Assembly (NCBI GenBank): GCA_029062165.1
Contig: JAIDQQ010000024.1
Location: 1-64,000, forward strand
Source: Ruminococcus sp.
GTDB taxonomy: Bacteria > Bacillota > Clostridia > Oscillospirales > Ruminococcaceae
Direction: 5' to 3'
Length of the DNA stretch: 64,000 nt
The notes under the pieces: model-generated
What the model was told of the DNA's origin: nothing
Seen by the model: the letters and a program-made list of their open reading frames with translations, nothing else
Database searches by the model: none
Made by a program: the position numbers and the translations under genes
In this document: positions 1 to 64,000 of the stretch, piece after piece
Layout of the letters: the number at the start of each line of letters is the position of its first letter
How positions within the stretch are numbered: position 1 is the stretch's first letter

Positions 1-23
1 TTTTAATAATTTATAATATAAAA

Positions 24-56
24 CGGGCTTACTGTACAGTAAGCCGTGTTTTTTGG
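24..56 (+). terminator. Intrinsic terminator of an upstream gene
   Basis: A perfect 20-base palindrome (GGCTTACTGTACAGTAAGCC) is followed by a T-rich run. No gene lies before it in the window, so it probably ends a plus-strand gene outside the left edge. Confidence 0.75.
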
Positions 57-120
57 GTGATTTTTTGGTAATTTTGTATAAAAAAAAAAAAAAACGATAG
101 CGAATTTTGTTAAAATGCTA

Positions 121-149
121 TTGACAAAAAGTTTCAGTTGTGATATAAT
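121..149 (+). promoter_or_regulatory. Consensus sigma-A promoter for a non-coding transcript
   Basis: TTGACA, a 17-base spacer and TATAAT match the consensus exactly. No open reading frame with a ribosome binding site follows before the hairpin at about 231-247, so it seems to drive a short untranslated RNA. Confidence 0.8.
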
Positions 150-155
150 GATGTA

Positions 156-256
156 AACATAAAAATATTGGGCGGAGGTTAGTTTCTTTCCGAAAGATTT
201 CCGTTACCACGAAAAAAGAGGGAATAAAAAGACGTACTTATGTACGCCTTTTTATT
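156..256 (+). ncRNA. Candidate small RNA of about 100 nt
   Basis: The stretch lies between a perfect promoter and a hairpin with a T run. It has a GGCGGAGG segment with no start codon at usable distance, a small hairpin (TCTTTCCGAAAGA) and a purine-rich stretch before the terminator. I do not recognise it as 6S, SRP RNA, tmRNA, RNase P RNA or a familiar riboswitch. That it is transcribed is inferred from the promoter and terminator only. It could also be the leader of a lost gene. Confidence 0.5.
226..253. terminator. Bidirectional terminator
   Basis: A GACGTAC/GTACGCC stem with a TTAT loop has A and T runs on both sides. It can end the candidate small RNA on the plus strand and the amidohydrolase operon on the minus strand, whose last stop codon overlaps it. 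Confidence 0.7.
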
Positions 257-1418
257 TTGATTCATTACGGATTATTTTTCCGTCAATCATTACGAAAAAC
301 GGTTCAGAAAGTAAATCAAGAGGATTTTCGCCTTTTCTGTAAATCTGTAAATCAGCGTCCATACCTTCGGCGATAGTACCGACACGGTCACCTATACCAA
401 GAATTTCTGCCGGATTTATAGTCAGATTTTTAATAGCCTTGTCGAAAGTGAGACCACCTTTAATAGTTGCCTGTGCGGAAAGAGGTAAATATTGTATCGG
501 TATAACAGTATGGTCAGTGCATATAGCGGTTTTTACACCGTTTCTGTTGAGTTCGGAAGTATTTTTTAGGTCAAGACCACGCATTTCAGGTTTACAACGG
601 TCACATATTACAGGACCACATATTACAGGTATTTCCTCTTCTGCGAGAATATCGGCAATTTTGTAAGCCTCCGTACCGTGTATGATTACTATATCAAGTG
701 AAAATTCCTTAGCTATTCTGATAGCTGTACAGATGTCGTCAGCACGGTGACAGTGGAAAAATGCTTTTTGTTTGCGGTCAAGTAACGGCATAAGAGCCTC
801 GCATTTTATATCGTATTCCGGAGGGTCATAATTATCGCTGTCGGAATAGTAACTGTCCATATCGTGTACGTATCTTTTCGACTTATGCAGACCCTCACGG
901 ATTATAGCGGTAATAGCCATACGTGTTATGGGAGTTTCGGAACGGTCATTGTAGACATTTTTCGGATTCTCACCCAGTGCGAATTTTATTCCGACGTTCT
1001 TTATTAACATATTGTCTATGCATTTTCCGTAAGTCTTTATGGCACATATTTCACCACCGCAGGCATTGGCACTACCAGGGCTTGACGCTACTGTAGTTAT
1101 ACCACGCATACGGGCTTCCTCGAAACAACGGTCAAAAGGATTAATGCCGTCGATAGCACGCATATGAGGTGTGAAAGGGTCTGTAGATTCGTTACAGTCA
1201 TCGCCCTCGAAGTCCAGACCGTCTTCAATTATACCCATATGTGTATGAGCATCTATGAAACCGGCATAGACCGTACCACCATTAGCATTGATGTCTGTTT
1301 TTTCGTCGTGAACCGGCGTACCTGCTCCGACTGCTGATATTTTATTATCTGTAATTTCAATCCAGCCCAGCGGAATAATTTCCCTGCCGGTATAGATTTC
1401 AGCGTTATAAATTAACAT
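252..1418 (-). CDS. Amidohydrolase (imidazolonepropionase-like family)
   Basis: A 388-residue cytoplasmic metal-dependent hydrolase of the amidohydrolase superfamily. The N-terminal beta domain is followed by the metal-binding motif DAHTHMG near residue 55. Further conserved points are the HCHRADD segment, an HGTEAYK segment and a CTDH motif near residue 300, which supply the later His and Asp ligands. The C-terminal GTIAEGMDADLQIY is the usual family ending. The substrate cannot be read from sequence. The start chosen is an ATG preceded by GGAG six bases away; an upstream ATG would overlap aroK and lacks a site. It is last in the fabD-aroE-aroK operon, 13 bases after aroK. Confidence 0.88.
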   Translation of the reverse strand: MLIYNAEIYTGREIIPLGWIEITDNKISAVGAGTPVHDEKTDINANGGTVYAGFIDAHTHMGIIEDGLDFEGDDCNESTDPFTPHMRAIDGINPFDRCFEEARMRGITTVASSPGSANACGGEICAIKTYGKCIDNMLIKNVGIKFALGENPKNVYNDRSETPITRMAITAIIREGLHKSKRYVHDMDSYYSDSDNYDPPEYDIKCEALMPLLDRKQKAFFHCHRADDICTAIRIAKEFSLDIVIIHGTEAYKIADILAEEEIPVICGPVICDRCKPEMRGLDLKNTSELNRNGVKTAICTDHTVIPIQYLPLSAQATIKGGLTFDKAIKNLTINPAEILGIGDRVGTIAEGMDADLQIYRKGENPLDLLSEPFFVMIDGKIIRNESK

Positions 1419-1431
1419 ATTATCTCCGTTC

Positions 1432-1926
1432 TTATCTGATAACATCAATAATGCCTGAAACTATTTCAGCCGGACTTCCGACAGCTTCAATCATTATCGT
1501 TGAATTTTTCATATATATATCGTGACGGTTATTATAGATTTCCTCTAACTGTTCCTTGGTATTGTTCATGACAATAGGTCTGTTGGAATCGTTTTTTATT
1601 CTGTTGTAACAGACGTCGAAAGGAACGTTAAGAAAAATTATTGTACCGCCGTTTTTCCGTACGGTTTCGGCAGTATCGGTATTCTGCATAGCACCACCAC
1701 CACAGGCAACTACCGTACTTTTTCCGCAGAGTGATTTGACAGTTTCCGCTTCAACCTGTCTGAAATAAGGTTCACCTTTCTGTGAGAATATTTCCGGAAT
1801 AGTCATGCCCTGATTTTTAACAATAAGTTCGTCAGTATCGCAGAATCCGCAACCGAGTTTTTTAGAAAGAATCTGTCCTATAGTAGATTTCCCGCAACCC
1901 ATGAATCCGCATAGAAATATAGTCAT
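1432..1926 (-). CDS. aroK: Shikimate kinase
   Basis: Phosphorylates shikimate to shikimate 3-phosphate with ATP in the chorismate pathway. At 164 residues it has the normal length. The P-loop GFMGCGKST lies at residues 7-15, the substrate-binding DTDELI at about 31-36, FRQVEAE at about 56-62, and the GGGAM loop near residue 76. Its start overlaps the stop of the preceding LRR gene by four bases (ATGA type), so translation is probably coupled. With aroE two genes upstream it forms a small shikimate operon. Confidence 0.95.
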   Translation of the reverse strand: MTIFLCGFMGCGKSTIGQILSKKLGCGFCDTDELIVKNQGMTIPEIFSQKGEPYFRQVEAETVKSLCGKSTVVACGGGAMQNTDTAETVRKNGGTIIFLNVPFDVCYNRIKNDSNRPIVMNNTKEQLEEIYNNRHDIYMKNSTIMIEAVGSPAEIVSGIIDVIR

Positions 1927-2543
1927 TTTAAAACCTCCTCTTTGTATTCAATAAGCATATCGAAAATTTCGTGACATTCTTTTTCGTCGGCAATTTTAAT
2001 GTAAGTTTTAATGTTACGTTTTGATATGAATTTTCCGGATTTTATAAGTTTTTCCATAATTTCAAGGGCAGTTTCAACAGATATATAGTCTTTATATGAA
2101 TAATCCTGATAAATAACCGCATGTACAAGAAATATAAAAAACTTTCTGAAATTCTTTTTTATATATGCCGTTGTAACGTCGTCGCCGTCATTGAAATAAA
2201 TCTGAAAAATAACCGGATATTTCAAAAAATGTTCCAATGAGTGCGAATAATTTTTACTGGCTATCATGTCAATAACTTCAGGAATTTGTTGTGAATTACC
2301 CGACGGATTAAAAGTAATGCCACGATATTTTGCCTTTGAATATTTAAAGCAACTCCAGAATGCCCACCTATCGATATTTTCAAGACTGTCAGGAAATACG
2401 ACAGAATAAATTTTACCGTATTCACTGAAAACATGACGTTCAATAAATTTTACACCTTCAGGGATAATTATTTCTGTTACGTCCTTGTTATCGTTGTGGT
2501 ACGCCGTAAGAGTACCATTTTCATTTATTTCAAACTTTTCCAT
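1923..2543 (-). CDS. Short BspA-type leucine-rich repeat protein, unknown function
   Basis: A 206-residue protein without signal peptide. Residues 1-75 hold about two LRR_5-type repeats (IIIPEGVKFIERHVFSEYGK, VVFPDSLENIDRWAFWSC). The rest is a charged, aromatic-rich, probably helical domain I do not recognise. It sits between aroE and aroK, sharing one base with the aroE stop and four bases with the aroK start. Nothing connects it with shikimate metabolism, so it looks like a passenger. Related cytoplasmic LRR proteins occur at 22010 and 23772. Confidence 0.8.
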   Translation of the reverse strand: MEKFEINENGTLTAYHNDNKDVTEIIIPEGVKFIERHVFSEYGKIYSVVFPDSLENIDRWAFWSCFKYSKAKYRGITFNPSGNSQQIPEVIDMIASKNYSHSLEHFLKYPVIFQIYFNDGDDVTTAYIKKNFRKFFIFLVHAVIYQDYSYKDYISVETALEIMEKLIKSGKFISKRNIKTYIKIADEKECHEIFDMLIEYKEEVLK

Positions 2544-3379
2544 TACTTATTCATTTCGTTGACGGAATCTTCAACAGCTTTAATAATTGGGTCAATGTCT
2601 TCCGTTGCGAACTTTCCTCCGTACCATATTTCATGTGCCTTTACAGCCTGATACACGAGCATTGAAGCCCCTCCGACTGCTGTTTTACCTTGTGAACGTA
2701 CTTTTTTCATGAGGAGCGTTTCAGTAGGATTATATATAGCATCGAAAACACTTCCGCACTTTTCAATGAGACTGTCGGAAATTGCACAGTTATTAACTTT
2801 CGGGTACATACCTACCGGAGTAGCATTTATTATCAGGTCAAAATTTTCGTCAAGAGTAGCAATATCGGCGATTCTTACAGATGCTTCACTGCATTTTGAG
2901 AGTATTTCCGCCATAAGAATCTGTGCGTTTTTGATATCCTGTGGGATTACTGCCAATGTGAGTTTACCACCATGTAAAGCAGTTTCAATAGCCATCATTC
3001 TGCCAACTCCGCCACAACCTAATACCGCAACATTTTCGCCTATCGGGAGTTTTTCGGCTGACATCAGAAAACCGTCGCAGTCTGTATTATAGCCTGTAAG
3101 TTTGCCGTCCTTGTTGTCTATGCAGTTCACGGAATTGTAACGTTCAGCACTTGCTCCGAGTTCGTTCATGAACGGAATGACGTTCTGTTTGTGTGGTATC
3201 GTAACATTAAGTCCGGCGAAACTTTCTATAAGTTCCTTGCTTGCGGAAAGATTTTCGGGGGCAATGTCAACGAGTTCATAGGAAAAATCAGATATTCCGC
3301 TAAGTGCGAAAAGTCTTTCATGGATAAGCGGTGACATTGAATGTCCTAACGGGTGTCCGATTAAAGCATATTTTTTCAT
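2543..3379 (-). CDS. aroE: Shikimate dehydrogenase
   Basis: Reduces 3-dehydroshikimate to shikimate with NADPH. The 278 residues are typical. The N-terminal motif IGHPLGHSMSPLIH binds substrate, NVTIPHK holds the catalytic Lys near residue 64, and NTDCDGF lies near 98-104. The Rossmann glycine motif is GCGGVGRM at about 121-128, and NATPVGMYP is the cofactor-specificity region. The second gene of the minus-strand operon starting with fabD, 20 bases downstream of it. Confidence 0.95.
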   Translation of the reverse strand: MKKYALIGHPLGHSMSPLIHERLFALSGISDFSYELVDIAPENLSASKELIESFAGLNVTIPHKQNVIPFMNELGASAERYNSVNCIDNKDGKLTGYNTDCDGFLMSAEKLPIGENVAVLGCGGVGRMMAIETALHGGKLTLAVIPQDIKNAQILMAEILSKCSEASVRIADIATLDENFDLIINATPVGMYPKVNNCAISDSLIEKCGSVFDAIYNPTETLLMKKVRSQGKTAVGGASMLVYQAVKAHEIWYGGKFATEDIDPIIKAVEDSVNEMNK

Positions 3380-3399
3380 TTTTTAGAATCTCCTTTATA

Positions 3400-4299
3400 T
3401 TATAAGTTTGCGAGACCGTCCATATTTTCGATATTGAACGCTGTAACGCCTTTGAGAGTTTTCTTTACGAGACCGGTTAAAGTTTTGCCTGCTCCGAACT
3501 CAACGAATTTATTCGCACCTGCCTGATACATTGCATTTAGTTCAGAAGTAAATCTGACAGGTGATACGATATGTTTCGCAAGAAGTTCCGGCATATTTGA
3601 AAAGTCAGTGAGTTCACCGCCGGTAACGTTTGAATAGTATTTAACTTCCGGTTTTCTGAAAGTTATAGTTTTGGCGGTCTCATAGAATTTATCGGCAGCG
3701 GACTGCATTAATTTTGAGTGGAACGCTCCGGCAACGCTAAGCGGTACTACTCTTGCTTTCATTTCCGTGAAGATTGCAGATACTTCGGCGACACCTTCCG
3801 GCGTACCGGCGATTACCGTCTGTACCGGTGAATTGAAGTTCACAGCGGAAACGTAATTTACTGCCTTGTCACAGACTTCCGCAACAGTTTCGGGTGCTAT
3901 TTTCATTATAGCCGACATTGTACCCTTATTGTTGCGTGAAGCTTCGTCCATAGCTTCGGAACGTGCCTTTATAAGTCGGAAAGCGTCTTCAAGAGTTATC
4001 ATGCCTGATGCCTGCATACCGGCGTATTCGCCCAGTGAATGACCTGCTACACCGTCGAAAGTAAAGCCTTTCTGTACAGCGGTGCGGAGTGCCATAAGTG
4101 AAACTGTCATGATAGCCGGTTGTGCGTTGATAGTGAGGTTAAGTTCTTCCTGTGGTGTTTCTGTGAGGATTTCAATAAGGTCACGTCCGAGAATTTCAGA
4201 ACCTGTTTCGGCGATACTTCTTACTACAGGGTCTGCAAGAAAATCATTTCCCATGCCGACGTACTGTGAACCCTGTCCGGAAAAAAGTGCAATTGTCAT
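3400..4299 (-). CDS. fabD: Malonyl-CoA:ACP transacylase
   Basis: Transfers malonyl from CoA to acyl carrier protein and feeds FAS II elongation. The 299 residues carry the oxyanion motif FSGQGSQYVGMG at the N terminus, the nucleophile elbow GHSLGEYAG near residue 90 and the catalytic His in VAGAFHSKLM. The start is an ATG ten bases after GGAAG; an ATG 21 bases upstream overlaps that site and is unlikely. It is divergent from fabH and heads a shikimate operon instead of lying inside the fab operon, which is a departure from the common Firmicutes order. Confidence 0.95.
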   Translation of the reverse strand: MTIALFSGQGSQYVGMGNDFLADPVVRSIAETGSEILGRDLIEILTETPQEELNLTINAQPAIMTVSLMALRTAVQKGFTFDGVAGHSLGEYAGMQASGMITLEDAFRLIKARSEAMDEASRNNKGTMSAIMKIAPETVAEVCDKAVNYVSAVNFNSPVQTVIAGTPEGVAEVSAIFTEMKARVVPLSVAGAFHSKLMQSAADKFYETAKTITFRKPEVKYYSNVTGGELTDFSNMPELLAKHIVSPVRFTSELNAMYQAGANKFVEFGAGKTLTGLVKKTLKGVTAFNIENMDGLANL

Positions 4300-4463
4300 A
4301 ATAGATAAACTTCCTTTCATTGTTGATTAAAATATATTGGTAAAAATGACCGGTTTTGAACCTGATAATTTGTAACAAATTACAATATTTTGTTTCAGAT
4401 TAAGCAAATTATAAAAATATCATTGCAAAAAAACCGGAAATGATTTAAAATATATATTATACA

Positions 4464-4491
4464 CTGAAACTGTGTACAATAATACTATAAC
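4464..4491 (+). promoter_or_regulatory. Probable promoter of the fatty acid operon
   Basis: CTGAAA, a 16-base spacer and TATAAC lie 63 bases before fabH. The -35 overlaps an imperfect dyad (ACAC-TGAAACT-GTGT) that could bind a regulator. The whole 254-base fabD-fabH gap is AT-rich and otherwise featureless. No FapR-type operator was recognised. Confidence 0.5.
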
Positions 4492-4553
4492 ATAAATTTC
4501 AGAATTTTACAACCATTTTTGAATTTATTTTTTTATGAGAGGAGTTTTGATTT

Positions 4554-5540
4554 ATGGGTATCAATATTATGAGTTTTGGTTATTATGTTCCGGAACAGAC
4601 ATTGACCAATAATGACTTCACCCGTTTTGTCGAGACAAATGACGAATGGATTCGTACAAGAACAGGCATTGTTGAACGTCGTATGGCTGGCTGGGAGCCT
4701 ACATGGTATATGGGAGCTCAGGCAAGTCTTAAGGCTATCGAAAAAGCCGGTATATCTCCGGAGGATATAGGACTGATAATTACTACTACTGTAACTTCAG
4801 ACTTCCTTACACCAAGTATGGCGAGTGTAATACAGGATAAAATAGGTGCAGTAAATTCCGCCGCCTTTGACTTAAATGCAGCGTGTACCGGATTCATTTA
4901 TGCACTCGATACCGCAAGGCGTTTTCTTGCTACTGACGACAATCTGAAATATGTACTTGTCGTTGCGACGGAAGCACTTTCAAGATTTGTCGACTTCAAA
5001 GACAGAGGGTCTTGCATACTTTTCGGAGATGGTGCGGCAGCGGTTGTTGTAGAAAAAAGCGATAAACTTTATGCGTCACATCTTGCCTCCGACGGTAGCG
5101 GAGCAAGCTATCTGTGTGCGAGGTCTCTGAATATCGCTCCGGAAGTAAAGATTGAAAACGGTTTCGACGACGGTTTCACGGATAATCCGTTACATAAACT
5201 CTATCAGAACGGCAAGGAAGTATATAAATTCGCAACGAATGTACTTCCCAAATCATTTAATATTATATCCTCAAAAATCGGTATAACCAAAGATGATGTT
5301 GACTGGTTCATACCACATCAGGCGAATGTAAGAATCATTGAGACCGCCGCCAAAAAATTAGGTGTATCTATGGATAAATTCATAGTTACTCTTGACCATT
5401 ACGGAAATACTTCCAGTGCTTCAATACCGCTTGCATTTGCGGAGGCTATAGATGACGGCAGAATAAAACGTGGTGACAAACTTGCTTTAATAGGTTTCGG
5501 AGCAGGTCTCACATATGGCGGAATAGTACTGGAATATTAA
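4554..5540 (+). CDS. fabH: 3-oxoacyl-ACP synthase III
   Basis: Condenses acetyl-CoA or a branched primer with malonyl-ACP to start FAS II. The 328 residues are typical. The active Cys is in NAACTGF near residue 110, His in FIPHQAN near 248, and Asn in GNTSSAS near 280, completing the Cys-His-Asn triad. A GAGAGGAG ribosome site precedes the ATG. First gene of an eleven-gene run to acpP, with the family's C-terminal GFGAGLTYGG. Confidence 0.96.
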   Translation: MGINIMSFGYYVPEQTLTNNDFTRFVETNDEWIRTRTGIVERRMAGWEPTWYMGAQASLKAIEKAGISPEDIGLIITTTVTSDFLTPSMASVIQDKIGAVNSAAFDLNAACTGFIYALDTARRFLATDDNLKYVLVVATEALSRFVDFKDRGSCILFGDGAAAVVVEKSDKLYASHLASDGSGASYLCARSLNIAPEVKIENGFDDGFTDNPLHKLYQNGKEVYKFATNVLPKSFNIISSKIGITKDDVDWFIPHQANVRIIETAAKKLGVSMDKFIVTLDHYGNTSSASIPLAFAEAIDDGRIKRGDKLALIGFGAGLTYGGIVLEY

Positions 5541-5568
5541 AAATCAATAAAAAGGAGAAAACAAAATC

Positions 5569-6495
5569 ATGAAAACAAGAATAACTGAACTTCTCGGCTG
5601 TGAGTACCCGATTATTCAGGGTGGTATGGCATGGATTGCAGAAAATAAACTTGCTTCTGCCGTATCGAATGCCGGAGGTGTAGGACTTATCGCCGGAGGT
5701 AACGCACCTATTGACTACCTCCGTGAACAGATAAGACTTTGCAAGGAAAAGACTGATAAACCGTTTGGTGTGAACATCATGCTTATGAGTGACAATGCCG
5801 ACGACCTCGCACAGCTTGTAATCGACGAGGGTGTGAAAGTAGTCACAACCGGAGCAGGCAATCCAGGAAAATATATATCCGCATGGAAGTCAGCCGGAGT
5901 GAAAGTAATACCGGTTGTAGCGTCTGTAGCACTCGCTAAGCGTATGGAAAAAGCCGGTGTAGATGCGGTAGTTGCAGAGGGTACGGAATCCGGCGGACAT
6001 ATCGGCGAAAATACTACAATGTGTCTCGTACCGCAGGTAGTGGACGCTGTTTCAATACCGGTAATCGCCGCTGGTGGTATCGCTGACGGAAGAGGTATGG
6101 CAGCTTCATTTATGTTAGGTGCGGAAGGTGTACAGATTGGTACACGTTTTCTTGCTTCCGAAGAATGTCAGATACACCAGACTTTCAAAGACCTTGTAAT
6201 AAAAGCCAAGGACACCGACAGCGTAGTTACCGGACGTTATACTGGACACCCTTGCAGAAACGTCAGGACAAAATTCGCTAAACAACTCGCAAACGGTGAG
6301 AAAGACGGTACACTTACACCCGACAAGTTTGAAAAACTTACAGTAGGAGCGTTAAGGCGTGCGGTAGTAGACGGTGACCTTGAAAGCGGTTCTTTCCTGT
6401 GCGGAGCAATTGCCGGTATGGTAAACGAAGTTAAACCTTGTGAAGCTATTGTAAAGGAAATCATTGAACAGGCTGAAAAGTTACTGAAAATATGA
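5569..6495 (+). CDS. fabK: Enoyl-ACP reductase II (FMN-dependent)
   Basis: Performs the last reduction of each elongation cycle using NAD(P)H through FMN. The 308-residue barrel starts with ELLGCEYPIIQGGMAWI, the family's FMN-binding start. EGTESGGHIG near residue 143 contains the conserved His, and AAGGIADGRG plus GAEGVQIGTRFL form the phosphate site. No FabI is present in the window, so FabK is the likely sole enoyl reductase here. The stop overlaps the next small gene by four bases. Confidence 0.95.
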   Translation: MKTRITELLGCEYPIIQGGMAWIAENKLASAVSNAGGVGLIAGGNAPIDYLREQIRLCKEKTDKPFGVNIMLMSDNADDLAQLVIDEGVKVVTTGAGNPGKYISAWKSAGVKVIPVVASVALAKRMEKAGVDAVVAEGTESGGHIGENTTMCLVPQVVDAVSIPVIAAGGIADGRGMAASFMLGAEGVQIGTRFLASEECQIHQTFKDLVIKAKDTDSVVTGRYTGHPCRNVRTKFAKQLANGEKDGTLTPDKFEKLTVGALRRAVVDGDLESGSFLCGAIAGMVNEVKPCEAIVKEIIEQAEKLLKI

Positions 6496-6734
6496 GTAAA
6501 TTAAGTTTTTTAGGTTTTAAATATTGTCCTATATGCAATGGTGAACTTGAAATCGGAAAAATAGAATTAAGGTCACATTCTGGGGTTTATTATTCTGATA
6601 AAATTACAGAAGAAATTAAAGGACATCCCGTTAAAAAATTTTTAAGAAAACCCGACAAGACTTTTATTGTAGGATACAAGGCAGGTTACTGTCAGAGATG
6701 TGGCAGAATTTTTCCGAAATGTTACATAATCTAA
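6492..6734 (+). CDS. Small zinc-ribbon protein, probably frameshifted
   Basis: Eighty residues with CPIC near residue 12 and CQRCG near 68, a likely zinc ribbon around a central beta segment. Function unknown. It overlaps fabK by ATGA. The reading frame appears broken in a run of five T at 6709-6713: if one more T were present, CQRCGRIF would continue as SEMLHNLIDDETLPMY and end at a TGA at 6794-6796, giving about 101 residues with an acidic tail. This is either a real mutation, a sequencing error or a -1 slippage. I see no link with lipid synthesis. Confidence 0.6.
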   Translation: MSKLSFLGFKYCPICNGELEIGKIELRSHSGVYYSDKITEEIKGHPVKKFLRKPDKTFIVGYKAGYCQRCGRIFPKCYII

Positions 6735-6872
6735 TTGATGATGAAACGCTCCCTATGTATGATACGGATTATTATGACGAAGAAAGTTATGACTGAAAAT
6801 ATAATACAATCGACGGATATGAAATTCTTACGGATAATAAAAAATTTATGAAAACGGAGGATTAATTAAAAT
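6735..6872 (+). pseudogene. Out-of-frame tail of the zinc-ribbon gene
   Basis: Read in the -1 frame relative to the upstream gene, this stretch codes for an acidic, tyrosine-rich peptide to a TGA at 6794, then continues in the same frame (KYNTIDGYEILTDNKKF) to a TAA at 6863. Composition is protein-like. The fabG ribosome site (GGAGG) lies at its end. Confidence 0.45.
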
Positions 6873-7613
6873 ATGGCTACAGCAATTATAACAGGTGCAT
6901 CACAGGGAATAGGTGCGTGCATAGCAAAGAGACTCGCTAAGGACGGTTTCGACGTTGTTATAAATCACTATCCCAGTGACAGCGACAGGGAAAAGGCTAT
7001 AGCAGTCGCCGAGGAGTGCAGGGCATTCGGGGTAAAAGCTGAATGCTATTCCGCAGATGTTTCAAAGTATGCGGATTGCGAAAACATGGTAAAACAGGTA
7101 AAGGCTGATTTCGGTACTATTGACGCCCTTGTAAATAACGCCGGTATCACTAAAGACAGTCTTCTTGCGAGAATGTCGGAAGATGCTTATGACGCTGTAA
7201 TAGCAGTAAATCAGAAGAGTGTCTATAATATGATGAAGAACGTATGTCCGGTTATGATGAAGCAGAAACACGGAAGTATAGTAAATGTTTCGTCGGTAGC
7301 CGGTCTTTACGGAAACGCCGGACAGGTAAATTATTCCGCTTCAAAGGCTGCCATTATCGGTATGACAAAGACAGTCGCCAAGGAATACGGCAGAAAGAAC
7401 ATAACCTGTAATGCCGTTGCCCCTGGTCTTATCCGTACACCTATGACAGATGTACTTTCCGATGAAATAAAAGCCAGAATGCTGGAGGCTGTCGCATTAA
7501 GGAGATACGGCGAACCGGAAGAAATAGCTTCTGTAGTATCGTTCCTTGTTTCCGAAAACGCTTCATATATCACCGGACAGGTAATTGAAATTTCCGGCGG
7601 ACTTTCAATGTAA
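6873..7613 (+). CDS. fabG: 3-oxoacyl-ACP reductase
   Basis: NADPH-dependent SDR enzyme that reduces 3-oxoacyl-ACP. The 246 residues have the TGASQGIGACIA nucleotide motif at 7-18, NNAG near 89, the catalytic Ser in NVSSVAG, YSASKAA with Tyr and Lys near 152-156, and the C-terminal SGGLSM. The family length and context leave little doubt. Confidence 0.96.
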   Translation: MATAIITGASQGIGACIAKRLAKDGFDVVINHYPSDSDREKAIAVAEECRAFGVKAECYSADVSKYADCENMVKQVKADFGTIDALVNNAGITKDSLLARMSEDAYDAVIAVNQKSVYNMMKNVCPVMMKQKHGSIVNVSSVAGLYGNAGQVNYSASKAAIIGMTKTVAKEYGRKNITCNAVAPGLIRTPMTDVLSDEIKARMLEAVALRRYGEPEEIASVVSFLVSENASYITGQVIEISGGLSM

Positions 7614-7652
7614 TATTAAATTTAAAAATTAAAGAAAGGACTTTACTATATT

Positions 7653-8909
7653 ATGAGTAAAAGAGTAGTTATTACCGGTATGGGTGCTGTCACTCCGCTC
7701 GGAACTGGTGTGGAAAAGTTCTGGACAGGCATTAAGGAAAACCGGATAGGTTTTTCATATATAGATATGTTCGATACGGAAAATACAGGCGTTAAAATAG
7801 CCGGTATTGTCCGTGATTTCGACGAATCGGAATATTACGATAAAAAAGGTTGTTTCGATAAAAAAGAATCAAAGCGTCTGGATTTATTCACAAAATACGC
7901 AGTTATCGCCACATACGAAGCACTTCAGGACGCCGGTACGGATTTTTCCGATATTGACCCATACAGAGCAGGTGTTATAGTCGGCTCAGGTATCGGCGGT
8001 ATTGACCTTACAGTAAGCGAACATAATAAATACCTCAATAAAGGCGTAAACAGAGTTTCTGTTTTTTACGTACCCATGATGATAAGCAACATGGCAGCCG
8101 GTACTATCTCCATGAAAACAGGATTCCGAGGTGCAAATTTTGATGTTTCGACAGCGTGTGCGTCTGCAACACATTCAATCGGTGAGGCGTTCCGTAAAAT
8201 CAAAGACGGCTATCTTGATGTATGTCTTGCCGGTGGTACGGAAAGCACACACGAAGAATTTACTTTCGGTGGATTCAATAACATGAAAGCTCTGACAAGG
8301 TCTGATAATCTGGAGCGTGCTTCAATACCGTTCGATAAGGAAAGAAATGGTTTCGTACTCGGTGAAGGCAGTGGTATACTCGTTCTTGAGGAATACGAAC
8401 ACGCCAAGGCAAGAGGTGCTAAAATCTATGCGGAAGTAGCCGGATACGGTGCGACTTGTGATGGCTATCATATGACATCTCCAATGCCTACCGGTGAGGC
8501 TGCCGGAATGGGTATGTCTTTAGCTATGCAGGAAGCCGGATTAAAGCCGTCGGATATAGACTATATCAACGCACACGGAACATCTACAGGACTTAACGAC
8601 AAGTACGAGACAAGGGCTATTAAACTTGCATTCGGTAACGAGGCTTACAATGTGAAGATAAATTCCACAAAGTCCATGATAGGACATCTTTTAGGTGCAG
8701 CGGGTGCGGTAGAAGCCATTGTAGTTGCGAAGTCTATTCAGGAGGGCTTTATACACAGGACAGTCGGTTATAAAGTTCCCGACGAAGAGTGTGACCTTAA
8801 CTACTGTACAGACGGTAACATTGAACAGGAAGTAAAATCAGCACTTTCAAACTCTCTCGGATTCGGCGGACATAATGCGACAATCTGCTTTAAAAAAGTT
8901 GAGGAGTGA
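7653..8909 (+). CDS. fabF: 3-oxoacyl-ACP synthase II
   Basis: Elongating ketosynthase of FAS II. The 418 residues start with RVVITGMGAVTPLG. The active Cys is in STACASATH near residue 170, the first His in NAHGTSTGLND near 309 and the second in MIGHLLGAAGAVEA near 346. A short GC-poor gap with AAAGGA precedes the start. Confidence 0.96.
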   Translation: MSKRVVITGMGAVTPLGTGVEKFWTGIKENRIGFSYIDMFDTENTGVKIAGIVRDFDESEYYDKKGCFDKKESKRLDLFTKYAVIATYEALQDAGTDFSDIDPYRAGVIVGSGIGGIDLTVSEHNKYLNKGVNRVSVFYVPMMISNMAAGTISMKTGFRGANFDVSTACASATHSIGEAFRKIKDGYLDVCLAGGTESTHEEFTFGGFNNMKALTRSDNLERASIPFDKERNGFVLGEGSGILVLEEYEHAKARGAKIYAEVAGYGATCDGYHMTSPMPTGEAAGMGMSLAMQEAGLKPSDIDYINAHGTSTGLNDKYETRAIKLAFGNEAYNVKINSTKSMIGHLLGAAGAVEAIVVAKSIQEGFIHRTVGYKVPDEECDLNYCTDGNIEQEVKSALSNSLGFGGHNATICFKKVEE

Positions 8910-8915
8910 AATTCC

Positions 8916-9383
8916 ATGAGTGAAATATATAAAATAGATATTGAAACTATTGAAAAACTCGCCGGAATCGTAAGCAGTAATGAACTTTCTGAAATTACTG
9001 TCCGTGACGGTGATAAATCAATAACCATAAAAGGCAAGAAAATTCCGTCCGCACCGCCGGTAATGCCTATGCCTGTAGGTATGTCTGTACCTGCTCCGGT
9101 GGTGAACGCTCCGGAAGTACCGGTAAAAGCAGAAACTGAAACATTCAGCGGTAATGTAGTAAAGTCTCCCATTGTGGGAACTTTCTACGCTGCACCTTCA
9201 CCGGAAAAACCGGCATTTGTAAAAGTCGGCGATACGGTAAAAAAAGGCGACGTTATCATGATTATAGAATCCATGAAACTTATGAATGAAATACAGTCGG
9301 ATTATGACGGCGTTGTAGATAAGATTCTTGTTTCAGACGGTCAGGCGGTTGAATATGACCAGCCAATTATGATTATAAAATAA
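8916..9383 (+). CDS. accB: Biotin carboxyl carrier protein of acetyl-CoA carboxylase
   Basis: Carries carboxy-biotin between AccC and AccD/AccA. The 155 residues have an N-terminal dimer segment, a Pro/Ala/Val-rich linker at about 45-80 and a C-terminal biotinyl domain. Biotin attaches to the Lys in ESMKLMNE near residue 120. It begins six bases after fabF. The stop overlaps the following gene (TAATG). Confidence 0.95.
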   Translation: MSEIYKIDIETIEKLAGIVSSNELSEITVRDGDKSITIKGKKIPSAPPVMPMPVGMSVPAPVVNAPEVPVKAETETFSGNVVKSPIVGTFYAAPSPEKPAFVKVGDTVKKGDVIMIIESMKLMNEIQSDYDGVVDKILVSDGQAVEYDQPIMIIK

Positions 9384-9916
9384 TGAGGGTTTTATCATCT
9401 CTCAAAGGTTTTACGGCTGAATACAAGGAAAAAGATGATGTTATTTCTGTTAATATTGCGGATTCCCAGAATGGCAGGCGTTTTGAAATATGGTATTACG
9501 GACAATTTCATGAAATCAAGGAACTGAAATATCCGCTTATTGTAGATACAGAATTTTCAGTATGTAAGTTTGTAGCAAAATCGGTGAAAACAGGAGAAGA
9601 AATTCTTCTGTTTGACCGTGCTTTTCACGGCTATGACGCATTATTCTGTGACATCTTTACAGAAGAACAGATTAAAAACCGTCCGTTGAAAAAGCTGGAT
9701 ATACCGCCTGCAAAAATCAGAATAAAAATGTCTTACAGTATCGACGATTGTGACAAGGAAGACTATGATTTTGACGAAAACGGCAGATGTATACTTCTTG
9801 ACGGAAAAACTATGTCATGGGAAGAAGTAAAGGCAAATGGAATGTACAGTATCCAACTGTATTATAAATCAGAAAAAGGCAGATGGATTCAGTTTGCCGT
9901 ATATGATTTGGACTGA
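9383..9916 (+). CDS. Unknown protein inserted between accB and fabZ
   Basis: A 177-residue soluble protein I do not recognise. It is rich in aromatic and acidic residues (FEIWYYGQFHEIKELKYP, FDRAFHGYDALFCDIF) and has no membrane segment. Its start overlaps the accB stop by one base, so it is translated by coupling in the fatty acid operon. The size and style resemble the small accessory or immunity-like genes elsewhere in the window. An enzymatic role in lipid synthesis is not supported. Confidence 0.75.
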   Translation: MRVLSSLKGFTAEYKEKDDVISVNIADSQNGRRFEIWYYGQFHEIKELKYPLIVDTEFSVCKFVAKSVKTGEEILLFDRAFHGYDALFCDIFTEEQIKNRPLKKLDIPPAKIRIKMSYSIDDCDKEDYDFDENGRCILLDGKTMSWEEVKANGMYSIQLYYKSEKGRWIQFAVYDLD

Positions 9917-9933
9917 AATAAATGGAGGAAAAA

Positions 9934-10380
9934 ATGTCAGAAATACTTATGAATAAAGAACAGATTATGGAAATAATCCCACACCGTGACCCTTTTCTGT
10001 TAATCGACGAGATTATTGAAATGGAAGTCGGTGTCAGCGTAAAGGCAAGAAAATATATCAAGGAAGATGATTTCTGGTTTAAGGGGCATTTTCCGGATTA
10101 TCCGGTAACACCTGGTGTGCTTATGGTTGAAATGCTTGCACAGGCTGGTGCGGTATGTATGCTTTCAAAACCGGAATTTAAGGGAAAAATAGGACTTTTT
10201 GGCGGTATCGACAAGGCAAAGTTCAGAAGACAGGTAGTACCTGGTGACGTTCTTGACCTTGAAGTAGAAATAGTACGTCAGAGAGGTCCCGTTGCAACGT
10301 GCAAGGGTCTTGCTTCCGTTGACGGTGAAAGGGCTGTTTCATGCGAGATAACTTGTATTATAGCTGACGGTGATAAGTAA
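9934..10380 (+). CDS. fabZ: 3-hydroxyacyl-ACP dehydratase
   Basis: Hot-dog-fold dehydratase of FAS II. The 148 residues carry IIPHRDPFLLIDEI and the catalytic His in GHFPDYPVTPGVLMVEMLAQ. An ATG twelve bases upstream overlaps the GGAGG site, so the second ATG, five bases after the site, is the better start. The stop overlaps the accC start (TAATG). Confidence 0.95.
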   Translation: MSEILMNKEQIMEIIPHRDPFLLIDEIIEMEVGVSVKARKYIKEDDFWFKGHFPDYPVTPGVLMVEMLAQAGAVCMLSKPEFKGKIGLFGGIDKAKFRRQVVPGDVLDLEVEIVRQRGPVATCKGLASVDGERAVSCEITCIIADGDK

Positions 10381-11744
10381 TGAGTAAAATGTTTAAGAAA
10401 ATTCTTATCGCAAACCGTGGTGAAATAGCCGTCCGGATAATAAGAGCGTGTCGGGAAGTCGGAGTACGTTGTGTTGCGGTATACTCCACAGCCGACAGAA
10501 ATTCACTTCATGCACAGATTGCCGACGAGGCTATATGTATCGGCGAACCACCTACAAAAGACAGCTATCTTAATATGAACGCTATCATACAGGCGGCACT
10601 TAACTGTGGTGCGGAAGCTATTCACCCAGGATTCGGATTTCTTTCGGAAAATGCAGAATTTGCACGACTTTGTGAGAAGTTCGGGATAGTATTCATAGGA
10701 CCGTCATATAACTCGATAGAGATGTTAGGCGATAAAGCCACCGCAAAGGAGACTATGAAAAATGCCGGAGTGCCTGTAATACCAGGTTCAGACGGTGCTG
10801 TATCGTCATTAGAGGAAGCAAGGGAAGTCGCCGAAAAAGCAGGATATCCGGTACTTGTAAAGGCATCTGCCGGAGGTGGCGGAAGAGGTATCAGACGTGT
10901 TGACAGTCCGGAAGAACTGGAATCGCAAATGGAATCCGCACGCCGTGAAGCTAAAAATTATTTCGGTGACGATTCTGTATATATAGAAAAATTCCTTATA
11001 AATCCGCACCATGTTGAAATACAGATACTTGCGGACAAACACGGAAATTATGTCTATCTGAATGAACGTGACTGTTCCATGCAACGACGCAATCAGAAAG
11101 TACTTGAAGAGTGTCCAAGCCCTATAGTAAGTGCGGAACTCCGTAAGAAAATGGGTCAATCAGCGGTAACGGTAGCCAAGCAATGCGGTTACTATAATGC
11201 CGGTACTATTGAATTTCTTGTTGACGAAAACCGAGACTTCTATTTCATGGAAATGAATACTCGCATTCAGGTTGAACACCCTATCACAGAAGAAGTAACC
11301 GGTATAGACCTTGTAAAAGCACAGATTGAAATAGCTTCCGGAATGCCATTGAAAATAACTCAAAACGACGTAAAAATAAACGGTCATGCGATTGAGTGCA
11401 GAATAAACGCAGAAAATCCGGAATTAGATTTCAGACCCTCACCAGGAACTATTACGGCATTGTATATGCCTGGTGGTCCTGGAATAAGGATAGACGGTGC
11501 AGTATATCAGGGCTATACTATAACGCCTTATTACGATTCCATGATTAGTAAACTTATCGCACACGGTTCGGACAGGGACGACGCCATACGTAAAATGAAA
11601 TGGGCTTTAGCAGAGTTCATAGTCGATGGCGTAGACACTAATATAGATTTTCAGCTTGAAATAATCAGACACCCTGATTTCATAGACGGTAATTATGATA
11701 TAGGATTCCTTGGCAGATACATGGAAAATCACAAAAAGAAGTAA
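10380..11744 (+). CDS. accC: Biotin carboxylase subunit of acetyl-CoA carboxylase
   Basis: Carboxylates biotin on AccB with ATP and bicarbonate. The 454 residues are standard: ILIANRGEIAVRIIRACRE at the N terminus, HPGFGFLSENAEFA, the ATP-grasp glycine loop KASAGGGGRGIR near 160, and EMNTRIQVEHPITEEVTG with the catalytic Glu and Arg. Followed closely by accD. Confidence 0.97.
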   Translation: MSKMFKKILIANRGEIAVRIIRACREVGVRCVAVYSTADRNSLHAQIADEAICIGEPPTKDSYLNMNAIIQAALNCGAEAIHPGFGFLSENAEFARLCEKFGIVFIGPSYNSIEMLGDKATAKETMKNAGVPVIPGSDGAVSSLEEAREVAEKAGYPVLVKASAGGGGRGIRRVDSPEELESQMESARREAKNYFGDDSVYIEKFLINPHHVEIQILADKHGNYVYLNERDCSMQRRNQKVLEECPSPIVSAELRKKMGQSAVTVAKQCGYYNAGTIEFLVDENRDFYFMEMNTRIQVEHPITEEVTGIDLVKAQIEIASGMPLKITQNDVKINGHAIECRINAENPELDFRPSPGTITALYMPGGPGIRIDGAVYQGYTITPYYDSMISKLIAHGSDRDDAIRKMKWALAEFIVDGVDTNIDFQLEIIRHPDFIDGNYDIGFLGRYMENHKKK

Positions 11745-11762
11745 CAGGGGGTGTATCTGAAA

Positions 11763-12620
11763 ATGTTTGAAGATTTTTTCAACGTTGTAAAAAAACGTTT
11801 CAACGGTGACGAGGACGAAAAATCAAAGGAAAAAGAAACTTTCAGGTGTCCGAGATGTCAGACAAATATTCTGCTCGGACGTTATGAGGAATTACACAGA
11901 GTTTGTCCGAACTGTAACTATCATGGCAGACTGTCCGCACAGGAAAGAATATCAATAACGGTTGATAAGGAAAGTTTCAGGGAATTTGATTCCGGTCTGA
12001 TAAGCGGAAATCCTCTTGATTTTCCGGATTATCCCGAAAAACAGGCTGAAATCCGTGAAAAGACAGGTTTAAAAGATTCTGTTATCACCGGAACGGCTAC
12101 AATAAAAGGCTCTCCGGTAGTGATAGGCGTAATGGATTCACGCTATATGATGGGTTCTATGGGAAGTGTCGCCGGTGAAAAAATAACACGTGCATTTGAG
12201 TACGCTACAGAAAATAATTTACCGGTAGTAATGTTTACTGCTTCGGGTGGTGCGAGAATGCAGGAAGGTATAGTTTCGCTTATGCAGATGGCTAAGACTT
12301 CCGGAGCGGTAAAGTTACACAGCGAAAGCGGTGGACTTTACATAACGGTAATGACTGACCCGACAACAGGCGGAGTTACAGCGAGTTTCGCATCATTAGG
12401 CGATATTATCATTGCCGAACCAAAAGTTTTAATAGGATTCGCCGGAAGACGTGTCATAGAAAGTACGATAAAACAGAAACTTCCGGCAGATTTTCAGCTT
12501 GCGGAGTTTCAGCACGAAAAGGGTTTTGTTGATATGATAGTTGAACGTCGTAAAATGCGTAGTACACTTTCACATCTGCTGAAACTACATGGCTATTATC
12601 CGGCAGAAAAGGAGGTCTGA
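11763..12620 (+). CDS. accD: Acetyl-CoA carboxylase carboxyltransferase beta subunit
   Basis: With AccA transfers the carboxyl group to acetyl-CoA. The 285 residues have the N-terminal zinc ribbon CPRCQ...CPNC at about 25-47, then a crotonase-like domain with [11 protein letters not shown] and [10 protein letters not shown]. The ATG used lies nine bases after AGGGGGTG; an in-frame GTG twelve bases upstream sits inside that site. Confidence 0.95.
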
Positions 12621-12624
12621 CTTT

Positions 12625-13431
12625 ATGGACAACAATAAATCTGCGTGGGAAAGAATACAGCTTGTTCACGCAAAGGGCAGACCGACTATACATGACTATC
12701 TGCCATTGATATTCAATGACTTCTATGAAATGCACGGTGACAGGCTTTTCGGTGACGACAGGGCTATTTTAGGTGGTATCGCACGGCTTGAGAATACACC
12801 TGTAACGATAATCGCACAGGTAAAGGGACGTGACATAAACGAAAATAAAAACTGTAATTTTGCTATGCCACACCCTGAAGGTTATCGAAAGGCTTTAAGA
12901 CTTGCAAGACAGGCGGAAAAATTCCACAGACCTATAATATGTTTTATTGATACACCAGGAGCATCATGTGGAGTACCCGACGAAGAAAGAGGTCAGGGCG
13001 AGGCGATAGCGAAAAATATAGCGGAGTTCATGACTATCCGCACACCGATAATATCGGTAATTCTCGGTGAAGCCGGTAGCGGTGGTGCGTTGGCACTGGG
13101 TGTATGCGACGAACTTGCAATGTTGGAAAACGCACAGTATTCCGTACTGTCGCCGAGAGGTTTTGCAAGTATTCTGTGGAAAGACGCTACAAGAGAGCAG
13201 GAAGCAAGCGAAATTATGATGATTACCGCCGAAGATATGGCTCGTTTAGGAGTAGCCGAAACTGTCATTGAAGAGCCACTCGGGGGCGCACATAACGATT
13301 TATACAAAATTTCAGAAAATATCAAGGAATATTTGTCACATAAAATTCAGGAAAAATGCAAAAAAGATATTGACGTTTTGTTAAAAGAACGCTATACTAA
13401 GTTTAGGAAAATCGGAGACTTCATTGAATGA
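12625..13431 (+). CDS. accA: Acetyl-CoA carboxylase carboxyltransferase alpha subunit
   Basis: Partner of AccD. The 268 residues include ARGRP-like AKGRPTIHDY at the N terminus, FIDTPGASCGVPDEERGQ and GEAGSGGALALG, which form the carboxybiotin side of the active site. The start follows AGGAGG by nine bases; the longer frame begins inside accD without a site. Confidence 0.95.
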   Translation: MDNNKSAWERIQLVHAKGRPTIHDYLPLIFNDFYEMHGDRLFGDDRAILGGIARLENTPVTIIAQVKGRDINENKNCNFAMPHPEGYRKALRLARQAEKFHRPIICFIDTPGASCGVPDEERGQGEAIAKNIAEFMTIRTPIISVILGEAGSGGALALGVCDELAMLENAQYSVLSPRGFASILWKDATREQEASEIMMITAEDMARLGVAETVIEEPLGGAHNDLYKISENIKEYLSHKIQEKCKKDIDVLLKERYTKFRKIGDFIE

Positions 13432-13487
13432 CCCGTTTTCAGTCCGGTACATACCGGATATAAAATCTATACAGGAGGAAAAAGAAC

Positions 13488-13724
13488 ATGATTTTTGACA
13501 AACTCAAGAACATTATTGTTGAACAGCTCAGCGTTGAAGAAGATGATGTTACACTTGAAGCCAACATTCAGGATGACCTCGGTGCTGATTCACTCGATAT
13601 TGTTGACCTTATATCAACTATCGAAGACGAATTTGAAGTATCAATTCCGGACGAAGCTGTTGAAGAAATCAAGACTGTAGGCGACCTTGCTGCTTACATT
13701 GAAAAAAATTCTGACGCAGAATAA
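13488..13724 (+). CDS. acpP: Acyl carrier protein
   Basis: The 78-residue acidic four-helix carrier of acyl chains. The phosphopantetheine Ser is in [10 protein letters not shown] near residue 37. An AGGAGG site lies nine bases before the ATG. Last gene of the fatty acid operon, followed by a strong terminator. Confidence 0.96.
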
Positions 13725-13740
13725 TCACACCTAAGAAAAA

Positions 13741-13771
13741 TCCTCTGGCTGAAAAGTCGGAGGGTTTTTTT
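13741..13771 (+). terminator. Terminator of the fatty acid operon
   Basis: CCTCTGGCT and AGTCGGAGG pair around a GAAA loop and are followed by seven T. Confidence 0.85.
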
Positions 13772-13790
13772 GTGAATCTGCATAAATATC

Positions 13791-13819
13791 TTGCAATTGT
13801 CCGGATAATATGATATAAT
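13791..13819 (+). promoter_or_regulatory. Promoter of the ATPase-kor operon
   Basis: TTGCAA, 17 bases, TATAAT; about 52 bases before the ATPase start. Confidence 0.75.
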
Positions 13820-13870
13820 ATTATTTACAGACTTTTTTCTTTGCCGGAATTTCCGGCAGAAAGGATTTCA

Positions 13871-14530
13871 ATGAAAAAAATTACTATTATTACCGGTCAT
13901 TACGGTAGCGGAAAAACAAATCTCGCTGTCAACTTTGCAGTAAGTGCAAGCCGTATGGGTAAAGCCGTAGCGGTTGTTGATTTGGATATTGTCAATCCGT
14001 ATTTCCGTACAGCTGATTTCAGGGAATTATTTTCCGAAAAAAATATAAAACTTATCGCCCCCGATTTCGCAAACAGTAATCTTGATATACCGTCTATACA
14101 GTTTGACCTTGAACAGATTGCAAAAAGTGAAGACTGTCTTATTATAGACGTCGGCGGAGATGACGCCGGTGCAGTAGCTCTCGGAAGATATGCGGAAGCA
14201 CTTTCGGCATACGGTAATGACGTTGATATGTTCTATGTGATAAATCAGCGACGTTATCTGACATCTACACCCGACGAAGCAGTTAAACTCATGTATGAGA
14301 TTGAAAACGCCTCACGAATGAGACATACGGCGATAGTCAACAATACGAATCTCGGCAGGGAAACGACTGTTGAAATCGTGGAAAATTCCGCTGAATTTGC
14401 TAAGGAAATATCCATACGGACAGGACTTCCGGTTAAATTTACCACGTATCCGGAAGAATGTGCTGAAATTACTGATAATCCCTGTGCTTATCCGATAAAA
14501 ATTTATGTGAAGCCGTTATGGGAAATATAA
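13871..14530 (+). CDS. ParA/MinD-type P-loop ATPase of the kor operon
   Basis: A 219-residue cytoplasmic ATPase of the SIMIBI class. The N-terminal GHYGSGKTNLAVN is a P-loop, VVDLDIVNPYFR a switch region and LIIDVGGDDAGA the Walker B area. Its exact job is unknown. It lies 21 bases before the ferredoxin subunit of a 2-oxoacid oxidoreductase, so a role in that complex, for example cofactor or cluster insertion, is a guess from context only. Start chosen ten codons inside the longest frame, where AAAGGA precedes an ATG. Confidence 0.8.
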   Translation: MKKITIITGHYGSGKTNLAVNFAVSASRMGKAVAVVDLDIVNPYFRTADFRELFSEKNIKLIAPDFANSNLDIPSIQFDLEQIAKSEDCLIIDVGGDDAGAVALGRYAEALSAYGNDVDMFYVINQRRYLTSTPDEAVKLMYEIENASRMRHTAIVNNTNLGRETTVEIVENSAEFAKEISIRTGLPVKFTTYPEECAEITDNPCAYPIKIYVKPLWEI

Positions 14531-14551
14531 AAACCGAAAGGAGTTGAGTTA

Positions 14552-14758
14552 ATGGCTAAGATGTCCGTTATAAGTGAACGCTGTAAGGGTTGCGGTCTGT
14601 GTGTGACCGCCTGTCCGAAGAAGATAGTTTCACTTCAGAAAGAAAAACGTAACAAAAAAGGATATTTTTATGCTGTCTGTACAGATGATAACGCTTGTAT
14701 CGGTTGTGCAATGTGCGGTATAATGTGTCCGGATTGTGCTATTATAGTTGAAAAATAA
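14552..14758 (+). CDS. korD: 2-oxoacid:ferredoxin oxidoreductase, ferredoxin-like delta subunit
   Basis: A 68-residue protein with two 4Fe-4S motifs, CKGCGLCVTACP near 12-23 and CIGCAMCGIMCP near 49-60. It passes electrons from the catalytic subunits to ferredoxin. First of four kor genes in the delta-alpha-beta-gamma order usual in anaerobes. Confidence 0.9.
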   Translation: MAKMSVISERCKGCGLCVTACPKKIVSLQKEKRNKKGYFYAVCTDDNACIGCAMCGIMCPDCAIIVEK

Positions 14759-14778
14759 TCGAAAGGAGTTTTTTTGCT

Positions 14779-15837
14779 TTGGAAAGAAAATTAATGAAAG
14801 GCAACGAGGCACTCGCTGAAGCTGCTATAAGAGCAGGTTGTAAATGCTTTTTTGGTTATCCGATAACCCCACAGACTGAACTTTCTGCGTACATGGCAAA
14901 GCGTATGCACAAGGCAGGCGGAGTTTTTTTACAGGCTGAATCCGAAATAGCCGCTATAAATATGGTACTCGGTGCGGCGTCAACGGGTGTAAGAGCCATG
15001 ACATCATCATCATCACCGGGTATATCGCTGAAAAGTGAAGGTATATCGTATCTTGCCGGTTCGGATTTACCGGCGGTTATAATAAACGTTCAGCGAGGTG
15101 GTCCAGGTCTGGGAGGTATTCAGCCGTCACAGGCGGATTACTGGCAGGCTACTAAGGCACTCGGACATGGTGATTTCCATTTACTCGTATATGCACCGGC
15201 ATCTGTACAGGAAATGGTTGATATGGTTGTTACCGCTTTTGACCGTTCCGACAGGTACAGAATACCGGCTATGATTCTTGCGGATGGTCTTTTAGGTCAG
15301 ATGATGGAACCTGTATCGTTTCCGGAAATAACGGTCAATGACTACGATAAATCTTCATGGTGTGCGAACGGTCACGGCAATAAGCGAGAACATCATATAA
15401 TAAACTCTCTGTATCTCAAACCCGACGAGTTACAGACTTCTGTATATAACAGATTCGAGAGATATGAAAAAGTCAAGGCAGAAGAAACTGACGCTGAACT
15501 TTATCTCACGGAAGACTGTGATATACTTCTTTGTGCATACGGTGCGACGGCTCGTGTTGTGAAATCCGCTGTAAATTCCGCCCGTGAAATCGGTATAAAA
15601 GCCGGTATGTTCAGACCTAAGACTTTATGGCCTTTCCCTGTGAAAGAAATAAATAAGGCTTGCGAATCTGCAAAATGTCTTCTTGATGTTGAAATGTCAA
15701 TGGGTCAGATGATTGACGATGTCAGACTTGCTATAAACTGTTCAAAACCTGTACACTTCTTCGGACGTACCGGCGGTATCATACCTACACCGGCGGAGAT
15801 TCTGGAGGAAATTAAGAAAATCGGAGGTGTTGAATAA
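14779..15837 (+). CDS. korA: 2-oxoacid:ferredoxin oxidoreductase alpha subunit
   Basis: The 352-residue alpha subunit with the pyrimidine-binding half of the thiamine diphosphate site. GNEALAEAAIRAGCKCFFGY and PITPQTEL are family hallmarks, and SSSSPGISLKSEG follows. The best start is a TTG ten bases after AAAGGAG; the next ATG is 25 bases from that site. The stop overlaps korB. Substrate is probably 2-oxoglutarate, but a branched-chain 2-oxoacid cannot be ruled out. Confidence 0.92.
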   Translation: MERKLMKGNEALAEAAIRAGCKCFFGYPITPQTELSAYMAKRMHKAGGVFLQAESEIAAINMVLGAASTGVRAMTSSSSPGISLKSEGISYLAGSDLPAVIINVQRGGPGLGGIQPSQADYWQATKALGHGDFHLLVYAPASVQEMVDMVVTAFDRSDRYRIPAMILADGLLGQMMEPVSFPEITVNDYDKSSWCANGHGNKREHHIINSLYLKPDELQTSVYNRFERYEKVKAEETDAELYLTEDCDILLCAYGATARVVKSAVNSAREIGIKAGMFRPKTLWPFPVKEINKACESAKCLLDVEMSMGQMIDDVRLAINCSKPVHFFGRTGGIIPTPAEILEEIKKIGGVE

Positions 15838-16592
15838 TGGCTGTTGTATTTGAAAAACCTAAGTCACTTATTGACGTCCCTACACATTACTGCCCAGGCT
15901 GTACGCATGGTATAGTACACAGACTGATATGCGAGGTCATAGACGAAATGGGCATTGAGGGCGATACAATCGGAATATGTCCGGTAGGGTGTTCGGTAAT
16001 GGCATACGATTACTTCAACTGCGATATGATTGAAGCACCACACGGAAGAGCTCCGGCGGTTGCTACCGGTGTAAAGCGAACAAATCCGGATAAGTTTGTA
16101 TTTACGTATCAAGGCGACGGTGACCTCGCCGCAATCGGTACGGCAGAAACCGTACACGTTGCAACACGTGGTGAGAATATAGTTATTATATTTATCAACA
16201 ATACCATATACGGCATGACCGGCGGTCAGATGGCACCTACTACCATTCCAGGACAGGTTACACAGACTACGCCATACGGCAGAGACCCACAACTTGCCGG
16301 ATATCCTGTAAGAGTATGTGAAATGCTTTCTACTCTTACAGGTACGGCACTTGCACAGCGTGTATCAGTAGATACTGTACCGCATATCCGTGAGACAAAA
16401 AAAGCTATCCGAAAAGCGTTTGAGAATCAAAAAGAAAAACGTGGACTTTCAATAGTTGAAGTTCTTTCGACGTGTCCTACTAACTGGGGTATGTCACCGG
16501 TAGAGGCGATAAAACGACTTCAGGAAGAAATGATACCTTATTATCCGCTCGGAGTGTATAAGGACGTCACAGCGGAAGGGGGTAACAAGTAA
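15837..16592 (+). CDS. korB: 2-oxoacid:ferredoxin oxidoreductase beta subunit
   Basis: Binds thiamine diphosphate and magnesium. The 251 residues have CPGCTHGI near 19-26, the cofactor motif GDGDLAAIG with the following INNTIYGMTGGQM, and SPVEAIKRL near the end. Overlaps by one base with both neighbours. Confidence 0.93.
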   Translation: MAVVFEKPKSLIDVPTHYCPGCTHGIVHRLICEVIDEMGIEGDTIGICPVGCSVMAYDYFNCDMIEAPHGRAPAVATGVKRTNPDKFVFTYQGDGDLAAIGTAETVHVATRGENIVIIFINNTIYGMTGGQMAPTTIPGQVTQTTPYGRDPQLAGYPVRVCEMLSTLTGTALAQRVSVDTVPHIRETKKAIRKAFENQKEKRGLSIVEVLSTCPTNWGMSPVEAIKRLQEEMIPYYPLGVYKDVTAEGGNK

Positions 16593-17122
16593 TGACTACT
16601 GAAATAGTACTCGCCGGATTTGGTGGACAAGGTGTACTGTTTGCCGGTAAGATACTCGCATACTGCGGACTTATGGACAATAAGGAATTATCATGGTTGC
16701 CCTCTTATGGTCCGGAAATGCGAGGTGGTACGGCAAATTGTTCCGTATGTATTTCCGACGAGCCAATAGGTTCACCACTTGTACTTACTCCGGATATCCT
16801 CATAGCTATGAATCAGCCGTCATTTGACAAGTTCGTTGACGCTGTAAAGCCAAACGGTAAAATATTTGTCGACAGTACTTTAATTGATTCAAAATGTGAG
16901 CGTTCAGACGTGGAATGTTATTACATACCGTCATCACAGCTTGCGGAAGATAATAATTTAAAAGGTGGGTCAAATATAATTCTCCTCGGAAAACTCATCA
17001 AAGAGACTAATATTTTCACACTCGATACCATGAAAAAAGCTATAGAAAAAGTAGTACCACCTACAAAATCGCATCTTATAGAAAATAACTTCAAGGCTAT
17101 TGAAATCGGTATGAATAACTGA
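16592..17122 (+). CDS. korC: 2-oxoacid:ferredoxin oxidoreductase gamma subunit
   Basis: The 176-residue gamma subunit starts with the glycine-rich [15 protein letters not shown] and has [14 protein letters not shown], both usual in this family. It completes the four-subunit complex. A strong bidirectional terminator follows. Confidence 0.93.
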
Positions 17123-17135
17123 TTATATATAAAAA

Positions 17136-17168
17136 AATTTCCGTTCCAGAATAATGGAACGGAATTTT
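17136..17168. terminator. Bidirectional terminator between korC and the XRE gene
   Basis: TTCCGTTCCA and TGGAACGGAA pair exactly around GAATAA, flanked by A and T runs, so both converging transcripts can end here. Confidence 0.85.
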
Positions 17169-17174
17169 TATTTT

Positions 17175-17390
17175 CTAACGGTAAAATGTCGGATTGTCTG
17201 TGCGTTCGAGCAGGTAATCTATCGAAACATTAAAGTAATCCGCTAATGCAATAAGAGTTTGATAGTCTGCCTGACGTTCACCTCGTTCGTATCTGCTTAT
17301 CATTTTCTGCGTAAGATTTAGTTCTATTGCAAGTCGTTGCTGTGTAATTCGTTTTGCTTTCCTTAATTCCTTTAATCTTTTTAATCCCAT
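17175..17390 (-). CDS. XRE-family helix-turn-helix regulator
   Basis: A 71-residue Cro/CI-type DNA-binding protein. The HTH lies at about 13-45 (ITQQRLAIELNLTQKMISRY, then ERGERQADYQTLIALADYF). No ligand or oligomerisation domain. It faces a small membrane protein across a gap with a consensus promoter and a tandem 17-base repeat, so it probably represses that gene and perhaps itself. Confidence 0.9.
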   Translation of the reverse strand: MGLKRLKELRKAKRITQQRLAIELNLTQKMISRYERGERQADYQTLIALADYFNVSIDYLLERTDNPTFYR

Positions 17391-17421
17391 AAAAATAAAC
17401 CTCTAAACTTCTGAAAAATAC

Positions 17422-17450
17422 TTGACAATATTATACCATTGTGATATAAT
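17422..17450 (+). promoter_or_regulatory. Consensus promoter of the small membrane protein gene
   Basis: TTGACA-N17-TATAAT, exact. The expected transcription start falls in the first of two direct repeats. Confidence 0.85.
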
Positions 17451-17453
17451 TAA

Positions 17454-17487
17454 ATTACGCCAATTAGGACATTACGCCTATTTGGAC
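17454..17487 (+). promoter_or_regulatory. Tandem 17-base repeat, probable XRE operator
   Basis: ATTACGCCAATTAGGAC is followed at once by ATTACGCCTATTTGGAC: 15 of 17 bases agree. Each copy has a near-dyad core CCWATTWGG. The pair starts four bases after the -10 box, an effective place for repression. Confidence 0.65.
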
Positions 17488-17512
17488 TGAATAAAAGTAA
17501 AGGAGGAAAACT

Positions 17513-17890
17513 ATGAAGACTACAAAATTAATTCTCGGAATACTTACAATAGTTATATCATGCTTTGTATTATTTCAATCCTGTTCAGCCGGTGTGGCAA
17601 ACTCTTTATCGGAGAACGGCGAATCAAGCGGTAGTGGTGGTGCATTAGTATCTTTTCTTATGCTTGCTGGTGGAATCACCATGATAGCAAGTAGGAAAAA
17701 TAGTACAAAAGGCGGTTCAATTGCCGGAGTTATTATTTTCGGACTTTCCGCTTTAATCGGTTTTGCGACTGCCGGTACTGTATTCAAGGATTTGAAAGTA
17801 TGGGCGGGATTATGCGTAATTCTCGCAATCGTAAATATTATTGCGGTTGTTCGCTGTAAGAAAAATAAAGACGATAATGAACAAAAATGA
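17513..17890 (+). CDS. Small membrane protein
   Basis: A 125-residue protein with an N-terminal hydrophobic segment ending in QSCSAG, perhaps a lipoprotein or signal anchor, then hydrophobic spans at about 45-60, 68-88 and 95-112, and a Lys-rich end. I do not recognise a function. It is controlled by a consensus promoter with a tandem operator facing the XRE gene. Confidence 0.75.
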   Translation: MKTTKLILGILTIVISCFVLFQSCSAGVANSLSENGESSGSGGALVSFLMLAGGITMIASRKNSTKGGSIAGVIIFGLSALIGFATAGTVFKDLKVWAGLCVILAIVNIIAVVRCKKNKDDNEQK

Positions 17891-17895
17891 GTAAA

Positions 17896-17927
17896 AAAAA
17901 GAGGCTTCATTTCCGAAGTCTCTTTTT
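17896..17927. terminator. Bidirectional terminator
   Basis: GAGGCTTC and GAAGTCTC pair around ATTTCC with flanking A and T runs, between converging genes. Confidence 0.8.
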
Positions 17928-17941
17928 CATTGCGTGTTAAA

Positions 17942-18442
17942 TTACCATACTGAATAAATATCATCAAACGTAAAATTTCCGGAATCTACATAGAAATGAC
18001 AGCCTGTTTCAATGCGACACAGTATCATATCAAATCTTTCGTCGTCAAAAGAAAAATTGCCATTATTCAGAAAAGCATTCTCGTCAATTATACGCCTGTT
18101 GTCGCAAACATAATTCCTTAATATATCTTCGTTACAAGACATAGGCTCTTCCAATTCAGTTACAAGTATGTTGTTTTCTTCAAGAGTATGTTTAATTATT
18201 TCCGGACAGTTTTCTTTAATCAGTGCTAAAGGATAATTCTTTGACAAATAGCCGTATATATCTGTAATCATATTATCCGGTGTCAATTCACACAGAAGAC
18301 GCCAGAAATATACACCCCATTCGCCGTCTTCTTCGCAACCATAGTTATCACCGATTGAATTTATTATTTCAGATATTTTTTTAATGTCATATCCTGTTGA
18401 TAAATTTATTGCCTTTGAAAATATTTCCGTATAATCTTTCAT
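17942..18442 (-). CDS. Unknown acidic protein
   Basis: A 166-residue acidic soluble protein with no domain I recognise. It has no signal peptide or membrane segment. It begins 14 bases after the TPM-domain gene on the same strand and may belong to that operon. Confidence 0.7.
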   Translation of the reverse strand: MKDYTEIFSKAINLSTGYDIKKISEIINSIGDNYGCEEDGEWGVYFWRLLCELTPDNMITDIYGYLSKNYPLALIKENCPEIIKHTLEENNILVTELEEPMSCNEDILRNYVCDNRRIIDENAFLNNGNFSFDDERFDMILCRIETGCHFYVDSGNFTFDDIYSVW

Positions 18443-18456
18443 TGCTACCTCCTTTA

Positions 18457-19383
18457 TTATCTGTGGTGACTTCCACCGCCATGACCTCCGCCACTACTAT
18501 GACTACTACTACCACTGCCGGAACGTCCGCTACTACTGCCGGAACTTGTTTCGATTTTGTGTTTCGTGGTATATGTACGGATAAAATCATCTGATTTTCT
18601 GCGGAATACAGTATTTTCATTACGTGCATATATGACAGGATTCTGACTTTTCTTGAATTTATAGTTACTTGCTATGACAAAATACGTAATCAATGCCACA
18701 ACTGCTCCGACGGCAAGAAATACTATCATGAGAATTACATTATATATCAGAGGTTTGTTCCTCGATACGACAAATTCGCCGTTTTTCATAAACATATATT
18801 TTCCGGAAGATTCATCATAATAATATGTCATTGAATTTGAACCTGGTGCTGTTTTGCCGTAAGTCGTTATTGCACTTAAAAATTCCTTTACAGCATTTTC
18901 AATGTGTTCAGCCTTTACGGGTTCTGTAGAAGCCGGAAGATAATTGTCAAGACGTGTGAAAATATTTTCAATACAATTCTGATACAGAAGTACAGCCTTA
19001 CCACTTGTGGAAATGCGGTCACAAGCCGGTGAACGTCCGGAAACGTCCATATAATAGAAAACTCCGTCTGTGTCCTCGCCGTAAATCTCATCATAGAAGT
19101 CATCGGCGAAACGTTCTATTTCATAGTCCGTGCGGTTAATATCATTTTTTCCGGCGGAATATATGAAGATATTCATTTCAAGTTTCTGTGCGGTCTGCTG
19201 TACGAGGGTAGTTAATTCGTCGGGATTCTTGACAAGTCCGGTATTGTCAAGGAAACCGCTGTTTAAATAATTTCCGTCGAAACCTTTTGCAATATCTGTC
19301 TTTGCAGATGACTGTACAATAAAAATTCCTATGACTGCTATTACAAGTATCATATTTACTATAATAAGTACCGGTTTTTTCAT
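18457..19383 (-). CDS. TPM-domain membrane protein with Gly/Ser/His tail
   Basis: The 308 residues start with a signal anchor (VLIIVNMILVIAVIGIFIV), then an extracytoplasmic TPM-like domain at about 35-180 (NIFIYSAGK, FADDFYDEIYGEDTDGVFYY). A second membrane span lies near 218-240 and a basic stretch follows. The last 35 residues are almost only Ser, Gly and His, a tail often seen in this family. Function in bacteria is not settled. Its start overlaps the stop of the zinc-ribbon gene by one base. Confidence 0.8.
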   Translation of the reverse strand: MKKPVLIIVNMILVIAVIGIFIVQSSAKTDIAKGFDGNYLNSGFLDNTGLVKNPDELTTLVQQTAQKLEMNIFIYSAGKNDINRTDYEIERFADDFYDEIYGEDTDGVFYYMDVSGRSPACDRISTSGKAVLLYQNCIENIFTRLDNYLPASTEPVKAEHIENAVKEFLSAITTYGKTAPGSNSMTYYYDESSGKYMFMKNGEFVVSRNKPLIYNVILMIVFLAVGAVVALITYFVIASNYKFKKSQNPVIYARNENTVFRRKSDDFIRTYTTKHKIETSSGSSSGRSGSGSSSHSSGGGHGGGSHHR

Positions 19384-20441
19384 TACATTAATGCACCTCC
19401 GAACAGAAAACCTATTACAGCTACTGCTAATCCGATAGCTGAACAGAAAAGTCTTAATTTTGACTTGTCAAGAGGTGGTGTACCGGCGAGTTTACCTGTC
19501 TGACCGTTCAGGGCAAATTCATATATTTTATCGTTGTAGTTGTATGTCATGAACCATACCGGCAACATCACATACTGCCATTTTGTATTCATGATGTTAT
19601 AGGATTCGCTATGTACAGATACCGACGTATAACCGCCTATACTGTCGTGTACTATCTTCCTACCGGCTTGCGACGCTCTTTCCCTTATACGTGGAAATAC
19701 TTCCGGTTTATCGACGTCGAATTTATCGGCGAAAAATCCGCTGAAATACGACATTGAAAAATCTTTGAGGTCTTTATAGTCGAAAGGCTCTATAGCTTCC
19801 ATAAGTGCATCTTCAATCTTGCTTGCACCGTCTGCCGGAATGCCTTCCGCTGAAATATCCGCCTGACGTATTATACTGTATTCTTTTGTTTCCGTATAGC
19901 GATATTCGCCGGAAGTCCATGTCCTTATATTCTTACCGATAGCACTTAAATCGGCTTTCATTTTGCAGTCGGCAACCCAGAACGGTACATAAAGACCGGT
20001 CATTTTTTCAATCTGCTCCTGTGACTTGAAATCCTCCGGAACGAACCATTTGTTTTTAATCCAGTCCTTGAAATTATTCACAGCATTTTCCCTTGTATAT
20101 CTGAATCCTATTACTTTATCGGGTTTATATTTTCCGGTAAGTTTTCCGGCAAGGATTATCGGATTATGACAGTAGTAACAGAAAAGTGCGGTCTGTTCGT
20201 CGTCAGCCATGATGTCCGCACCACAACTCGCACAATGGTACAGATTAGTATGTTCTTCAAATTCCTGCTGTTCGTGTAATTCCGCTTCAGTAGGCGATGT
20301 TTCGGGATTTTCGGCATTTATTTCCTGCATTTCCTCCAGTGTGAACTCACTGCCACAGTATTCACAACCGAATTTTTGAGTTTCCGGCATGAAAGTAAGT
20401 CCGGCGTTACAGTTCGGACATTTATATTCTGTAGATTCCAT
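19383..20441 (-). CDS. Zinc-ribbon membrane protein paired with the TPM protein
   Basis: The 352 residues have two N-terminal zinc ribbons, CPNC...CEYC at about 8-31 and CASC...CYYC at about 70-90. A large central domain includes WVPEDF-like FVPEDFKSQ and LYVPFWVADC, and a single hydrophobic span ends the protein. The start ATG lies ten bases after AAGGAG; an upstream GTG is inside that site. Such zinc-ribbon/TPM pairs recur in Firmicutes, but their job is unknown. Confidence 0.78.
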   Translation of the reverse strand: MESTEYKCPNCNAGLTFMPETQKFGCEYCGSEFTLEEMQEINAENPETSPTEAELHEQQEFEEHTNLYHCASCGADIMADDEQTALFCYYCHNPIILAGKLTGKYKPDKVIGFRYTRENAVNNFKDWIKNKWFVPEDFKSQEQIEKMTGLYVPFWVADCKMKADLSAIGKNIRTWTSGEYRYTETKEYSIIRQADISAEGIPADGASKIEDALMEAIEPFDYKDLKDFSMSYFSGFFADKFDVDKPEVFPRIRERASQAGRKIVHDSIGGYTSVSVHSESYNIMNTKWQYVMLPVWFMTYNYNDKIYEFALNGQTGKLAGTPPLDKSKLRLFCSAIGLAVAVIGFLFGGALM

Positions 20442-20556
20442 AAAAAAAATCACTCCTTATATACAAAATATTATTATTAAATATATCATATTATTAAACA
20501 TTTTGCAATAGCTGATACGCTTTTTGGGAAAATTGCTTTTTACTTTCGCCAAATGC

Positions 20557-20585
20557 TTGACAAGTTTGTTGAAATATGTTATAAT
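20557..20585 (+). promoter_or_regulatory. Consensus promoter of citrate synthase
   Basis: TTGACA-N17-TATAAT, exact, 51 bases before the start. Confidence 0.85.
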
Positions 20586-20636
20586 TATAAAGTATCTATA
20601 AAAAGTTTTAAGAAAAAGAAAGGAATGACAATATAT

Positions 20637-22004
20637 ATGAATTATAAATTTTCCTCTGTTACTCCGGAAATCCGGAAACTTGCAGATAAGTCTATGGACG
20701 GTTACAAAATCAATCCGGAACTCTATATGCAGTACGATGTTAAACGTGGTCTGCGTGACCTCGACGGTAACGGAGTAGTTGCAGGTCTGACAAATATCAG
20801 TACCATAAAGGTACTTAATACTGGTGAGGGTATGCCTAATCACGGTGACGGAAAACTTTACTACAGGGGTATAGACGTTGAAGACATTGTTTCCGGCTTC
20901 ATAAAGGAAAAACGTTTCGGCTTTGAGGAAACTATTTACCTGCTCCTGTTCGGTGATATGCCGTCAGAACACGAACTCATGGAATTTAAACAGATTCTCG
21001 CCGATTTCCGTGAACTGCCTACTACTTTCACAAGAGATGTAATAATGAAAGCTCCCAGCGATAACATGATGAATACCCTCGCAAAAAGTGTACTCGCCCT
21101 CTACTCTTATGACGACGACGCCAATAATATTGCCATTCCTAACGTAATGAGGCAGTGTATCGAACTTATAACTTTATTCCCTGTACTTGCAGTGTATGGT
21201 TACAATGCCTACAAATATTACAACAGTGGCGGAAGTCTCTTCTTCCATGACCCTGACCCGAAACTCTCTATAGCAGAAAATTTACTTTATATGCTCCGTC
21301 CGAACAAGAAATATACTGAACTTGAAGCACGTATTCTTGACCTCGCACTTGTTCTCCACGCCGAACACGGTGGCGGTAACAACTCCACATTTACAGTACA
21401 CGTCGTATCTTCTTCCGGTACTGATACATATTCCGCAATAGCAGCGGCACTCGGTTCGCTGAAAGGTCCTAAACATGGTGGTGCGAATATAAAGGTTGCT
21501 ATGATGTTCGACGATATGAAAGAAAACGTAAAAGACTGGACGGACGAAGACGAAGTAAGAGCATATCTTAAAAAATTACTCCATAAGGAAGCGTTTGACA
21601 GAGCAGGTTTAATTTACGGTATGGGACACGCTGTATATTCACAGTCTGACCCTCGTGCAAAAGTTTTCAAGGGATTTGTTGAAAAACTTTCCGCAGAAAA
21701 GAACAGACATGAAGAATTTGCTTTATACTCCCTTGTTGAAAAACTTGCTCCAGATGTTATCGCCAGTGAAAGACGTATGTTTAAAGGTGTCTGTGCTAAC
21801 GTCGATTTCTATAGCGGATTTGTCTACAGAATGTTAGGTATACCGGATGAACTTTTCACACCTCTTTTTGCGGTTTCGAGAATTGCGGGCTGGTCTGCAC
21901 ACCGTATAGAAGAACTTATAAACTCAAATAAAATTATACGTCCGGCATATAAGGCAATCTCGCCTATGCACGAGTACACCGATATGGAAAACCGCATGGA
22001 CTGA
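20637..22004 (+). CDS. gltA: Citrate synthase
   Basis: Condenses acetyl-CoA with oxaloacetate. The 455 residues include LYYRGIDVEDI, VLHAEHGGGNNSTF with a catalytic His, GPKHGGAN, and GMGHAVYSQSDPRA with another catalytic His near 335. The start was moved to the ATG twelve bases after AAGGA, because the longer frame begins in the promoter. With KorDABC it fits a partial TCA route to 2-oxoglutarate. Confidence 0.95.
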   Translation: MNYKFSSVTPEIRKLADKSMDGYKINPELYMQYDVKRGLRDLDGNGVVAGLTNISTIKVLNTGEGMPNHGDGKLYYRGIDVEDIVSGFIKEKRFGFEETIYLLLFGDMPSEHELMEFKQILADFRELPTTFTRDVIMKAPSDNMMNTLAKSVLALYSYDDDANNIAIPNVMRQCIELITLFPVLAVYGYNAYKYYNSGGSLFFHDPDPKLSIAENLLYMLRPNKKYTELEARILDLALVLHAEHGGGNNSTFTVHVVSSSGTDTYSAIAAALGSLKGPKHGGANIKVAMMFDDMKENVKDWTDEDEVRAYLKKLLHKEAFDRAGLIYGMGHAVYSQSDPRAKVFKGFVEKLSAEKNRHEEFALYSLVEKLAPDVIASERRMFKGVCANVDFYSGFVYRMLGIPDELFTPLFAVSRIAGWSAHRIEELINSNKIIRPAYKAISPMHEYTDMENRMD

Positions 22005-22009
22005 TTATT

Positions 22010-22753
22010 ATGGCTGATTTTGAAATAAAAAACGGTATTCTTGTAAAATATACCGGCAAGGATAAAAATATCATAATTCCCGACAGTGTTGAAAAAATAG
22101 GCGAAAATGCTTTACAGTGGTGTAACAGTATCGAAAGTGTGACGATACCTGAAAGTGTGAAATCCATAGGCGACAGGGCATTCAAAGATTGTAAGAGACT
22201 TAAAAATATTGAAATTCCCGACAGCGTGACAAGAATAGGTGACAATACATTTACAGGTTGCGAAAGTCTTGAAAGTATAAAAATACCTTATAGTGTCGTT
22301 GATATTGGTACAAGTATATTCGGTTTCTGTACAAATCTTGTATCTGTTGAAGTAGATAAATACAATCAGTGTTATTGCAGTGAAAATGATGTACTTTTCA
22401 GTAAGTCAAAATTTGAGTTGATTTCCTACCCTGCCGGTAAAAAAGATACAATTTATGAAATTCCCGAAAACGTCATGAAAATATCGGAGGGGGCATTTCT
22501 GTATTGCAGAAATCTTACAAGTGTGACATTACCTGTCAGCGTTATGGAAATAGATAAAAATGCTTTCTTTTTCTGTATAAACCTTGAAAGTATAAAAATA
22601 TCCGGAAGATTACCGGAAATAAAAAGTCTGGCGTTTTATGGTTGCGTAAACCTGAAAATAGTTTCGCTATCGGAAAAAACTGCTTTATTCAGATTCAATG
22701 ACAATTTTGACGAAGTAAAAAAACTCTTTAACGAAAGGAAAGGTTTAAAATGA
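22010..22753 (+). CDS. BspA-type leucine-rich repeat protein
   Basis: A 247-residue cytoplasmic-looking protein starting FEIKNGILVKYTG, followed by about seven LRR_5 repeats of roughly 23 residues (IPDSVEKIGENALQWCNSIE and variants). No signal peptide or anchor. Five bases after citrate synthase and overlapping the epimerase gene by four bases. The N terminus resembles that of the protein at 23772, so the two are paralogues. Function unknown. Confidence 0.85.
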   Translation: MADFEIKNGILVKYTGKDKNIIIPDSVEKIGENALQWCNSIESVTIPESVKSIGDRAFKDCKRLKNIEIPDSVTRIGDNTFTGCESLESIKIPYSVVDIGTSIFGFCTNLVSVEVDKYNQCYCSENDVLFSKSKFELISYPAGKKDTIYEIPENVMKISEGAFLYCRNLTSVTLPVSVMEIDKNAFFFCINLESIKISGRLPEIKSLAFYGCVNLKIVSLSEKTALFRFNDNFDEVKKLFNERKGLK

Positions 22754-23757
22754 ATAATTCTACACAACTTTTTAACTTCAATGGTCTTACTTGCGTGAGA
22801 CTTATTGCCGGTGGTTACGAGGCACTTATTGCCTATGAAGTAGGTTCTAATGTAATCCGCCTGCGTGATACTAAAAATAACATGGAATTTTTCCGTTTCA
22901 ATCCGGATAATACCGCCGACGATATAAAACAGTCCGCTGAAGTATGGGGACTTCCTACCCTGTACTTACCTAACCGTTTTGCCGACGGTGTACTGAAAAC
23001 TTCCGACGCTGTATATCATCTTCCGGTAAACGAAAAAGCACCCTATAACAATCATATCCACGGATTCTTACATAAGCGTGAACATGAAATAGTAGAATAT
23101 AATTCAGATGCTAACTGTGCATGGCTCGTGACACGTTACGTTTACGACGAAAGAGACGAGTTTTTCCAGTATATGCCGGTGAAGTTCACAGCGGAATATA
23201 CTTTCACACTGTCCGCAAACGGTCTCGAACAGAACATTAAGTTTACAAATAATTCCGACGTCGTACTTCCTATGTCGCTTGCATCTCATACGACTATAAA
23301 CGCACCATTCGTTGACGGTGCTAAGGAAAGCGATATAAGACTTACTGTACCGGTTGGCAAGAAATGCGAACTTAATGAACGCTGTCTGCCTACAGAGGTA
23401 CTCCGCTCCCCTGAGGCTTATGACCTCGAATACAAAAACGGTACAAAATGTCCGGTTCTTCAGGTAGTCGACAATGATATGTATTTCGGTGAGTGTACTA
23501 CTCTTGACGGTCAGCAGTTCCACGGCGTAATAGCGGAGGACGTCGCAAGCGGTAAGAAATTATGCTATGAAGTATCTGACGAGTATAAGTTCTGGATTAT
23601 ATGGAACGACAGGGGATTCAATCACTATTTCTGCCCCGAACCGATGACAGCTATGATTGACGCACCTAACCTTACACTTCCGGCAGATATGACCGGCTAT
23701 CTTGAAATAAAGCCGAATTGTACATACAAGACACATCAAAGATTTTTCAGCCGTTGA
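22750..23757 (+). CDS. Aldose 1-epimerase family protein
   Basis: A 335-residue galactose-mutarotase-like beta-sandwich protein. YLPNRFADGVL and NNHIHGFLHKREHEI contain the conserved Arg and His, SLASHTTINAPF the second His, and a late Glu-containing stretch follows. It interconverts sugar anomers, possibly glucose released from cellodextrins, which suits the cellobiose phosphorylase downstream. Confidence 0.85.
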   Translation: MNNSTQLFNFNGLTCVRLIAGGYEALIAYEVGSNVIRLRDTKNNMEFFRFNPDNTADDIKQSAEVWGLPTLYLPNRFADGVLKTSDAVYHLPVNEKAPYNNHIHGFLHKREHEIVEYNSDANCAWLVTRYVYDERDEFFQYMPVKFTAEYTFTLSANGLEQNIKFTNNSDVVLPMSLASHTTINAPFVDGAKESDIRLTVPVGKKCELNERCLPTEVLRSPEAYDLEYKNGTKCPVLQVVDNDMYFGECTTLDGQQFHGVIAEDVASGKKLCYEVSDEYKFWIIWNDRGFNHYFCPEPMTAMIDAPNLTLPADMTGYLEIKPNCTYKTHQRFFSR

Positions 23758-23771
23758 GGAGGAAATATTTA

Positions 23772-24620
23772 ATGGGTTTTGAAATAAAAGACGGCGTACT
23801 TGTAAAGTATACTGGCAATGAACCTGATGTTATTATACCGTCAGATGTAACGGCAATAGGTGAAGAAGCATTTGAAGATAATCGTAATATAAAATCAGTT
23901 ATAATTACAGGAAATGTAACATCTATCGGTAACTGTGCTTTTTATGGTTGTCAAAATCTCGAAGAAATAGTAATTCCAGAGGGTGTAACTACAATAGGTG
24001 ACTTGGCTTTTTGTGACTGCTATAATCTTGAAAAAATAGTAATTCCGGAGAGTGTAACTGAAATAGGTGGTAGTGCATTTGCATGTACAGAATGGCTTGA
24101 AAATAAAACAGCTACTGAAAAAAATTTTGTTGCCGTAAACGGTATAGTTATTCAAGCAGCAGACGAAGATAATATTGAAGAATCCGTAAACCTTGAGGGC
24201 ATAAAGGAAATAAAAGGATACATTTTCTGGGGTTTCGCACAGATTAAAGAGTTTGTAATTCCCGACGGTCTGAAAATAGGTGACAGTGCATTTGTGACGG
24301 AAAATGATTTCAATATATGCCTTAAACATGATGATTTTTCTGTAAATATTCAAATTAATAAAAGTGAAATGATAAAAGACAAAGTGAAATTCACTGAAAG
24401 AACTGAAAGTTTATTTAAGTTTATCGGAGCAGGTCACGAAAGAAAAGAAATTCTGTTTGATGATTTGGAAATACCGCAATACAGATACCCTATAGCCTTA
24501 TTTATGGCAAATGCTTATGATTCGGAGTTTTTCAAGGCATTTGTTGATATGCATTTTGAAAAGATACTGGAATACGCAAAAAACAATGACCCTGATTTAC
24601 TGAAATTTATCGGCAGATAA
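23772..24620 (+). CDS. BspA-type leucine-rich repeat protein, paralogue
   Basis: The 282 residues start FEIKDGVLVKYTG like the neighbour at 22010. About four LRR_5 repeats occupy residues 15-115. The C-terminal half is a different domain ending in a helical segment (FKAFVDMHFEKILEYAKNND). No signal peptide. The start ATG follows GAGGAGG; the longer frame overlaps the epimerase end. Confidence 0.82.
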   Translation: MGFEIKDGVLVKYTGNEPDVIIPSDVTAIGEEAFEDNRNIKSVIITGNVTSIGNCAFYGCQNLEEIVIPEGVTTIGDLAFCDCYNLEKIVIPESVTEIGGSAFACTEWLENKTATEKNFVAVNGIVIQAADEDNIEESVNLEGIKEIKGYIFWGFAQIKEFVIPDGLKIGDSAFVTENDFNICLKHDDFSVNIQINKSEMIKDKVKFTERTESLFKFIGAGHERKEILFDDLEIPQYRYPIALFMANAYDSEFFKAFVDMHFEKILEYAKNNDPDLLKFIGR

Positions 24621-24713
24621 TAAGCATTAAAATATTAACTATTGTATCGCTTTTTGTTGAAATTGCACAAAAATAAGTCGAAAAATAATACATAGGAATT
24701 TTTCAATAAACTA

Positions 24714-24742
24714 TTGTAATAAAATGAAAAGTGTGATATAAT
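24714..24742 (+). promoter_or_regulatory. Promoter of cellobiose phosphorylase
   Basis: TTGTAA, 17 bases, TATAAT. A 77-base leader follows. The bases TCGCTTTTT occur both before the promoter (about 24647) and in the leader (about 24764), possibly a regulator site. No cre-like box is obvious. Confidence 0.65.
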
Positions 24743-24818
24743 GTTAGAAAATGCGGTGTACAATCGCTTTTTCAGGAACTGAAATATCGTTCACAATGAA
24801 ATAAAAAGGAGTAAAATT

Positions 24819-27278
24819 ATGCAGAAGTTCGGTTTTTTTGATGACGCTAACAAGGAATATGTCATCAATACCCCTAAGACACCTTATCCGTGGATTAACT
24901 ACCTCGGTACACAGGATTTCTTTTCACTCATCTCAAACACAGCCGGTGGCTATTCTTTCTATAAAGATGCACGTCTCAGAAGAATAACTCGTTACCGCTA
25001 TAACAACGTGCCTATCGACATGGGCGGACGTTACTTCTATATCAACGAAAACGGCACAATCTGGAATCCGGGCTGGTCACCGGTAAAAACGGAACTCGAT
25101 TCTTACGAGTGCCGTCACGGTATGGGCTATACAATCATAACCGGTAAGAAAAACAACCTCAAAGCTGAAGTAACTTTCTTCGTACCGCAGAATTATGCAG
25201 GAGAAGTTCAGCAGGTTGTACTTACTAACGAGGGTACAGAAGAAAAAACATTTTCATTCTTCTCATTCGCTGAATGGTGTCTGTGGGACGCTCAGGACGA
25301 CTGTACAAACTTCCAGCGTAACTTCTCTACAGGACGTGTTGAAGTTGTAGGCTCTACTATCTACCACAAGACAGAATACCGTGACAGACGTGACCATTTT
25401 GCATTCTACACAGTCAACGACGACATAGACGGTTACGACACCGACAGGGATTCCTTTATAGGTCTCTATAACGGTTTCAATAATCCGCAGGCTGTAGTTG
25501 CCGGAGTTGCTAATAACTCTTTCGCTGACGGTTGGTCACCTGTTGCATCACACTATAAGAAAATAACTCTTGCCCCGAATGAGACAAAAACCCTTATTTT
25601 CGTACTCGGTTACGTTGAAATGCCTGTAGATAAGAAGTTTGAAGCAGACGGCGTTACAATCAACAAGGAAAAAGCCCTCGCTATGATTGAACAGTACAAC
25701 ACACCTGAAAAGGTTGCTACTGGTCTCGCTGAACTCAAGGCTACATGGGATAAGCTCCTTGGAATCATAAACGTAAATACACCTAATGACAAAGTCGACA
25801 GAATGGTTAATATATGGAATCAGTATCAGTGTATGGTTACATTTAACCTCTCACGTTCCGCATCATACTTTGAAAGCGGTATCGGCAGAGGTATGGGCTT
25901 CCGTGATTCCAATCAGGATATACTCGGTTTTGTACACCAGATTCCCGACAGAGCAAGACAGCGTATTATTGATATTGCTTCTACACAGCTTGAAGATGGT
26001 GGTTGTTATCACCAGTATCAGCCACTTACTAAGAAAGGTAACTCCGATATCGGCGGTGACTTCTCCGATGACCCGTTATGGATGATTCTTTCAGTTTCCG
26101 CATACATAAAGGAAACTGGTGACTGGTCAATCCTCGACGAGTTAGTACCTTACGACAATGACGAATCAAAAGCTAAACCAATGCTTGACCACATCAAAGT
26201 ATCGTTCTATAAGATTATAAATAATCTTGGTCCACATAACCTCCCACTCGCAATGCGTGCCGACTGGAATGACTGTATCAACCTTTCATGCTATTCCGAT
26301 ACACCTGGTGAGAGTTTCCAGACATACACTAATCCGAAGTTCGCCGAAGAAGGTGGATATTCAAAGGTTGCAGAATCAGTAATGGTTGCTACACTCTTTA
26401 CATATGCCGGTCCTAACTACGTTGCTATTCTGAAACATCTCGGCAAGGACGAAGAAGCTGAACAGGCTCAGGCAGAAATCGACAAGATGAAGAAGAGCGT
26501 TATGGAATCTGCTTTCGACGGCGACTGGTTCATACGTGCTTACGATTCAGAGGGTAACAAAATGGGTTCAAAGGAATGCGAAGAGGGTAAAATCTTCATT
26601 GAACCGCAGGGATTTGCTGTTATGTCTGAAATCGGTAAGGAAGAGGGTGCAGACATCAAGACACTTGATTCCATTGACAAGTATCTCAATACAAAGTATG
26701 GTCTTGTACTTAATAATCCTGCATTCACAAAGTACTATATCCAGTACGGCGAAATTTCCACATACCCAGGCGGTTACAAGGAAAATGCCGGTATCTTCAC
26801 ACATAACAATGCATGGATTATCTGTGCCGAGGCTTATGCCGGACGTGGTGACAAGGCATTTGAATACTACTCAAAGATTGCCCCTGCATTCAATGAGGAA
26901 ATTTCAGACCTCCACAAAACTGAACCTTATGTATATGGTCAGATGATAGCCGGTAAGGACGCAAGCAGATTCGGTGAGGGTAAAAACTCATGGCTGACCG
27001 GTACTGCTGCTTGGAATATGGTTGCTATATCGCAGTATATACTTGGTCTTTCTGCTGACTGGAATGGTCTTAAAGTTGACCCGTCCATACCACACGAGTG
27101 GGACGGCTTTACAGCTACAAGAAAGTTCCGTGGTGCAGAGTACAATATAACTGTAAAGAATCCTGACCACGTATGCAAGGGTGTAAAGTCCATGACAGTA
27201 GACGGCAATGCAGTAGACGGAAATGTTATTCCTGCACTCGCTGATGGCGTTCACGAAGTTGAAGTTATTATGGGTTAA
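24819..27278 (+). CDS. cbp: Cellobiose phosphorylase (GH94)
   Basis: Cleaves cellobiose with phosphate to glucose 1-phosphate and glucose in the cytoplasm. The 819 residues match the family length. The N terminus ([32 protein letters not shown]) is typical of cellobiose rather than cellodextrin phosphorylase. [14 protein letters not shown] and [11 protein letters not shown] contain the substrate-binding Arg/Asp and catalytic general-acid Asp. No signal peptide. It stands alone behind its own promoter and before a terminator. Confidence 0.93.
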
Positions 27279-27298
27279 TTCCGTATCGTAAATAAAAT

Positions 27299-27337
27299 AA
27301 AAGACTGTTTCGTTTCACGACGGGACAGTCTTTTTTT
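27299..27337 (+). terminator. Terminator of cellobiose phosphorylase
   Basis: AAGACTGT and ACAGTCTT pair around an inner CGT/ACG stem and are followed by seven T. Confidence 0.8.
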
Positions 27338-27349
27338 ATGCAAAAATAA

Positions 27350-27378
27350 CAGGCGGATTCCGAAGAATCCGCCCTTTT
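27350..27378 (-). terminator. Hairpin ending the minus-strand unit
   Basis: GGCGGATTC and GAATCCGCC pair perfectly; on the minus strand the loop is a stable TTCG tetraloop and a moderately T-rich stretch follows. Confidence 0.65.
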
Positions 27379-27381
27379 GAT

Positions 27382-27618
27382 TTAGGAGTTTATTTTTCTG
27401 TATTTTGATACAATACCACTTTTGGATATAAGTATTACCTCAGGAATTTTGTTATTTAATACATCTTCTTTAAATCGCTTTCCGAATTTTATTTTGTCGC
27501 CTGCTTCAAGTGTTTCCCATCCTGAAGAACATAATAATTTTGACAATGTGAATGTACCACCACAATTTAATGAGTCAATGGATTTTTTTGCTTTTGTAAA
27601 CCATTCATAATAATTCAT
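27382..27618 (-). CDS. Small DUF1413-like protein
   Basis: A 78-residue protein with the pattern FTLSKLLCSSGWETLEAGDKI and then FGKRFKEDVLNNKIPEVILI. This resembles the DUF1413 family by memory of its pattern, where function is unknown. No membrane segment. It may share a transcript with the SHOCT-domain gene, 105 bases upstream. Confidence 0.65.
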   Translation of the reverse strand: MNYYEWFTKAKKSIDSLNCGGTFTLSKLLCSSGWETLEAGDKIKFGKRFKEDVLNNKIPEVILISKSGIVSKYRKINS

Positions 27619-27723
27619 TAATTACCCTCCATATCGGCACTTGTGAATATACAGTCTTATTTTTACCCTCCCATAAGTATTTATAAAAAGACAGGTTTTT
27701 AAGTCCGCCTATTTACACTATGA

Positions 27724-28218
27724 TTATAATCCTAATAGCTGTTTTTTCATTTTATCAAATTCTTCCTGCGTAAGTACACCGGCATCAAGAAGCTGTTTTA
27801 ATTTCAGAAGTTCATCTGCCGTCATGGAAGTTTTTTTTAATGTATTTTCAGGTCTGACTATTGGTCTTGAAACAGGCTCATTATTTGATTTTGAAGTTCC
27901 GCATGTGCAGGTAGTCAGATATCTTGGATTGACCTGACCGCAATTGTTGCATTTCCAGTTATCGTCCGCAAGAAGTCTCTTTTTTTCCTCTTCTTGTGCA
28001 TACACTGAAGAACCATTGTAGATATTATAATTGCTTATGTAATTTTCCGGTTTGCACGCCACAACAATAAGCCCTATAATTGACAGCCAGAAACCCCACC
28101 AGAATCCGCTGTAGTCGTCATATCCTTTGTTATTGTATATTTTTTGTGCTATCAATCCCCATATAACGCCACCTATAAGCGAACCTATCAAATAGAGTAT
28201 AAAATCATCCGAGTACAT
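27724..28218 (-). CDS. Membrane protein with zinc ribbon and SHOCT domain
   Basis: The 164 residues start with two membrane spans (about 7-25 and 38-57). A zinc ribbon follows (CNNCGQVNPRYLTTCTCG, near 90-107), and the end is a SHOCT domain (LLKLKQLLDAGVLTQEEFDK). Such combinations occur in phage-associated and envelope proteins of unknown role. Confidence 0.8.
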   Translation of the reverse strand: MYSDDFILYLIGSLIGGVIWGLIAQKIYNNKGYDDYSGFWWGFWLSIIGLIVVACKPENYISNYNIYNGSSVYAQEEEKKRLLADDNWKCNNCGQVNPRYLTTCTCGTSKSNNEPVSRPIVRPENTLKKTSMTADELLKLKQLLDAGVLTQEEFDKMKKQLLGL

Positions 28219-28431
28219 ATATTTTAACCTCTTTTCTTATTTATTTATAAAACATATATTTTTAATTACGCAAAATAAAAAACTTCTTCTATCTATCTTC
28301 CATATTATTCACCTCCTTATATTTGAATTAAAGTTTTTTATTATTTATCGCCCTCCTTTTCCTTACAAATATAGTATATCATATCAGATGTTCAGAATTT
28401 ATATAACTGAGAAATTTTTTATGGATATTTT

Positions 28432-28451
28432 TTAGTACTAAAAAGTACTAA
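28432..28451. promoter_or_regulatory. Perfect inverted repeat, probable operator
   Basis: TTAGTACT-AAAA-AGTACTAA is a perfect 8-base dyad about 45 bases before the -35 of the XRE gene. It suits a dimeric repressor, most simply the XRE protein itself. Confidence 0.55.
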
Positions 28452-28495
28452 TATGGACATTATATCATAAAAATGTGCTAAAGTCAATATATCAG

Positions 28496-28523
28496 TTGAT
28501 TTTTTCTGAAAAATCTGTATATT
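28496..28523 (+). promoter_or_regulatory. Probable promoter of the second XRE gene
   Basis: TTGATT, 16 bases, TATATT, 22 bases before the start. Confidence 0.5.
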
Positions 28524-28545
28524 CTACAAGTAAAGGTGATATTTT

Positions 28546-28761
28546 ATGTATTTTCAACGGCTTAGGGATTTGCGTGAAGACATGGACATGAGTCAGACAC
28601 AAATTGCGGAAATCCTTAATACAAAACAGACTGTTTATTCACGTTATGAGCGTGGTTTTCAGACAATTCCGGTTGAACATCTTATCACATTGGCGGACTT
28701 TTATGGTGTTTCTACTGATTACATTCTCGGACGTACTAATGTAAAGGCGGTAAACAAATAA
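28546..28761 (+). CDS. XRE-family helix-turn-helix regulator
   Basis: A 71-residue Cro/CI-type protein. The HTH lies at about 17-45 (MSQTQIAEILNTKQTVYSRY), followed by EHLITLADFYGVSTDYILGR, the common ending of these short repressors. It is similar in layout to the gene at 17175 but not adjacent to a clear target except the divergent SHOCT-domain gene. Confidence 0.9.
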   Translation: MYFQRLRDLREDMDMSQTQIAEILNTKQTVYSRYERGFQTIPVEHLITLADFYGVSTDYILGRTNVKAVNK

Positions 28762-28770
28762 TTTTCCACA

Positions 28771-28806
28771 ACAAAAAGGACGTACTATAAAAAGTACGCC
28801 CTTTGT
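28771..28806. terminator. Bidirectional terminator
   Basis: AAAGGACGTACT and AAGTACGCCCTTT pair around a short A/T loop between converging genes. Confidence 0.75.
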
Positions 28807-28821
28807 TTTACGGTTTTAGAA

Positions 28822-29175
28822 TCAGCCCATTATTGCATCGTCGGCTGTATAGCTTTCAAGGGAATCTGCTTTCACCTGTATGCAGATATACTTTATACCG
28901 CTGTCGGCAGACGCTGAAAACTGTCTCATTGCGGAGGGTGCAACTCTTAACCAGTCGCCTGCCGTGAGTGCGATTTCTTCGCCGTCTATGACTGCTTTTC
29001 CGTTGCCTTCGAGGATTGCATATATTTCCTCGTTCTGCTTGTGTGCGTGGAAAAACGGTACGCCTACGCCTGCCGGAAGTGCATTGATACTTACCTCTGC
29101 ACCAGTGAGATTAAGTGCGTCATGAAGTTCTGTTCTTGCGTCGTCTGCAACGCTGATTTTTGTGTAGTTAGCCAT
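28822..29175 (-). CDS. Cupin-domain protein
   Basis: A 117-residue single-domain cupin. The first motif is seen as PFFHAHKQNEEIYAILEGNG, with His-His-Glu metal ligands, and AGDWLRVAPSAMRQF is the second. Such proteins are small isomerases, dioxygenases or sugar-binding sensors; the substrate is not readable. Confidence 0.88.
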   Translation of the reverse strand: MANYTKISVADDARTELHDALNLTGAEVSINALPAGVGVPFFHAHKQNEEIYAILEGNGKAVIDGEEIALTAGDWLRVAPSAMRQFSASADSGIKYICIQVKADSLESYTADDAIMG

Positions 29176-29334
29176 TGTTATTTACTCCTTTTAAAGTTTT
29201 TCTGTAGTTATATAATATCACGGATTTCAAAATTTTACAAGTACGCACTTTCAGGTAACATAGTTACTTTATGGTGACTATTGTGTATTTTCGGGACAAA
29301 TTAAATTGTAAACAAATTATGAACAAAAAAACTG

Positions 29335-29363
29335 TTGACATTTTCCGGATAATACATTATAAT
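29335..29363 (+). promoter_or_regulatory. Consensus promoter
   Basis: TTGACA-N17-TATAAT, exact, 43 bases before an unknown gene and the HxlR regulator. Confidence 0.85.
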
Positions 29364-29406
29364 TTTATGTAACATCATATTTTAATGTAACGGAGGTTTT
29401 TTTTAT

Positions 29407-29949
29407 ATGACAAAGCAATGTTGTGACTATATGTGGTACAAAAATGAAAAATTCGTACTCATTGACTGCGAAAAAGATAAAGATATTATTAATTCGGCGG
29501 ATTTCGGACTGAAAAATTTTTCCGCTATGACGTGCTGTTACAGAGGTTATACCGCTGAATACTTTATTGAAGATAATTTTTTATACGGAAAGAAAACAGT
29601 TGAAGATTATACGGAAATAACAGATTCCAGTATAAACATCAATTTTAAAGTATCTCCGAAAATGAAAATGAATTATACCGGAAGTGCTATCATTGCGATA
29701 AATGACAGTGAAAAATATTGCGGAGCTGATTTTTTTGAAAATTTTCTGTTTTTTGACAGGGCTTACGAATTATACTTCATTGACGGTGAACTCTGTGAAC
29801 TAACTGACCTTTCACCTGCCATTCAGGAGTATAAAGAATTAAAAGACAGTCTCATACATACAAAAAATTATTATGAGATTCTTTTTGAAAAAAGCAGAGA
29901 AATTGCCGTAAAACATCTCCAATATGAATACGGTATTAATTATAAATAG
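29407..29949 (+). CDS. Unknown soluble protein
   Basis: A 180-residue protein, acidic and aromatic-rich (FLFFDRAYELYFIDGELCEL), without signal peptide, membrane segment or known motif. It shares a promoter with the HxlR regulator eleven bases later. Function not recognised. Confidence 0.7.
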   Translation: MTKQCCDYMWYKNEKFVLIDCEKDKDIINSADFGLKNFSAMTCCYRGYTAEYFIEDNFLYGKKTVEDYTEITDSSININFKVSPKMKMNYTGSAIIAINDSEKYCGADFFENFLFFDRAYELYFIDGELCELTDLSPAIQEYKELKDSLIHTKNYYEILFEKSREIAVKHLQYEYGINYK

Positions 29950-29960
29950 AGGTGAAAACC

Positions 29961-30293
29961 ATGACTAAAACAAAAGTATTACCAGCCTGTCCAGTAGAGA
30001 CTACTCTTTCACTAATCGGGAGCAAGTGGAAAATTATGATTATAAGAAATTTATTGATTCGTCCGTGGAGATTCAACGAGTTACAGCGTTCACTGACTGG
30101 CATTTCGCAGAAAGTCCTGACCGATAACTTACGGGCTATGGAATCCGACGGTATTATTAACCGTGCTGTATTTGCCGAAGTACCGCCAAGAGTTGAATAC
30201 TCTCTTACGGAACTGGGCTTTTCTATGAAACCTATTCTTGACTCTCTCGAATTATGGGGTACGAATTACAAGAAAATGTTTGAAAATAACTGA
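29961..30293 (+). CDS. HxlR-family transcriptional regulator
   Basis: A 110-residue winged-helix protein with CPVETTLSLIGSKWKIMIIR at the start, FNELQRSLTGISQKVLTDNL as recognition region and VPPRVEYSLTELG as the wing. These often sense redox or electrophile stress. The ATG follows GAGGTG by six bases; an in-frame GTG lies inside that site. Its target is not evident. Confidence 0.9.
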   Translation: MTKTKVLPACPVETTLSLIGSKWKIMIIRNLLIRPWRFNELQRSLTGISQKVLTDNLRAMESDGIINRAVFAEVPPRVEYSLTELGFSMKPILDSLELWGTNYKKMFENN

Positions 30294-30294
30294 T

Positions 30295-30774
30295 TTATTT
30301 CTGTAAGTTACATACCATAATGTATTCCTCGTCATTTTCGCTGACGACTTCAAAACCGGCTTTAAGATACATTCTGCAGGCGTAATTTTCTTTCTGTACG
30401 GATAACGAAACTTTTTCATAGTTTTCAGATTTCAGCAGTAACAACATATTTTCAAGTAAAGCTGTTCCTGTTCCCTGACCTCTGAAATCGCTGTAAAGTG
30501 ATATTGCAAGTGACGGTGTATTATTATCAATATGTCCGTAATCGTCCATTATACGCACCCATACCGCACCTATTATTTTATTTTCGGTTTCGGCGACAAG
30601 ACAATAATCATCTTTTCTGCCGAAATTTTCAATATATACCTGTAATTCCGGTTTTTCGATAATGGAAAACGGAGGTTTTTCCATACCTTGCGGAATGAAA
30701 ATCGCTTCATAAAGAAATCTGTCAAGTATTTTGTATTCGTCATTTTTTATGGGACGTATAATATAATTATTCAT
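30295..30774 (-). CDS. GNAT-family N-acetyltransferase
   Basis: A 159-residue acetyltransferase. The acetyl-CoA loop is YSDFRGQGTGTALLENML, with LSVQKENYACRMYLKAGFEV after it. The ATG lies one base after the stop of the dockerin gene, with AGGA ten bases before, so it is co-transcribed with that secreted protein. Substrate unknown. Confidence 0.88.
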   Translation of the reverse strand: MNNYIIRPIKNDEYKILDRFLYEAIFIPQGMEKPPFSIIEKPELQVYIENFGRKDDYCLVAETENKIIGAVWVRIMDDYGHIDNNTPSLAISLYSDFRGQGTGTALLENMLLLLKSENYEKVSLSVQKENYACRMYLKAGFEVVSENDEEYIMVCNLQK

Positions 30775-30775
30775 T

Positions 30776-31666
30776 TTATGCAAGTCCTATCATAATTTTC
30801 TGTATCTGTAAAGCGTCCATAGCGGTTACACCGTCGCCGTCACCGTATATATCCGCATTTGCTTTACCTTGTGGGGTAAGCTGAAATGTATCAGGATTTG
30901 AAAGCGACTGCATTATTAATACGGCGTCTGATAAAGATAATTCACCGTCTTCATTGGCATCTCCGAGAAGAGTAGGTTGAAGAGAGCCGATATTATCCGG
31001 CGACGTATAAAGATTTATTTTTTCTTCGGCAATAACAGGAGGTTCTTCCGTAGTGGAAACGATTTGTAATTCATATTCTATATTGTTATCGTGCATTTTT
31101 TTCATAAATTCAAAGCGTTCCGCCTGTGATTTGAAAAATATATATTTCTTGTCGTCGGCAGTATCAATTAATTGATATTCCGAAAGTGTATCCTTATTTT
31201 CTTCGCTGTATTTTACCCACGCACCACCAAGCATAATACCGTCGGGGTCTCCATGGACGGTATATACTTTATCGACGGATAAAACATCTTCACATTCCGA
31301 AAGAAATCCTATGATTTTATTTTCGTCTGCATAATTGTTATACATGACTGTATAACCTGCCAGCGTTTCATTTATATGAACGTTTTCAACAGGAATTTCC
31401 GGTACTGGCTGACCGTCTTTTATATCTACATACAGATTTACATATTGGTGCAGTAAATGATATTCATTTTCCTGTGCGATAAAAATTTCCTGTGAACGTG
31501 GGAAATCATATATTTCATACGTAACATATGGTTCTTCATAAGATTTTATTATACGGTCAAGCGGTGAGCCGGTTTCGACTGCATACACACTGAAATTAAC
31601 TATAGTCAATGCACACATGACTACTGCCGAGACAGTAGCTGAAATTTTTCTGAAAATTTTTCTCAT
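30776..31666 (-). CDS. Secreted dockerin-containing protein
   Basis: The 296 residues start with a signal peptide (RKIFRKISATVSAVVMCALT, cleavage near SVYA). A domain of about 190 residues with no family I recognise follows. A type I dockerin ends the protein: DANEDGELSLSDAVLIMQS and DIYGDGDGVTAMDALQIQ are its two calcium-loop repeats. It should bind a cohesin on a scaffold or the cell surface. The middle part has an FMKKMHDNNIEYEL segment similar to the DNNIPY motif in the dockerin proteins at 48-52 kb, suggesting a shared domain family. Confidence 0.88.
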   Translation of the reverse strand: MRKIFRKISATVSAVVMCALTIVNFSVYAVETGSPLDRIIKSYEEPYVTYEIYDFPRSQEIFIAQENEYHLLHQYVNLYVDIKDGQPVPEIPVENVHINETLAGYTVMYNNYADENKIIGFLSECEDVLSVDKVYTVHGDPDGIMLGGAWVKYSEENKDTLSEYQLIDTADDKKYIFFKSQAERFEFMKKMHDNNIEYELQIVSTTEEPPVIAEEKINLYTSPDNIGSLQPTLLGDANEDGELSLSDAVLIMQSLSNPDTFQLTPQGKANADIYGDGDGVTAMDALQIQKIMIGLA

Positions 31667-31711
31667 TAAAATACCTCCTTGTTAAAAATTAATATTTTTT
31701 ATGATGTTTTC

Positions 31712-31740
31712 AGTATAGCATAAACGTACAGAAATGTCAA
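31712..31740 (-). promoter_or_regulatory. Promoter of the dockerin gene, shared motif
   Basis: TTGACA-N17-TATACT. The 17-base spacer differs from that of the promoter at 47275 at only three positions, and the match continues past the -10 box (TATACTGA). The two units thus share an extended promoter. Confidence 0.8.
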
Positions 31741-31767
31741 TGATTTTAGGAAAATATTGTACAATAA

Positions 31768-33084
31768 TTATTCTGAATCTTCTGTGATAGTTTCTGTTTC
31801 CTCGAATCTTGTCACACGACAAAGTTCAATTCTGTGATGTTTTATTTCAAGGATTTCAATATGAAGCCCTTCGGAATCAACGGAAATTTTTTCGCTGTTT
31901 TTCGGGATATTTCCTAATTCAGCTATTACGTATCCGCCGAAAGTTTCATTTCTGTCGCTGTCGAGAGTTATTCCGAGAGTATCGCATACTTCGCCGACGG
32001 TTGCATTTCCCTGAACAGTCCACGTATTCAGACCGGTCTTCATGATTTTTTCAAAAGTTTCTACTTCGTCGTCATCAAATTCGCCGACGAGTTTTTCAAC
32101 GAGGTCAGTAATAGTAATAATACCGCTCATACCGCCGTATTCGTCGACTACCACCGCAAAATGATTATCCTTGTTTTTCTTCATGTGTGCGAAAAGTTTA
32201 TCAGCTTTCATATTTTCGTGTACAAAATACGGCACACGGACGGCGTTTATCATAATGTTTTCGTGATTTTTTTTGTCAGTACGGAAATAGTCCTTAGCGT
32301 CCAGAACGCCTATAACATTGTCGATACTTTCGCTACATACCGGAAATACGGAATGCCTTGTCCGGTGAATGATTTCTTCCCATATTTCTATACTGTCGTC
32401 AGCCCATAAGACAGAAACTTCCGTCCTGTGCGTACAAATCTGACCGGCGGTCATATCGTCGAAAGCGAAAATATTCTTGATAATACGATTTTCGTCCTCG
32501 TCGATAGCACCGGTTTCCGCACCGGCATCTGACATCATTAAGATTTCCTCTTCCGTAATAGTTTCGGCAATTTTTTCGGGATTCACTCCGATAATTTTCA
32601 GTATACTACATGAAAGAATATTCATTAACGAAACAAATGGTCTGAAAACTACAGAAACAATTGTAAGTAATCCGGAAAATCTAAGTGCAGATTTTTCGGG
32701 ATTATTCGCCGAAAGACGTTTAGGAATAAATTCCCCGAAAGTCGTCATAAGAAAAGTTGTTACCAGTAAAATGACAGTCACTGAAACGAATCCGGCAATA
32801 TTTTCCGGTATTTTTTTTTCAAGGATTTCTGTAAATTTTCCGGAAAAATTCAGAACAGCTATTCCGACGGAAACAAATTCGGAAAATTTTACGGCTGTCT
32901 GTGAGGACTGTAGAAAATAATCGGGACTATCAGCGAGTTTTTTAAGTCTCTGTGCCTTTTTACTACCGTTTTCAGCGAGTTTTTCAAGTCTTGAATCGTT
33001 CAGGGAAATAAGTGACGTTTCGGCAATCGTGATGACCGCACATATAATAATAAATAAAATTTGCAGAATTATCTGCCATGACAT
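31768..33084 (-). CDS. CNNM/CorC-type membrane protein (HlyC/MpfA-like)
   Basis: The 438 residues have an N-terminal DUF21/CNNM domain with several membrane spans (about 1-25, 60-80, 90-115, 135-155), two CBS domains at about 215-335 (CTHRTEVSVLWADDSIEIWE and VVVDEYGGMSGIITITDLVE), and a C-terminal CorC_HlyC domain. Family members are linked with magnesium export and homeostasis. The start is preceded by GGAGG, which is complementary to a leader sequence; see the leader entries. Confidence 0.88.
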   Translation of the reverse strand: MSWQIILQILFIIICAVITIAETSLISLNDSRLEKLAENGSKKAQRLKKLADSPDYFLQSSQTAVKFSEFVSVGIAVLNFSGKFTEILEKKIPENIAGFVSVTVILLVTTFLMTTFGEFIPKRLSANNPEKSALRFSGLLTIVSVVFRPFVSLMNILSCSILKIIGVNPEKIAETITEEEILMMSDAGAETGAIDEDENRIIKNIFAFDDMTAGQICTHRTEVSVLWADDSIEIWEEIIHRTRHSVFPVCSESIDNVIGVLDAKDYFRTDKKNHENIMINAVRVPYFVHENMKADKLFAHMKKNKDNHFAVVVDEYGGMSGIITITDLVEKLVGEFDDDEVETFEKIMKTGLNTWTVQGNATVGEVCDTLGITLDSDRNETFGGYVIAELGNIPKNSEKISVDSEGLHIEILEIKHHRIELCRVTRFEETETITEDSE

Positions 33085-33094
33085 AATTAAAAAC

Positions 33095-33142
33095 CTCCGT
33101 TATAAAAATTTAAAAATAGATTACCGATTTTATTTAACGGAG
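33095..33142 (-). promoter_or_regulatory. Anti-Shine-Dalgarno pairing in the CNNM leader
   Basis: On the minus strand CTCCGTTA (33142-33135) is the exact complement of TAACGGAG (33102-33095), which contains the ribosome site of the CNNM gene. The 5' arm begins six bases after the stop codon of the leader peptide. A ribosome ending there would cover the arm and free the site. Confidence 0.6.
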
Positions 33143-33147
33143 CATAT

Positions 33148-33186
33148 TTAATTATCGGGAATACTGCCGTCGGGGGCATTTTCCAT
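33148..33186 (-). CDS. Leader peptide MENAPDGSIPDN
   Basis: A 12-codon frame ten bases after GGAGG, downstream of a consensus promoter and 63 bases before the CNNM gene. It contains Glu, two Asp and two Pro, a composition that in the known mgtL-type leader peptides weakens the translating ribosome when magnesium is low. Its position suggests regulation of the transporter. Translation is inferred from the start and ribosome site. Confidence 0.6.
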   Translation of the reverse strand: MENAPDGSIPDN

Positions 33187-33221
33187 GTATTTTTCACCTC
33201 CGGAAAAAATAAGTTTAATAT

Positions 33222-33250
33222 ATTATATACTATATAGCATTAAATGTCAA
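33222..33250 (-). promoter_or_regulatory. Consensus promoter of the leader-CNNM unit
   Basis: TTGACA-N17-TATAAT, exact; transcript start expected near 33214, giving a leader of about 130 nt. Confidence 0.85.
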
Positions 33251-33284
33251 GCAAAGGCTCTTACCGAAAATAATAAAAAAGTTC

Positions 33285-33322
33285 AATCCCCGAAACAATT
33301 ATTGATAACTGCTTCGGGGATT
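33285..33322. terminator. Terminator of the small-gene array
   Basis: AATCCCCGAA and TTCGGGGATT pair perfectly around a 18-base loop, with T-rich flanks on both strands. Confidence 0.7.
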
Positions 33323-33333
33323 ATTTTTAACAT

Positions 33334-33696
33334 TCAATTACTTCTATGAATATAATCGGAATATCTTTTATAAATTTTTCTTAGATATAAATTTGCCTGC
33401 TCTTTATAAGTTGAATCCTTGTCTGCAAGATATGTTTCAGATGTTTTTTTCAGATAGTTTAAAAACTCCTGCATTGGTACAAACAAATCCGGTGGGTCAT
33501 AGTCATTGTAGAAACCAACACAGTCAGAATATTTTTTCTTATAGCAATCCTCTCTGTCAGGATTATCAGGAAATTCAATCATTATTTCACCATGCTGTAA
33601 ACCAATTCCTTCTGAAAACAGTTTAAGACCATATAAGAAATTACGTTTACTTCTCATACATAAAAGGGATAAATAATGGTGCATTTTATTATACAT
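33334..33696 (-). CDS. Small unknown gene, cassette 1
   Basis: A 120-residue soluble protein (DCVGFYNDYDPPDLFVPMQEF, then Tyr/Lys-rich helices). The style resembles polymorphic-toxin immunity proteins, but I cannot name a family. It is the last of three small genes behind the MFS gene and is preceded by a decayed copy of the MFS 3' end. Confidence 0.65.
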   Translation of the reverse strand: MYNKMHHYLSLLCMRSKRNFLYGLKLFSEGIGLQHGEIMIEFPDNPDREDCYKKKYSDCVGFYNDYDPPDLFVPMQEFLNYLKKTSETYLADKDSTYKEQANLYLRKIYKRYSDYIHRSN

Positions 33697-33720
33697 ATTT
33701 ATGCTCCTTCGATTTCATTT

Positions 33721-33810
33721 CATTTTACGGATATGTCTGTTACGACTGAACAAAAAACAAATCACTACTCCCACAATTTTTTAATATTCAATTACTTTCA
33801 TAAATCAAAA
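33721..33810 (-). repeat. Decayed copy of the MFS gene 3' end (copy 3)
   Basis: Resembles the end of the MFS gene at 34681-34757, including the shared stretch around CAAATCACTAC, with more changes than copy 2. It also shares the border TTTTTTAATATTCAATTACTT with copy 2. It stands between two small genes and is not translated. Confidence 0.7.
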
Positions 33811-33819
33811 TTCAGCTGA

Positions 33820-34101
33820 CTAATTGACAGGAATCCAAGCTTCATAATTTACAGAATTGTCATATACTGTTAAAAATAAAATTTTCACTTTTGTTTCAAT
33901 ACTGTAATTTACAACGGCAATGTTTTCATTAACAGTATGTGGTTGTTTAGTGCCTGACAGCAATCGTTCGTATGAAAAAAGAATTGACAAATATCTAAAT
34001 GTATCATCTGTTTTAGAGTAAGAGAAATGAAAAGGGCAAAGCAAGATAATTATTATAATCAGCAAAGCTATTTTTGCTTTCTTTGTTTTTATTAATTTCA
34101 T
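33820..34101 (-). CDS. Small membrane or secreted protein, cassette 2
   Basis: The 93 residues have a basic start, a strong hydrophobic span (IALLIIIIILLCPFHFSYS) and a short outer part of about 65 residues. No family recognised. It has its own promoter and is flanked on both sides by copies of the MFS 3' end. Confidence 0.6.
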   Translation of the reverse strand: MKLIKTKKAKIALLIIIIILLCPFHFSYSKTDDTFRYLSILFSYERLLSGTKQPHTVNENIAVVNYSIETKVKILFLTVYDNSVNYEAWIPVN

Positions 34102-34147
34102 ATCTTTATCATTTGTCCTTTCTAAATTCCAATTTATCTTAGCAATA

Positions 34148-34176
34148 ATTATAAATAAAATCCGTTACATTGTAAA
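34148..34176 (-). promoter_or_regulatory. Promoter of cassette 2 (duplicated)
   Basis: TTTACA-N17-TATAAT. The spacer and flanks match the promoter at 34644-34672, so the promoter was duplicated with the MFS 3' end. Confidence 0.7.
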
Positions 34177-34190
34177 TATAAATTTTTTAT

Positions 34191-34286
34191 TATTTGATTT
34201 TATGAATATGTCTGTTTTGACTGAAAACAAAACAAATCACTACTCCCACAATTTTTTAATATTCAATTACTTGCATAAATCATAAT
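34191..34286 (-). repeat. Copy of the MFS gene 3' end (copy 2)
   Basis: About 60 bases are nearly the same as the coding end and stop of the MFS gene (minus strand GTAGTGATTTGTTTTGTTTT, then CATATTCATAAAAT). The frame is broken by an early TAA. It separates cassette 3 from cassette 2. Confidence 0.75.
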
Positions 34287-34607
34287 TTACATTCCTTCTA
34301 TAAACTCTATCTCATAATCAGAGCCTAATTCCTCACAAAGACGAAAAAAAGTTTTTTTGGAAACATTTAAAAATTCGTCTATCTGCTTTTCATTCCACAG
34401 CAAATCACTGTTTGGTTCTTCCCAATTGAGTGCCTCATCATGCCACTCGATTAAATGTTCCAGTTTTTCTTTTAAATCATTAGAAACTGGCAATTGTGAG
34501 GTAAAAATCGGATAATTATTAAACTTTGCTTTAGACGCTTGATTTGTACTCCATAAGCAAACACCACTACCCCAATCATACATAAATTTCATTGTATATG
34601 TTGCCAT
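34287..34607 (-). CDS. Small unknown gene, cassette 3
   Basis: A 106-residue soluble protein (MKFMYDWGSGVCLWSTNQAS, LEHLIEWHDEALNWEEPNSD). The Trp- and acid-rich sequence looks like a small immunity protein of a toxin system, but no family is recognised. It has its own promoter directly after the intact MFS gene. Confidence 0.65.
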   Translation of the reverse strand: MATYTMKFMYDWGSGVCLWSTNQASKAKFNNYPIFTSQLPVSNDLKEKLEHLIEWHDEALNWEEPNSDLLWNEKQIDEFLNVSKKTFFRLCEELGSDYEIEFIEGM

Positions 34608-34643
34608 TATGATTCACCTCTAAATTCTAATTTATCAGTAATA

Positions 34644-34672
34644 ATTATACATAAAAGCCATTACATTGTCAA
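34644..34672 (-). promoter_or_regulatory. Promoter of cassette 3
   Basis: TTGACA-N17-TATAAT, exact, directly after the MFS stop codon. Confidence 0.8.
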
Positions 34673-34680
34673 CAGAAATT

Positions 34681-34757
34681 TTTTATTATTTAATTTTATG
34701 AATATGCCTGTTGCGACTGAAAACAAAACAAATCACTACACCGACAATTCCTATTAC
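34681..34757 (-). repeat. Intact MFS 3' end, source of the duplicated copies
   Basis: This is the functional version of the repeated segment: the last 20 or so MFS codons and the stop. Two decayed copies lie downstream at 34191 and 33721. Confidence 0.75.
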
Positions 34758-35933
34758 AAAGAAAAGCAAAGACGCTCCATCACCCTTTTCAGTACCGGCA
34801 AAACCTGATACAAACGGTTCAAAAACATTGTCAAGCAGAAATCCGCCTGTAAAATATCCCAATGGTATGGTAAAAAACTGGAGTGTATTTCGTAATGAAT
34901 ATATTCTGCCCTGAATATCTGTCGGGATATGTGTACGGAAAATAACATCCATATTGGCGTTCATGAGCGGTATGCATACCCAACCACAAAATGCTCCGAT
35001 ACACCATATTACAGGACTTTCACCCAGTGCCAGCATGAAATTTTCCGTACTCATTGAAATAAACAGACAATTACATATTAATTTTACTCTGTTTTCCGGT
35101 TCGGGCATGAACGTAACAATAATACTCCCGATAAGTGTAGCGATTCCTACACAACTATTTACCGCTCCTAATACTTTTTCGCTGGATTTTGAAAGAATCA
35201 TTACAGGTAGTGCGGATTCGTAAATTGATGCAATAAAATTTATCGCCGAAAGAAAAAGCATAAGCCACAGAATACCTTTATTCCTGTTCAGCCATAAAAA
35301 TCCGTTTCTTACAGACTGTGAAATACTTTCTGTTTTTGTACTTTCTTTTTTTATTTCGGGAATTTCTATAAAAAACAAAAGTACTACAAATGCTATCGAA
35401 AAAGTTACGAGGTCAGAAATAATTACAGCTTCTATTCCGGCAAATGCCATTATTGCAGACGCAAAAACCGGTGTTAAAACATTCACAAGGGAATTTGATA
35501 AAGAACGTAATCCGCTTGTTTTCTGATAGTACTTTTCAGATACAAGAAGTGTCAACGCAACATCTGATGCCGGTTGCTGTACGGTATTCATAAGACCATT
35601 AAGAGAGTTTATAATATACAAGTGCCATACCTGAAGACAGTCATTTTTCAGCAGTATCATTATTATAACAGTACATATTCCGGCGAAACTGTCACAGACA
35701 AGCATTATTGTTTTTTTATTCCATTTATCGCTTACCGCTCCGGCAAAGATACTCATAATAACATACGGTGCATACGAACATACCGCAAGCATAGCGGTAG
35801 TAAGTGCTGAACCGCTTTTCTGATATATCCATATCACGAGTGCAAAATTAGTCATGGCACTGCCGAGGGCGGAAAATGATTGCGTAATCCATAAAATAAG
35901 AAATGATTTCAAATCATGAAAAATATTTTTCAT
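34686..35933 (-). CDS. MFS exporter, Mef-like
   Basis: The 415 residues form a twelve-span major facilitator of the macrolide-efflux-like group (FLILWITQSFSALGSAMTNF at the start, FAGAVSDKWNKKTIMLVCD as the loop 2-3 motif). It probably exports a drug or other small molecule with protons. AAGGAG lies ten bases before the ATG. The leader contains a 12-codon peptide and competing hairpins, a design known from antibiotic-inducible resistance genes. Confidence 0.88.
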   Translation of the reverse strand: MKNIFHDLKSFLILWITQSFSALGSAMTNFALVIWIYQKSGSALTTAMLAVCSYAPYVIMSIFAGAVSDKWNKKTIMLVCDSFAGICTVIIMILLKNDCLQVWHLYIINSLNGLMNTVQQPASDVALTLLVSEKYYQKTSGLRSLSNSLVNVLTPVFASAIMAFAGIEAVIISDLVTFSIAFVVLLFFIEIPEIKKESTKTESISQSVRNGFLWLNRNKGILWLMLFLSAINFIASIYESALPVMILSKSSEKVLGAVNSCVGIATLIGSIIVTFMPEPENRVKLICNCLFISMSTENFMLALGESPVIWCIGAFCGWVCIPLMNANMDVIFRTHIPTDIQGRIYSLRNTLQFFTIPLGYFTGGFLLDNVFEPFVSGFAGTEKGDGASLLFFVIGIVGVVICFVFSRNRHIHKIK

Positions 35934-35975
35934 AAATACCCTGCTCCTTGAATTTATTAATTATAATCCGGTAAT

Positions 35976-36033
35976 GCAAGGTACGACGGATTTTTTTTAT
36001 AACTCCATGCAGTCCGTCACGCCTTGCATGGAG
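35976..36033 (-). promoter_or_regulatory. Attenuator-like competing hairpins in the MFS leader
   Basis: On the minus strand CTCCATGCA pairs with TGCATGGAG around 13 bases. The middle of that hairpin (GCAAGGCGTGACGGA) can instead pair with TCCGTCGTACCTTGC further down, with one mismatch and two wobbles. Both structures overlap the end of the leader peptide, so ribosome position would choose between them. No T run follows, which favours control of translation. Confidence 0.6.
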
Positions 36034-36055
36034 ATGTTACAATACAGAGTATCAT
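36017..36055 (-). CDS. Leader peptide MILCIVTSPCKA
   Basis: A 12-codon frame nine bases after AAAGGA, directly behind a good promoter. Its last codons lie in the 5' arm and loop of the first hairpin. No similarity to a named leader is claimed. Confidence 0.6.
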   Translation of the reverse strand: MILCIVTSPCKA

Positions 36056-36085
36056 TTTATGTATTCCTTTCGTGTAATTGATTTT

Positions 36086-36114
36086 ATTATATCACGTATA
36101 TCAGAAAAAGTCAA
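36086..36114 (-). promoter_or_regulatory. Promoter of the MFS leader transcript
   Basis: TTGACT-N17-TATAAT. It begins two bases past the T run of the feoA terminator. Confidence 0.8.
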
Positions 36115-36118
36115 GAAA

Positions 36119-36147
36119 AAAGCCGATACATTTTTCATGTATCAGCT
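36119..36147 (-). terminator. Terminator of feoA
   Basis: On the minus strand AGCTGATACAT and ATGTATCGGCT pair around GAAAA and are followed by six T. The stem overlaps the feoA stop. Confidence 0.75.
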
Positions 36148-36378
36148 TTCAGGAATTATAATTTTTATCTGTGATGTATCTTCCGTACGGATTGCAATTA
36201 CAGTACCTCTTATCATGTACGCCGAAATACCTTTATTCCTGTACAGACATTCTATATACGTTCCCTTAATAAGTCCCAAATCGTTCAGACGGTTACGTAT
36301 TTTGCCGTCAAGCAGAATTTTTTCTACCTGTCCGGTCTGATTTTCTTTAAGGTTATCCATTCCGACAATATTTTTCAT
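36142..36378 (-). CDS. feoA: FeoA-family protein
   Basis: A 78-residue SH3-like FeoA protein (GQVEKILLDGKIRNRLNDLG, LIKGTYIECLYRN, and MIRGTVIAIR). FeoA helps the FeoB ferrous iron transporter, but no feoB is adjacent. It lies 58 bases after the last phage-like gene on the same strand. A short CCTGAC/GTCAGG inverted repeat before the start overlaps its ribosome site. Confidence 0.85.
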   Translation of the reverse strand: MKNIVGMDNLKENQTGQVEKILLDGKIRNRLNDLGLIKGTYIECLYRNKGISAYMIRGTVIAIRTEDTSQIKIIIPES

Positions 36379-36436
36379 ATAAATCTCCTGACTATATTTT
36401 AAATGTGTCGGTTATATTATATGTCAGGAAAAATAT

Positions 36437-37357
36437 TCACGTGAAAAATTTATCGTTATAGACCGCTGTTTCCGTAATAATTCCGGAACTGTTACCGGTT
36501 ACTGTAACGGAATTTATACGTTTTTTTACGACGTCTCCGAAAGTTATAATATCCGATAAATCTTCACCGTTATAACCGCTGTATGTACAGAAAAATTTCT
36601 TTCTGCCTCTCGACGAGTATGCGGAACGGTATTCGAGAGCCTGTTTCGGATTATACAGAAACTGTCTGTCGAGTTCAAAGAAACGGTGTCTTATGATGTT
36701 ATGTGAAATTATATCATTGTCGGAAAATTCATATTCTCCGAAGTCACCGTTTAAATCGGACATATGAAAGTGACTTGTAAGTTTGCGTCCTGTTGTGGAA
36801 ATACCTCTTGAAATGATGTCATTGTCATTGTACTCAAATACAGACGGATTTTCAACAGGGGTCATGCGTATATAGTTTGTATCACGGATATACGGATATG
36901 TTCCATGAATTTTATACGAAAGATTTACAATACCGTCCCACATATTAGAGTTGCTTTTTACGAAAATATAACTTTTTTGAGAACTGTCCTCGTGTGTGAC
37001 GTATGGCAGATTATAGTAACTGTTCATGAGGGAATTTATTGAAATATCTGATTTAAGACCGGTTTCAATCTGATTCTGTATAAGTAATGACGTGAAACTT
37101 CTTGACGATACGGAAATAACAGAATTTCCGCCGGAAAATTCAACGGAAATGTTATCGGCAAGTCCGTGATGTACTGTTTTGTCGTCAATTCTGAAAATAA
37201 TTTCCGAAACATTTTCCGGTACTGAAAGATTTCCGGAAAATTTTGCCCCTAAACTCGTATAGGACTGGTAGGAATCCTTATGAAAATTGAACGACAATAT
37301 TTTATCATAAATCATTTCTGAATTGTCCGTATTTTTCAGAATTATATCCACATTCAT
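36437..37357 (-). CDS. Phage baseplate hub-like protein
   Basis: The 306 residues resemble gpD/XkdQ-type hub proteins in layout: an early beta domain (FRIDDKTVHHGLADNISVEF) and an ISVSSRSFTSLLIQNQIE segment, typical of the T4 gp27-like fold. Assignment is by pattern and context. Last gene of the capsid cluster; its start overlaps the previous stop. Confidence 0.6.
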   Translation of the reverse strand: MNVDIILKNTDNSEMIYDKILSFNFHKDSYQSYTSLGAKFSGNLSVPENVSEIIFRIDDKTVHHGLADNISVEFSGGNSVISVSSRSFTSLLIQNQIETGLKSDISINSLMNSYYNLPYVTHEDSSQKSYIFVKSNSNMWDGIVNLSYKIHGTYPYIRDTNYIRMTPVENPSVFEYNDNDIISRGISTTGRKLTSHFHMSDLNGDFGEYEFSDNDIISHNIIRHRFFELDRQFLYNPKQALEYRSAYSSRGRKKFFCTYSGYNGEDLSDIITFGDVVKKRINSVTVTGNSSGIITETAVYNDKFFT

Positions 37358-37740
37358 GAAGTTTCAACGCCTTTCAATGAAATTTCCGTGGCTATCAGTG
37401 TTACAGTCGCTGAAATATATCCGTTGTTTTCGTCGTTGACTATAAATGACTGTAAATGACATTTTCCGAAAACTGTTTCTTTATATTCGATACTGAAACT
37501 TTCCGTACTATACATCATCTGATTTATTTTAACAAGAAATTCAAGCGGATTTTTATTACATATACGTCCGCTGAATGTGATTCTGACTGCTTTTTTTCCG
37601 GAATTGGTGATTATTTCATTTCCCGATACTGTATTCTGTTCGGAAAAATTCTTCACACCGGAAGACTTGAATTTTTCGCAGTATACTGTAAAATCGCCTA
37701 TATTTACCGGAACGGATTCTTTTTTATTTATACAGTTCAT
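37354..37740 (-). CDS. Phage tail-associated protein, unknown
   Basis: A 128-residue beta-rich protein (RITFSGRICNKNPLEFLVKI). It overlaps the hub gene by four bases. Position between a terminator-like protein and the hub suggests a small tail or baseplate component. No family recognised. Confidence 0.55.
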   Translation of the reverse strand: MNCINKKESVPVNIGDFTVYCEKFKSSGVKNFSEQNTVSGNEIITNSGKKAVRITFSGRICNKNPLEFLVKINQMMYSTESFSIEYKETVFGKCHLQSFIVNDENNGYISATVTLIATEISLKGVETS

Positions 37741-37742
37741 GT

Positions 37743-38147
37743 TTAGGTGTTCCTTTCGTAATTTTCTATACCGGTCACGGAAATTTTAGCAGTCAGAACC
37801 AGTCGACTTATCTGCGTATCGTGTTTCATGGAAACCTTTTTTATATAAAAGTCAATGCCGGTATTTTCCATAATTACCGGCTTTATGTTTCCGGAAAAAT
37901 ATTCGTATAATTTCTTCATTGAATAACTTTCGGGTGCGGTGACGTTGATAAATATTTCCGCCTTGTAAGGTATGAAAACTGTTTCCGGAGAGTATACAGG
38001 CTGTTGAGATTCAAATGAATCAAGTCCGATTATTGTATAGAAACTTCTGCTTTTTCTTTCTACCGGTACGGCGTCATATGCACTGTAGACCTCTTTCAGA
38101 CCGCTTGCCGAAAGTTTTTCAATAATTTCGTTTATAATTTTTATCAT
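37743..38147 (-). CDS. Phage tail-terminator-like protein
   Basis: A 134-residue protein (IIEKLSASGLKEVYSAYDAV at the start, VFIPYKAEIFINVTAPES in the middle). Size, fold pattern and place after the connector resemble tail terminators or head closure proteins. Tentative. Confidence 0.5.
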   Translation of the reverse strand: MIKIINEIIEKLSASGLKEVYSAYDAVPVERKSRSFYTIIGLDSFESQQPVYSPETVFIPYKAEIFINVTAPESYSMKKLYEYFSGNIKPVIMENTGIDFYIKKVSMKHDTQISRLVLTAKISVTGIENYERNT

Positions 38148-38150
38148 GGA

Positions 38151-38516
38151 TTATTCCTCCTTAACATCAGAAAAGCCCATAAATACGAAAGTTTTTTCCT
38201 TGATTAGTTCCGCACATAAATTCATGTGGTCATGCAACAGGTTTTCAGCGAATTTCAGGGTGGTATTCTTTGAGGTTGTAAGTAATTTTCCGGCGGAAGT
38301 ATATTCTGAACGTTCACGGGCGGAATTTACCTGTTGTAATTTATGATTCGCAAAAGATGCACATAAAAAATCAAGTCTTATGTCCGAAGGGTCAGCTTCC
38401 GGAAGTAACATCTTTTCCACCTCTATGACCGAAAGCGTTATGAGTGGCATATATTTTTCGGAAGCCTCTTCGCCGGAAAAAAGTTCAAAAAGCGTTTTTA
38501 TTGATTCTATATTCAT
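38151..38516 (-). CDS. Phage head-tail connector-like protein
   Basis: A 121-residue, mostly helical protein (DIRLDFLCASFANHKLQQVN). Helical gp6-type adaptors occupy this place after the capsid genes. Tentative, from context and helix content. Confidence 0.5.
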   Translation of the reverse strand: MNIESIKTLFELFSGEEASEKYMPLITLSVIEVEKMLLPEADPSDIRLDFLCASFANHKLQQVNSARERSEYTSAGKLLTTSKNTTLKFAENLLHDHMNLCAELIKEKTFVFMGFSDVKEE

Positions 38517-38527
38517 AAAACTACCTC

Positions 38528-39361
38528 TTATTTCATTGAAAATTCGTCTGTTGAAAAATCGTCCTTGTTATCCGGAATAAGCTGTACTTCAGTTTTTCCG
38601 GAATAAGAACATCTTTCAAACGATTTCTTTAACTCTATAAGCTGACCTGTATTCATACATTCTGCGGAAATCATAGCATTTTCTACAGCAGATTTTCCAC
38701 CGCTGAAAAATGCAAGCCGACGTATATCACGACGGATTTCGTCATCAGCATTTTTAATATCAACGTCGGAATATGTGGAAATATTTCCGTAATTCGCTGA
38801 ACGTTTCGTAACACCGGCGTTAATCTGAGCAGGTACGGCAACAAAACTCCATTCATAAGAATCGGTTATATTGTCGAGAATTACGTGACACATCTTGTTA
38901 TTGTAAAATTTTCCCTTTACGTGTACGCAACCGCTTACAGCTTTATCAGTACCGCATATCGAACACTTTCTTCTTGACGCACTGCATGAAATACTTACTT
39001 CTTTTTTGATACCGCCTTCGATTTCCGCAATCATATCGGCATTTTCGCCGGTACGTATCATATATGCATTAGCTTTCAGATATTTATAAGGTTCACCGTT
39101 TTTTGTAAGCCGTGTGTTATCCGTAATTATTTCCGTATCAAATATGCGTGCGTTCTGATTTGTGACTGTAGGGTTGTGGTCAGATATACCGGTTTTGCCG
39201 ATAAAACTTTCCGCAAGCGTTTCAAGTGCGGAATCCGAAAAGCGTTCAAAATCACGGTCAATATCGTTATCGCACAGGATTACCGGAAATGTATATACTT
39301 CTTCTTCCGTGAACGGTCTGCGAGTGAAACTGTTAATTTTTTCAAGAACAGATTTATCCAT
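38528..39361 (-). CDS. Phage prohead protease-like protein
   Basis: The 277 residues have a HK97-type protease region: GISDHNPTVTNQNARIFDTE with the His, and EVSISCSASRRKCSICG with the Ser. A Cys-rich knuckle follows (CSICG...CVHVKG...CH), then NITDSYEWSFVAVPAQ. The C-terminal part may be a scaffold. It lies after, not before, the capsid gene, which is unusual. ATG chosen seven bases after GGAAG. Confidence 0.75.
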   Translation of the reverse strand: MDKSVLEKINSFTRRPFTEEEVYTFPVILCDNDIDRDFERFSDSALETLAESFIGKTGISDHNPTVTNQNARIFDTEIITDNTRLTKNGEPYKYLKANAYMIRTGENADMIAEIEGGIKKEVSISCSASRRKCSICGTDKAVSGCVHVKGKFYNNKMCHVILDNITDSYEWSFVAVPAQINAGVTKRSANYGNISTYSDVDIKNADDEIRRDIRRLAFFSGGKSAVENAMISAECMNTGQLIELKKSFERCSYSGKTEVQLIPDNKDDFSTDEFSMK

Positions 39362-39429
39362 AAAAAAACTTCCTTTCATGAAATTCAAGGGAACGTATAA
39401 ATTCATATACATTCCCCTGATATAATTAT

Positions 39430-40389
39430 TTATTCAGCGACTTTAAGAATCTTTACAGCATCGGGAGTTATTTTTCTGAAACCGCAAGTAATTGATACTG
39501 TTATCTGGTCAAGCTGTCTGTCAATGAGTTTGTCAGTTTCCATTACGAGATTTGAGCTTGTAATAAATTCAAGGGCAAAATTTCTGTCAATGCCTATGAG
39601 TGTATTGTCACCTACTGCAACGGTCTTGACTAATTCCGCACCGAACGGAAGTATAAGTTTACCGTCTGTATCTACTGATGTATCGGACAGCTGTTCCATA
39701 GCGACTATTTCGGAAGCAATTTCTGGTGAAGTGATGACGGCGTTCATGTTGAAACAGTCGAAACTGCCGTAAAGTTTCGCCAGTGAACTATATGTAAGTG
39801 CCGGAACTGTTATGACTTCCGCACCTGTTTCGAGTACGGAAACTGCATCTTTTACTACTGCTACAGCGAGTTTAACGCCGATACTTCTAAGCATTACGCC
39901 GAAAACATCAAGTCTCTGCTGACGTACAGCCTCATATGAGGCATTAATAAGTCTGCCGTACTTTGAAAGTTTTATAGCAGAGGAACTTTCCTTTACAACG
40001 GTAGCCGGAAGAGCGTTACTTTGTGCAGAGGTCGTATATTCTGCGGAATCGTCCATTACACAACCGAGATACTGTGAACTTCCGCAAACTGTCTGTGTGG
40101 CACATACAGAAGAAAGTATAGTTTCCTCAAAACCTTTTCTGATACAGCGTGTGACAAATTCCGGAAAAAGTACAGCAGTTTCGGTAGAAGAAAAGAATTT
40201 TTCAACACGGTCACAACCTTGTCCGGCTACTCTTATATTGAAACGCTTTAACTGTCTCTCGAAAGCGTCTAACTTTTCCATAGGCGTACCACAGTAAGCA
40301 GAAGTCGGGTCAAGTTCTTCAAGTGCGTTTGTGAAAGATTTTTCGCTAAGATTGTAAAGACCTTTTTCAAGTTTAATATCGTTATACAT
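39430..40389 (-). CDS. Phage major capsid protein
   Basis: A 319-residue HK97-like capsid protein by length, context and pattern (VLFPEFVTRCIRKGFEETIL; KLSKYGRLINASYEAVRQQ as the E-loop/P-domain type segment; FNMNAVITSPEIASEI). It sits between portal and protease genes. The frame is intact. Confidence 0.75.
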   Translation of the reverse strand: MYNDIKLEKGLYNLSEKSFTNALEELDPTSAYCGTPMEKLDAFERQLKRFNIRVAGQGCDRVEKFFSSTETAVLFPEFVTRCIRKGFEETILSSVCATQTVCGSSQYLGCVMDDSAEYTTSAQSNALPATVVKESSSAIKLSKYGRLINASYEAVRQQRLDVFGVMLRSIGVKLAVAVVKDAVSVLETGAEVITVPALTYSSLAKLYGSFDCFNMNAVITSPEIASEIVAMEQLSDTSVDTDGKLILPFGAELVKTVAVGDNTLIGIDRNFALEFITSSNLVMETDKLIDRQLDQITVSITCGFRKITPDAVKILKVAE

Positions 40390-40413
40390 AATTAATGTAC
40401 CTCCATAATAAAT

Positions 40414-41544
40414 TTAATCCATATTTTCAAGACGTTTTTCGATTTCCATAGCCTGTGCGTTATGCAGACGTGCTACGGCAAGTTCGGATTCGTCCTGTAA
40501 GTTGATGTTATCCCATTCGACACGGCACATAGCACTGTTACCGGTTGAATATATGAACGCTTCCGCCACCTGACATATCACCGGTGTAAGAAGTCGTCTG
40601 TAGTATTCGAGTTCAGAAGTAAGTATATCCGCCTGTTGTGAAGACATTCTTTCTGTGGAACTCCAGTTAAGACCAAGAAGAAACGGTGGTATTGATAATT
40701 TTGAAATAATCTGCTCCAGTAGCTGACGTACCGGTACATTTGTATCAAAAAGCTGATTTTCCGCACCGATTACTTTTATATCGACGTCGCCGACTGAAAC
40801 AAAATCCTTTACCTGACCATATGAAGAAGATTTCATAGCATCTGACCATTCACGAGCAATCTGTACAGCACGTTCACGGGCGTATGTATAATCATTTTCA
40901 TTAGACGGTCTGTAAGTAACGGCATAGCGGACATTGCCTGCTCTGTCGAAATTCTGACCTATACATTCGTAGATTCTCATAAGAATACCAGCAAGTGCAG
41001 GAACTCCTCGCAGAATGGGACGTCTGCCGGTGAGTTCGGTATAGATTATTCTTTCAGGGTGCGTGACTGTCTTTTCCTTATCGTCGTAATTAATTACGAT
41101 ATATTTCCGGCTGAAAGGGTCATTTCCGGCAGAAATGCGTACTCTTGAAATATCGCCGTTCCACAGACCTGCTATTGATTTTCCTGTTACGTCGGGAACA
41201 ATTTCACCGACTGCACTTCCGTAAGTAAGAATGCTGTCAAGGAAATTGTCAACGAATACATTGACTGACTTTCCGCCGAGACCTACCGGAACATTTTCAA
41301 GAAAATAATCAAGTTCCGACTGTAGATTTTCGTCTGAACATATGACCTTAAAACCACCTGTCAGACGGATAATTTTCATTATACCGGCATCTACTACAGG
41401 GACTACATTTCTTATACGGTCATAGAGTTCCTTTTCGACAGGCTCTATGACATCCGGAAATTTCATATCAAATGTTGAGTTTCTCTGTGTCGTGACTATT
41501 TCCGGCGAAGTTTCCGGCACAGATTTTTTTTTAAAGAATTTCAT
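40414..41544 (-). CDS. Phage portal protein
   Basis: The 376 residues fit a short portal. FLDSILTYGSAVGEIVPD, GVPALAGILMRIYECIGQNF and SIPPFLLGLNWSSTERMSSQ are typical stem and crown segments. It forms the DNA channel with the terminase upstream. Intact. Confidence 0.82.
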   Translation of the reverse strand: MKFFKKKSVPETSPEIVTTQRNSTFDMKFPDVIEPVEKELYDRIRNVVPVVDAGIMKIIRLTGGFKVICSDENLQSELDYFLENVPVGLGGKSVNVFVDNFLDSILTYGSAVGEIVPDVTGKSIAGLWNGDISRVRISAGNDPFSRKYIVINYDDKEKTVTHPERIIYTELTGRRPILRGVPALAGILMRIYECIGQNFDRAGNVRYAVTYRPSNENDYTYARERAVQIAREWSDAMKSSSYGQVKDFVSVGDVDIKVIGAENQLFDTNVPVRQLLEQIISKLSIPPFLLGLNWSSTERMSSQQADILTSELEYYRRLLTPVICQVAEAFIYSTGNSAMCRVEWDNINLQDESELAVARLHNAQAMEIEKRLENMD

Positions 41545-41587
41545 TTTTCCTCCTTTAAAAATTTCTGAACGGTGATAGATTCAGATT

Positions 41588-42844
41588 TTATCTTGCTACG
41601 GACAATGCAAAAATATCGTCATTGTTTCCAGCGATTGCTACATTCATTACAAAATAACGCATATCGTCCATAGCGTGGTCATTTTCCTTAACAGGCGTAT
41701 CACTGACCGATTTTTCACTCCAGCGGTATAAAGAAAACTCTCTTATAATATCTGTACATGATTCATGGAACATTAACTTATTTTGTTTAAGCAAAGTACT
41801 TACATTACGTATACCAGTGATTACATCGTTGTTGGCTTTCACTACCCTGAATTTGCCGTGTCTGCGGATACACTCAATAAAACTTGCGGATGACGGGTCA
41901 ACGATAACCCGATTTATATTAAAGTCACCGGCAAGATTTTCAAGGGCGGTATAGTGTTCTTCGTCGGTACGGGAAACGCCTGTTTTTTTAGAGGAATAAT
42001 AATATTCCCTTAATCTGTACCAGACGTCATCATGTAAACCCCATAGACCAAATGAAGACGGATTCACAGTGCCGTAATCGCACGATATAAAATAACGTTC
42101 ACATTGCACATTGCCTTTATAGACGTGTTTTTCAGGATTGAATACAGGATATACAATATCTTTTGAGGCTGTCCACTTACCGAGTACAAAACGGTCATAG
42201 AAAGTACCGGAATAAAGTTTCTTGTAACGGTTTCTTAGTTTCTGCGAAAGTGCCGGATTATCATTCATAGTGAAGTGTACGTAAAGAGCGTTTTTTTCGA
42301 CTGATTTTTTAATCCATTCATTGTAAAACCAGTGGTACGGATTATCCGGATTGCAGTTAAACCATATTTTAGACTTTTCAACAGAACATCTTGCAAGAGC
42401 CTGCTCCACAAAAGAGCGTGGCATAAGTACAACTTCGTCAAGAAAAATTCCGGCAAGGGTCATACCCTGTATGAGTGATGCGGAACTGTTATCCCTGCCA
42501 CCGAAAAGATAGAAACGGTTAGTCTTTCCAAGAAATGTGATGTCGATATAATTTCTGCTTATCTTTTCGAGACAGACAAAACCGTAATTTTTCAGTAACG
42601 GCAGTAACGGTGTTATTACGTTCCGGCGGACAGAATTTATAGTTTTTCCGCATATGGCGAAAGAGTTACCATTAAATTCACAGGAAGCCCACAGAACGAA
42701 TCCGAGAGACATGGAAAGAGTTTTACCGCTTCTTACTGCACCGTCACAGATAATAGCATCATGACCGGCGAGAGCAGGATTTTTCCACCAGTTTACTACA
42801 AGTTTCTGTTTCCGTGAAAATTTTTCAATTTTCAAACTCCTCAC
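41588..42844 (-). CDS. terL: Phage terminase large subunit
   Basis: The 418 residues have an ATPase with Walker A in CDGAVRSGKTLSM near 35-47 and Walker B in GIFLDEVVLM near 133-141. The nuclease part shows ISCDYGTVNPSSFG, VIVDPSSASFIE and HAMDDMRY, with all three acidic sites present. It looks functional. It overlaps the small subunit by 20 bases. Confidence 0.9.
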   Translation of the reverse strand: MRSLKIEKFSRKQKLVVNWWKNPALAGHDAIICDGAVRSGKTLSMSLGFVLWASCEFNGNSFAICGKTINSVRRNVITPLLPLLKNYGFVCLEKISRNYIDITFLGKTNRFYLFGGRDNSSASLIQGMTLAGIFLDEVVLMPRSFVEQALARCSVEKSKIWFNCNPDNPYHWFYNEWIKKSVEKNALYVHFTMNDNPALSQKLRNRYKKLYSGTFYDRFVLGKWTASKDIVYPVFNPEKHVYKGNVQCERYFISCDYGTVNPSSFGLWGLHDDVWYRLREYYYSSKKTGVSRTDEEHYTALENLAGDFNINRVIVDPSSASFIECIRRHGKFRVVKANNDVITGIRNVSTLLKQNKLMFHESCTDIIREFSLYRWSEKSVSDTPVKENDHAMDDMRYFVMNVAIAGNNDDIFALSVAR

Positions 42845-43298
42845 CGTCCGTAGACGTATCGGCGAGAGCCTTTATTAAGTCGGTAGCTTTATTCGTGTCG
42901 GAAAAAGTATTTTCCAGTTCAAAGAGTTTTTCAAGAGCTTTCAGCCTATCGAAAAATTTAATTTCAACGCCACCGCCTTTTATGCGTTTTATTTCGGAGA
43001 CGTTGAAAAGGTCAAGACGTGAAATTACGTCAGGTGGTGGGAGTTCGTCAGCGAATACAAGATAAACTGCATCCGTACAGTTTCCGAAAGCAAGCCTTTT
43101 AAGACCGGTGGAAACGTCATTATTTCCGGCGACTGCATTTCTGATACGTGAGATAATGTTTCTGCATTTTTCAGATTCAAGAAGTTTTATACCATTTTTA
43201 AGAGCGTTTTTTCTGTCGAAACCGGCTTTTACTGCTGATTCGGTAACGTCGCCGAGCATGACATAGTAACAGCAGAAATCATACAATTGATTATTCAC
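42825..43298 (-). CDS. terS: Phage terminase small subunit-like protein
   Basis: A 157-residue protein with a TerS-like HTH start (YYVMLGDVTESAVKAGFDRK) and a C-terminal helical tail. The only good site is AAAGGAGG twelve bases before a GTG, which is taken as start; a longer frame reads through that site. First gene of the capsid cluster. Confidence 0.72.
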   Translation of the reverse strand: MNNQLYDFCCYYVMLGDVTESAVKAGFDRKNALKNGIKLLESEKCRNIISRIRNAVAGNNDVSTGLKRLAFGNCTDAVYLVFADELPPPDVISRLDLFNVSEIKRIKGGGVEIKFFDRLKALEKLFELENTFSDTNKATDLIKALADTSTDGEEFEN

Positions 43299-43324
43299 AA
43301 AAATAAAAATCCTCCTTTCAGTCG

Positions 43325-43343
43325 TGAACGTTATCACCGTTCA
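43325..43343. promoter_or_regulatory. Inverted repeat before the capsid cluster
   Basis: TGAACG-GTGATAA-CGTTCA on the minus strand is a perfect 6-base dyad, about 20 bases before the terS ribosome site. It may be an operator or an RNA hairpin. A weak -10 (TATGAT) lies upstream. Confidence 0.4.
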
Positions 43344-43432
43344 TAAGGAACACTGAAAAACAGACTTTTTAAATCATAACCCGTTGTATAAGAAAAATTA
43401 ATACTGGAAATTTGTAGATATGCACAAAAAAA

Positions 43433-43471
43433 CTTCCGGAAAACTGTATTATTTCAACAGATTTCCGGAAG
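43433..43471 (-). terminator. Terminator between SUKH-3 and capsid genes
   Basis: CTTCCGGAAA and TTTCCGGAAG pair, extended by CTGT/ACAG, with a T run on the minus strand. It isolates the capsid cluster from the immunity genes. Confidence 0.75.
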
Positions 43472-43477
43472 ATAAAA

Positions 43478-44386
43478 TTATAGGTATCTGAGCATTTTAT
43501 TAAAACCCTCCATAGCGGTACGTCCGTACTCTTCAATATCCCCCTCAAAATTAATTATCATCAGACCATTTTCAGTAAGCAGAATTTCATCACCCCAATC
43601 ACCATAACCACCAACACAGACAGTATTTTCACCGTATTTTTCTGCAATTTCTAAAATATCTTCGTCGGTTAAATCTCTGATTTTATCATGAAAAATATTG
43701 ATAAAAAAAACAGGTTCATCTTTTTTACGGCGTTTAGAAGTTCTTTTATCGCTTATATGAAACCAATAATTACTATTCTTATCCTTAAAAAAATTATCCA
43801 GACCGCCAAATTCTTCAATAAAACGCTTTTGTTGTTCAGTAAGGAAAACGCCGTCTTTTTCGCACTCCTTAACCAGTCCGGAAATATCAATTTTTCTGCC
43901 CTCGTACCAGCCAACTTCTTTTAATCTGCGATAGGTATTTTCTGAAATCGGTGCATGATAGTCATATTCAACAGTAGTTATATAGTCAAGAAAATCCGGT
44001 GTATTGTCTGCAATTTTTTTCCGGTGGTAATTATAGAAAGAACCGTCTTCCAACATATAGAAACGTTCAATATCTCCGCTTGAATTTTCAAAATATCCGA
44101 TATGAAAAGCAATCTGTTTAAGGTCTTTCCAGTAGTCGCACCATTCTAAAGTTCTACAGTAAAACGTTATGACATCACATGAAATTTTTTCCATACGTCT
44201 GAAATAAAAACTTCCGTAATCCCTGAAGAACTCAATAATTTTATCCATATCCGCCTTTTTAAACTGTCTTTTGAAGTTATTACTGATTGATGCTTCTTCA
44301 CAACGTTTTAAACATTTGTCTAAGTCTGTATTAAATTCATAAAGTAAATGACTTTCTTTAAATTTTTCAAATTCTTCTCTTGTCAT
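43478..44386 (-). CDS. SUKH-3 family immunity protein, copy 1
   Basis: The 302 residues have an N-terminal region of about 150 residues that is shared with the next gene, then a SUKH-3 type domain (GWYEGRKIDISGLVKECEK, then QQKRFIEEFGGL) and a C-terminal part with CVGGYGDWGDEILLTENG. SUKH proteins protect against toxins of contact-dependent or polymorphic systems. No toxin gene is nearby. Confidence 0.82.
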   Translation of the reverse strand: MTREEFEKFKESHLLYEFNTDLDKCLKRCEEASISNNFKRQFKKADMDKIIEFFRDYGSFYFRRMEKISCDVITFYCRTLEWCDYWKDLKQIAFHIGYFENSSGDIERFYMLEDGSFYNYHRKKIADNTPDFLDYITTVEYDYHAPISENTYRRLKEVGWYEGRKIDISGLVKECEKDGVFLTEQQKRFIEEFGGLDNFFKDKNSNYWFHISDKRTSKRRKKDEPVFFINIFHDKIRDLTDEDILEIAEKYGENTVCVGGYGDWGDEILLTENGLMIINFEGDIEEYGRTAMEGFNKMLRYL

Positions 44387-44423
44387 AATAATAAACTCCT
44401 TTCATATTTCATTTAAATAATTA

Positions 44424-45329
44424 TCAGTCACCAAGCAGAACATTAAAACCTTCCATTACAGTTCTACCTAAAGGTTTTATACCTATACAAGTATAAGTAC
44501 CATAAAGTAACATCTGACCGTTTTCTGTAAGAAGTATATCATCAGACCAGTCACTGCTTCCTCCAACAATAACAGTTCCTTCGCCATATTCATTAAGAAT
44601 TTCATATTTATTTTTTTCATTAACAGGATTGTTATTAAAATGTTCAACAAGATTCAAATCCTTAAAAAATACACTTGATTTTTTATCTTCTATATAAAAC
44701 CAATAATCACTATCTTCACGTGAACCCTCTAAACCACCAAATTCCTCAATAAAACGCTTTTGAGGTTCAGTAAGGAAAACACCGTCTTTTTCGCACTCTT
44801 TAACCAGTCCGGAAATATCAATTTTTCTTCCCGCATACCAACCAGCTTCCTGAAGTCTTCTGTATGTACCTTCAAGAATCGGAGCATGGTAGTCATATTC
44901 AACCGTCATAACATAGTCCCAGAAAGTTTCTGAATTGTCTGCTATTTTTTTCTTGTCCTGATTATAAAAAGCTCCGTCTGAAAGCATATAGAATCTTTCA
45001 ATGGCACTTGTTGTGTATGTATCCCCACAGCTTATATTTCTGAAACTTCCTATATAAACTGCTACTTCCTGAAATTCTTCCCAAAAAGGACAGTAATTAT
45101 CAACGGGACTGCAATTAAATGTTATAGTATCTCCTGAAATTTTTTCAATACGTTCAGAATAAAATTTTCCATAGGTTTTAATAAATTCAAGAACTTTATC
45201 TCCACATTTTATATTTTTTTCAATCATTTTGGCTTCTGCTTTTTCAAGTACTTTTTCCAATGGTTTAGCCATAAGAAAAGTATGATATGCCGAACTTTTT
45301 TTAAAATCATTAAATTCTTTTATTTTCAT
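44424..45329 (-). CDS. SUKH-3 family immunity protein, copy 2
   Basis: A 301-residue paralogue of the next gene with the same order of parts: GWYAGRKIDISGLVKECEK, PQKRFIEEFGGL and VGGSSDWSDDILLTENG. The middle is almost the same as copy 1 while the ends differ, a pattern of diversifying duplicates. Intergenic sequence before the start (CTGAAAGGAGTTTATTATG) is shared among the three. Confidence 0.82.
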   Translation of the reverse strand: MKIKEFNDFKKSSAYHTFLMAKPLEKVLEKAEAKMIEKNIKCGDKVLEFIKTYGKFYSERIEKISGDTITFNCSPVDNYCPFWEEFQEVAVYIGSFRNISCGDTYTTSAIERFYMLSDGAFYNQDKKKIADNSETFWDYVMTVEYDYHAPILEGTYRRLQEAGWYAGRKIDISGLVKECEKDGVFLTEPQKRFIEEFGGLEGSREDSDYWFYIEDKKSSVFFKDLNLVEHFNNNPVNEKNKYEILNEYGEGTVIVGGSSDWSDDILLTENGQMLLYGTYTCIGIKPLGRTVMEGFNVLLGD

Positions 45330-45360
45330 AATAAACTCCTTTCAGATTTCAGTTAAATTA

Positions 45361-46155
45361 TTACCAGTCATTAAGCATAATGTGGAAAGCCTCCATAGCA
45401 TCAAGACCTAATGGCTTACCCATAAAATGAAATAATCTTCCATCGCTTGAAAGATATATTCTTAATACAGTTTTATAATAACCGACGCTTACTGTATCAG
45501 CGGGAAAATCTCCGTAAAAATGTTCTGGCTCATAACAACCATTATCTTTTTCAATTTCTATAGAGACTTCCCCAACATGAATATCTCCGAATTCTGATAT
45601 AAATTCTTTCTGCTTGTCTGTCAGAAATACACCGTCTTTTTCGCAATCTGCGATAAGTTCGCTGATATCTATACGCCTTCCTTCATACCAGCCTGCTTCT
45701 CTGAGCATCTGATATGTATTTTCAGAAGGCGGTTCATGATAATTGCATGGGACGTTTAAGAAATATTCCAGAAAATCATCTATATTATCAGCTATTTTTT
45801 CATGCTTTTCAGTATAGAAATTACCTTTTTCTGACATAAAAAAATTTATTTCTTTATGTGAAGTATTCATCATATCCGCAACTTTTATGACCCATATTTT
45901 GACATCTTCCCAATATTCACTTTTAAACTTCCCGATTCCTGTAAACTTATATACTTTATCATATTTATCTGTACTTTTTTCAAACAAACCAAGCCGTGAG
46001 AATTCGTCTACAAATTTTTCTATTTTAGTAATATCCTCAACAACACAGTTTTTATTAATATTTCTTAAAAGAAAATCATGTTCAGAACCATCTGATTTAT
46101 AATCAATGACTCTATATTTCTTCTTGGCTTTTTCTAAAAATTCTGCTCTTGTCAT
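45361..46155 (-). CDS. SUKH-3 family immunity protein, copy 3
   Basis: The 264 residues are the most distant of the trio: GWYEGRRIDISELIADCEK, KQKEFISEFGDI and AMEAFHIMLNDW. The N-terminal region differs from copies 1 and 2 apart from the segment around the bound core (IADNIDDFLEYFLNVPCNYH). Confidence 0.8.
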   Translation of the reverse strand: MTRAEFLEKAKKKYRVIDYKSDGSEHDFLLRNINKNCVVEDITKIEKFVDEFSRLGLFEKSTDKYDKVYKFTGIGKFKSEYWEDVKIWVIKVADMMNTSHKEINFFMSEKGNFYTEKHEKIADNIDDFLEYFLNVPCNYHEPPSENTYQMLREAGWYEGRRIDISELIADCEKDGVFLTDKQKEFISEFGDIHVGEVSIEIEKDNGCYEPEHFYGDFPADTVSVGYYKTVLRIYLSSDGRLFHFMGKPLGLDAMEAFHIMLNDW

Positions 46156-46175
46156 AATAATAAACTCCTTTCAGA

Positions 46176-46472
46176 TTAAAACAATCTGGTAATGTACGCC
46201 ATAGCGGTTGCAGATAATGCCACTAAAATAAGCGGTAAATTGAAATAAGATAGTACAAACGCCGTAACAGTACCGGCTATAGCGGTTATAATGTTTCCGG
46301 TACTGTAGAAAATTGCCGGAATAGTCATCGCAGAGAGTACCGCATAAGGTATGTAATATAAGAAACTCCTGAAAAATCGGGATTTTATTTTTTTCCGGAA
46401 AAATACAAACGGAATCATTCGTATCAGATAGGTTACGACTGCCATTACAATGACGTATAAAGCAATATTCAT
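46176..46472 (-). CDS. azlD: AzlD-type branched-chain amino acid export subunit
   Basis: A 98-residue membrane protein with four hydrophobic spans and the AzlD-style ALYVIVMAVVTYLIRMIPF start. Works with AzlC to export branched-chain amino acids. Overlaps azlC by four bases. Confidence 0.88.
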   Translation of the reverse strand: MNIALYVIVMAVVTYLIRMIPFVFFRKKIKSRFFRSFLYYIPYAVLSAMTIPAIFYSTGNIITAIAGTVTAFVLSYFNLPLILVALSATAMAYITRLF

Positions 46473-47161
46473 TCTTCTTCCTCCCCGATAGGAAATATTA
46501 TCGCACCTACTACCGAGGCGATAACTGCACTTATTATCACCGCAAAACCTGATGATACCGCAGTAAATAAGTACTTAAACAGAATGCTTGTCAGAGCGGA
46601 TAAAATAACTACTATCAGTACGCTTTTATGTCGGCGAGCAGGCGGAATTATTATCGCTATGAACATACCATATAAAACTATTCCTAAGGCATTGGAAACA
46701 CTTTCCGGTAAAAGCTGTCCGGCAGTAGCTCCGAGAGCCGTTCCCATGACCCACCCTATCGCTGATATTAAGATAATCCCGTACATATACGCCGGTGTGA
46801 GTTTCTGTTTCTGTGCGGAACATACCCCGAAAATTTCGTCTGTAATGCCGTATGATGCAATAAGTCTGTGTGGTATGGTGAATTTACTGTCGAGTTTCTG
46901 CGATAAAGATATTGCCATAAGAGAATATCTTATATTTATTGTAAGCTGTACGAGTATCATTTCAATTATAGTACCGCCGACCGCTATTATATCAACTCCG
47001 GCTGTCTGTCCGGCAGATGTAAGATTAGTCGCCGATATAAGCGAAGCCCATAATACAGAAATTCCGGCACTTACCGCCTTTATCCCGAACCCGAATGATA
47101 CCGATAAATACCCTAATGCTATCGGTATTCCGTGGGAAATTCCCTTTAAAAAATCCTTCAA
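46469..47161 (-). CDS. azlC: AzlC-type branched-chain amino acid export subunit
   Basis: The 230-residue multi-span partner of AzlD. GISHGIPIALGYLSVSFGFG at the start and NIRYSLMAISLSQKL are family signatures. A good promoter lies at 47196-47224. Confidence 0.9.
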   Translation of the reverse strand: MKDFLKGISHGIPIALGYLSVSFGFGIKAVSAGISVLWASLISATNLTSAGQTAGVDIIAVGGTIIEMILVQLTINIRYSLMAISLSQKLDSKFTIPHRLIASYGITDEIFGVCSAQKQKLTPAYMYGIILISAIGWVMGTALGATAGQLLPESVSNALGIVLYGMFIAIIIPPARRHKSVLIVVILSALTSILFKYLFTAVSSGFAVIISAVIASVVGAIIFPIGEEEE

Positions 47162-47195
47162 AACAATTCTCCTTTTCTTTAAACTGATACTGAAA

Positions 47196-47224
47196 ATTAT
47201 AACATATTATTCAGATTCAGTCAA
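47196..47224 (-). promoter_or_regulatory. Promoter of azlCD
   Basis: TTGACT-N17-TATAAT, 35 bases before azlC. Confidence 0.8.
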
Positions 47225-47274
47225 TATAAACAAAAACATATTAACATTTTTTACGTTTATTTTTCTGGAATATA

Positions 47275-47303
47275 TTGACATTTCCGTACATTTGTGCTAT
47301 ACT
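47275..47303 (+). promoter_or_regulatory. Promoter of the dockerin/protease locus, shared motif
   Basis: TTGACA-N17-TATACT with a spacer almost equal to that of the dockerin promoter at 31712-31740 (14 of 17 bases). It probably drives the whole 47.4-51.7 kb operon. Confidence 0.8.
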
Positions 47304-47361
47304 GATAATAACAGGAACATATTTTCTGTTCCATGGAATATTATTAAAGGAGGAGTTTTTT

Positions 47362-47655
47362 ATGAAACTCAAAAAAAGATTAGCGTCTTTTGCGGTTGCC
47401 GGAATTATGGCGGTTATTTCATGCGTTTCTTTAGCATCTTCAGCAGTTCCACAACATTTAAAATATGATGCTAACGGTGATGGAACAGTCGATATAGCAG
47501 ATGCTGTGTATGTGCTACAGTATCTTAACGGTGTTTTCGAGCCGTCAAATCCGGAGTATTGTGATGTTGACGGAAACGGAATTGTAAGCTACATGGATGC
47601 ATATAAAATACAGTGCCATTGCATTGGACTATTGGAGGTGAATGACGTTGAATAA
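47362..47655 (+). CDS. Secreted dockerin-only protein
   Basis: The 97 residues are a signal peptide (KKRLASFAVAGIMAVISCVS, cleavage near SSA) and then only a type I dockerin: DANGDGTVDIADAVYVLQYL and DVDGNGIVSYMDAYKIQ. There is no other domain. It could occupy cohesins, or pair with the protease whose start overlaps it. Start chosen at the ATG behind AAAGGAGGAG. Confidence 0.82.
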   Translation: MKLKKRLASFAVAGIMAVISCVSLASSAVPQHLKYDANGDGTVDIADAVYVLQYLNGVFEPSNPEYCDVDGNGIVSYMDAYKIQCHCIGLLEVNDVE

Positions 47656-48544
47656 AATAAAATCTCTTAAATACAGAAAGTGTGTAGCCACATTTATGGC
47701 GACGATTATAACAACTTTATCAGTTTCCTATACACAGAACATTCAGACTGACGCTGTATTATCAACACCGGAGATAGTACATTATTGGAGACATGATTAT
47801 AATGACAGCGATTACACCACATATGATAAGTACAGTTTAATAGTAGATGGTCGGTCTAATGCAAAAACTTCAAAAACAGTTTCTAATGATATGGTCAGAG
47901 ATACAGATACTGCTGTAGTAAGACTTGACGATGGTAAAGACCCTTGTGGCGGAAGTGGTTTTATTGTTGGTGACCATGAAATTGCTACTGTCGCACATTG
48001 TGTATATAATCGAACTATTAATAAATTTTTAGATTTCAAAATATCAGTTATAGATGAAAATAATAAAGTCATAGAAACAATATCACCTCATTATGTGCAT
48101 ATAAACGAAGATTATGAAACAGCCAGAGGAGATGCTTCCCCATATGATTATGCAATGATTTATGTAGATGAAGATTTAAGTCCGTATGGAAAATTTAATA
48201 TAGGTATTGCACTTGATAGCTATGCTGATAAAAACGGTTCTGTTATTGTTTCGGGATTTCCACAGAAATATCCAGATGGTTATGACAATAAAAATTGGGG
48301 AATAAGATTTAAAGCAAAGGGCAATATTATAGGTAAAACTGTTGATGCTTTTCAATATGATGCTGATGTAGCAAGTGGTGACAGCGGAGGTCCTGTGTAT
48401 ATCGAAGAAGGCATAGTTGTCAATGGTGAATTATATGAATACAAAACAGTAATTGCAATTCATAAAGCTTCTGGAAATTGGGGTGCTAAAATCACACCAA
48501 AATTAGCAAAACTTTATGGAGATAATCCACATAAAACAAAGTAA
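47648..48544 (+). CDS. Secreted trypsin-like serine protease
   Basis: A 298-residue protein with a signal peptide (KCVATFMATIITTLSVSY), a propeptide and an S1-type domain. The triad is visible: His in IATVAHCVY, Asp in SPYDYAMIYV and Ser in ASGDSGGPVY, resembling glutamyl (V8-like) endopeptidases. It has no dockerin. The start is probably the TTG nine bases after GGAGG; an ATG six bases earlier is only three bases from that site. Either way it overlaps the dockerin-only gene. Confidence 0.88.
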   Translation: MNKIKSLKYRKCVATFMATIITTLSVSYTQNIQTDAVLSTPEIVHYWRHDYNDSDYTTYDKYSLIVDGRSNAKTSKTVSNDMVRDTDTAVVRLDDGKDPCGGSGFIVGDHEIATVAHCVYNRTINKFLDFKISVIDENNKVIETISPHYVHINEDYETARGDASPYDYAMIYVDEDLSPYGKFNIGIALDSYADKNGSVIVSGFPQKYPDGYDNKNWGIRFKAKGNIIGKTVDAFQYDADVASGDSGGPVYIEEGIVVNGELYEYKTVIAIHKASGNWGAKITPKLAKLYGDNPHKTK

Positions 48545-48557
48545 GGGGGTTATTTTA

Positions 48558-49319
48558 ATGAATAAAAAACTTAGAAAAATGTTAGCTACAGTTTCGGCGG
48601 TAGCTATGTGTGCTACCTCTCTTGTTTCAATGGGTGTGGGTGCAATAGCTACATTTCCGGACAAAGAATTAGGAGATAAAACAGTTTCTTTTTCTGCAAG
48701 AATGGTTGAGGGAGATGTTAAATTTCATTTATTGCCAGAATCAGCAGATTACTTTGACGGTACAGGAAGAATATATGTTTCTGATAAAATGGCAAATAAT
48801 TCCGGTGAAGAATATATTAAAATGTTAATGTCTTATCATGTTCAATATGGTACAAAGGATTTTTGGGATGCCGGATTACTTGCGGGTTTTTATTATGATT
48901 TTGGTGAAGACGAAGATACCACAGATTTTGAAACATATCTGTCAGATAATAATATATCATATAAAAAATATTCGGAGAGTGTAATTTTTGTTGATTACGG
49001 CAGTGTAGATTATGGTGTAGATTTTGAACTCTTACAGAAAATAAAGGAAGATACCGGACGTATAGTTTTTGGTTCGTGTCTTGACAATCCAGTATTTATA
49101 GGAGAAACAGAAAACACTCTCCCAGCCCCCACGCTCCTCGGCGACGCCAACGAAGACGGCGAAGTATCTTTAGCAGATGCAGTATTTATAATGCAGGTGC
49201 TGTCCAATCCTGACGATTTTCAGCTTACACCGCAGGGTATGGCAAATGCTGATACAGACGGCGACGGCATAACCGTTATGGACGCACTCAGGATACAGGA
49301 AATACAGATAGGTTTATAA
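48558..49319 (+). CDS. Secreted dockerin protein, family copy 1
   Basis: The 253 residues have a signal peptide (RKMLATVSAVAMCATSLVSM), an unknown domain of about 150 residues with DFETYLSDNNISYKKY, and a C-terminal dockerin (DANEDGEVSLADAVFIMQ, DTDGDGITVMDALRIQ). Located right after the protease gene behind AAGGGGGT. Role unknown; a protease inhibitor or substrate-binding role is only a guess from neighbourhood. Confidence 0.85.
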   Translation: MNKKLRKMLATVSAVAMCATSLVSMGVGAIATFPDKELGDKTVSFSARMVEGDVKFHLLPESADYFDGTGRIYVSDKMANNSGEEYIKMLMSYHVQYGTKDFWDAGLLAGFYYDFGEDEDTTDFETYLSDNNISYKKYSESVIFVDYGSVDYGVDFELLQKIKEDTGRIVFGSCLDNPVFIGETENTLPAPTLLGDANEDGEVSLADAVFIMQVLSNPDDFQLTPQGMANADTDGDGITVMDALRIQEIQIGL

Positions 49320-49340
49320 TAAAAATGAGGGGGTATTTTA

Positions 49341-50159
49341 ATGAATAAAAAATTTAAGAAGCTGTTAGCTTCTCTTTCTGCTATAGCGGTATGTGCAGTT
49401 TCAGCAACTTCAATTTTTGCTAATGCAAGGGCGGTTTTAGTTAATGGCTATTCTAATACTGATGGTATTCTTCCGCATTATGTTGAAGATGATATAGTTT
49501 GTTATTATAGCTTTCCAATAGATACAAAAGTTATTTATTCTGGAGATGATAAATTCGTTCTTAATGAAGCAGCTACTGAATATATGAAAAGAGATACTAC
49601 TGTTTCCGATATTCGGATTTACATTTCAGAAGAAAAATTCTTTCAGGGTGAACATAGAATATTAGCATATAGAAAAAGCTTGCCATATAATAAAAGTTGC
49701 TTATGGAATATAGGTCTTGCTGACCCCTTTTTAATAGACCATAATGAAGAAGAAACAAATATTATTACAGAATTTTTAGACAGCAAAAATATAAAATATT
49801 CGTTATATTCGACAGAAGAAGATACATTTTCTATACTCTTAGAAGAAGATGAAGATAAATATTTTCCTATATGCCTTGACATATTCCAAAATACCGGTTT
49901 TCCAATTATTGGTTTTGTAAATCCGGAAGTTGCGGTTTCAGTAGACAGTATAGAAATTGAACTTCCAGCCCCCACGCTCCTCGGAGACGCCAACGAAGAC
50001 GGCGAAGTATCTTTAGCAGATGCAGTATTTATAATGCAGGTGCTGTCCAATCCTGACGAGTTTCAGCTTACACCGCAGGGTATGGCAAATGCTGATACAG
50101 ACGGCGACGGAGTGACTGTTATGGACGCTTTCAGAATACAGGAAATGATGATAGAATAA
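49341..50159 (+). CDS. Secreted dockerin protein, family copy 2
   Basis: The 272-residue paralogue has a signal peptide (KLLASLSAIAVCAVSATSIF), a diverged middle with ITEFLDSKNIKYSLYS and the same dockerin as its neighbours. The middle shares little with copy 1 apart from that motif and the acidic character. Confidence 0.85.
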   Translation: MNKKFKKLLASLSAIAVCAVSATSIFANARAVLVNGYSNTDGILPHYVEDDIVCYYSFPIDTKVIYSGDDKFVLNEAATEYMKRDTTVSDIRIYISEEKFFQGEHRILAYRKSLPYNKSCLWNIGLADPFLIDHNEEETNIITEFLDSKNIKYSLYSTEEDTFSILLEEDEDKYFPICLDIFQNTGFPIIGFVNPEVAVSVDSIEIELPAPTLLGDANEDGEVSLADAVFIMQVLSNPDEFQLTPQGMANADTDGDGVTVMDAFRIQEMMIE

Positions 50160-50174
50160 TAAGGAGATATTTTT

Positions 50175-50969
50175 ATGAGAAAAAAATACAAAAAAATTTT
50201 AGCTACCATTTCAGCAGTGGCTATGTGTGCAGTATCAGCTACAACTATTTCAGCTTCTGCAATACTTATGGTTGCTGAAGGTAGAGTTAATGAGTATACT
50301 ACTTCTTTTAATGCAATTGGAAATCATGGAAAAATAAAGTATAATTTCTGGCAGGCAGGAACGGATTTTCTCGGTTGGTCGGGTACCAGGGTTTTCATTT
50401 CAGAACCAATAAAATATACAGACTATGAAACCGGTGAAGAAAAATCGTACTATGGTACTATGTTATGTTATAACGAGGGCGGTGTCGACCCATTTTGGCG
50501 TGCAGATATATATAAATGCTTTTCTGCCGAAAAAGGCGGAGTAAATGAGGAAAAAATTGAGTTAATAGCGGAATACCTTACAGAAAAATCTATACCATAT
50601 ACTATCGATGAAAGTACTTACTTTACACATATCACTTTTGATGATGAAAATATGGATTTAGACGAATCAATGGAATTAGCTACTGAAATAAGAAAGCACG
50701 TAGACTGGAGTTTTGCCGACATAGAAATACCGGATTCTGTAGGTGTAGAAGTAACAGATATAGAAAACACCCTGCCAGCCCCAACGCTCCTCGGCGACGC
50801 CAACGAAGACGGCGAAGTATCTTTAGCAGATGCCGTATTTATAATGCAGGTGCTGTCCAATCCTGACGAGTTTCAGCTTACACCGCAAGGCATGGCAAAT
50901 GCTGATACAGACGGCGACGGAGTAACTGTTATGGACGCTTTCAGAATACAGGAAATGATGATAGAATAA
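50175..50969 (+). CDS. Secreted dockerin protein, family copy 3
   Basis: The 264 residues have the signal peptide ILATISAVAMCAVSATTISA, a middle with IAEYLTEKSIPYTID and a dockerin. It is 15 bases after copy 2 behind AAGGAG. Confidence 0.85.
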   Translation: MRKKYKKILATISAVAMCAVSATTISASAILMVAEGRVNEYTTSFNAIGNHGKIKYNFWQAGTDFLGWSGTRVFISEPIKYTDYETGEEKSYYGTMLCYNEGGVDPFWRADIYKCFSAEKGGVNEEKIELIAEYLTEKSIPYTIDESTYFTHITFDDENMDLDESMELATEIRKHVDWSFADIEIPDSVGVEVTDIENTLPAPTLLGDANEDGEVSLADAVFIMQVLSNPDEFQLTPQGMANADTDGDGVTVMDAFRIQEMMIE

Positions 50970-50984
50970 TAAGGAGGTGTTTTT

Positions 50985-51707
50985 ATGAGAGAAAATTTTA
51001 AAAAGATAATAGCTACTGTTTTAACTGTAGCAACGTGTGCGGTTTCAATGACTGCAATCACTTCAAATGCAGTGTCTACTTATAAGTCTGACAGCCTTAG
51101 TGTTGATACTGTTTCTTTTACGCTTGGTGGTAATAAATATGTTTTAAGACAGGACGTAACAGATTACTTCGATGTTGAAGACTGGAGGTTTTTTAAATCT
51201 GAAGACGATGAACGAGAACTGTTTCTGAACAGCGGTTCACTTGGTTTATGGAGCTTTAGTGTATACCACTTGAAATCAGAAGAAGATTTAGTTGCTTTTA
51301 CAGAATATTTATCAGATAACAATATACCATATGAAGAAACTAATATGAAAGAATATACTGAAATTCATATTATAAGAGATAGTTATACAGACGACGAATA
51401 TTTTCAGCTTTTACAGAAAATAAAAGAAGATACCGGTCATGTAATAGGAACTTTTCAACCTGATTTAGGAATAAGACTGAATAGTCTCACCGATATAGAA
51501 AACGTACTGCCTGAACCCACACTTTCCGGCGACGCCAACGAAGACAGCGAAGTATCTTTAGCAGACGCAGTATTTATAATGCAGGTGCTGTCCAATCCGG
51601 ACGATTTTCAGCTTACACCGCAGGGTATGGCAAATGCTGATACAGACGGCGACGGCATAACCGTTATGGACGCTTTCAGAATACAGGAAATGGAAATAGG
51701 ATTATAA
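50985..51707 (+). CDS. Secreted dockerin protein, family copy 4
   Basis: The 240 residues have a signal peptide (IIATVLTVATCAVSMTAITS), a middle with FTEYLSDNNIPYEETN and LLQKIKEDTGHVIG close to copy 1, and a dockerin with small changes (SGDANEDSEVS). Last gene before a strong terminator. Confidence 0.85.
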   Translation: MRENFKKIIATVLTVATCAVSMTAITSNAVSTYKSDSLSVDTVSFTLGGNKYVLRQDVTDYFDVEDWRFFKSEDDERELFLNSGSLGLWSFSVYHLKSEEDLVAFTEYLSDNNIPYEETNMKEYTEIHIIRDSYTDDEYFQLLQKIKEDTGHVIGTFQPDLGIRLNSLTDIENVLPEPTLSGDANEDSEVSLADAVFIMQVLSNPDDFQLTPQGMANADTDGDGITVMDAFRIQEMEIGL

Positions 51708-51718
51708 TTTAAATTATA

Positions 51719-51754
51719 AAAAAAGCGTCCGATATATACTTTCGGACGCTTTTC
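51719..51754 (+). terminator. Terminator of the dockerin operon
   Basis: AAGCGTCCGA and TCGGACGCTT pair around an eight- to ten-base loop, then a T run. Confidence 0.85.
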
Positions 51755-51802
51755 TTGACCTTATAATATTTTTAAAGAATTATCTGAAAGGAAGATAATA
51801 TA

Positions 51803-52333
51803 ATGAACACAATCGAAGCAATAAACAAAAGGCATAGTTACCGTGGAAAATACAGACAGGTTAGCGTACCGAAAAAAGACATTATAACTATTATGGAATG
51901 TGGTTTGAATGCCCCATCCGGTTGTAACAAGCAGACCACAAGTCTTATTGCCGTTGATGACCGTGAAATTCTTGACAAGCTGTTTAGCGTCATAGACCCA
52001 CATGTTGCCGAAACTGCTCCGGCAATAATATGTGTCCTTACTCAAAGAATAAACGCTTACAGAGACAAATGTTTTGCGGTTCAGGATTATTCTGCTGTTA
52101 TCGAAAATATGCTACTTGCTATAACGGAACTTGGTTATAGTAGTTGTTGGTATGAGGGACATATTACAGACAATGACAGAATATGTGACAAAATGGCAAA
52201 GATTTTAAATGTTCCGGATAATTATGAACTTGTTTGTTTTCTGCCTGTAGGCATAGCCGAAGAAAAAACAACTGTTCCGCAAAAGAAACCGTTTGACGAA
52301 AGAGCATGGTTTAATTCTTTTCCGTTGGAATAA
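51803..52333 (+). CDS. Nitroreductase-family protein
   Basis: A 176-residue FMN flavoprotein of the nitroreductase fold. RHSYRGKYRQVSV at the start and LNAPSGCNKQT match the FMN-binding pattern, and ITELGYSSCWYEG the second part. Substrate unknown. Confidence 0.88.
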   Translation: MNTIEAINKRHSYRGKYRQVSVPKKDIITIMECGLNAPSGCNKQTTSLIAVDDREILDKLFSVIDPHVAETAPAIICVLTQRINAYRDKCFAVQDYSAVIENMLLAITELGYSSCWYEGHITDNDRICDKMAKILNVPDNYELVCFLPVGIAEEKTTVPQKKPFDERAWFNSFPLE

Positions 52334-52354
52334 TAAGTATACAGGAGAATTTTT

Positions 52355-52897
52355 ATGTTTGAGGGATATAAATTTGAAGAGAACGGCAAAAAACTTATTC
52401 AGATAGAAATGTGTTTTTCTTTTGGCAGAAGTATATTTTTTCAGATTTGCGAAAATGTAAGCGATTATATCGTTTACTGGCGTTCGGAACTTTCAAGAAC
52501 TGAATATTTTGATAAATTTCTTGCTGAAGTGCATAATGAAATAAACCATTTTATGACATTAAGTGAACTTGAAGAAACAAAGGAATATAAAGAAATACTG
52601 AATAAATACAGTCCGGTTTATTCTGCTGTACTGAATGAAAAGCAGAAAAATATAATTGATACATTTCTGAAAAACGGCATAGACGAAAATGTACATAAAC
52701 CACACGGGCGTGACGGACATAGTTATGTTATTGAAGTTTACAGTCCGGAATTAAAAAAATATCATTGTTGGTGTATGTTGCCGGAAGAATGGAGTATATT
52801 AGCCGATGTTATAAATATGTTTGTTGATATTTCACAGGCTGACTTTCAGAAATATGGTGCAAAAATTTATAAGGAAAAATTTTACTTTACCCCTTGA
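52355..52897 (+). CDS. Unknown protein at a cassette junction
   Basis: A 180-residue soluble protein (FGRSIFFQICENVSDYIVYW, HGRDGHSYVIEVYSPELKKY) without recognised domain. Its last codons and downstream bases are copied again after the SUKH-1 gene, so it is the host gene of that insertion. Confidence 0.7.
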   Translation: MFEGYKFEENGKKLIQIEMCFSFGRSIFFQICENVSDYIVYWRSELSRTEYFDKFLAEVHNEINHFMTLSELEETKEYKEILNKYSPVYSAVLNEKQKNIIDTFLKNGIDENVHKPHGRDGHSYVIEVYSPELKKYHCWCMLPEEWSILADVINMFVDISQADFQKYGAKIYKEKFYFTP

Positions 52898-52901
52898 CAA
52901 A
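52860..52901 (+). repeat. 3' end of the unknown gene, copy 1
   Basis: The last codons of the gene at 52355 and bases up to TTGACAAA. A near copy lies at 53391-53430, differing by two single-base gaps and one substitution. Confidence 0.8.
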
Positions 52902-52911
52902 GGAGAAAAAC

Positions 52912-53388
52912 ATGAAAAATATAAATAAAATATATTCGATTTTAGAAAATGGAACTACATATCCACCTGTATCTATAGAATACATAGAAAATATTGAAAA
53001 ACAATTAAATATAATCTTCCCTAAGGAATTTAAAATATTTTATACTCAAATTTCTAATGGATTTTGTCTTGATGATTACACATTGTATAATATTGATGAA
53101 ATTGTATATAAGGCAAAAGAAAAATATCTCAATAAAAAATTTCAATTAACAAATACTTTATTTTGGGGGGATGAAAATTTACCACCTATAGAAGTGGAAT
53201 ATGGTAATATTGAAGTATCGGATATGGGAGATGGTATGACATGGTGCTTGATTGTTAATAGTAATTTATCATATGGTACTATGTGGTTCTTTACAGAGTG
53301 GGGAATACAAAAATGCAAAAATGATTTTGACTTTTTAGAATGGTTTGAATTATGGAGTCAAAGAAAAGACAACGAATTATTTGATTGA
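52912..53388 (+). CDS. SMI1/KNR4 (SUKH-1) family immunity-like protein
   Basis: The 158 residues start with YIENIEKQLNIIFPKEFKIF, the SUKH-1 signature, followed by GDGMTWCLIVNSNLSYGTMW. Such proteins usually act as immunity factors in polymorphic toxin systems. The ATG lies five to six bases after AAAGGAG. The gene fits exactly between two copies of the preceding gene's 3' end and is more AT-rich than its neighbours, suggesting recent arrival. Confidence 0.85.
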   Translation: MKNINKIYSILENGTTYPPVSIEYIENIEKQLNIIFPKEFKIFYTQISNGFCLDDYTLYNIDEIVYKAKEKYLNKKFQLTNTLFWGDENLPPIEVEYGNIEVSDMGDGMTWCLIVNSNLSYGTMWFFTEWGIQKCKNDFDFLEWFELWSQRKDNELFD

Positions 53389-53390
53389 TA

Positions 53391-53430
53391 CAAAATTTAT
53401 AAGAAAAATTTTAGTTTACCCCTTGACAAA
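53391..53430 (+). repeat. 3' end of the unknown gene, copy 2
   Basis: Out-of-frame copy of 52860-52901. It contains the -35 box of the ylxM-ffh promoter, so that promoter is probably in its original place and the SUKH-1 gene was added upstream. Confidence 0.8.
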
Positions 53431-53451
53431 TCAGAAATAATGTAGTATAAT
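53423..53451 (+). promoter_or_regulatory. Consensus promoter of ylxM-ffh
   Basis: TTGACA-N17-TATAAT, exact. The -35 lies inside the repeat. Confidence 0.85.
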
Positions 53452-53495
53452 GTGTAAAGTGATTTTGGATTACACCTGAACAGGAGTTTTATTCT

Positions 53496-53831
53496 ATGGC
53501 AAAAGAACTTAAATTCGTGTTGTTGCTTGACTGTTATGGCGATTTGCTCACCGAACATCAGAAAAACATAATGGAACTCTATTACTGTGAAGATTTATCC
53601 CTTGCGGAAATCGGTAATCCGTTAGGAATCACCCGTCAGGCAGTCCGTGACATCATAAAGCGTACCGAAAATATTTTACTCAATTATGAGGAAAAATTAG
53701 GTTTCGCTGAACGTCTCGGCAAAATGCGTGAATGTTTCACAGATATTCTCGAAACTGCCCGATTCATTGATAACGAAAATATCAGAAATATTATAACTGA
53801 AAAAGTAAATAAAGGTCTTGAATTATTGTAA
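53496..53831 (+). CDS. ylxM: YlxM-like DNA-binding accessory protein of SRP genes
   Basis: A 111-residue sigma-70 region 4-like helix-turn-helix protein (LTEHQKNIMELYYCEDLSLA, IGNPLGITRQAVRDIIKRTE). It is usually found directly before ffh, as here, and modulates SRP function in the few species studied. Confidence 0.92.
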   Translation: MAKELKFVLLLDCYGDLLTEHQKNIMELYYCEDLSLAEIGNPLGITRQAVRDIIKRTENILLNYEEKLGFAERLGKMRECFTDILETARFIDNENIRNIITEKVNKGLELL

Positions 53832-53846
53832 AATGGAGGGAATCGC

Positions 53847-55235
53847 ATGGCATTTGAAGGACTTTCAGAAAAACTGAATAACGTCTTTAAAAAGCTGAAG
53901 TCAAGAGGTAAACTGACCGAAAGCGACGTAAAGGAGGCTATGCGTGAAGTCCGTCTTGCACTCCTTGAGGCTGATGTAAGTTATAAGGTTGTAAAGGATT
54001 TTGTCAAAGGCGTTACAGAACGTGCTGTAGGTGAAGAGGTACTTGCAAGTCTCACACCGGCACAGCAGGTTATAAAGATAGTAAACGAGGAATTATGTTC
54101 GCTTATGGGCGACAGTAATGCACGTATAAATTTTGCGTCCAAGCCCCCGACGGTCATTATGATGTGTGGCTTACAGGGTTCAGGTAAAACGACACACTCC
54201 GCAAAACTCGCAAAATTACTGAAAAAAGAGGGTCACAGACCATTACTGGCGGCGTGTGATATATACCGTCCGGCAGCTATAAATCAGTTGCAGGTAGTCG
54301 GAAAAAAAGCAGATGTAAAAGTTTTCGAGATGGGACAGATTGACCCTGTTATAATCGCTAAACAGGCACTTTCCTATGCCAAGGATTACGGACACGACGT
54401 ACTTATTATAGATACCGCCGGAAGACTTCACATTGACGAACAACTTATGCAGGAACTCGTAAATATAAAGGAAGTCACAAAACCGAACGAAATTATGCTT
54501 GTTGTTGACGCTATGACCGGTCAGGACGCTGTAAACGTCGCAAAAACTTTTGACGAATCTGTAGGAATTACAAGTGTTCTGATGTCAAAACTCGATTCAG
54601 ATACAAGAGGTGGTGCGGCATTATCCGTACTTGCTGTCACAGGTAAGCCGATTAAGTTTGTAGGTATGGGTGAAAAACTCGACGATTTTGAACAGTTCCA
54701 CCCCGAAAGAATGGCATCTCGTATACTCGGTATGGGCGATGTACTGACACTTATCGAAAAAGCTGAAAATGTAATGTCACAGAAAGAGGCCGAAAGACTT
54801 ACAAAAAAATTCAAGGAAAATACTTTCGATATGGACGATTTACTTGAACAGATGAAACAAATCAAACGTCTTGGCTCTATGAAGTCTATCCTCGGAATGT
54901 TACCAGGTCTGAACGGCAAAATAAGTGAAGATGATATAGACGAACACCAGTTTGACCGCATAGAAGCTATCATTAATTCCATGACAAAAGCTGAACGTGC
55001 TAAACCGTCGATAATAAATCCGTCACGTAAAAAGCGTATCGCCGCCGGTTCGGGTACTAAGGTTGAGGAGGTCAACAGATTGTTAAGACAGTTTGACCAG
55101 ATGCAATCCATGATGAAAAAATTAACCGGTACTAATAATAAAATGGCTCTCAAGAAAGCAAGAAAGAGACTTGCCGGAATGAATTTCGATAAAATAACCG
55201 GTCAGGGTGGTGGAAACTTACCGCCCTTGCCCTAA
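53847..55235 (+). CDS. ffh: Signal recognition particle protein Ffh
   Basis: SRP54 GTPase that binds 4.5S RNA and signal sequences. The 462 residues have the N domain, the G domain with GLQGSGKTTHSAKLA near 107-121, DTAGRLHIDE and SKLDSDTRGGAA, and a Met-rich M domain near 330-450 (QMQSMMKKLTG). Confidence 0.97.
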   Translation: MAFEGLSEKLNNVFKKLKSRGKLTESDVKEAMREVRLALLEADVSYKVVKDFVKGVTERAVGEEVLASLTPAQQVIKIVNEELCSLMGDSNARINFASKPPTVIMMCGLQGSGKTTHSAKLAKLLKKEGHRPLLAACDIYRPAAINQLQVVGKKADVKVFEMGQIDPVIIAKQALSYAKDYGHDVLIIDTAGRLHIDEQLMQELVNIKEVTKPNEIMLVVDAMTGQDAVNVAKTFDESVGITSVLMSKLDSDTRGGAALSVLAVTGKPIKFVGMGEKLDDFEQFHPERMASRILGMGDVLTLIEKAENVMSQKEAERLTKKFKENTFDMDDLLEQMKQIKRLGSMKSILGMLPGLNGKISEDDIDEHQFDRIEAIINSMTKAERAKPSIINPSRKKRIAAGSGTKVEEVNRLLRQFDQMQSMMKKLTGTNNKMALKKARKRLAGMNFDKITGQGGGNLPPLP

Positions 55236-55254
55236 GATAATACGGTGATATTTT

Positions 55255-55443
55255 ATGGAAAATATTACATCTATACTTTTTATTCTTTACGGAGTATTGT
55301 CAATTTTTGTTTCGATAAAAAATTATGACTGGTATTTCGCTGAAAGGACTTGGCTTGGTGGAAGAACATTTAGAAGAGTTGTTTATGTTTTTATGGGCAT
55401 AATCATGACGGGCGTAGGAATTATACGCCTGATAAAAAATTAG
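55255..55443 (+). CDS. Small membrane protein between ffh and rpsP
   Basis: A 62-residue protein with two hydrophobic spans (about 5-22 and 42-58) around a basic WLGGRTFRRV loop. Function unknown. It begins 19 bases after ffh, so it shares the transcript. Confidence 0.65.
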   Translation: MENITSILFILYGVLSIFVSIKNYDWYFAERTWLGGRTFRRVVYVFMGIIMTGVGIIRLIKN

Positions 55444-55500
55444 CTTTCATGCGGAAAAATCCGCCTGATATATACAAGAATTTGTGGAGGTGAATATAAA

Positions 55501-55743
55501 ATGGCAGTTAAAATCAGACTCAGAAGAATGGGTGCTAAAAAAGCTCCGTTCTACCGTATAGTCGTAGCTGATTCAAGATACCCAAGAGACGGCAGATTTG
55601 TTGAAGAAATCGGTTATTATGACCCTACTAAAAATCCGTCTGTTGTAAAGGTTGACGCTGATAAGGCTAAGGACTGGATAAAGAAAGGTGCACAGCCTAC
55701 TGATACAGTAAAGGTTATCCTCAAAAACGAGGGTGTACTCTGA
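55501..55743 (+). CDS. rpsP: 30S ribosomal protein S16
   Basis: The 80 residues start [20 protein letters not shown] and contain YDPTKNP, the S16 pattern. Its usual place after ffh is kept. Confidence 0.97.
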
Positions 55744-55816
55744 TTAGAGACTTTTTGCGGAAGAGGGCAGACTTTTAACGTCTTTTCCCTCTGTTCCGGA
55801 AGTCGTGGAGGTATTT

Positions 55817-56050
55817 ATGAAAGATTTACTTTATGCAATTACAGCAGGACTTGTTGAAGACAAATCTGCTATAAAGATTACCGAAGACGAACCCGACGAA
55901 GAAGGCGTTATTGTATTTCACCTTACAGTCGCCCCCGACGATATGGGTAGAGTAATCGGCAAACAGGGCAGAATTGCCAAGGCACTCCGTACTATTATGC
56001 GTGCCGGTGCAGCTAAGAAAAATCTTAAAGTTTCTGTTACTATTGAATAA
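55817..56050 (+). CDS. khpA: KH-domain RNA-binding protein KhpA
   Basis: A 77-residue single KH domain protein with the GRVIGKQGRIAKAL loop. It acts with KhpB in RNA binding and cell-shape control in Gram-positive bacteria. The ATG follows GGAGG by six bases. A stable hairpin (CGGAAGAGGG with CCCTCTGTTCCG) lies between rpsP and this gene. Confidence 0.92.
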   Translation: MKDLLYAITAGLVEDKSAIKITEDEPDEEGVIVFHLTVAPDDMGRVIGKQGRIAKALRTIMRAGAAKKNLKVSVTIE

Positions 56051-56054
56051 TTTT

Positions 56055-56090
56055 AAAACCCGCCGGATTTTTCTGACGGGTTTTGTTTTT
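56055..56090 (+). terminator. Terminator of the ffh operon
   Basis: AAAACCCG and CGGGTTTT pair with an inner short stem and are followed by T-rich sequence. rimM, trmD and rplS, common next genes, do not follow. Confidence 0.8.
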
Positions 56091-57257
56091 TTATTTTTCA
56101 AATCTTTTTTTAAGTTTATCGAAGAAACTCTGACGTTTTGCATAATTTCTTTCAGTCAGTGACGCTTCAAACTCACGGAGCAGGTCTTTCTGTTTCTTTG
56201 TGAGGTTTTTAGGTACTTCAACATATATGGTAACAAGTTGATTACCACGTTCATTACGGTTTATTTTCTTTACGCCTTTTCCTTTAAGACGGAACACTGT
56301 ACCGGTCTGTGTCCCCTCGCTTATGGTGTATTTCACATCGCCGTCGATAGTCGGGACGGTTATTTCAGCACCAAGGACGGCTTCCGTATAAGTTACAGGA
56401 ATATCGCAGTGAATGTCGAGACCGTCTCTTTTGAAAATCGGGTGAGACTGTACAGAAACATTTATCATAAGGTCACCGCTTGAACCACCATTAGAACCGC
56501 AATCACCCTGACCACTAAGACGTATAGTCTGTCTGTTGTCGATACCTGCCGGAATGTCAACGGAAACAGTTTTCTGTACTCTAAGTCTACCATTACCACG
56601 GCATTTAGGACACGGATTCTTGATAATTTTTCCTCTTCCTGAACAGCGTGAACAGGTTTTGCTTGACTGCACAGCACCTAAGAAAGTATTTTGAGTTACT
56701 CTTATAGTGCCACGTCCTTTACAATCCGGACATACTTCAGTATTGGAAGAGCCGTCCGCACCTGTACCCTTACAGGCTTCACAGGTAGACATTTTATTTA
56801 TGTTGATTTCTTTCTTGACACCCTCACAGGCTTCCATGAAACTTATAGTCACAGATGACTGTATATCCGAACCACGTCGGGGGGCATTGGCATTTGTCCG
56901 TGAAGTGCCTCCGCCACCGAAACCGAATCCGAAAATATTTTCAAATATATCACCCATATCGGAAAATCCGCCCATACCGCCGGAAAATCCACCGGAAAAT
57001 CCACCAGCACCACCACCATAACTAGGGTCTACACCAGCGTGTCCGAACTGGTCATAGCGTGATTTCTTATCAGGGTCAGAAAGAACTTCATAAGCCTCAT
57101 TTACTTCCTGCATTTTTTCAACATAAGCGTCCGGATTATCGGGGTGCATATCAGGGTGTAGTTCTCTTGCCTTATGCCGATACGCCTTTTTTATTTCGCT
57201 GTCTGTAGCACCTTTTTGTAATCCCAGTACTTCATAATAATCTCTTTTTTCAGCCAT
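56091..57257 (-). CDS. dnaJ: Chaperone DnaJ
   Basis: J-domain co-chaperone of DnaK. The 388 residues have HPD in YRHKARELHPDM near 27-38, a Gly/Phe-rich part at about 75-120, and four zinc motifs (CEACKGTG, CPDCKGRG, CSRCSGRG, CPKCRGNG) at about 155-220. The rest is the substrate-binding domain. A small AGGGCG/CGCCCT hairpin lies between dnaK and dnaJ and may tune relative expression. Confidence 0.97.
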   Translation of the reverse strand: MAEKRDYYEVLGLQKGATDSEIKKAYRHKARELHPDMHPDNPDAYVEKMQEVNEAYEVLSDPDKKSRYDQFGHAGVDPSYGGGAGGFSGGFSGGMGGFSDMGDIFENIFGFGFGGGGTSRTNANAPRRGSDIQSSVTISFMEACEGVKKEININKMSTCEACKGTGADGSSNTEVCPDCKGRGTIRVTQNTFLGAVQSSKTCSRCSGRGKIIKNPCPKCRGNGRLRVQKTVSVDIPAGIDNRQTIRLSGQGDCGSNGGSSGDLMINVSVQSHPIFKRDGLDIHCDIPVTYTEAVLGAEITVPTIDGDVKYTISEGTQTGTVFRLKGKGVKKINRNERGNQLVTIYVEVPKNLTKKQKDLLREFEASLTERNYAKRQSFFDKLKKRFEK

Positions 57258-57332
57258 AAATACTTCTCCTATATAAATACCACAAGGGCGAAAGAAATTT
57301 TCCGCCCTGCGATATATAATTATTCTCTTAAA

Positions 57333-59189
57333 TCAGACTTCTGTGAAATCAGCGTCAACAACACCGTCGTCACCGGTACTGTTATTGTCGTTACTGTTTT
57401 TGGCGAATTGTGACGGGTCAATACCGCCCATATCAGCGTTACCGTCAGGGTTAGCCTGCTGATAGATTTTAGCGGAAAGGTCATAGAATGCTTTCTGGAG
57501 TTCTTCCTTAAGTGACTTGATTTCAGCAAAATTATTTGCGGAAATTGCAGACTTAAGTGCAGAACATTTGCTTTCAATGTTTGCCTTTTCGTCAGCGGAA
57601 ACCTTGTCACCGAAATCAGAAAGAGCTTTTTCGCACTGGAATACGAGATTTTCAGCTTCATTCTTTGTATCTACTTCTTCACGACGTTTTTTGTCTTCTT
57701 CTGCATACTGTTCAGCTTCCTGTACAGCCTTGTTTATGTCTTCCTTGGACATATTTGCAGATGCTGTGATAGAAATATTCTGTTCCTTGCCTGTACCTAA
57801 ATCCTTGGCAGAAACGTGTACAATACCGTTCTGGTCAATATTGAAAGTAACTTCAATTTGTGGGATTCCTCTCGGAGCAGGTGCGATACCGTCAAGACGG
57901 AATGTACCAAGCTGTTTGTTATCCTTAGCAAATTCACGTTCACCCTGAAGTACATTTATGTCAACTGCGGGTTGATTGTCAGCATATGTTGAGAATACCT
58001 GTGATTTCTTTGTAGGAATTGTGGTATTTCTTTCAATCATTCTTGTACATACACCACCGGCAGTTTCGATACCGAGTGAAAGTGGTGTAACGTCGAGAAG
58101 AAGAAGACCACCACCGACATCACCACCCATGATGCCACCTTGATAACCTGCACCAAGTGCAACACATTCGTCAGGGTTAATGCCCTTGAATGGTTCTTTA
58201 CCGAGAACTTTCTTTACAGCTTCCTGAACAGCCGGTATTCTTGAAGAGCCACCTACCATAAGCACTTTACTTATTTCAGAAATACTAAGTCCGCTGTCTT
58301 TGAGAGCCTGCCTTACAGGTGACATAGTAGCTTCAACAAGGTCTGCTGTGAGTTCATTGAACTTTGCACGTGTAAGAGTTAAGTCAAGATGTTTAGGAGT
58401 ACCGGAAGCATCTACAGTAATGAATGGTATATTTATATTTGAAGTTGTTGTTGCAGAAAGTTCAATCTTAGCTTTTTCGGCAGCGTCCTTGAGTCTCTGA
58501 CCAGCCATCTTATCTGTTGAGAGGTCAACGCCTTCAGTCTTTTTAAATTCTTCGATAATCCAGTTTATAATACGCTGGTCAAAATCGTCACCGCCGAGAC
58601 GGTTATTACCGGCTGTAGCAAGTACCTGTTGAACATCTGTACCCATTTCGATAATGGAAACATCGAAAGTACCACCACCGAGGTCATAAACCATAATATT
58701 CTGTTCTTCTTCCTTGTCGATACCGTAGGAAAGTGCGGCTGCTGTAGGTTCGTTTATGATACGTCTTACGTTAAGACCGGCAATCTGACCGGCATCTTTA
58801 GTAGCCTGTCTCTGTGAGTCCGTGAAGTAAGCCGGTACAGTGATAACGGCTTCTGTAACTTTTTCGCCGAGATATGCTTCAGCGTCTGCCTTAAGTTTCT
58901 GGAGAACCATTGCGGAAATTTCCTGTGGTGTATAATTTTTGCCGTCGATTTCAACCTTGTAATCTGAACCCATATGTCTCTTTATAGAAGAAACTGTTCT
59001 GTCGTGGTTAGTGATTGCCTGTCTTTTTGCTACCTGTCCTACAAGTCTTTCACCGCTGTTTGTGAAAGCAACTACTGACGGAGTAGTTCTTGCACCTTCG
59101 CTGTTCGGGATAACTACAGCGTTACCACCTTCCATAACTGCAACACATGAGTTTGTTGTACCTAAGTCAATACCTATAATTTTTCCCAT
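57333..59189 (-). CDS. dnaK: Chaperone DnaK
   Basis: The 618-residue Hsp70. [17 protein letters not shown] at the start, [42 protein letters not shown] and [13 protein letters not shown] are standard. The start ATG lies behind AAGGAAG; the longest frame adds 34 residues that overlap the upstream gap. Confidence 0.98.
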
Positions 59190-59235
59190 AATAAAATCTT
59201 CCTTTCTATAATAAAGCCTGTGGGCTTTTTTAAGT

Positions 59236-59631
59236 TTATGAAATTTCGGTGAATATACCGTCATGAATACAGAATTTCCAATTCTCATCATTTATAGATT
59301 TTATTAAAATGCGAGCATTGTTATTATCTTCTGAAACTTCTGCTTTTATTTCAAGATTATACATACCGAATATATTATCACATTTACTAAAATGACTGAT
59401 TATATCATGATGTTTAACAGATAAATAATCCTGAATAACGGGATAATTTCCGTTTTCATCTGGTGAAGTATCATCATAATATATCGGATTTGATATATTA
59501 TCTTTATTTATTTCAGTACTTTCAGAAAAAAATATTTCTTTTGCCTTTGAAAATGGTTTTATACCATTTTTTGACTGTTCTGCTAATTCATTTATTATAC
59601 TGATAAAAATTATCATTGCAATTGGTATCAT
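59236..59631 (-). CDS. Unknown protein between grpE and dnaK
   Basis: A 131-residue protein with a short hydrophobic start ([11 protein letters not shown]), then a mostly polar, acidic body ([20 protein letters not shown]). It may be anchored or secreted. No family recognised. It interrupts the otherwise standard order eleven bases after grpE. Confidence 0.65.
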
Positions 59632-59642
59632 AAAATAACCTG

Positions 59643-60191
59643 TTATACTGCCACCGCAACCATTGCCGGACGTATAAGTTTATCGCCTATTTTGTAGCCT
59701 TTCTGAAATACGGTACAAACATGATTGCTTGCATAGTCCGTACCGTCCTGCTGACTGATTGCATTATGGATATTCGGGTTAAATTCCGCACCGAGAGCAT
59801 CTATAGCGGTTACGTTCATTTTTTCGAGGAAAGTTTTAAGCTGTCCGAAAATCATTGACATACCGTTTTTGAAATTCTCGTCAGTACATTCGACATCTAA
59901 AGAGCGTTCAAAGCTGTCAATAACCGGAAGTAATTCCTCAATGCACTTTGCGGAGGCGTTTGAATAAGTTTCGGATTTTTCCTTAGCTGTACGCTTACGG
60001 TAGTTATCGTATTCAGCGAAAAGCCTTATATATTTGTTGTTTGCCTCGTTGAGAGCGTCTTCAAGGTTGGCGATTTCCGTTGCAGTATCGTTATATTCTG
60101 CAACTTCGTCTTCCTCTTCGGAAGTTTCGGGGATATTTTCCTCATTTACAATTTCTTCTGTTTCTTCCGGAGTATTTTTATTTTTTCCCAT
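59643..60191 (-). CDS. grpE: Nucleotide exchange factor GrpE
   Basis: The 182 residues have an acidic disordered start rich in Glu, a long coiled coil (YIRLFAEYDNYRKRTAKEK) and the C-terminal VFQKGYKIGDKLIRPAMVAV. It releases ADP from DnaK. Confidence 0.96.
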   Translation of the reverse strand: MGKNKNTPEETEEIVNEENIPETSEEEDEVAEYNDTATEIANLEDALNEANNKYIRLFAEYDNYRKRTAKEKSETYSNASAKCIEELLPVIDSFERSLDVECTDENFKNGMSMIFGQLKTFLEKMNVTAIDALGAEFNPNIHNAISQQDGTDYASNHVCTVFQKGYKIGDKLIRPAMVAVAV

Positions 60192-60203
60192 CTGATTCTC
60201 CTT

Positions 60204-61256
60204 TCATGACTGAGAGTTATTTTCGTCAGCCGGATTGTTTATAATAACGTCGTCATCTTCACCGGACATCAGACATGAAATCTGTTGTGTCAGGTATTCG
60301 ATATAGGGGATAATCTTCTTGTAATTCACCCTCATAGGACCTATTATCCCGAGTGAACCGGCTTCCTTGTCACCACGGTGGTATTTTGATAAAATCAGAC
60401 TTGAATTTCCTATAGCGAAATTGTTTTCAGAACCGAATTTAACCTGAATACCGCTGAAAGTTTCGTCGAGTAAATCCGAAAGACTGTTTTTATGTTCAAT
60501 GAATTTTACTACTTCCATTTTGTCGAGTTCGTCGCATGAAAGAAGTTTTTCGCTACCACTTACTGTCAGTTCCTGTTGCCTTAGGTCTTCGGAGAGTTCG
60601 CACAGACCTTTTACGAGTGGTGAAAGCGATACCATATAGGCACTAAGTGCGGATACCATATTATTGAACATTTCTTCGGAAAGTTCCTCAACAGATACAC
60701 CACTTAAATTTTCTTCCATGTATCGTGTGAAAAATTCAAGTTGTTCGTTGCTAAGGTCAAATTCAAGCCGACACGCCTTGTTTTTGATACTTCCGTTTGA
60801 AGTTATAAGCAGTATTACGTATAATCTTCTGCCGGTGGGAATAACTTCAACTTTCGAGATTACCGAAAATTTAGGCACTGAATTTGTGACGACTACCGCA
60901 CATTGTGTAAGTTCCGCAAGAGCTGTAGTAGCATTCTGTATAATCAGTTCTTCGGGAGTATCTTTATCGCCTAACATTTTATCGAGGTAATTTTTTTCTT
61001 CTTCGGAGAGTGCCGAGGGATTCATAAGCTCATCAATATATAGCCTGTACCCTGCAAACGTCGGTATTCTTCCGGAAGATGTATGTGGCTGTTCGAGGTA
61101 GCCGAGCTGTTCGAGTACCGCCATATCATTACGGATAGTTGCGGGTGAAACGTTAATATTATCAAGCTTAGAGATTGCTTTTGAACCGACTGGTTCGCCG
61201 GTTCTTATATACTCATCAACCACAGCAGCGAGTATTTTCAGCTTTCTGCTGTTCAC
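60204..61256 (-). CDS. hrcA: Heat-inducible repressor HrcA
   Basis: Represses the operon by binding CIRCE. The 350 residues start with a winged helix (RKLKILAAVVDEYIRTGEPV, SPATIRNDMAVLEQLGYL) and EQPHTSSGRIPTFAGYRLYI, followed by a GAF-like dimer domain. The best start is a GTG eleven bases after AAAGG, which matches the usual N terminus; longer frames run into CIRCE. Confidence 0.95.
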   Translation of the reverse strand: MNSRKLKILAAVVDEYIRTGEPVGSKAISKLDNINVSPATIRNDMAVLEQLGYLEQPHTSSGRIPTFAGYRLYIDELMNPSALSEEEKNYLDKMLGDKDTPEELIIQNATTALAELTQCAVVVTNSVPKFSVISKVEVIPTGRRLYVILLITSNGSIKNKACRLEFDLSNEQLEFFTRYMEENLSGVSVEELSEEMFNNMVSALSAYMVSLSPLVKGLCELSEDLRQQELTVSGSEKLLSCDELDKMEVVKFIEHKNSLSDLLDETFSGIQVKFGSENNFAIGNSSLILSKYHRGDKEAGSLGIIGPMRVNYKKIIPYIEYLTQQISCLMSGEDDDVIINNPADENNSQS

Positions 61257-61279
61257 GATTAACACAACCTTTCGCTTAT

Positions 61280-61306
61280 TTAGCACTCTGCTTCTTTGAG
61301 TGCTAA
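61280..61306. promoter_or_regulatory. CIRCE operator
   Basis: TTAGCACTC-N9-GAGTGCTAA, an exact consensus, placed between the promoter and hrcA. Confidence 0.97.
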
Positions 61307-61310
61307 ATAT

Positions 61311-61339
61311 AATTTAACACTATTATGACGTTTTGTCAA
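61311..61339 (-). promoter_or_regulatory. Promoter of the hrcA operon
   Basis: TTGACA-N17-TAAATT; the CIRCE element covers the expected start of transcription. Confidence 0.75.
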
Positions 61340-61414
61340 GTGTTTTATGCAAATTTGTGTGAATTACCAAAAAATACAGATTTATGTTAAATAATATAGT
61401 TAAGATACCTACAG

Positions 61415-61449
61415 AAAAACGGCTCTCTTACGATAAGAAAGCCGTTTTT
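61415..61449 (-). terminator. Terminator of the solute-binding protein gene
   Basis: AAAAACGGCT and AGCCGTTTTT pair with an inner TCTTA/TAAGA stem. It lies about 45 bases after the stop on the minus strand. Confidence 0.8.
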
Positions 61450-61495
61450 CCCATTAGAAAGGAGGTTTATATATTAAAATCTAGATAGCGTAAAA

Positions 61496-63928
61496 TTAAG
61501 CCTGTTCACCGAGGAGAATAGAAACACGGTTCTGAATCATATCGCAAGCCTGTTGAGAAGTAGCCTCCCCCTTGAAGTATTTCTGTACTTCTGTCATAAT
61601 TATTTCGTTTATATCGTCACCTGCACCGTCAGTAAAAATTTTGTCGGCTTTTTTGATGTAGTCAACAATGAAGTCTTTTTCTTCTTTGGTGAGGGGGTCA
61701 ATTTTTATTTCCTTGTTGTTTATCCAGTATGAATTATCATATTCGACTTTGTTTCCGTCGTCGTCAAGATAGTACGGTTTATGCATGGAGGCTTCGGCTT
61801 TTTTCTCGAAAGCAGATACAAGGGTAGGAAGTCCCCACATATAATGGTTTGTATCGCTTGCCTGATAGTCTTCCGTGAAAAATACCTTTATAAATTCCCA
61901 GCAGGCGTCCTTAGACGGTGAACTGTCCAGAATAGCGAAAGTGTCCTGCATATTTATACCTGCTCCATTGCCGTCAGTAGATGGTATTCCGACAAGTGTT
62001 ATATCTTCACCACCAAAGTAGGCATTTTTTTCCGTATTATATTCCGTGAGTTCGGAGAATGTGATACTGTCAAGTAAAGCCTTATCCTCCATTAATAAAG
62101 TATCCTGTTCATTCCAGTATGCTTCCATTTCGTCCTCTGTAGCGGTTTCCCAGTTTATTTCTTCGGATTCGTCCGGAAATTTGTTACAGAATTCTAAAAG
62201 CTTCTTGAAATCGTCGTTATTGAAATCGCATTCCGCCTTATCGAAATCAATGAAACTGGTGATAGTCGGAACCAGCATCGAAAAAGCGGTCTCTTTTGAA
62301 TTTCCGTATCGCATTATTTTCATATCCTTGTTATCGTTCATGGTATCTATGAAATCTTCAACAGACCAGTTTTCCTTGTCGAAGAATTTTGATTTACAAA
62401 CCATAGTTTCGACGGTAAAAGTCGGAGCTAATGAATAGAGTTTACCGTTTATGGTACTTGCCTTTATTACGTTAGGCATAATATCATCTTCGGATAAGTC
62501 ATCATCTTTTTCAAGATAAGTTGATAAATCGGCGTAAGTGCCTTTTGGTGCGAGTTCGGCAATAAGACTGTAGTCATATGTTACAATCATATCCGGAGCG
62601 TTTCCGGAAACTATATCCATTTTCAACTGTTTCTGTGCGGAGTTTGTCATTTTCTGTTCTTCTTCGTTGTACTCATTGTATTTACTGTAATCTGCGATTT
62701 TTATTCTGTAGTCTGTATTCGATTTGTTAAACTCCGTAATCTTTGAGGTAATAGCCTGGTCACTGTAAAGCATACCGACTGTAATAACAGTCTGATTAGC
62801 AAGTTCGTCGGCGTTACGTTTTGTGAGACGTACAAAACCGGCAGAATCATTATTATCGTAGTCCTCGACGTATGCTATAAAATCGCCGTCTTCAAGGGAT
62901 ATAATATTGCGTACACTGTAAGAATTTATATCGGAATCAAGCCAGTTTATTATTTCAACGGCTTTATTGTCATCTTTCATACCGTAAAGACCGTTACTGG
63001 TAACGAAGAATAATTTATAGTCGCCTGCTCCGGTGTATATATCATTTATACCTCTGTTGAATTCGTCCGATTCGGTTTCAATGGTCTTGAAAGTCTTTGA
63101 ATTCATATCGATGTTAAATACATTGCCACCGTTTTTACCGTAACCACAGGCGAAAATATTTCCCTCGGCATCGGTTGTGAAGTCGTTTATGTAGTGTATA
63201 TCATTTCCGGTACTAATTTTACCGTTGATACGTCCGTTTTCGTCGGCAATAAGGTATATATCTTCTTCACCGCTCATAGCCATGATTATATTACCCTTGT
63301 TATCGGCGACTATGTTATTTATGTGTATACCGTCGTATATGGAATCGCTACTGTAATCGTTTATATTGGAAAGTTCATTTTCCGCAAGTACCTGACCATC
63401 CGGACTTAATTTATAGAGTATACACGAATATTCAGCAGCCTCGTACATAGCATCAAAATCGAAACTTTCGTAATCGAAGTTAGGGTCATCATAGTTAGGG
63501 AGTTTGAAGTCGCCGTAATCTATGAGTGTCAGAAGTGCATATATAAAGCCGTCGGGCGATACAGTTGTTCTTAAATATGACTGTGAATTTTTCGGTTTCG
63601 GGAAATCAAGGGATATTTCATTGAATCCGCTGAAATCCATATCAGTGAGGTATAATTTGTTTTCCTCATTGCTTACACCCATGATAAGTACCTGTGAAGT
63701 GTCTTTGATATAGTATACACTGTCAATGTAGTCAGCCGGAATATCAATATCTATATCGACTGAACTGTAAGAATTTTTAATTACGTTGTTAGCGGTCTGT
63801 GCTGTCTGGGAGTCACCGCCATTACCGTCGGAATTTTTACTGTTTTTATCTCCGCATGAATATGCGGAAAATACCATTGCTACAGTAAGCACACCGCTTA
63901 CTGTACGTTTAATCATTGAAGTTTTCAT
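61496..63928 (-). CDS. Lipoprotein with propeller-like domain fused to a solute-binding protein
   Basis: The 810 residues start with a lipoprotein signal (VAMVFSAYSCG, Cys near residue 26) and a Ser/Asn/Gly-rich linker. Residues about 50-370 consist of repeated beta segments (SPDGFIYALL, VADNKGNIIMAMSG, TTDAEGNIFACGYG), likely a beta-propeller. From about 385 a family 1 extracellular solute-binding domain follows (AITSKITEFNKSNTDYRIKI, IVSGNAPDMIV). The ligand is probably a carbohydrate or peptide; no ABC permease genes lie in the window. Confidence 0.82.
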   Translation of the reverse strand: MKTSMIKRTVSGVLTVAMVFSAYSCGDKNSKNSDGNGGDSQTAQTANNVIKNSYSSVDIDIDIPADYIDSVYYIKDTSQVLIMGVSNEENKLYLTDMDFSGFNEISLDFPKPKNSQSYLRTTVSPDGFIYALLTLIDYGDFKLPNYDDPNFDYESFDFDAMYEAAEYSCILYKLSPDGQVLAENELSNINDYSSDSIYDGIHINNIVADNKGNIIMAMSGEEDIYLIADENGRINGKISTGNDIHYINDFTTDAEGNIFACGYGKNGGNVFNIDMNSKTFKTIETESDEFNRGINDIYTGAGDYKLFFVTSNGLYGMKDDNKAVEIINWLDSDINSYSVRNIISLEDGDFIAYVEDYDNNDSAGFVRLTKRNADELANQTVITVGMLYSDQAITSKITEFNKSNTDYRIKIADYSKYNEYNEEEQKMTNSAQKQLKMDIVSGNAPDMIVTYDYSLIAELAPKGTYADLSTYLEKDDDLSEDDIMPNVIKASTINGKLYSLAPTFTVETMVCKSKFFDKENWSVEDFIDTMNDNKDMKIMRYGNSKETAFSMLVPTITSFIDFDKAECDFNNDDFKKLLEFCNKFPDESEEINWETATEDEMEAYWNEQDTLLMEDKALLDSITFSELTEYNTEKNAYFGGEDITLVGIPSTDGNGAGINMQDTFAILDSSPSKDACWEFIKVFFTEDYQASDTNHYMWGLPTLVSAFEKKAEASMHKPYYLDDDGNKVEYDNSYWINNKEIKIDPLTKEEKDFIVDYIKKADKIFTDGAGDDINEIIMTEVQKYFKGEATSQQACDMIQNRVSILLGEQA

Positions 63929-64000
63929 TATACATTTACCTTTCTGTTTGGATTTTATTTATACTTTCTCTTGTTTCTTGAATATTTTTTCTTTTATATT

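What the first reader, a model, noticed from the sequence alone, without database searches (positions are those of the whole stretch)
33095..33250. Leader peptide with acidic and proline codons plus a perfect anti-SD arm before a CNNM/MpfA-type gene
Seen: an exact consensus promoter, a 12-codon frame MENAPDGSIPDN with a strong ribosome site, and CTCCGTTA placed six bases after its stop that complements TAACGGAG at the start of the transporter gene. Known: mgtL-type leader peptides with acidic and proline residues make ribosomes fall off at low magnesium, and CNNM/CorC family proteins are linked with magnesium export. Inferred: full translation of the leader at high magnesium would cover the anti-SD arm and open the transporter ribosome site, while early drop-off at low magnesium would leave it closed. 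That logic suits an exporter and would be a translation-level magnesium switch.
Basis: partly seen in the sequence, partly recalled or inferred. Interest (0 to 1): 0.78.

Follow-up and report, generated by a model that had tools for sequence, protein, structure and literature searches.

The report
Acidic leader peptide controlling ion transporter
A tiny acidic peptide encoded just before a CNNM-type ion transporter gene in Ruminococcus looks like a sensor that lets the cell make the transporter only when ribosomes can finish the peptide, probably when magnesium is plentiful, and relatives across the Clostridia carry the same kind of sensor with a different off-switch.

Summary
In detail: minus-strand consensus promoter, leader MENAPDGSIPDN*, and CTCCGTTA five bases after its stop, complementary to TAACGGAG at the CNNM gene's ribosome site. 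Comparison widens it. In Ruminococcus 75 of 83 orthologous CNNM genes pass a leader rule (controls 9 of 511 genes), at CNNM identities down to about 50%. Outside the genus the APDGS core is lost, but acidic, often Asp-Pro-rich leaders remain (MDDGDSNAP, MDDSPLPER, MADPDPDRT): 35 of 88 under a strict rule against 3 of 511 controls. Outside the genus 55 of 61 leader loci have a terminator-like hairpin before the gene; in all 53 with a strong one the leader stop lies in, past or within 12 nt of it. So translation of an acidic leader seems to gate the gene, through a terminator in most relatives and through a ribosome-site-hiding arm in the window's clade. Magnesium-sensitive ribosome drop-off, as in MgtL but with opposite sign, is the best mechanism; the magnesium response and the substrate are untested. 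New variant of a known kind; no prior report in the listings of nine literature searches.

The parts
33222..33250 (-). Promoter TTGACA-N17-TATAAT, exact consensus
   Evidence: 12 of 12; kept in 11 of 11 window-clade orthologues
33196..33201 (-). Ribosome-binding site of the leader (GGAGGT)
   Evidence: sequence
33148..33186 (-). Leader ORF MENAPDGSIPDN* (acidic/proline peptide, proposed sensor)
   Evidence: leader rule met upstream of 75 of 83 genus CNNM orthologues
33135..33142 (-). Anti-ribosome-site arm CTCCGTTA, five bases after the leader stop
   Evidence: kept or changed together with the site in several relatives
33094..33102 (-). CNNM ribosome-binding site with flank, TAACGGAGG, complementary to the arm
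31768..33084 (-). CNNM/CorC-type membrane transporter gene, 438 aa (CNNM + CBS + CorC_HlyC domains)
33284..33323 (-). Terminator-like hairpin just after the upstream ORF (33696-33334, minus); not part of the switch
   Evidence: pattern match

Best explanation
The leader is a nascent-peptide sensor that gates a CNNM exporter-type gene by whether ribosomes finish a short acidic/proline ORF. When ribosomes are stable (ample Mg2+, possibly also polyamines) they complete the leader, keep the CTCCGTTA arm away from the CNNM ribosome site, and the gene is on. When Mg2+ is low, ribosomes fall off at the acidic/proline codons (intrinsic ribosome destabilization, as described for MgtL), the arm pairs with the CNNM ribosome site, and the gene is off. 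In most relatives outside the genus the same sensor works through an intrinsic terminator that the leader ORF reaches or overlaps; the window's clade has no strong one and uses the arm. Shown by comparison: the conserved leader frame, its acidic N-terminus, its position relative to terminator or arm, its concentration in one CNNM clade. Inferred: translation itself, drop-off, the Mg2+ dependence, its direction, and Mg2+ as substrate.
For: Genus: rule M[DE]x2-4[DEN][GV] with ribosome site in 75 of 83 orthologues, controls 6 of 274 and 3 of 237 genes. Pattern scan of genome contigs: of 80 fetched stretches (104 found), 36 have a purine-rich ribosome site and a short frame by eye; 34 are followed by CNNM, 2 (L170, L200) end too soon to tell. 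Outside the genus: strict acidic rule 35 of 88 vs 0 of 274 and 3 of 237. Acidity survives although sequence does not. Glu replaces Asp (31 of 188 acidic codons). Terminator-like hairpin between leader start and gene in 31 of 33 family, 7 of 9 order, 13 of 15 class, 4 of 4 phylum leaders; shuffles 104/330, 22/90, 20/150, 9/40. Leader stop inside (48), past (20) or at most 12 nt before (7) the hairpin in 75 of 75 strong cases, 53 outside and 22 in the genus. Leader labels 77 of 97 on one side of the CNNM tree, 2 of 22 on the other. Arm-site match own 15.36 vs swapped 13.76 +/- 0.26, 0 of 300. Precedents seen as passages: MgtL (PMC11282234), mgtQ (PMC8092293), CorC N-terminus and YoaL (PMC12421838).
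Against: No experiment. Drop-off on these peptides is not shown; genus leaders have mostly two acidic residues in positions 2-8 (strict rule 1 of 83), and PMC11282234 says di-acidic residues alone do not suffice. With one row per ribosome-site class the arm-site covariation weakens (83 of 2000 swaps as good); singly, 31 of 71 genus arms reach 5% against shuffles. Modelled opening is small: median unpaired probability of the ribosome site 0.21 free, 0.285 with a ribosome at the leader stop, 68 genus loci; window 0.28 and 0.33. 53 of 88 orthologues outside the genus miss the strict rule; 8 of 83 in the genus miss the loose one. In the genus only 27 of 74 leader loci pass the terminator test. An in-leader mini-hairpin also looks constrained (1 of 500 swaps as good), so part of the conservation may be RNA. 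Some genes on the other side of the tree may also have a leader (L260, L296 by rule; L321 by eye). Substrate unproven.
Confidence: 0.58

Rival explanations
1. Leader-translation-dependent attenuator without a specific ion signal: it reports general translation (initiation, ribosome supply, coupling to RNA polymerase, as in pyrBI-type attenuation), and the acidic residues only weaken translation.
For: The geometry (leader stop in, past or just before the hairpin, 75 of 75 strong cases) needs only translation, not an ion. Genus leaders have few acidic residues (strict rule 1 of 83).
Against: A general reporter does not need an acidic N-terminus kept across families without sequence similarity (35 of 88 vs 3 of 511), nor concentration in one CNNM clade (77 of 97 vs 2 of 22).
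Confidence: 0.22
2. An RNA-level sensor: the leader RNA (mini-hairpin in codons 3-8, or the downstream hairpin) binds a metal or a protein directly, and the ORF is incidental.
For: In the genus the two halves of codons 3-8 match better than swapped ones (own 10.59, swapped 9.40 +/- 0.41, 1 of 500 over 39 distinct pairs). Codons ACC, GGG and TGT replace GCC, GGC and AGT in many leaders.
Against: No Rfam match in the window; in 11 relatives searched only two tRNAs. Outside the genus that sequence is gone, while an acidic frame with ribosome site and the stop-at-terminator geometry remain.
Confidence: 0.1
3. Classical amino-acid attenuation: Asp (or Ser) codons sense aminoacyl-tRNA supply.
For: Leaders outside the genus are Asp-rich (36.8% of residues 2-8; biased upward because leaders were picked for acidity).
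Against: Glu replaces Asp freely (position 2: D 37, E 13 of 61), also in the window itself. A stall at codons 2-8 would leave the terminator free; a link of CNNM to Asp is not known to me (recall).
Confidence: 0.03
4. Chance: a short ORF and an 8-base complement with no function.
For: TAACGGAG is common in the window (4 hits, 1.25 expected; 3 of 100 shuffles had as many), and the window fold is only z -1.84.
Against: Leader in 75 of 83 orthologues against 9 of 511 control genes.
Confidence: 0.02

Closest known systems
MgtL leader of mgtA (E. coli), intrinsic ribosome destabilization
   Same: Short leader ORF with an acidic/proline start (EPDP in MgtL) upstream of an Mg2+ transport gene; completion versus drop-off decides expression (passages of PMC11282234).
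   Different: MgtL serves an importer, is read by a Rho-dependent terminator, and drop-off turns the gene on. Here the gene is CNNM, the readout is an anti-ribosome-site arm or an intrinsic terminator, and drop-off is predicted to turn it off. Homology of the peptides was not tested.
mgtQ upstream of mgtB (Salmonella)
   Same: 8-codon ORF; Asp2 and Glu5 reduce its translation; acts on a downstream ribosome site by stem switching (passages of PMC8092293).
   Different: There abortion of the small ORF favours the open ribosome site of an importer; here abortion is predicted to close it.
CorC (YbeX) N-terminal destabilizing sequence and YoaL leader of MgpA (YoaE), Salmonella/E. coli
   Same: Proposed control of CorC-domain Mg2+-tolerance proteins by ribosome destabilization or a leader peptide, higher at high Mg2+ (passages of PMC12421838).
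   Different: CorC carries the sequence in its own coding region; YoaL overlaps mgpA and its signal is unknown. Neither is described there as a terminator or arm-based leader of a Clostridia CNNM gene.
pyrBI-type attenuators (recalled, no call)
   Same: A leader ORF runs into an intrinsic terminator, so that translation suppresses termination.
   Different: There the signal is UTP-dependent polymerase pausing; here the acidic start of the peptide is the likely sensor.

Membership tests
Intrinsic-ribosome-destabilization leader (MgtL-like) | Short ORF with ribosome site and acidic/proline N-terminus before an ion transport gene | tested here: met
   translation itself is inferred from ribosome site and kept frame
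Intrinsic-ribosome-destabilization leader (MgtL-like) | Ribosomes drop off at the acidic codons, more at low Mg2+ | not testable with these tools
   needs in vitro translation or toeprinting
Intrinsic-ribosome-destabilization leader (MgtL-like) | Downstream gene responds to Mg2+ through the leader | not testable with these tools
   needs reporters
Leader-ORF-dependent transcription attenuator (relatives) | Terminator-like hairpin between leader start and gene, reached by the leader ORF | tested here: met
   55 of 61 leader loci of the family, order, class and phylum sets; stop in, past or within 12 nt of the hairpin in 53 of 53 strong cases outside the genus
Leader-ORF-dependent transcription attenuator (window) | The same in the window's own leader | tested here: not met
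   no passing hairpin in L005; in its clade of 11 only weak ones in L010, L011, L012 (-9.0 to -10.4 kcal/mol)
Translation-level arm switch | Arm complementary to the gene's ribosome site, covarying in relatives | tested here: inconclusive
   0 of 300 swaps as good over 62 distinct pairs, but 83 of 2000 with one row per site class
CNNM/CorC transporter family | CNNM transmembrane, CBS and CorC_HlyC domains above Pfam cut-offs | tested here: met
Mg2+ exporter of the MpfA/CorB kind | Mg2+ export | not testable with these tools
   sequence match to the solved chain 7m1u_A, 'Hemolysin, contains CBS domains' (E 7.8e-35); the best NCBIfam equivalog is PaeA, below cut-off
M-box or other known riboswitch | Match to an Rfam model at its gathering score | tested here: not met
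   window: none; 11 relatives: only two tRNAs

The most novel reading that the evidence does not exclude
A Clostridia-wide system in which an acidic nascent peptide senses cytosolic Mg2+ (or total cation) through ribosome drop-off and switches a CNNM exporter on at high Mg2+. The sensor was kept by charge while its output was exchanged during evolution: intrinsic terminator, anti-ribosome-site arm, or overlap with the transporter start (L074, L083, L085), and in other CNNM genes possibly an acidic start of the transporter itself (MDSDGS in L092, L094).
Probability: 0.45. Interest if true: 0.8.

Novelty: new variant of a known kind. Interest (0 to 1): 0.68.

Why it matters
Mg2+ sensing by nascent-chain ribosome destabilization is described, in the passages seen, for importers in enterobacteria, and proposed for CorC proteins there. 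Here comparative evidence points to the same principle, with the sign reversed from MgtL, on a CNNM gene across a large Gram-positive class, with a natural series of exchanged outputs. It would suggest that 'can the ribosome finish an acidic peptide?' is a general cation gauge, and it offers dozens of natural peptide variants with which to learn which acidic/proline sequences make ribosomes let go. It also makes the control of CNNM/CorC proteins directly testable with reporters.

Tried and rejected
Known RNA family: none in the window; in 11 relatives only two tRNAs. A family-wide nucleotide pattern search matched 13 of 297 genomes; 3 of these are in the window's genus (5 of the 297 are), the 10 others were not followed up, so it says little about the peptide. 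A loose terminator rule was dropped because 116 of 274 and 120 of 237 control genes also passed; the rule is narrower and has only a shuffle control. Amino-acid attenuation was rejected on the Asp/Glu exchange. The expectation that arm and terminator exclude each other in the genus was not borne out (Mann-Whitney p 0.09). Ribosome-footprint modelling gave little opening at the leader stop. PMC2965389 (passages) has no mention of magnesium, hemolysin or CBS in its main text; PMC10987492 (one passage) only cites a review on destabilization.

Rows dropped before counts. Orthologue sets used the stronger matches. Family: 42 scored; 34 weaker rows and G125 (N-terminus missing, L315) not scored. Order: 29 loci fetched, 14 in the set, 15 in the distant set; 7 rows not fetched. 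Class: L269-L294 and L313 scored, L295 and L296 put in the distant set, L314 and L316 fetched but not scored, other rows not fetched. Phylum: 5 of 5. One search left out L078, L081, L295 and loci with under 40 bases between leader and gene; part D and one search also left out L293, L260, L296. One search left out L078, L081, L074, L108 but kept two doubtful frames (L062, L079). One search scored 71 genus loci (L062, L070, L086 could not be scored); searches left out a few more. L109 repeats L084.

Doubtful picks kept in counts: L078 and L081 in the 69; L022 in the 75 (by eye no leader); L113, L115 and L313 among the leaders. In the tree labels I set L078, L081, L293 and L295 to 'none' by hand as frames of an upstream gene; keeping L293 and L295 would make the 2 of 22 into 4 of 22. 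L321, which lies on that side, has an acidic frame and hairpin by eye but failed the ribosome-site rule. Fisher tests treat related genes as independent, so their p values are too small and are not used.

Full report
WHAT IS THERE. The gene is on the minus strand, 33084-31768, 438 aa, with CNNM, CBS and CorC_HlyC domains above the Pfam cut-offs. Upstream, after a terminator-like hairpin (33323-33284) behind the previous ORF, lie an exact-consensus promoter (33250-33222), a leader ORF with a GGAGGT ribosome site (33201-33196) encoding MENAPDGSIPDN* (33186-33148), and CTCCGTTA (33142-33135), the reverse complement of TAACGGAG (33102-33095) at the CNNM ribosome site. The genus is Ruminococcus by inference: contigs of same-genus handles have the same lengths as named records, for example G062:C1 (379,736) and R. 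flavefaciens MA2007, or G047:C5 (263,177) and R. flavefaciens ND2009.

GENUS. One search covered 100 genomes of the genus. All 82 with a strong orthologue (E 1e-84 or better), plus one, were read upstream. A rule M[DE]x2-4[DEN][GV] with a ribosome site is met by 75 of 83 (L022 probably by chance), against 6 of 274 genes in 400 kb of the own genome and 3 of 237 genes in about 400 kb of relatives. A second rule (at least two Asp/Glu in residues 2-8, no Lys/Arg) gives 69 of 83, two of them chance frames (L078, L081), against 3 of 274 and 11 of 237. Among 58 distinct leaders residue 2 is D or E in 57, residue 6 D in 55, residue 7 G in 54, residue 5 P in 42; the window's Glu2 is one of three. A scan of genome contigs for the core codons found 104 stretches, 80 fetched: 36 have, by eye, a purine-rich ribosome site and a short frame, 34 of these are followed by CNNM and 2 (L170, L200) end too soon to tell; the other 44 look like chance hits, mostly inside long frames. 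Eight of eight paralogous CNNM genes of the genus that were looked at fail the second rule.

BEYOND THE GENUS. At 37-48% CNNM identity the core APDGS is lost, but an acidic N-terminus with a ribosome site often is not: MSDDADCSTD, MEDSDNNTD, MDDGDSNAP, MDGDDPCSN, MDSDSSDNPD, MDDSPLPERS, MSDSSDSDSEPPSP, MADPDPDRTNTPGP, MSADGDPDR, MRENYDPEPPN. Under a strict rule (at least three Asp/Glu in residues 2-8, no Lys/Arg in 2-7, ribosome site 5 of 6) 35 of 88 orthologues of the family, order, class and phylum sets pass, against 3 of 511 controls; with a ribosome site of 4 of 6, 50 of 88 against 11 of 511. Of 17 more distant CNNM genes (33-36% identity) 1 passes the strict rule. In a tree of 119 CNNM proteins the leader labels fall 77 of 97 on one side of a branch (SH-aLRT 95, quick method, midpoint root) and 2 of 22 on the other; two further picks on that side (L293, L295) were set aside by hand, and L321 there has an acidic frame by eye. 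The leader is concentrated in that clade, not strictly confined to it.

THE OUTPUT. Between leader start and gene, a hairpin of at least 7 pairs and -9 kcal/mol followed by a U-tract is present in 31 of 33 family, 7 of 9 order, 13 of 15 class and 4 of 4 phylum leaders, against 104 of 330, 22 of 90, 20 of 150 and 9 of 40 shuffles; in the genus in 27 of 74 (83 of 740 shuffles). In 75 of 75 loci with a hairpin of -12 or better, 53 outside and 22 in the genus, the leader stop lies inside (48), past (20) or at most 12 nt before (7) the hairpin. A ribosome that finishes the leader would therefore sit on the terminator; one that falls off early would leave it free. In the window's clade (11 rows on one branch, support 100) only weak AT-rich hairpins pass, in 3 of 11 (-9.0 to -10.4 kcal/mol). 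Instead CTCCGT is kept and pairs over 6-8 bases with the ribosome site in 11 of 11. In L005 and L008 the arm lies outside the 12-codon ORF; in L006, L007 and L009-L015 the ORF reads through it. Elsewhere in the genus arms differ together with the ribosome-site flank, for example TCCGTAAA/TTTACGGA (shuffle fraction 0.005-0.01), CCGATAA/TTATCGG (0.065), TTCCTTTG/CAAAGGAG (0.05), TCGCTTT/AAAGTGA (0.2); 31 of 71 arms reach 5%. Own arm-site matches average 15.36 against 13.76 +/- 0.26 for swapped sites, 0 of 300 over 62 distinct pairs; with one row per site class 13.28 against 12.3 +/- 0.5, 83 of 2000. The covariation is likely, but not beyond relatedness.

MECHANISM. A leader whose first residues are acidic, in front of a cation transporter, whose completion would open the gene, fits ribosome drop-off as the sensor. 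PMC11282234 (passages) describes that when Mg2+ is limiting ribosomes dissociate on the EPDP motif of MgtL, that early acidic residues matter, and that a proline may be needed. PMC8092293 (passages) reports that Asp2 and Glu5 of the 8-codon mgtQ are required for control. PMC12421838 (passages) argues that CorC is likely upregulated at high Mg2+ because its N-terminus carries such a sequence, and that the leader YoaL may act likewise on MgpA. The predicted sign here is the same: exporter on at high Mg2+. This step is inferred. Against it stand the lack of any measurement, the few acidic residues per genus leader, an extra RNA constraint inside the genus leader, the small modelled opening of the ribosome site by a ribosome at the leader stop (median 0.21 to 0.285 over 68 loci; window 0.28 to 0.33, at best 0.55), and an unsettled substrate (PaeA, a polyamine exporter, is the nearest NCBIfam equivalog, below cut-off).

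NOVELTY. Nine searches of the held open-access library listed no leader peptide for a CNNM gene in Clostridia. I saw titles and abstract starts only, and the lists were cut (at 20 of 41,894); papers outside that library were not seen. The principle is known from enterobacteria, so this is a new variant: CNNM gene, Gram-positive class, intrinsic terminator or anti-ribosome-site arm as output, sign opposite to MgtL. The comparative observation is strong; the ion specificity is the open step.

Noticed in passing
L092 and L094, start of the CNNM gene (about 30% identity to the window's): A third CNNM type of the genus starts MDSDGS in its own reading frame (2 of 3 seen; the third, L093, starts MSIDEG), as if the sensor were built into the transporter.
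   Followed up: partly
CNNM genes outside the genus: TTG is the commonest start codon picked for the transporter outside the genus (20 of 27 class, 22 of 42 family, 8 of 14 order), and 13 of 27 class-level proteins have two or more Asp/Glu in residues 2-6. Starts were picked by rule, not proven.
   Followed up: partly
window 33180-33162 and genus relatives, leader codons 3-8: A mini-hairpin UGCC-N6-GGCA (or shifted ACCC-N5-GGGU) inside the leader codons varies together (1 of 500 swaps as good); purpose unknown.
   Followed up: partly
L074, L081, L083, L085: Short leaders (MEGGTDGG, MDGVPDGS) overlap the CNNM start codon, suggesting direct translational coupling as a third output.
   Followed up: no
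genus relatives such as L023, L025-L029, L032-L034: Hairpin GGCATGGTCTGCACT...GGCTGTGCC (close variants) is kept with a poor U-tract, as if a terminator were being lost; the leader stop TAG lies in its 3' half.
   Followed up: partly
window 33272-33370, L002, L003: The hairpin region upstream of the promoter has 80-84% similar copies elsewhere in the genome, perhaps a short interspersed repeat.
   Followed up: no
L164 (JAMPEF010000070.1): The record is titled Alistipes senegalensis, but its contig length equals G078:C93, placed in the Ruminococcus genus group, and it carries the Ruminococcus leader and an 85% identical CNNM; the title is probably wrong or the bin mixed.
   Followed up: no
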